Below the pieces are notes generated by a model. It was not told the DNA's origin. It ran no database searches and saw nothing but the letters and a program-made list of their open reading frames with translations. Below, piece by piece: positions 1-14,795 of a stretch of 14,795 nt of DNA; position 1 is the stretch's first letter, and each line of letters begins with the position of its first letter. The stretch is from an uncultured Pseudomonadaceae bacterium (GTDB taxonomy: Bacteria > Pseudomonadota > Gammaproteobacteria > Pseudomonadales > Pseudomonadaceae). The stretch lies in contig CANRHT010000027.1 in the NCBI GenBank assembly GCA_947630465.1, positions 1 through 14,795 on the forward strand, given 5' to 3'. The translations under genes and the position numbers were made by a program.

Positions 1-649
1 GATGTACTTGCAAATCTAGATTGGGAAAAGCCCAAGTGACATTTTTACCTTGACGCGGCGCCACCCCATTGGCGGTATCCACCATACCCATCAAATGCAC
101 AAAATCGCTGGTGGGTTGGCTTTCTACCATATCTTTGGCGTTATTAAGCCAAACGATACCTTTGCCGGCACGGTGTTCTTGATCAATTTTAGCTGCAAGG
201 CTTTTAATATAACCGCCGGGCCAACGTGATATCCCCGTCCAGTCCGGCAGTTCTTCAGGATGAGCAATAGGCTGATCTTCTAGGGCGGCAATAGTCGAGC
301 TGTCTTGCATACACATGCGCCACGCTCGAGCGACAATGCAAATTTTACCCTTGGCTTGCATGGTCGACTCAAGCAATTCAATGGTTTTACCAGGACGAAT
401 CACTTGCGTGGTGATGGAGAACTCACCCGCGGCAATCAAACCAAAAATGTCATAACTGATACGACCGATACGCACATCATCGCGTGGCTGAAAACGCTCT
501 AGTTCGGCGGCGATAATGCCGCTGGCCGGAGCCATATGTTGCTCATGCGGATTCCATGCACCTTGCGCATGCTGGGTGGAACGATACTGTGCAGTGACCG
601 CACCTTGTGTATCTGTTGTTGAAGAAATCAATTGGTAATACGCACTCAT
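1..649 (-). CDS. Thioesterase family protein, hot-dog fold (3' end outside window)
   Basis: The reverse strand reads open from an ATG at 647-649 to the window edge, giving about 216 residues beginning MSAYYQLISS. Seen: a segment with APASGIIAAELERF, followed by DIFGLIAAGEFSITTQVIRPGKT and then a stretch of alternating hydrophobic residues. This resembles the N-terminal hot-dog half of the 4HBT_3 type acyl-CoA thioesterase-like proteins that are common in pseudomonads. From family knowledge it probably hydrolyses an acyl-CoA thioester in the cytoplasm; the substrate cannot be told. An AAGG lies about 10 bases before the ATG. The gene diverges from the CbiX-like gene across about 180 bp. The C-terminal part lies beyond position 1, so completeness cannot be judged. 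Confidence 0.75.
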   Translation of the reverse strand, partial: MSAYYQLISSTTDTQGAVTAQYRSTQHAQGAWNPHEQHMAPASGIIAAELERFQPRDDVRIGRISYDIFGLIAAGEFSITTQVIRPGKTIELLESTMQAKGKICIVARAWRMCMQDSSTIAALEDQPIAHPEELPDWTGISRWPGGYIKSLAAKIDQEHRAGKGIVWLNNAKDMVESQPTSDFVHLMGMVDTANGVAPRQGKNVTWAFPNLDLQVH

Positions 650-830
650 AATGGACTAACCTTTTTATTATTTATTTACATCCACTGATGAATGTAGCAC
701 CGTTTTTTCACGCTATCAGCTGCCAATGACAAAATTATTGCTTTCGTTAACATGCGAATCCATTAAGGTTGTATCTCGTTTAACAACGGCAGCGCCGACA
801 ATTTCAGTTATTCATATAGGGACCTTCTCA

Positions 831-1196
831 ATGAAACAGTTACTTATCGTGGCCCACGGCAGTCGCCGCGAAGCATCCAATGAAGAAGTACGTGTTCTGG
901 CCGGCCAAGTGGCCGAGCATTTGCAGTTTCCCGCGGATCAAGTCAAGGTGGCATTCTTAGAATTGGCGCTGCCGTCCATTGCTACAGCCTTTGATGATTG
1001 CTTTAACAGCGGCGCAGACGAGGTGAGTGTTTTACCTTATTTTTTATCTTCAGGTACCCACGTGGTCAGCGATGTGCCGCGTGAAATAGAAGCCGCGCAG
1101 GCCGCTTGGCCCGATAAAGTAATCCGAGTGCTACCGCACATTGGTGCTGCCGATACCATGATCAGTTTAATTGCAGCGTCTTACCGTCAGTCATGA
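831..1196 (+). CDS. Small CbiX/SirB-type chelatase-like protein
   Basis: This 121-residue protein begins MKQLLIVAHGSR. The opening strand with VAHGSR and the later LPYFLSSGTHVVSDVP are the two halves of the CbiX/SirB metal-site signature, each contributing one His. Family members insert Co(II) or Fe(II) into sirohydrochlorin for cobalamin or siroheme synthesis. The single-domain size matches the short CbiX form, which must dimerise to build a full chelatase. No siroheme or cobalamin gene is adjacent, so substrate and role stay open. I chose the start at 831 because AGGGA lies 8-9 bases upstream and the family alignment begins there. The frame extends to 726, but that stretch has no family character. 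It diverges from the thioesterase gene and lies about 160 bp before gmk. Confidence 0.75.
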   Translation: MKQLLIVAHGSRREASNEEVRVLAGQVAEHLQFPADQVKVAFLELALPSIATAFDDCFNSGADEVSVLPYFLSSGTHVVSDVPREIEAAQAAWPDKVIRVLPHIGAADTMISLIAASYRQS

Positions 1197-1209
1197 CAGA
1201 TGAAGCCGC

Positions 1210-1223
1210 ACAGTAATTACTGT
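1210..1223. promoter_or_regulatory. Perfect 14-bp palindrome upstream of gmk
   Basis: ACAGTAATTACTGT is its own reverse complement. It sits 14 bp after the CbiX-like stop codon and about 130 bp before gmk. It is immediately followed by TAGAAT (1224-1229), a five-of-six match to a -10 hexamer, but I see no good -35 at the right distance. It could be an operator for a dimeric regulator; no T-tract follows, so it is not a standard terminator. No regulator is assigned. Confidence 0.3.
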
Positions 1224-1280
1224 TAGAATAAAGGCATTATTTATTAATCAAACGCCGTTTTTATGTGTGACAGCTGTTTT

Positions 1281-1307
1281 CTATCGCGACACTCTGTGCG
1301 CTGATAG
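1281..1307 (+). promoter_or_regulatory. Predicted hairpin in the gmk leader
   Basis: CTATC pairs with GATAG, GCG with CGC and CAC with GTG around a TCT loop, with single bulges on each side. That gives 11 pairs ending about 48 bases before the gmk ATG. It is not followed by T residues. It may be a 5' untranslated structure of the gmk message; this is base-pairing by eye only. Confidence 0.3.
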
Positions 1308-1973
<666 letters not shown>

Positions 1974-2043
1974 CGGTATCTGTACGATTGAGTGAGCTGT
2001 GAGCTTTCTTTGTTGAACATTGTTTTTTAAACTGCTTATGCAT

Positions 2044-2074
2044 AGCACCCCACTGGGTGCTGCTTTATTTTGTG
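2044..2074 (+). terminator. Intrinsic terminator or attenuator between gmk and rpoZ
   Basis: A perfect 7-bp stem AGCACCC/GGGTGCT with a CACT tetraloop (2044-2061) is followed by a T-rich run GCTTTATTTTGTG. The form is that of a rho-independent terminator, although the T-run is interrupted. It ends about 10 bases before the rpoZ start codon and just before its ribosome-binding site (GAGGAAT), so it could partly terminate gmk transcripts or affect rpoZ translation initiation. Confidence 0.6.
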
Positions 2075-2083
2075 AGGAATACC

Positions 2084-2350
2084 ATGGCTCGCGTTACTGT
2101 TGAAGATTGCCTAGAAAACGTTGAAAACCGTTTTGCTTTAGTGATGTTAGCGACTAAGCGTTCACGTCAACTGGCCACTGGTGGTAAAGAACCAAAAGTG
2201 CCTGTCGAAAATGATAAGCCTACTGTACTGGCGCTGCGTGAAATCGCGGCTGGCTTAGTCGATGACGCGATGATCGCGGCTGAAGATGCCATCAGTGCTG
2301 AAGAACCTTTGTTTGCTGCCTTTGACGAAAGCAATAACGACGCACGCTAA
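2084..2350 (+). CDS. rpoZ: RNA polymerase omega subunit
   Basis: An 88-residue protein beginning [30 protein letters not shown], the conserved omega N-terminus that wraps the C-terminal tail of the beta-prime subunit. Omega helps assemble RNA polymerase and, in proteobacteria, forms one of the ppGpp sites together with beta-prime. The variable acidic C-terminal region ([18 protein letters not shown]) is typical. I chose the ATG at 2084 because GAGGAAT lies just upstream and MARVTVEDC is the family start. The frame runs back to 2057, but this part overlaps the terminator hairpin. spoT begins 58 bp downstream on the same strand, consistent with an rpoZ-spoT operon. Confidence 0.97.
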
Positions 2351-2408
2351 TGCCCATGCGTTGTGCTGTGTGTGTAAATAAGGACGTATTGCTACCCGGA
2401 GGTGAGCT

Positions 2409-4520
2409 ATGCCTGCATTAGATCGCCTGACTGGGCAGTTATCGACTTACCTCGGCAAAGAGCAAGTTAATGCTGTTCGCCGTGCTTATTATTACGCTGA
2501 ACAAGCACACGATGGTCAATTGCGCAGCAGTGGTGAACACTATGTGACCCACCCGCTCGCCGTAGCGACTATTTTGGCCGAGATGCATATGGACCATCAG
2601 AGTTTGATGGCTGCCATGCTGCATGACGTGATTGAAGATACCGGCATCCCTAAAGAAGCCATAGTCGCTCAGTTTGGCGACAGTGTGGCTGAGCTTGTTG
2701 ATGGTGTGACTAAACTGACGCAAATGAAGTTTGGCACCAAAGCTGAAGCACAAGCTGAAAACTTTCAAAAGATGGCCATGGCGATGGCACGCGATATTCG
2801 CGTGATCTTAGTCAAGCTCGCTGACCGCTTGCACAATATGCGCACGCTTGGCGCGTTAAACCATGAAAAACGCCGCCGTATTGCTAAAGAAACCCTCGAG
2901 ATTTATGCGCCCATTGCCAATCGTTTAGGCATGAACCGCATTTACGCTGAATTTGAAGACCTCGGCTTTAAAGCCATGCATCCGATGCGTGCAGAGCGGA
3001 TTCAATCAGCTGTAAAACGCTCACGCGGCAATCGTAAAGAACTGGTGAACAAAATCCAAGAATCCATCGCGCACTGTTTAGAGCGTGAAGGATTACCGGG
3101 TGAAGTCAGCGGTCGCGAAAAACATCTGTACAGTATTTACCAGAAGATGCGCGGTAAACGTAAAGCCTTCGCCGAAATTATGGACGTGTATGCTTTTCGT
3201 ATCGTGGTCGATAAAGTCGACACCTGCTATCGCGTACTGGGTGCTGTGCATAATTTGTACAAGCCGTTCCCCGGCCGCTTCAAAGATTACATCGCTATCC
3301 CTAAAGCCAACGGCTACCAATCCCTGCACACCACCTTGTTTGGTATGCATGGCGTGCCGATTGAAATCCAGATCCGCACCAAAGAAATGGAAGAATTGGC
3401 CAACAATGGTATCGCCGCACATTGGCTGTATAAAACTGAAGACGATGACCGCCGCAACAACCATGCGCGCGCACGTCAATGGGTGAAAGGTTTACTGGAA
3501 CTGCAGCAAAATGCGGGCAACTCCTTAGAATTTATTGAAAACGTTAAAATCGATTTATTCCCTGACGAAGTCTATGTGTTCACGCCGAAAGGCCGCATCA
3601 TGGAACTGCCTAAGGGTTCAACACCTGTTGATTTTGCCTACGCGGTGCACACTGATGTGGGTAATACCTGTATTGCCTGCCGCGTCAATCGCCGTCTCGC
3701 GCCACTCTCGCAAGCACTGGAAAGCGGCGCCACAGTTGAAATTATTAGCGCACCCAATACCCAGCCCAATCCCAATTGGCTCAATTTTGTCGTCACAGGT
3801 AAAGCCCGTACTCATATTCGTCACGCGCTCAAACAACAGCGCCGTGAAGAATCAGTGCACTTGGGCACACGCCTCTTGAGCAAAGCGTTAGACAATTTAG
3901 GTGCGCGTTTTGAAGATATTTCTGAGGTGCGTTTAGCCGCGCTGCTCAAGGAATACCACCAAGATAACAATGAAGATTTGCTCGAAGACATTGGCCTCGG
4001 TAACCGTACCGCACACATGGTGGCGCGCCGCTTACTGACTGCCGAAGATGACGATGAGCAGGCGTTGGCCAGCGATGGTCCACTGGTGATTCGCGGTACT
4101 GAAGGTTTAGTACTCAACTATGCGCGTTGCTGCACACCGATTCCTGGCGATTTAATTGTCGGCCATCTGTCAGCCGGTAAAGGCATGGTGGTGCACCGTG
4201 ACAGCTGTAAAAATATCGCTGAGTTCCGCAACAATCCAGAAAAGTGCATTCCACTGACCTGGGCAAAAGACATTGACAGCGAGTTCAGCGTTGAACTGCG
4301 CATTGAACTGGTGCACCAGCGTGGCTTAATCGCCTTGCTTGCGGGCACGATCAGTGAGGCCGACGCCAACATTGATAAGATCAACGTCGATGAGCGCGAC
4401 GGCCGTATCAGCATTATTCAGCTGGGCATTAGCGTGCGTGATCGTGTCCATTTAGCGCGTATTATTCGTAAATTACGTGGCTTGGCTGGTGTCTCCCGTA
4501 TCACTCGCATGCGTGCTTAA
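2409..4520 (+). CDS. spoT: Bifunctional (p)ppGpp synthetase/hydrolase SpoT
   Basis: Makes and degrades the alarmones pppGpp/ppGpp in the cytoplasm. The 703 residues are full length for SpoT. Domains in order: HD hydrolase with H48, the HD pair at 72-73 and ED at 76-77 (HDVIEDT); synthetase with RFKDYIAIPKANGYQSLHTT near 288-308 and EIQIRTKEMEE; TGS domain from about 383 (DEVYVFTPKGRIMELPKGST); a conserved-cysteine region with RCC near 573; and a C-terminal ACT domain from about 625. The intact HD motif argues for SpoT rather than hydrolase-dead RelA. The synthetase motifs look complete too. A strong GGAGGTGA precedes the ATG at the right spacing. It sits between rpoZ and ridA as in Pseudomonas. 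Confidence 0.97.
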   Translation: MPALDRLTGQLSTYLGKEQVNAVRRAYYYAEQAHDGQLRSSGEHYVTHPLAVATILAEMHMDHQSLMAAMLHDVIEDTGIPKEAIVAQFGDSVAELVDGVTKLTQMKFGTKAEAQAENFQKMAMAMARDIRVILVKLADRLHNMRTLGALNHEKRRRIAKETLEIYAPIANRLGMNRIYAEFEDLGFKAMHPMRAERIQSAVKRSRGNRKELVNKIQESIAHCLEREGLPGEVSGREKHLYSIYQKMRGKRKAFAEIMDVYAFRIVVDKVDTCYRVLGAVHNLYKPFPGRFKDYIAIPKANGYQSLHTTLFGMHGVPIEIQIRTKEMEELANNGIAAHWLYKTEDDDRRNNHARARQWVKGLLELQQNAGNSLEFIENVKIDLFPDEVYVFTPKGRIMELPKGSTPVDFAYAVHTDVGNTCIACRVNRRLAPLSQALESGATVEIISAPNTQPNPNWLNFVVTGKARTHIRHALKQQRREESVHLGTRLLSKALDNLGARFEDISEVRLAALLKEYHQDNNEDLLEDIGLGNRTAHMVARRLLTAEDDDEQALASDGPLVIRGTEGLVLNYARCCTPIPGDLIVGHLSAGKGMVVHRDSCKNIAEFRNNPEKCIPLTWAKDIDSEFSVELRIELVHQRGLIALLAGTISEADANIDKINVDERDGRISIIQLGISVRDRVHLARIIRKLRGLAGVSRITRMRA

Positions 4521-4595
4521 CCTACTTTTATAGCGTACGCCTGTGGGCTGCTGTGGTGGTCGGGCGTGCGAGTTTTCCACATAACGGAGTCCCTC

Positions 4596-4976
4596 ATGAG
4601 CAAGACCATTATCAGCACTGAAAACGCCCCCGCCGCCATTGGCACTTATTCGCAAGCGGTACGCGTTGACAACACTGTCTACCTGTCGGGACAGATTCCG
4701 CTGAATCCAGTCTCCATGGAAATGGTGACAGGCTTTGAGCAGCAAACGGTACAAGTCTTCGAGAACTTAAAAGCAGTGGCTGAAGCAGCCGGTGGTTCAT
4801 TGGCCGATATCGTTAAGCTGAATATTTTCTTAACTGATTTAAATAACTTTGCCACGCTCAACGAAGTGATGGGCCGTTACTTTAGCGCACCCTACCCTGC
4901 GCGCGCAGCCGTAGGTGTCGCCTCATTACCGCGCAACGCCTGCGTGGAAATGGATGCAATACTGCATTTAAGCTAA
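4596..4976 (+). CDS. ridA: RidA family 2-iminobutanoate/2-iminopropanoate deaminase
   Basis: A 126-residue YjgF/YER057c/UK114 protein. It hydrolyses reactive enamine/imine intermediates released by PLP enzymes such as threonine dehydratase, protecting other PLP enzymes. Family features seen: AIGTYSQAV (Tyr18), [31 protein letters not shown], and [13 protein letters not shown] with Arg103 at the position of the substrate carboxylate-binding Arg. The C-terminal VEMDAIL is present. The start at 4596 follows CGGAG with a 6-base gap; the frame extends 10 codons upstream without family similarity. It lies 75 bp after spoT on the same strand, probably co-transcribed, as in other Pseudomonas genomes. 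Homotrimer formation is known for the family. Confidence 0.93.
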
Positions 4977-4977
4977 T

Positions 4978-5023
4978 CGGCTGACAGCCGCGCAGCTAGC
5001 CGGTAAAGCGGGCTAACTGCGCG
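4978..5023. terminator. Inverted repeats between the convergent ridA and epimerase-like genes
   Basis: There are two adjacent hairpins. CGGCT-GAC-AGCCG lies at 4978-4990. A longer one pairs CGCGCAG (4989-4995) and TAGCC (4997-5001) with GGCTA (5011-5015) and CTGCGCG (5017-5023): 12 pairs with one mismatch and a 9-base loop. The second overlaps the stop codon of the minus-strand gene. The two share bases 4989-4990, so they may be alternatives. No T-tract follows on either strand, so intrinsic termination is uncertain; the position between convergent genes suggests transcript-end protection or weak bidirectional termination. Confidence 0.35.
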
Positions 5024-5856
5024 GCATAACCTTCGCGATAACTCGGATACTGTGGCGCCCAACCCAAGGCTTTTGCCCGTGCATTACTGCAGCGTTTACT
5101 GCCAGAGCGCGGTTGTAAGATTAAATCGGGCGCATGACTGACCTGTAACTGCTGCTGCAACCACGCTACCACTTCAGCCTGCTCAACCGGCTCATCATCC
5201 ACACCAATATACAACGATTCCAATAGCACACCCTGCGCATCCGCCTGCACAATTTTGGCAATCAGCGCCGCGGCATCATCCGCATGAATACGATTGGTAA
5301 AACTCGGAGTATCAGCGGCGTGATAACCCTGCTGAACCCGACGAATTAACATATCGCGCCCCGGCCCATAAATGCCGGTTAGACGTACTGCTGTCGCCGG
5401 ATGACCACTGGCGAAAGCGCACTGCTCGGCTTCCAGCATGATTTGCCCTGACCAACGCTTAGGTAACGTGGGTGATTGCTCATCAATCCAGCTGTCATCA
5501 TCCTGCGCATAGACTCCGCTACTGGAGACAAAGATCACCCGTTTTGGCTGCTGCTGATGTTGCGCCAACCAGCTGTACATATGGCGTTGACCGAGCACAT
5601 ACGCCTGCTGATAACCTTCAGGCGTCATCGCGTTAGCTGCCATGGCATAGATCACATAATCAATCGGCTGCGTCGGCCAAGCACTTGGGCACTGTGGCTG
5701 AAATATATCAGCTGCAATAGGCTTAATCGCCGCCGGTAAGTGCGCGGTATTACGGCGTACACCATAGACGTCACAGCCCTGCTGCTGCAGCAAGAGCGCG
5801 ACTCGACTGCCAATATCACCGCAGCCCACCACAACAACGCGTAACGGCTTAAACAT
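4996..5856 (-). CDS. NAD(P)-dependent epimerase/dehydratase-like protein (YeeZ-like)
   Basis: A 286-residue atypical extended short-chain dehydrogenase. Seen: the N-terminal Rossmann motif VVVVGCGDIGSR (GxGxxG) near residues 7-18, a central VIFVSSSGVYAQDD segment and TAVRLTGIYGPGRD, typical of NAD-dependent epimerase/dehydratase proteins. The classical YxxxK catalytic pair is not evident near the central Tyr, so catalysis is uncertain and the substrate unknown. I chose the ATG at 5854-5856 because GAGG lies about 9 bases upstream; the frame extends 15 further codons to 5901 without family similarity. The gene converges on ridA and diverges from oxyR, sharing a 93-bp promoter region with it. 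Homologues in this neighbourhood in Pseudomonas are annotated as NAD(P)-dependent oxidoreductases or sugar nucleotide epimerases. Confidence 0.85.
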   Translation of the reverse strand: MFKPLRVVVVGCGDIGSRVALLLQQQGCDVYGVRRNTAHLPAAIKPIAADIFQPQCPSAWPTQPIDYVIYAMAANAMTPEGYQQAYVLGQRHMYSWLAQHQQQPKRVIFVSSSGVYAQDDDSWIDEQSPTLPKRWSGQIMLEAEQCAFASGHPATAVRLTGIYGPGRDMLIRRVQQGYHAADTPSFTNRIHADDAAALIAKIVQADAQGVLLESLYIGVDDEPVEQAEVVAWLQQQLQVSHAPDLILQPRSGSKRCSNARAKALGWAPQYPSYREGYAAQLARFTG

Positions 5857-5909
5857 GCTGATCGCCTCAAGTTTCAATTGCTGATGATAATTATTGGTCA
5901 CAATTTAAT

Positions 5910-5920
5910 ATAGCAGCTAT
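5910..5920. promoter_or_regulatory. Possible OxyR/LysR-type operator between the divergent genes
   Basis: ATAGCAGCTAT is an 11-bp interrupted palindrome located 30 bases before the oxyR ATG, in an AT-rich divergent intergenic region. LysR-type regulators commonly repress their own divergent promoter. OxyR sites use ATAG...CTAT half-sites, but the canonical spacing between ATAG and CTAT is 7 bases and here it is 3, so assignment to OxyR is weak. Confidence 0.25.
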
Positions 5921-5949
5921 GCTGACAGCAGTCTTAATCGGAATTAGCT

Positions 5950-6870
5950 ATGACACTGACCGAATTGCGTTACATCGTTGCCTTGGCACAAACTCAACAC
6001 TTTGGTCGAGCGGCAGAACTCTGCCATATCAGCCAACCCACCTTATCTGTAGGCGTGAAAAAACTCGAAGAAGATTTGGGCGTGCTAATTTTTGAGCGCA
6101 GTAAAAGTGCCGTACGCGTCACTCCTGTTGGCGAAGCAATTGTGGCGCAAGCGCAGCGTGTACTGGAGCAAGCACAAAGCATCCGCGAACTGGCACAAGC
6201 CGGTAAAAACCAATTGGCCGCGCCATTACGCGTAGGGGCGATTTACACCGTGGGGCCGTATTTGTTTCCGCAGATGATCCCTTTCTTGCACCGCAGTGCA
6301 CCAGAAATGCCCTTGTACATCGAAGAAAACTTCACCCATGTACTGCGTGAAAAGCTGCGCAAGGGTGAGCTGGATGTAATCATTATTGCTTTGCCGTATC
6401 AGGACACCGACGTACTGACGAAGGCGGCTTATGTTGAGCCTTTCTGTGTATTACTGCCGGGCAATCATCCGTGGACGCAAAAAGACAGCATCGACCACAC
6501 TATGCTCAACGATAAAAGTTTACTGTTATTGGGCGAAGGCCATTGCTTCCGCGATCAAGTGTTAGAAGCTTGCCCCACCACTTTGCAAGGCAACCCTGAT
6601 AATCGCTACACCACGGTTGAAGCCAGCTCCTTAGAGACGATTCGCCATATGGTGGCCTCGGGGTTAGGCGTTTCCGTACTGCCACTGTCGGCGGTGGATA
6701 ATCATCGTTATGCGGCAGGCGTGATTGCGGTACGTCCTTTCACAGAACCCTCGCCCACCCGTACGGTCGCTATTGCTTGGCGCGCGACTTTCCCACGCCC
6801 GAAAGCCATTGACGTGCTGATGGATGCCATCCAGCAATGCGATGCGGCACAAGTGCATTACGAGCCTTAG
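5950..6870 (+). CDS. oxyR: Hydrogen peroxide-sensing LysR-type regulator OxyR
   Basis: A 306-residue LysR-type regulator that activates peroxide defence genes. The N-terminal helix-turn-helix is clear (TELRYIVALAQTQHFGRAAELCHISQPTLSVGVKKLEEDLG). The diagnostic redox site is seen as GEGHCFRDQVLEAC, with Cys at residues 199 and 208, the same positions that form the disulfide in E. coli OxyR. The effector-binding domain is complete and length is normal (E. coli 305). GGAA lies upstream of the ATG. recG follows after 2 bases, suggesting co-transcription; the oxyR-recG pair is conserved in Pseudomonas, where recG expression depends on the oxyR promoter. Autoregulation is likely from family knowledge. 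Confidence 0.96.
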   Translation: MTLTELRYIVALAQTQHFGRAAELCHISQPTLSVGVKKLEEDLGVLIFERSKSAVRVTPVGEAIVAQAQRVLEQAQSIRELAQAGKNQLAAPLRVGAIYTVGPYLFPQMIPFLHRSAPEMPLYIEENFTHVLREKLRKGELDVIIIALPYQDTDVLTKAAYVEPFCVLLPGNHPWTQKDSIDHTMLNDKSLLLLGEGHCFRDQVLEACPTTLQGNPDNRYTTVEASSLETIRHMVASGLGVSVLPLSAVDNHRYAAGVIAVRPFTEPSPTRTVAIAWRATFPRPKAIDVLMDAIQQCDAAQVHYEP

Positions 6871-6872
6871 CA

Positions 6873-8951
6873 ATGAGCGATTTACTGGTGCATACCCCCG
6901 TCACTGTGCTCAAAGGTGTCGGGCCTGCCATTGCTGAAAAACTGGCAAAAGTAGGTTTAGAAAACCTACAAGATGTGCTCTTTCATTTGCCGTCACGCTA
7001 CCAAGACCGCACGCGTATTACGCCCATTGGTGCGCTGCGCCCCGGTCAAGATGCCGTAGTGGCGGGTGTGGTGATGGCGGCGAATATCGTGATGGGTAAA
7101 CGCCGCAGCCTATTGGTGCGTATTCAAGATGGCAGCGGTGGTCTGACCCTGCGTTTTTTCCATTTCAGCATGGCGCAAAAAAACGCTTTGCAAAAAGGCA
7201 TCCAAGTGCGCTGCTATGGTGAAGTGCGCCCTGGTGCCACGGGCTTAGAGATTTACCATCCGGAATACCGGGTACATAACCCCGACGAAGAGCAACCACT
7301 GCACACTACACTCACCGCCATCTACCCCACCACCGAAGGTTTAACGCAGCTGCGTTTGCGCGATTTATCCACTCAGGCGCTGAGCTTTTTAAATCCGCGC
7401 AGTTTGCCCGACTGGCTGCCAGCGCAGATGATCAGCGAGTACCAACTGGGTTCTTTAGAACAGGCGATTCGTTATTTACATCAGCCGCCACCGGATGCCG
7501 ATGTGGATGAATTGGCCGAAGGCGTGCACTGGGCGCAGCAGCGTTTAGCCTTTGAAGAAATGCTCACCCACCAGCTATCCATTCAGCGTGTGCGTGAAAG
7601 CTTGCGCCAGCAACGCGCACCGCAATTACCGCCAGCACGCGTGCTGCCACAACTGTTTTTAAATAATCTAGGCTTTACTCCAACCGGTGCACAACACCGC
7701 GTCGGCAAAGAAATCGCTTGGGATTTAGCACAAGACGCGCCCATGTTACGTCTTGTGCAAGGTGATGTCGGTGCGGGTAAAACCGTTGTTGCCGCTTTAG
7801 CTGCGTTGCAAGCTTTAGAAGCGGGCTATCAAGTGGCATTAATGGCGCCCACAGAGATTCTTGCTGAGCAGCATTTTATGACGTTCAGTAAATGGCTGGC
7901 GCCGCTGAATATTGAAGTGGCATGGCTGGCCGGCAAACTCAAAGGCAAAGCGCGTGTGAAAGCGCTTGAGCAAATCGTCAGTGGAGTACCTATGGTGGTT
8001 GGCACCCACGCGCTGTTTCAAGATGAAGTGAAGTTTCATAACCTGGCACTGGCGATTATTGATGAGCAACACCGCTTTGGTGTGCAACAGCGTTTGGCGT
8101 TACGCAATAAAGGCGTCGACGGCCTGTCCAGTCCGCACCAATTAATTATGACGGCCACGCCGATTCCGCGCACCTTAGCCATGAGCGCGTACGCTGATTT
8201 AGACACCTCAATACTGGATGAACTGCCACCTGGGCGCACTCCAGTGAACACTTTAGTGCTCAGCGACACACGTCGCCCCGATGTCATCGAGCGTGTCCGC
8301 GCAGCCTGCTTAGAAGGTCGCCAAGCCTATTGGGTCTGCACCTTAATTGAAGAATCAGAAGAACTGACGTGCCAGGCCGCGCAAAGTACCTTTGAGGATT
8401 TAACATTAGCGCTAGCAGGGCAAAAAGTTGGGCTGATTCACGGCCGCATGAAGCCGGCTGAAAAAGCTGAGGTGATGGATACCTTTAAGCGTGGCGAACT
8501 GCAGTTATTAGTCGCCACTACGGTGATTGAAGTGGGCGTAGATGTGCCCAATGCCAGCTTAATGATCATTGAAAACCCTGAGCGTTTAGGCTTATCGCAA
8601 CTGCACCAGTTACGTGGCCGTGTCGGGCGCGGCAGCACCGCCAGCCACTGCGTGTTGCTCTATCACGCGCCGCTGTCGCAAATCAGCCGCGAGCGTTTAG
8701 CGATTATGCGTGAAACCAATGACGGCTTTGTGATTGCTGAAAAAGATTTAGAACTGCGCGGCCCTGGCGAAATGCTGGGTACGCGACAAACCGGCTTACT
8801 GCAATTTAAAGTCGCGGATTTAATGCGCGATGCACCTTTGCTACCAGCGGTACGTGATGCCGCAGCACAACTGCTTGAACACTGGCCCAAGCATGTCAGT
8901 CCGCTATTAGAACGTTGGCTGAAACAGGGCCAGCAATATGGGCAAGTCTAA
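6873..8951 (+). CDS. recG: ATP-dependent DNA helicase RecG
   Basis: A 692-residue superfamily 2 branch-migrating helicase that regresses stalled forks and processes Holliday junctions and R-loops. Domains in order: N-terminal wedge/OB region, starting with TPVTVLKGVGPAIAEKL and including YQDRTRITPIGALRPGQ; helicase with Walker A GDVGAGKT at 297-304, DEQH at 397-400 and TATPIPRT near 426; second RecA fold with IENPERLGLSQLHQLRGRVGRG (QLRGRVGR at 579-586); and C-terminal ELRGPGEMLGTRQTG. Length matches the family (about 690). The ATG at 6873 lies 2 bases after the oxyR stop; the frame runs back into oxyR without family similarity, so translational coupling to oxyR is likely. All motifs are intact. 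Confidence 0.97.
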   Translation: MSDLLVHTPVTVLKGVGPAIAEKLAKVGLENLQDVLFHLPSRYQDRTRITPIGALRPGQDAVVAGVVMAANIVMGKRRSLLVRIQDGSGGLTLRFFHFSMAQKNALQKGIQVRCYGEVRPGATGLEIYHPEYRVHNPDEEQPLHTTLTAIYPTTEGLTQLRLRDLSTQALSFLNPRSLPDWLPAQMISEYQLGSLEQAIRYLHQPPPDADVDELAEGVHWAQQRLAFEEMLTHQLSIQRVRESLRQQRAPQLPPARVLPQLFLNNLGFTPTGAQHRVGKEIAWDLAQDAPMLRLVQGDVGAGKTVVAALAALQALEAGYQVALMAPTEILAEQHFMTFSKWLAPLNIEVAWLAGKLKGKARVKALEQIVSGVPMVVGTHALFQDEVKFHNLALAIIDEQHRFGVQQRLALRNKGVDGLSSPHQLIMTATPIPRTLAMSAYADLDTSILDELPPGRTPVNTLVLSDTRRPDVIERVRAACLEGRQAYWVCTLIEESEELTCQAAQSTFEDLTLALAGQKVGLIHGRMKPAEKAEVMDTFKRGELQLLVATTVIEVGVDVPNASLMIIENPERLGLSQLHQLRGRVGRGSTASHCVLLYHAPLSQISRERLAIMRETNDGFVIAEKDLELRGPGEMLGTRQTGLLQFKVADLMRDAPLLPAVRDAAAQLLEHWPKHVSPLLERWLKQGQQYGQV

Positions 8952-9017
8952 AGCCATTATTTAATAGATCCTGTATTCTTATTGGCTTGTTCTTGCTGGT
9001 ATTTTTAGAGTGTTGTT

Positions 9018-10418
9018 ATGTCTGAAGCTCATACACCTGCTGTACTTGATACGCCTCTCCCCGCAGCGATAAGCCATGCACTGCGCGCGGCGAACATAGC
9101 CTTTAGCCTGCATGCGCTGGCTGATATTGATGCAGCCCTGCAAGTACAAACTGTGGTGCTACAAGACGGTGCCAAGCAGTCGCTGGTTGTGTTTCCACGC
9201 CAACATATTCTCGACCTTAGCCAACTCAATAAAGCCACCAGCGCACACTGGCGCGCTGCATCCGCGGCAACACTGCAACGCTGCCTCAACCAGCATGCTG
9301 TCGCTGAAGTGATTGCGATTCCACAATTGTTCGCGATGCCTTGCATCTATGATCCCGTGCTATTGGATCGTCCAAGGCTCTACCTGCCTTACCCAGCACT
9401 GGGATTGGCCATTGGCTTAGACTGCCACGCGGTCAAGGCACTGTTAGCACACAGCAGCGCCTTGTCTTGCAGTGCCGAACTTAGCCATCAGAACGCCAAC
9501 CACAGCCCAGCGACTGAGGATGCAGAAGGTATTCAGCATGCGGTCATTCGTCTGACCTCAAGACGTATTCATCAGCGCTTGCAAGAAACCTTAGATATTC
9601 CGCTACTGAGCACCACCGCGCAAAAAATCTTACGCTTACAAGCCCATGCCGATGATATTGATATCGACGAGTTGATCAGTATCGTGGAGACAGACCCTGC
9701 TTTAGCCGCACAAGTGGTGAGTTGGGCGGCTTCAGCCTATTACGCCGCGCCGGGTAAAATCCGCTCGGTCGAAGATGCCATCACCCGTGTGCTGGGTGTT
9801 GATTTAGTGGTCAACTTATCCATCGCCCTGTCGCTCAAAGACTCTTTAGCCATGCCTAAAGAGCAGCCACAGCATTACACGCCTTATTGGCGTCAAGCCA
9901 TTTACACTGGAGCCTTGATCGAAGGTTTAGTACGTGCCATGCCTGCTGAACATAAACCTGAAAGCGGTTTGGCCTATCTGGCGGGTCTGCTGCATAACTT
10001 TGGTTTTTCGTTATTGGCTTATGTATTCCCACCCCACTTTTCGCTGGTGTGCCGCTCGTTAGAGGTGAATCGTCATTTAAGCCACAGTACGGTGGAATCT
10101 TATTTATTGGGCATTACCCGTGAGCAAATGGGCGCTTGGTTAATGCAGTGCTGGAATATTCCCGAGGAACTGGTCAACGCGTTGCGCTATCAAGACAATC
10201 CTGATTATGCCGGCCCGCATGCCAGCTACGCGAATCTCTGCTGCTTGGCTCAGCGTTTACTGGCGCAGCATGGGATTGGCTCTATTCATGACGCCAGTAT
10301 TCCCAGCGCACTGTATGCGCGCTTAGGTTTATCGGCTGAGCGTGCCCAACAAGCGTTGCAACGCGTGCTAGACGCAGAGCTTGCGCTGCAGGAGTTGGCG
10401 CAGCAGTTTAGTCAGTAA
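9018..10418 (+). CDS. Fusion of aminoacyl-tRNA deacylase-like (YbaK) domain and HDOD domain
   Basis: A 466-residue two-domain protein. Residues about 1-155 resemble a YbaK/ProX-type aminoacyl-tRNA deacylase domain (ALRAANIAFSLHALADID, then AKQSLVVFPRQHILDL). From about 180 to 390 there is an HDOD domain: TSRRIHQRLQETLDIPLLSTTAQKIL, VETDPALAAQVVSWAASAYY, and YLAGLLHNFGFSLLAY, where the metal-binding HD of true HD phosphohydrolases reads HN, as expected for catalytically inert HDOD. HDOD proteins act mainly as regulators in signalling. Pseudomonads carry this architecture next to recG, annotated as 'aminoacyl-tRNA deacylase and HDOD domain-containing protein'. Activity of the first domain is unproven. 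The last 23 codons and the stop lie inside a 76-bp sequence repeated 271 bp downstream. The 3' end overlaps the convergent hydrolase end by 11 bases. Confidence 0.88.
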   Translation: MSEAHTPAVLDTPLPAAISHALRAANIAFSLHALADIDAALQVQTVVLQDGAKQSLVVFPRQHILDLSQLNKATSAHWRAASAATLQRCLNQHAVAEVIAIPQLFAMPCIYDPVLLDRPRLYLPYPALGLAIGLDCHAVKALLAHSSALSCSAELSHQNANHSPATEDAEGIQHAVIRLTSRRIHQRLQETLDIPLLSTTAQKILRLQAHADDIDIDELISIVETDPALAAQVVSWAASAYYAAPGKIRSVEDAITRVLGVDLVVNLSIALSLKDSLAMPKEQPQHYTPYWRQAIYTGALIEGLVRAMPAEHKPESGLAYLAGLLHNFGFSLLAYVFPPHFSLVCRSLEVNRHLSHSTVESYLLGITREQMGAWLMQCWNIPEELVNALRYQDNPDYAGPHASYANLCCLAQRLLAQHGIGSIHDASIPSALYARLGLSAERAQQALQRVLDAELALQELAQQFSQ

Positions 10419-10424
10419 GCGCTG
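10349..10424. repeat. 76-bp exact direct repeat, copy 1 (probable donor)
   Basis: Identical over 76 bases to 10620-10695. This copy spans the last 23 codons and stop of the HDOD gene, plus the ancestral 3' tip of the convergent hydrolase gene. It is judged the original because it fits both genes naturally. The left end holds a perfect 12-bp palindrome GCGTTGCAACGC (10353-10364) and the right end AGCGCT. Confidence 0.95.
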
Positions 10425-11361
10425 GCAGCAAAAACGCTCGTACGCGCTGCGCACTGCTGTGTGGATACTGCTGCATAAAACAGTGCCCACCCCCGACCTG
10501 CTCAGCGATAATATGCGGGTTGCGCTGCATGCACAGCCGCGCTGACTTGCCTACAAAGCTATAGGAATGCTCACCGTGCAGAAACAACACCGGCTGTTGT
10601 ATCTGCCGCACCGCGGCCCACAAGCGTTGCAACGCGTGCTAGACGCAGAGCTTGCGCTGCAGGAGTTGGCGCAGCAGTTTAGTCAGTAAGCGCTGCGGTG
10701 CACTGCTAAAAATCGTCGCCTCCAGCCAAGCGGGGCATTTAAGCGTTACCCCCTCCTCGTCGGCTGGGCGCAAGCCAAAGTCCACATAGGCCTGCAATGC
10801 GGGGGCAGTCCAACCTTTAAAAGCACCGCGCCCGGTCAAACTGGCATAGGCTGCAGCACGATCAGGCCATTGACTGCGCCGCACCAAAGTACGCCGCGCT
10901 AAGCTATGAAAGCGCGCAAATCCCAAGCGCTGTGCAACGCGCAAATACGCTTGTATCGGTGGGGTAAAAATCACCGGATCCAATAATACCGCGGCCCGAA
11001 ACAACTGCGGATGCTGCGCCATTATCAAAGTGGTTAACACACCGCCTAAACTGTGGCCACAGGCGTACACCGGCGCATCAGCGAAGATCGAGCGCTGTGC
11101 TTGAAAGGCTTGTACCGCTAGTTCAGCGTTGCTGTTCCAGCCCAAAAAGTCTGTGCCGCTATCGCTGTCACCGTGCCCTTGAATATCACACAACCACACA
11201 TCAAAGTCGGCACTGAGTTGCTCCAGCATGGGCGTATACACCCGCCCACACAGGCCGTTGCCATGTAAAAAATGCAACACCGGTTTACCTGAAGGAATGC
11301 TATGCCAACCGCGCACAGTGGGGGCGTGATCGCTGCTGTATGACCAAGGTTGTAAATTCAT
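10408..11361 (-). pseudogene. Alpha/beta hydrolase gene interrupted by an in-frame duplicated segment with an amber stop
   Basis: N-terminal part (11361 down to the TAG at 10639-10641, 240 residues): oxyanion region HFLHGNG at 30-36, DIQGHGDSDSG near 59-69, and nucleophile elbow GHSLGG with Ser104. The same frame continues after the TAG to a TAA at 10408-10410, carrying PVLFLHGEHSYSF and GGGHCFMQQYP, whose His is the likely catalytic His. Deleting 22 codons (Q223 to V240, stop, H-A-L) rejoins APQRLWAAV and gives 295 residues, normal for the family. The inserted codons are a copy of the HDOD gene end. The truncated product should lack the catalytic His; amber read-through would give 317 residues with a 22-residue insert. 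The gene lies 32 bp downstream of the CobW-like gene, likely co-transcribed. The native substrate is unknown. An assembly error is the main alternative. Confidence 0.85.
10620..10695. repeat. 76-bp exact direct repeat, copy 2 (inserted in hydrolase gene)
   Basis: Identical to 10349-10424 and offset by 271 bp. It lies inside the minus-strand hydrolase frame and supplies the amber codon at 10639-10641. The flanks share short homology with the donor (AAGCGTTG on one side, AAGCGCTG on the other), which fits template switching or microhomology-mediated insertion. No mismatches have accumulated, so the event is recent or artefactual. Confidence 0.95.
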
Positions 11362-11393
11362 AAGGGCACGACTCGTTGGTGATTATTAAGCCA

Positions 11394-12362
11394 TTATTCG
11401 CTAAGCCGACAGGCGCTCAGCTCAGCCGTTAATTGCTGTGGATCGTGCGCTTGGGTAAAGATCAGTTCTAAACGCGAGTCTTTACGCCATTCAGTGTTTT
11501 GCCAATGGATCATCTGCCCATCTAAGGCATTGCCTGATAACCAACCGGCGTTGCTATGCAGCACACATTTAGCCCGCTGCCAGCCCATACTGCCCAACCA
11601 GAGTTGCACACGCATCAACTCAAACTGCTGCGATGGATGCCAGCGCCAGCCAATACTCCACGCAGCGCCTTGCTGATTGACCGAGCAGATCGGTTGCTGT
11701 GAGTCAGTCCAGACTGTCGCCAAAGCTGCACGATCAGGGGCAAAAGCATCTTCGATGGTCTGCTCACCTGCGCGTTGCTGATGTCCGGGCAGGCACTGAT
11801 AATCAAGCTGCCCTTGGCGTGTACACAGCACCTGCAAGGGGGCAAAAGGCTGCTGCCAGAGCTCGGCCTGCTCAGGGCTGATACCCTCACATTTATTGAT
11901 CACCACCAAGCCCGTTTGCGCCAGCAATGGCGGCTCAATCTCAGCTAGAGCCTGATGTGCTGTGGTTTTTTGCGCATCCAACACCAGCACCACCGGCTGT
12001 ACAGCCAGCACATCCAACCAAGGTACATCGCGCAACTGCTGCAATAATTGCAGTGGATGCCCCAACCCTGACGGCTCAATAAATAAACGATCCGGCTTAG
12101 CTTTACGCAGCAATTGCACCAAGGCCACTTGAAAAGGCACACCATTGACGCAGCACACACAACCGCCCGCCACTTCGGTAAAACTCACGCCCTCTTGATC
12201 ACCGGCCAGTAGCGCCGTATCTAAACCGACCTCGCCAAACTCATTAATCAATACCGCCCAGCGCTCAGAACTGGGGCGCTGCGCCAGCAAACTGCGCAAC
12301 ACACTGGTTTTACCTACACCTAAAGACCCTGAAATCACATGGGTTGGAATATGCTGCAACAT
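11394..12362 (-). CDS. CobW/COG0523 family GTP-binding metallochaperone-like protein
   Basis: A 322-residue G3E-family GTPase. Seen: P-loop GSLGVGKTS (12-20), the switch segment INEFGEVGLD (39-48), the family-defining metal site GGCVCC with Cys68, Cys70 and Cys71, and INKCE (155-159) as the base-recognition motif. That motif carries Glu in place of the usual Asp of NKxD. A CobW_C-like domain follows, running through WSIGWRWHPSQQFELMRV to LELIFTQAHD. COG0523 proteins are thought to deliver Zn, Co or other metals to client enzymes using GTP. I see no His-rich tract and no recognisable Zur box upstream, so the metal is undetermined. The hydrolase gene starts 32 bp downstream on the same strand. 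The start ATG has only a weak ribosome-binding site, GTGAG. Confidence 0.9.
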   Translation of the reverse strand: MLQHIPTHVISGSLGVGKTSVLRSLLAQRPSSERWAVLINEFGEVGLDTALLAGDQEGVSFTEVAGGCVCCVNGVPFQVALVQLLRKAKPDRLFIEPSGLGHPLQLLQQLRDVPWLDVLAVQPVVLVLDAQKTTAHQALAEIEPPLLAQTGLVVINKCEGISPEQAELWQQPFAPLQVLCTRQGQLDYQCLPGHQQRAGEQTIEDAFAPDRAALATVWTDSQQPICSVNQQGAAWSIGWRWHPSQQFELMRVQLWLGSMGWQRAKCVLHSNAGWLSGNALDGQMIHWQNTEWRKDSRLELIFTQAHDPQQLTAELSACRLSE

Positions 12363-12495
12363 CGCGATAGCTCACTCAACAATTGGATCAACAAAGCGCC
12401 ACCTTAACAAAATTGCTTTATGCCTGCGCGTCGCTTCACCTCATCGCTGCGCTTGGTTAAGATGGAACAGCTTATTCAAACCTTTGGAGCTCTGT

Positions 12496-12849
12496 ATGCG
12501 CCGTTATTACCTTTTATTATTGATGTTATTAAGCTCGCAGATTTTTGCCCAAGCCTGCGTAATTGAGTCCGCCGATGAGCGCGTACAGATCAAAATCTGC
12601 CAACAAAACCGCAGCATTCCTGAGCAGATGTTTAAAAGCGGTTTTTGTCAGCCGCAGTTACAAGGTCAAAAAACTAAAGTCACCTTTGTTGAGCAATGCC
12701 CGATTGGCGCTTTTGGTGTGTGCCGTAATGCACAAACAGCTGGCGTACCTTATCAGCAAGATATCCACTATTACGGCGTAGATACCGACGCGCGTTACCT
12801 CAAACCTGCCTGTGAAAAACAGAGTAAAGGCGTGTGGATGGCCTACTAG
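12496..12849 (+). CDS. Small secreted six-cysteine protein of unknown function
   Basis: A 117-residue protein starting MRRYYLLLLMLLSSQIFAQA, a clear signal peptide: two Arg, a Leu-rich core and an AxA-like site (AQA) before Cys21. The residues before Cys21 are A-Q-A, which do not fit a lipobox well, so periplasmic export by signal peptidase I is favoured over a lipoprotein. The mature part has Cys21, 35, 51, 68, 76 and 106, enough for three disulfides, and motifs FCQPQLQGQK, CPIGAFGVC and QDIHYYGV. I have the impression of similar proteins in pseudomonads, but no function is established. GGAG lies 6 bases before the ATG at 12496; the frame can begin at a TTG at 12484, which is less likely because it would lie over the GGAG. 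It stands alone, divergent from the CobW-like gene. Confidence 0.75.
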   Translation: MRRYYLLLLMLLSSQIFAQACVIESADERVQIKICQQNRSIPEQMFKSGFCQPQLQGQKTKVTFVEQCPIGAFGVCRNAQTAGVPYQQDIHYYGVDTDARYLKPACEKQSKGVWMAY

Positions 12850-12984
12850 CCTGAGGAAGAATCCAGCTCGTGGCAGGGCTTGCACGGGACGCAGAGCAAC
12901 ATCTATTCAGCTCACCACCGTTTTGACCGCAGCTACCCCGCATTAAATGCACAAACAGTGATATTAAAACCCAATAATATTCAT

Positions 12985-12998
12985 TAGATTGCAATCAT
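12985..12998. promoter_or_regulatory. Putative Anr/Fnr-type box upstream of ccoN
   Basis: TAGATTGCAATCAT matches TTGAT-N4-ATCAA at 8 of 10 defined positions and contains the perfect 10-bp palindrome GATTGCAATC (12987-12996). cbb3 oxidase genes in Pseudomonas are commonly activated by Anr at low oxygen. A site centred at about -41.5 would put the -10 near 13019-13026 (TATCGATT), which is poor but AT-rich. Supported by palindrome and context; the outer bases of each half-site deviate. Confidence 0.4.
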
Positions 12999-13037
12999 TC
13001 CGCGCTTTAGCATAGCTCTATCGATTTAAGTTCACTG

Positions 13038-13075
13038 CTGCCTGATGAGTCGGCGTTTGCCGTTCATCACCGCAG
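13038..13075 (+). promoter_or_regulatory. Stem-loop in the ccoN leader
   Basis: CTGC (13038-13041) pairs with GCAG (13072-13075), TGATGA (13043-13048) with TCATCA (13064-13069), and CGGC (13051-13054) with GCCG (13059-13062) around a GTTT loop. That is 14 pairs with small asymmetric internal loops. No T-tract follows, so it is not a standard terminator. It lies just before a second hairpin that covers the ribosome-binding site. Confidence 0.45.
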
Positions 13076-13076
13076 A

Positions 13077-13100
13077 TATCTCCACCACTTAAGGAGGATA
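13077..13100 (+). promoter_or_regulatory. Hairpin covering a perfect Shine-Dalgarno in the ccoN leader
   Basis: TATCTCC (13077-13083) can pair with GGAGGATA (13093-13100), with one bulged G and a 9-base loop. This places most of AAGGAGG (13091-13097) in a stem. The Shine-Dalgarno has no ATG at normal distance: TTG at 13111 is in the ccoN frame with a 13-base gap, and CTG at 13104 opens a 16-codon frame that stops at 13152-13154, just before the likely ccoN ATG at 13162. Confidence 0.4.
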
Positions 13101-13161
13101 GCGCTGCTGGTTGCTGCTCAAGCGTATTGTTCAGCGTGCCTGCATTTACGCTAGACGTATA

Positions 13162-14607
13162 ATGAATACTGCAACCGAGCCTACTGTCAGCTACAACTAT
13201 AAAGTCGTGCGCCAATTCACTATTGCGACCTTAATTTGGGGTTGCATTGGCATGAGCATGGGCGCTTTTATTGCTGCGCAATTGGTCTGGCCGCAGCTGA
13301 ATTTTGATCTGCCTTGGACCAGCTTTGGGCGTATCCGTCCGATTCACACCAACTTAGTGATTTTTGCCTTCGGTGGTTGCGCTCTGATCGCCACCTCATT
13401 TTATATTGTCCAACGCAGTTGTTATGCACGGCTGCCATCCGATACGGTTGCTGGGCTGTTTTTTTGGGGCTGGCAAGCCCTGCTGGTCGCAGCGGTGATC
13501 AGTTATGCGCTGGGCTATACCACCACTAAGGAATACGCAGAAATGGAATGGCCTTTAGCAATCGTCTTGGCGGTGCTGTGGCTGATCTACGCGGGGCTGT
13601 TTTTCGGCACTATTATGCGCCGTCAAACCTCGCATATTTATGTGGCTAACTGGTTTTATGGTGCTTTTATTATTGTCACCGCCATGGTGCATATTATTAA
13701 TCACCTGGCGATTCCAGTGACCTTATTGAAGTCCTACCCGGTGTATTCCGGAGCCACTGACGCCATGGTGCAATGGTGGTTTGGCCACAGCGTTGTGGGC
13801 TTTATTTTATCAGTGGGTTTTCTCGGGATGATGTATTACTTCGTACCGAAACAGGTCAACCGTCCCATTTATTCTTACCGCTTATCCATCGTGCACTTTT
13901 GGGCGATTATTTCGATCTATATCTGGGCTGGTCCGCACCATCTGCACTACACAGCGTTGCCGGATTGGGCGCAAAGTTTAGGGATGGCAATGTCGGTTAT
14001 TCTGCTCGCGCCAAGCTGGGGCGGCATGATTAACGGCATGATGACCCTGTCAGGTGCTTGGCATAAATTGCGCAGTGATTCCATTTTACGCTTCTTAGTG
14101 GTATCGCTGGCCTTTTACGGTATGTCGACCTTTGAAGGCCCCATGATGGCAATCAAAACCGTGAACTCGCTGTCGCATTACACAGATTGGACCATTGGTC
14201 ATGTGCATGCTGGCGCCTTAGGCTGGGTGGCGATGATCAGCTTTGGTAGCCTGTATCACATGATTCCAAAACTCTGGAGTCAAACGCAGATGTACAGCAT
14301 GCGTTTGGTTAATTTGCATTTTTGGCTGGCCACCATTGGTACGGTGATTTATATCGCGGCGATGTGGGTCAACGGTATCACTCAAGGTTTAATGTGGCGC
14401 GCGATTAATGATGACGGCACCTTGTCTTTCTCTTTTGTTGAAGCGCTCGACGCCTCACATGCGGGCTACATTGCTCGCTTAATTGGCGGTTCACTGTTTG
14501 TGCTGGGTATGCTCTTGATGGCATTTAACGCTTGGCTGACAATACGCCAACCAGCGCAACAAGCTGCGCACAACACAATCCCGGCACTGCACCCAACGGA
14601 GGTTTAA
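13162..14607 (+). CDS. ccoN: cbb3-type cytochrome c oxidase subunit I (CcoN), probable isosubunit
   Basis: Membrane catalytic subunit of the high-affinity terminal oxidase that reduces oxygen to water and pumps protons. The 481 residues from M at 13162 have the key ligands at positions matching P. stutzeri CcoN with a shift of two: His62 and His349 for low-spin heme b, His347 for heme b3, His209, His259 and His260 for Cu-B, Tyr253 for the cross-link with His209, and Glu325 in STFEGPMM. Twelve or so hydrophobic segments are present. [19 protein letters not shown] aligns with the family start; a TTG at 13111 would add 17 basic residues. A ccoQ-like gene follows directly, with no ccoO between, as for the extra ccoN isosubunits of P. 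aeruginosa. Anr control is likely. Confidence 0.95.
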
Positions 14608-14610
14608 CCC

Positions 14611-14795
14611 ATGGCTATTATCTTAAGTCTTGTACTGATGGCGGCAGGTTACTGGAGCTGTAAACACATGAGCCTGCTACACATGGATCAGGCTGCTATG
14701 TTGCCTTTTGCTGACGATCCTGCTGCTGCACGGCAGGTTGAGGAAGAAACTGGACGCGCCTGTTTACCTGAGCATTTAGCCCAACAAATGGCTTT
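14611..14795 (+). CDS. CcoQ-like small membrane protein (truncated by window end)
   Basis: The frame is open from ATG 14611 to the edge (61 complete codons). It has a short N-terminal membrane segment (MAIILSLVLMAAGYWSCKHM), followed by AAMLPFADDPAAARQVEEETGRAC. LPFADD at residues 31-36 is a hallmark of CcoQ/FixQ, the small subunit that stabilises cbb3 oxidase. GGAGG at 14598-14602 overlaps the end of ccoN and gives strong initiation 3 bases after its stop codon, so the pair is co-transcribed. CcoQ proteins are usually about 50-60 residues; this one continues beyond 61, so an extended form is possible. Absence of ccoO directly downstream of ccoN supports an accessory N-Q pair like that of P. 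aeruginosa ccoN4. Confidence 0.75.
   Translation, partial: MAIILSLVLMAAGYWSCKHMSLLHMDQAAMLPFADDPAAARQVEEETGRACLPEHLAQQMA

Follow-up and report, generated by a model that had tools for sequence, protein, structure and literature searches.

A 66-bp copy of a neighbouring gene end, probably acquired by template switching, truncates a conserved alpha/beta hydrolase gene in a relative of Denitrificimonas

Short-patch double illegitimate recombination, reportedly described in Acinetobacter baylyi by Harms et al. in 2016, joins an intragenomic patch to its target at two microhomologies. Patch-type microhomology recombination of this sort is known mainly from laboratory strains, and the loss of recJ raises the number of short-patch double illegitimate recombination events. 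In Escherichia coli, the junctions of lac amplicons contain 2-15 bp of microhomology, and most of the switches discussed for FoSTeS/MMBIR span tens to hundreds of kb (PMC2621351). Direct-repeat insertions in which ABA becomes ABABA are reported for yeast carrying a rad27 deletion (PMC5677150).

This study analyzed a window of 14,795 nucleotides, which constitutes one whole contig (C27) of a draft genome of 308 contigs (2.2 Mb, 76% complete, and 3.4% contaminated). The window carries a 76-bp direct repeat, the second copy of which lies within an alpha/beta hydrolase gene (Table 1). This second copy represents a gain of 66 bp that none of the 11 congeneric loci compared carries. We consider it likely, with a probability of roughly 0.78, that it arose when DNA synthesis slipped onto a nearby gene end and back; it is predicted to inactivate the hydrolase. 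A short intragenomic patch and two microhomologies are features that the locus shares with the Acinetobacter baylyi events as these are generally characterized; it differs from them in that donor and target are neighbours. Similar to FoSTeS/MMBIR, both new joins at the locus coincide with a short stretch of shared sequence, and a segment was apparently copied from another template; in contrast to most switches discussed in that source, the event is only 66 bp long, bridges about 0.2 kb, and returns to the same place (PMC2621351). The gain of an A-B unit bounded by short direct repeats A resembles the insertions in rad27-deletion yeast, where the new unit is in tandem with the old one (PMC5677150), whereas the unit in the window landed about 200 bp from the donor, on a third A. 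The event is a further case of established microhomology-templated mutation and not a new system.

Table 1. Features of the repeat and of the two convergent genes in the window (positions on the forward strand)
Feature	Position	Strand	Remarks
Intact HDOD-domain gene, 466 aa	9018-10418	+	Source of the copied end; ORF; PF08668, 144.9 bits
Donor copy of the 76-bp repeat	10349-10424	+	Last HDOD codons and stop, along with the 3' end native to the convergent hydrolase gene
12-bp perfect palindrome GCGTTGCAACGC	10353-10364		Left end of the donor; again at 10624-10635
Rest of the hydrolase frame past the TAG	10408-10638	-	No further stop before the native one; includes the histidine motif GGHC
Inserted copy of the 76-bp repeat	10620-10695	+	Within the hydrolase gene; adds 66 bp net (e.g. 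10627-10692), the remainder being shared microhomology
Left junction microhomology ACAAGCG, 7 nt	10620-10626	+	
In-frame amber stop TAG	10639-10641	-	Introduced by the copy
Truncated alpha/beta hydrolase ORF, 240 residues	10639-11361	-	Identical to P0001 at 225 residues, followed by 15 that the insert encodes
Right junction microhomology AAGCGCTG, 8 nt	10688-10695	+	Equals the donor end, 10417-10424

The two copies of the repeat are identical at all 76 bases, start 271 bp apart, and are separated by 195 bp; chance cannot account for this identity. The intervening 195 bp distinguish the arrangement from a tandem duplication, in which the copies are adjacent, although a subsequent deletion could conceal such an origin. 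When the whole draft genome, itself 76% complete, was searched with the repeat (E 0.001), two matches were returned, both on the window's contig, and a mobile or dispersed element was ruled out on the basis of these two copies. The first-pass annotation had reported the identity and its spacing at exactly the positions given in Table 1, and it had assigned the copied segment to the end of the HDOD gene; both statements hold. The HDOD stop codon TAA (10416-10418) lies within the donor. The donor also contains the native stop codon of the hydrolase gene itself (TAA at 10408-10410, minus strand). The two convergent genes overlap by 11 bp at their ends, which makes the donor a gene end common to both. 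Among the congeners, the hydrolase end is overlapped by an opposite-strand ORF over 4-11 bp in 10 of 11 loci; the G003 locus has no such overlap. The search for the HDOD protein took in 8 of the 11 congeneric genomes, and the matches extended to the last one or two residues in seven of them; the eighth, G003, had no match.

Near its N-terminus, the HDOD protein encoded in the window also weakly matched PF04073, the aminoacyl-tRNA editing domain (21.5 bits against a cut-off of 25.5). According to a precomputed table, this domain is carried by many of the listed Pseudomonas HDOD homologues and is mostly absent from the closest relatives. The editing domain is possibly degenerating in the window's lineage.

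We compared the hydrolase locus with 17 of 29 loci from other genomes, namely 11 congeneric loci (L004-L014) and six loci from other genera of the family (L015-L020). The hydrolase gene was matched in all 11 congeneric genomes searched. The hydrolase frame was uninterrupted in every congeneric locus (291-294 residues) and in every locus from the other genera (290-294 residues), and the 66-bp segment was missing from all 11 congeneric loci in the part of the DNA that aligned. The relatives of the hydrolase included Denitrificimonas caeni DSM 24390 (72% identity) and several metagenome-assembled genomes (six loci), which identifies the source organism as a relative of Denitrificimonas, in all likelihood an uncultured one. 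The best hydrolase match among the matches listed was P0001, a protein of 295 residues from a public assembly (source labelled ena, on a contig of 2,853 bases and with 17 member sequences). P0001 is identical to the window's product over residues 1-225 and then runs on, without the inserted segment, into what the window encodes beyond the insert. No homologue shorter than 290 aa was observed among the 120 listed of the 1,127 found. An alignment with orthologues, which the first-pass annotation had proposed as a check on the 22 codons, thus revealed that these codons are lacking in 11 of 11 congeneric loci and in P0001. The possibility that orthologues naturally contain the segment was ruled out by the congeneric loci, the listed homologues, and P0001. 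The empty site in the congeners, together with the intact P0001, indicates that the extra 66 bp are the newcomer.

On the basis of this sequence comparison, there is an intact allele in what seems to be the same species. When P0001 was aligned with the 3' part of the gene in the window (10411-10686, minus strand), differences were observed at residues 268, 277, 288, and 295. All four thus fall among the last 70 residues, whereas the first 225 contain none (Fisher p 0.003). Compared with the congeners, P0001 seems to carry the derived state at two of these positions. The clustering of the differences at the 3' end suggests that this part of P0001 may belong to another strain, a point that counts against the preferred reading. 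Relaxed selection after inactivation was considered as a source of the 3'-only differences and set aside as unproven, since two of the four look P0001-derived.

Both junctions of the inserted copy coincide with short homologies, as had been claimed before this analysis; these measure 7 and 8 nt. The joint chance of both microhomologies for random breakpoints is about 4e-8, a value computed after the fact. The left flanks, including the microhomology, form a 26-nt alignment with a score that 10 of 20,000 random stretches reached. Taken alone, the right 8-mer is not rare, since 955 of 20,000 random stretches scored as well. The donor has the structure A-B-A, in which A denotes the near-copy 8-mers AAGCGTTG or AAGCGCTG located 66 bp apart, and the target contains a third A, AAGCGCTG. 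This geometry suggests a template switch. Synthesis would have left the target at a short shared sequence and moved to the first donor A, copied 66 bases from the nearby gene end, exited at the second donor A, and moved back to the target. The target A would thereby have become A-B-A and would have gained one A-B unit exactly. The 12-bp palindrome, which had likewise been pointed out earlier and is present at the left end of the donor, could have favoured a pause at the donor start, although this is a guess. A nearby donor kept in place, an empty site in relatives, and microhomology at both joins are three of the features by which a templated insertion is identified, and these three were found at this locus; such an insertion would in addition arise by DNA synthesis independently of RecA. 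The complete identity of the copies (76 of 76 bases) suggests that the insertion is recent.

These data fit either a replication template switch with return or a microhomology-guided patch. The second of these could correspond to short-patch double illegitimate recombination, in which a free single-stranded DNA fragment of the gene end would anneal at two microhomologies in a lagging-strand gap and be incorporated. The intragenomic donor, the two microhomology joins, and the short patch are features generally attributed to this process, and a short patch with microhomology at both ends agrees with its usual definition. However, the donor is only about 200 bp from the target, and an ordinary switch within one fork suffices to explain the joins; moreover, recJ, which would suppress such events, is present with an open frame, although this by itself is not decisive. 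mutS is likewise present with an open frame, and the presence of both genes means that no mutator state is indicated by them. The sequence outcome is the same as that of a template switch. We regard incorporation of a free fragment as improbable. The same sequence would also result from two steps, a tandem duplication of 271 bp and then the deletion of 205 bp, and this counts against the best explanation. A broader proposition is that overlapping convergent gene ends spaced by short near-repeats act as ready donors, such that the 66-bp A-B unit jumps onto the neighbour's third A, and that the locus represents natural patch-type microhomology recombination in a wild bacterium; we hold this to be doubtful.

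The inserted copy lies within the minus-strand hydrolase frame, and the net insertion of 66 bp corresponds to 22 codons. The first-pass annotation had described the insertion as in frame and as bearing an amber stop codon, and our results agree on each point: the TAG ends the ORF after 240 residues, and the frame beyond it is open to the native TAA. The gene belongs to a recognizable hydrolase family, with three profiles above the cut-off (PF12697, 55.6 bits; PF12146, 51.9 bits; PF00561, 51.0 bits), and a homologue in Pseudomonas aeruginosa, an alpha/beta hydrolase listed under the gene name PoxA (P0064), is 59% identical to the broken gene. In 11 congener pairs, the dN of the hydrolase was 0.19-0.25, and in the 9 of the 11 pairs for which dS could be computed, it was 1.6-3.5, that is, near saturation. 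Judged from these rates, the gene was under purifying selection before the insertion.

The effect of the truncation was assessed on an AlphaFold2 model of P0001 (mean pLDDT 86.6). The closest solved fold to this model was 3kxp, an E-2-(acetamidomethylene)succinate hydrolase (TM 0.74 over the query). In the model, the strands at residues 236-241 and 262-267 and His271 fall after the cut. Alignment A1 contained 26 full-length rows from the 120 listed hydrolase homologues; Ser104 and Asp128 were invariant in it, and both precede the cut. Asp128 is the putative acid of the catalytic triad, by analogy with related enzymes. The motif GGHC was present in 26 of 26 full-length rows. The histidine motif had earlier been given as GGGH, which needs refinement: the conserved part is GGHC, and the preceding residue is never G in the 26 full-length relatives (A, D, E, N, P, S, T, or V, with Q and R also occurring in the congeneric loci). 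The product encoded in the window retains the nucleophile Ser104 and lacks His271. Because two core strands and the histidine motif are missing, the 240-residue product is predicted to be inactive.

It could be argued that the gene still yields a functional protein, either the 240-residue form or one made by read-through and longer by 22 residues, given that the frame is open after the TAG and that the length of the insert is divisible by three. Such divisibility, however, arises one time in three. TAG serves as the stop codon of 4 of the 12 other main ORFs examined in the window (1356-1973, 4996-5901, 5950-6870, and 12484-12849), and the 240-residue form is without the histidine motif that is present in all of the full-length relatives aligned. 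A functional product is thus very unlikely.

The 76-bp direct repeats, separated by 195 bp, are by general knowledge long enough to recombine, and they could in principle form a phase switch that turns the hydrolase off and on. The coordinates argue otherwise: the minus-strand TAG and the HDOD end are present alike in both repeats, and deletion between them would change neither predicted protein. Recombination restoring the gene, which is what a phase switch entails, is not what the arrangement yields. The earlier statement that such recombination deletes 271 bp without restoring the gene was correct, and the hydrolase would still be truncated. The intact gene would come back only through a precise loss of the 66 bp at homologies of 7-8 bases, which should be rare. 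Since recombination between the repeats changes neither predicted protein end, the lesion is effectively one-way. In addition, the copy is missing from all 11 congeneric loci, and no exact repeat of at least 18 bp within 600 bp was present at related loci of 18 genomes (25 records, of which seven were second views of a genome already counted); in these records, the locus gave no sign of being a hotspot. A reversible switch, one of the three readings that the first-pass annotation had offered, is extremely improbable.

Another of these readings was an assembly artefact, in which a chimeric read or an amplification product joined donor to target in the library or the assembly and entered the draft. 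The fragmented state of the draft agrees with this reading, as does the near-identical allele without the insert in another assembly, and the short homologies taken here as a sign of template switching in the cell could equally guide a PCR chimera. Nevertheless, an artefact needs two new junctions, both at one target 8-mer, and the 685,984 bases surveyed in this genome contained no other clear intragenic duplication of such a kind. A k-mer assembler would not by itself make a join across an overlap as short as 7-8 nt, which counts against the artefact, and k-mer misassembly is an unlikely source of the repeat. A Salmonella study offers evidence on both sides: duplication candidates of 7 bp and 9 bp failed verification, and a cut-off of 11 bp was deduced for true duplications, which counts against a real insertion here, whereas split reads with microhomologies at cut-offs of at least 7-9 bp exceeded simulated ligation chimeras (PMC3411829). 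We retain the artefact with a small weight, as an unlikely origin of the sequence. Of the three readings, a fresh gene-inactivating event is favoured.

We surveyed spaced exact repeats of at least 25 bp within 1 kb in 41 stretches of the same genome (685,984 bases, window included). Such repeats were identified in three stretches, namely the window, L097, and L099, and the latter two look like dispersed repeats, as judged from their stop-rich translations. Short-unit tandem arrays were observed in three further stretches. The same survey in six congeners (40 stretches, 799,668 bases) identified spaced repeats only in G004 (L075 and L080) and G007 (L133). A genome full of such events, as expected of a mutator or a bad assembly, was not seen, with spaced repeats in 3 of 41 stretches. 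The repeats at L097 1-321 and L099 2995-3308, both in the window's genome (G000), occur in stop-rich sequence; in L097, a 153-bp sequence occurs twice at a contig end, with agreement at 152 of 153 bases and 168 bp between the copies, and this repeat may have broken the assembly there. The arrays of G004, a congeneric genome in a single contig, are located at 17101-18425 of L075 and 10952-14160 of L080, and their repeats most often lie about 456-459 bp apart. The repeated stretch at 16921-17439 of L133 is 411 bp apart and may be a dispersed repeat.

The locus provides a readable example of a short templated insertion that breaks a conserved gene, in which the donor, the target, both joins, and the empty site are all visible. 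The arrangement of donor and target could serve as a reporter design. For annotators, it constitutes a trap, because an in-frame insertion resembling a 22-codon extension actually ends the protein. Given that the hydrolase gene was matched in every congeneric genome searched, the loss predicted for the window's strain would be unusual.
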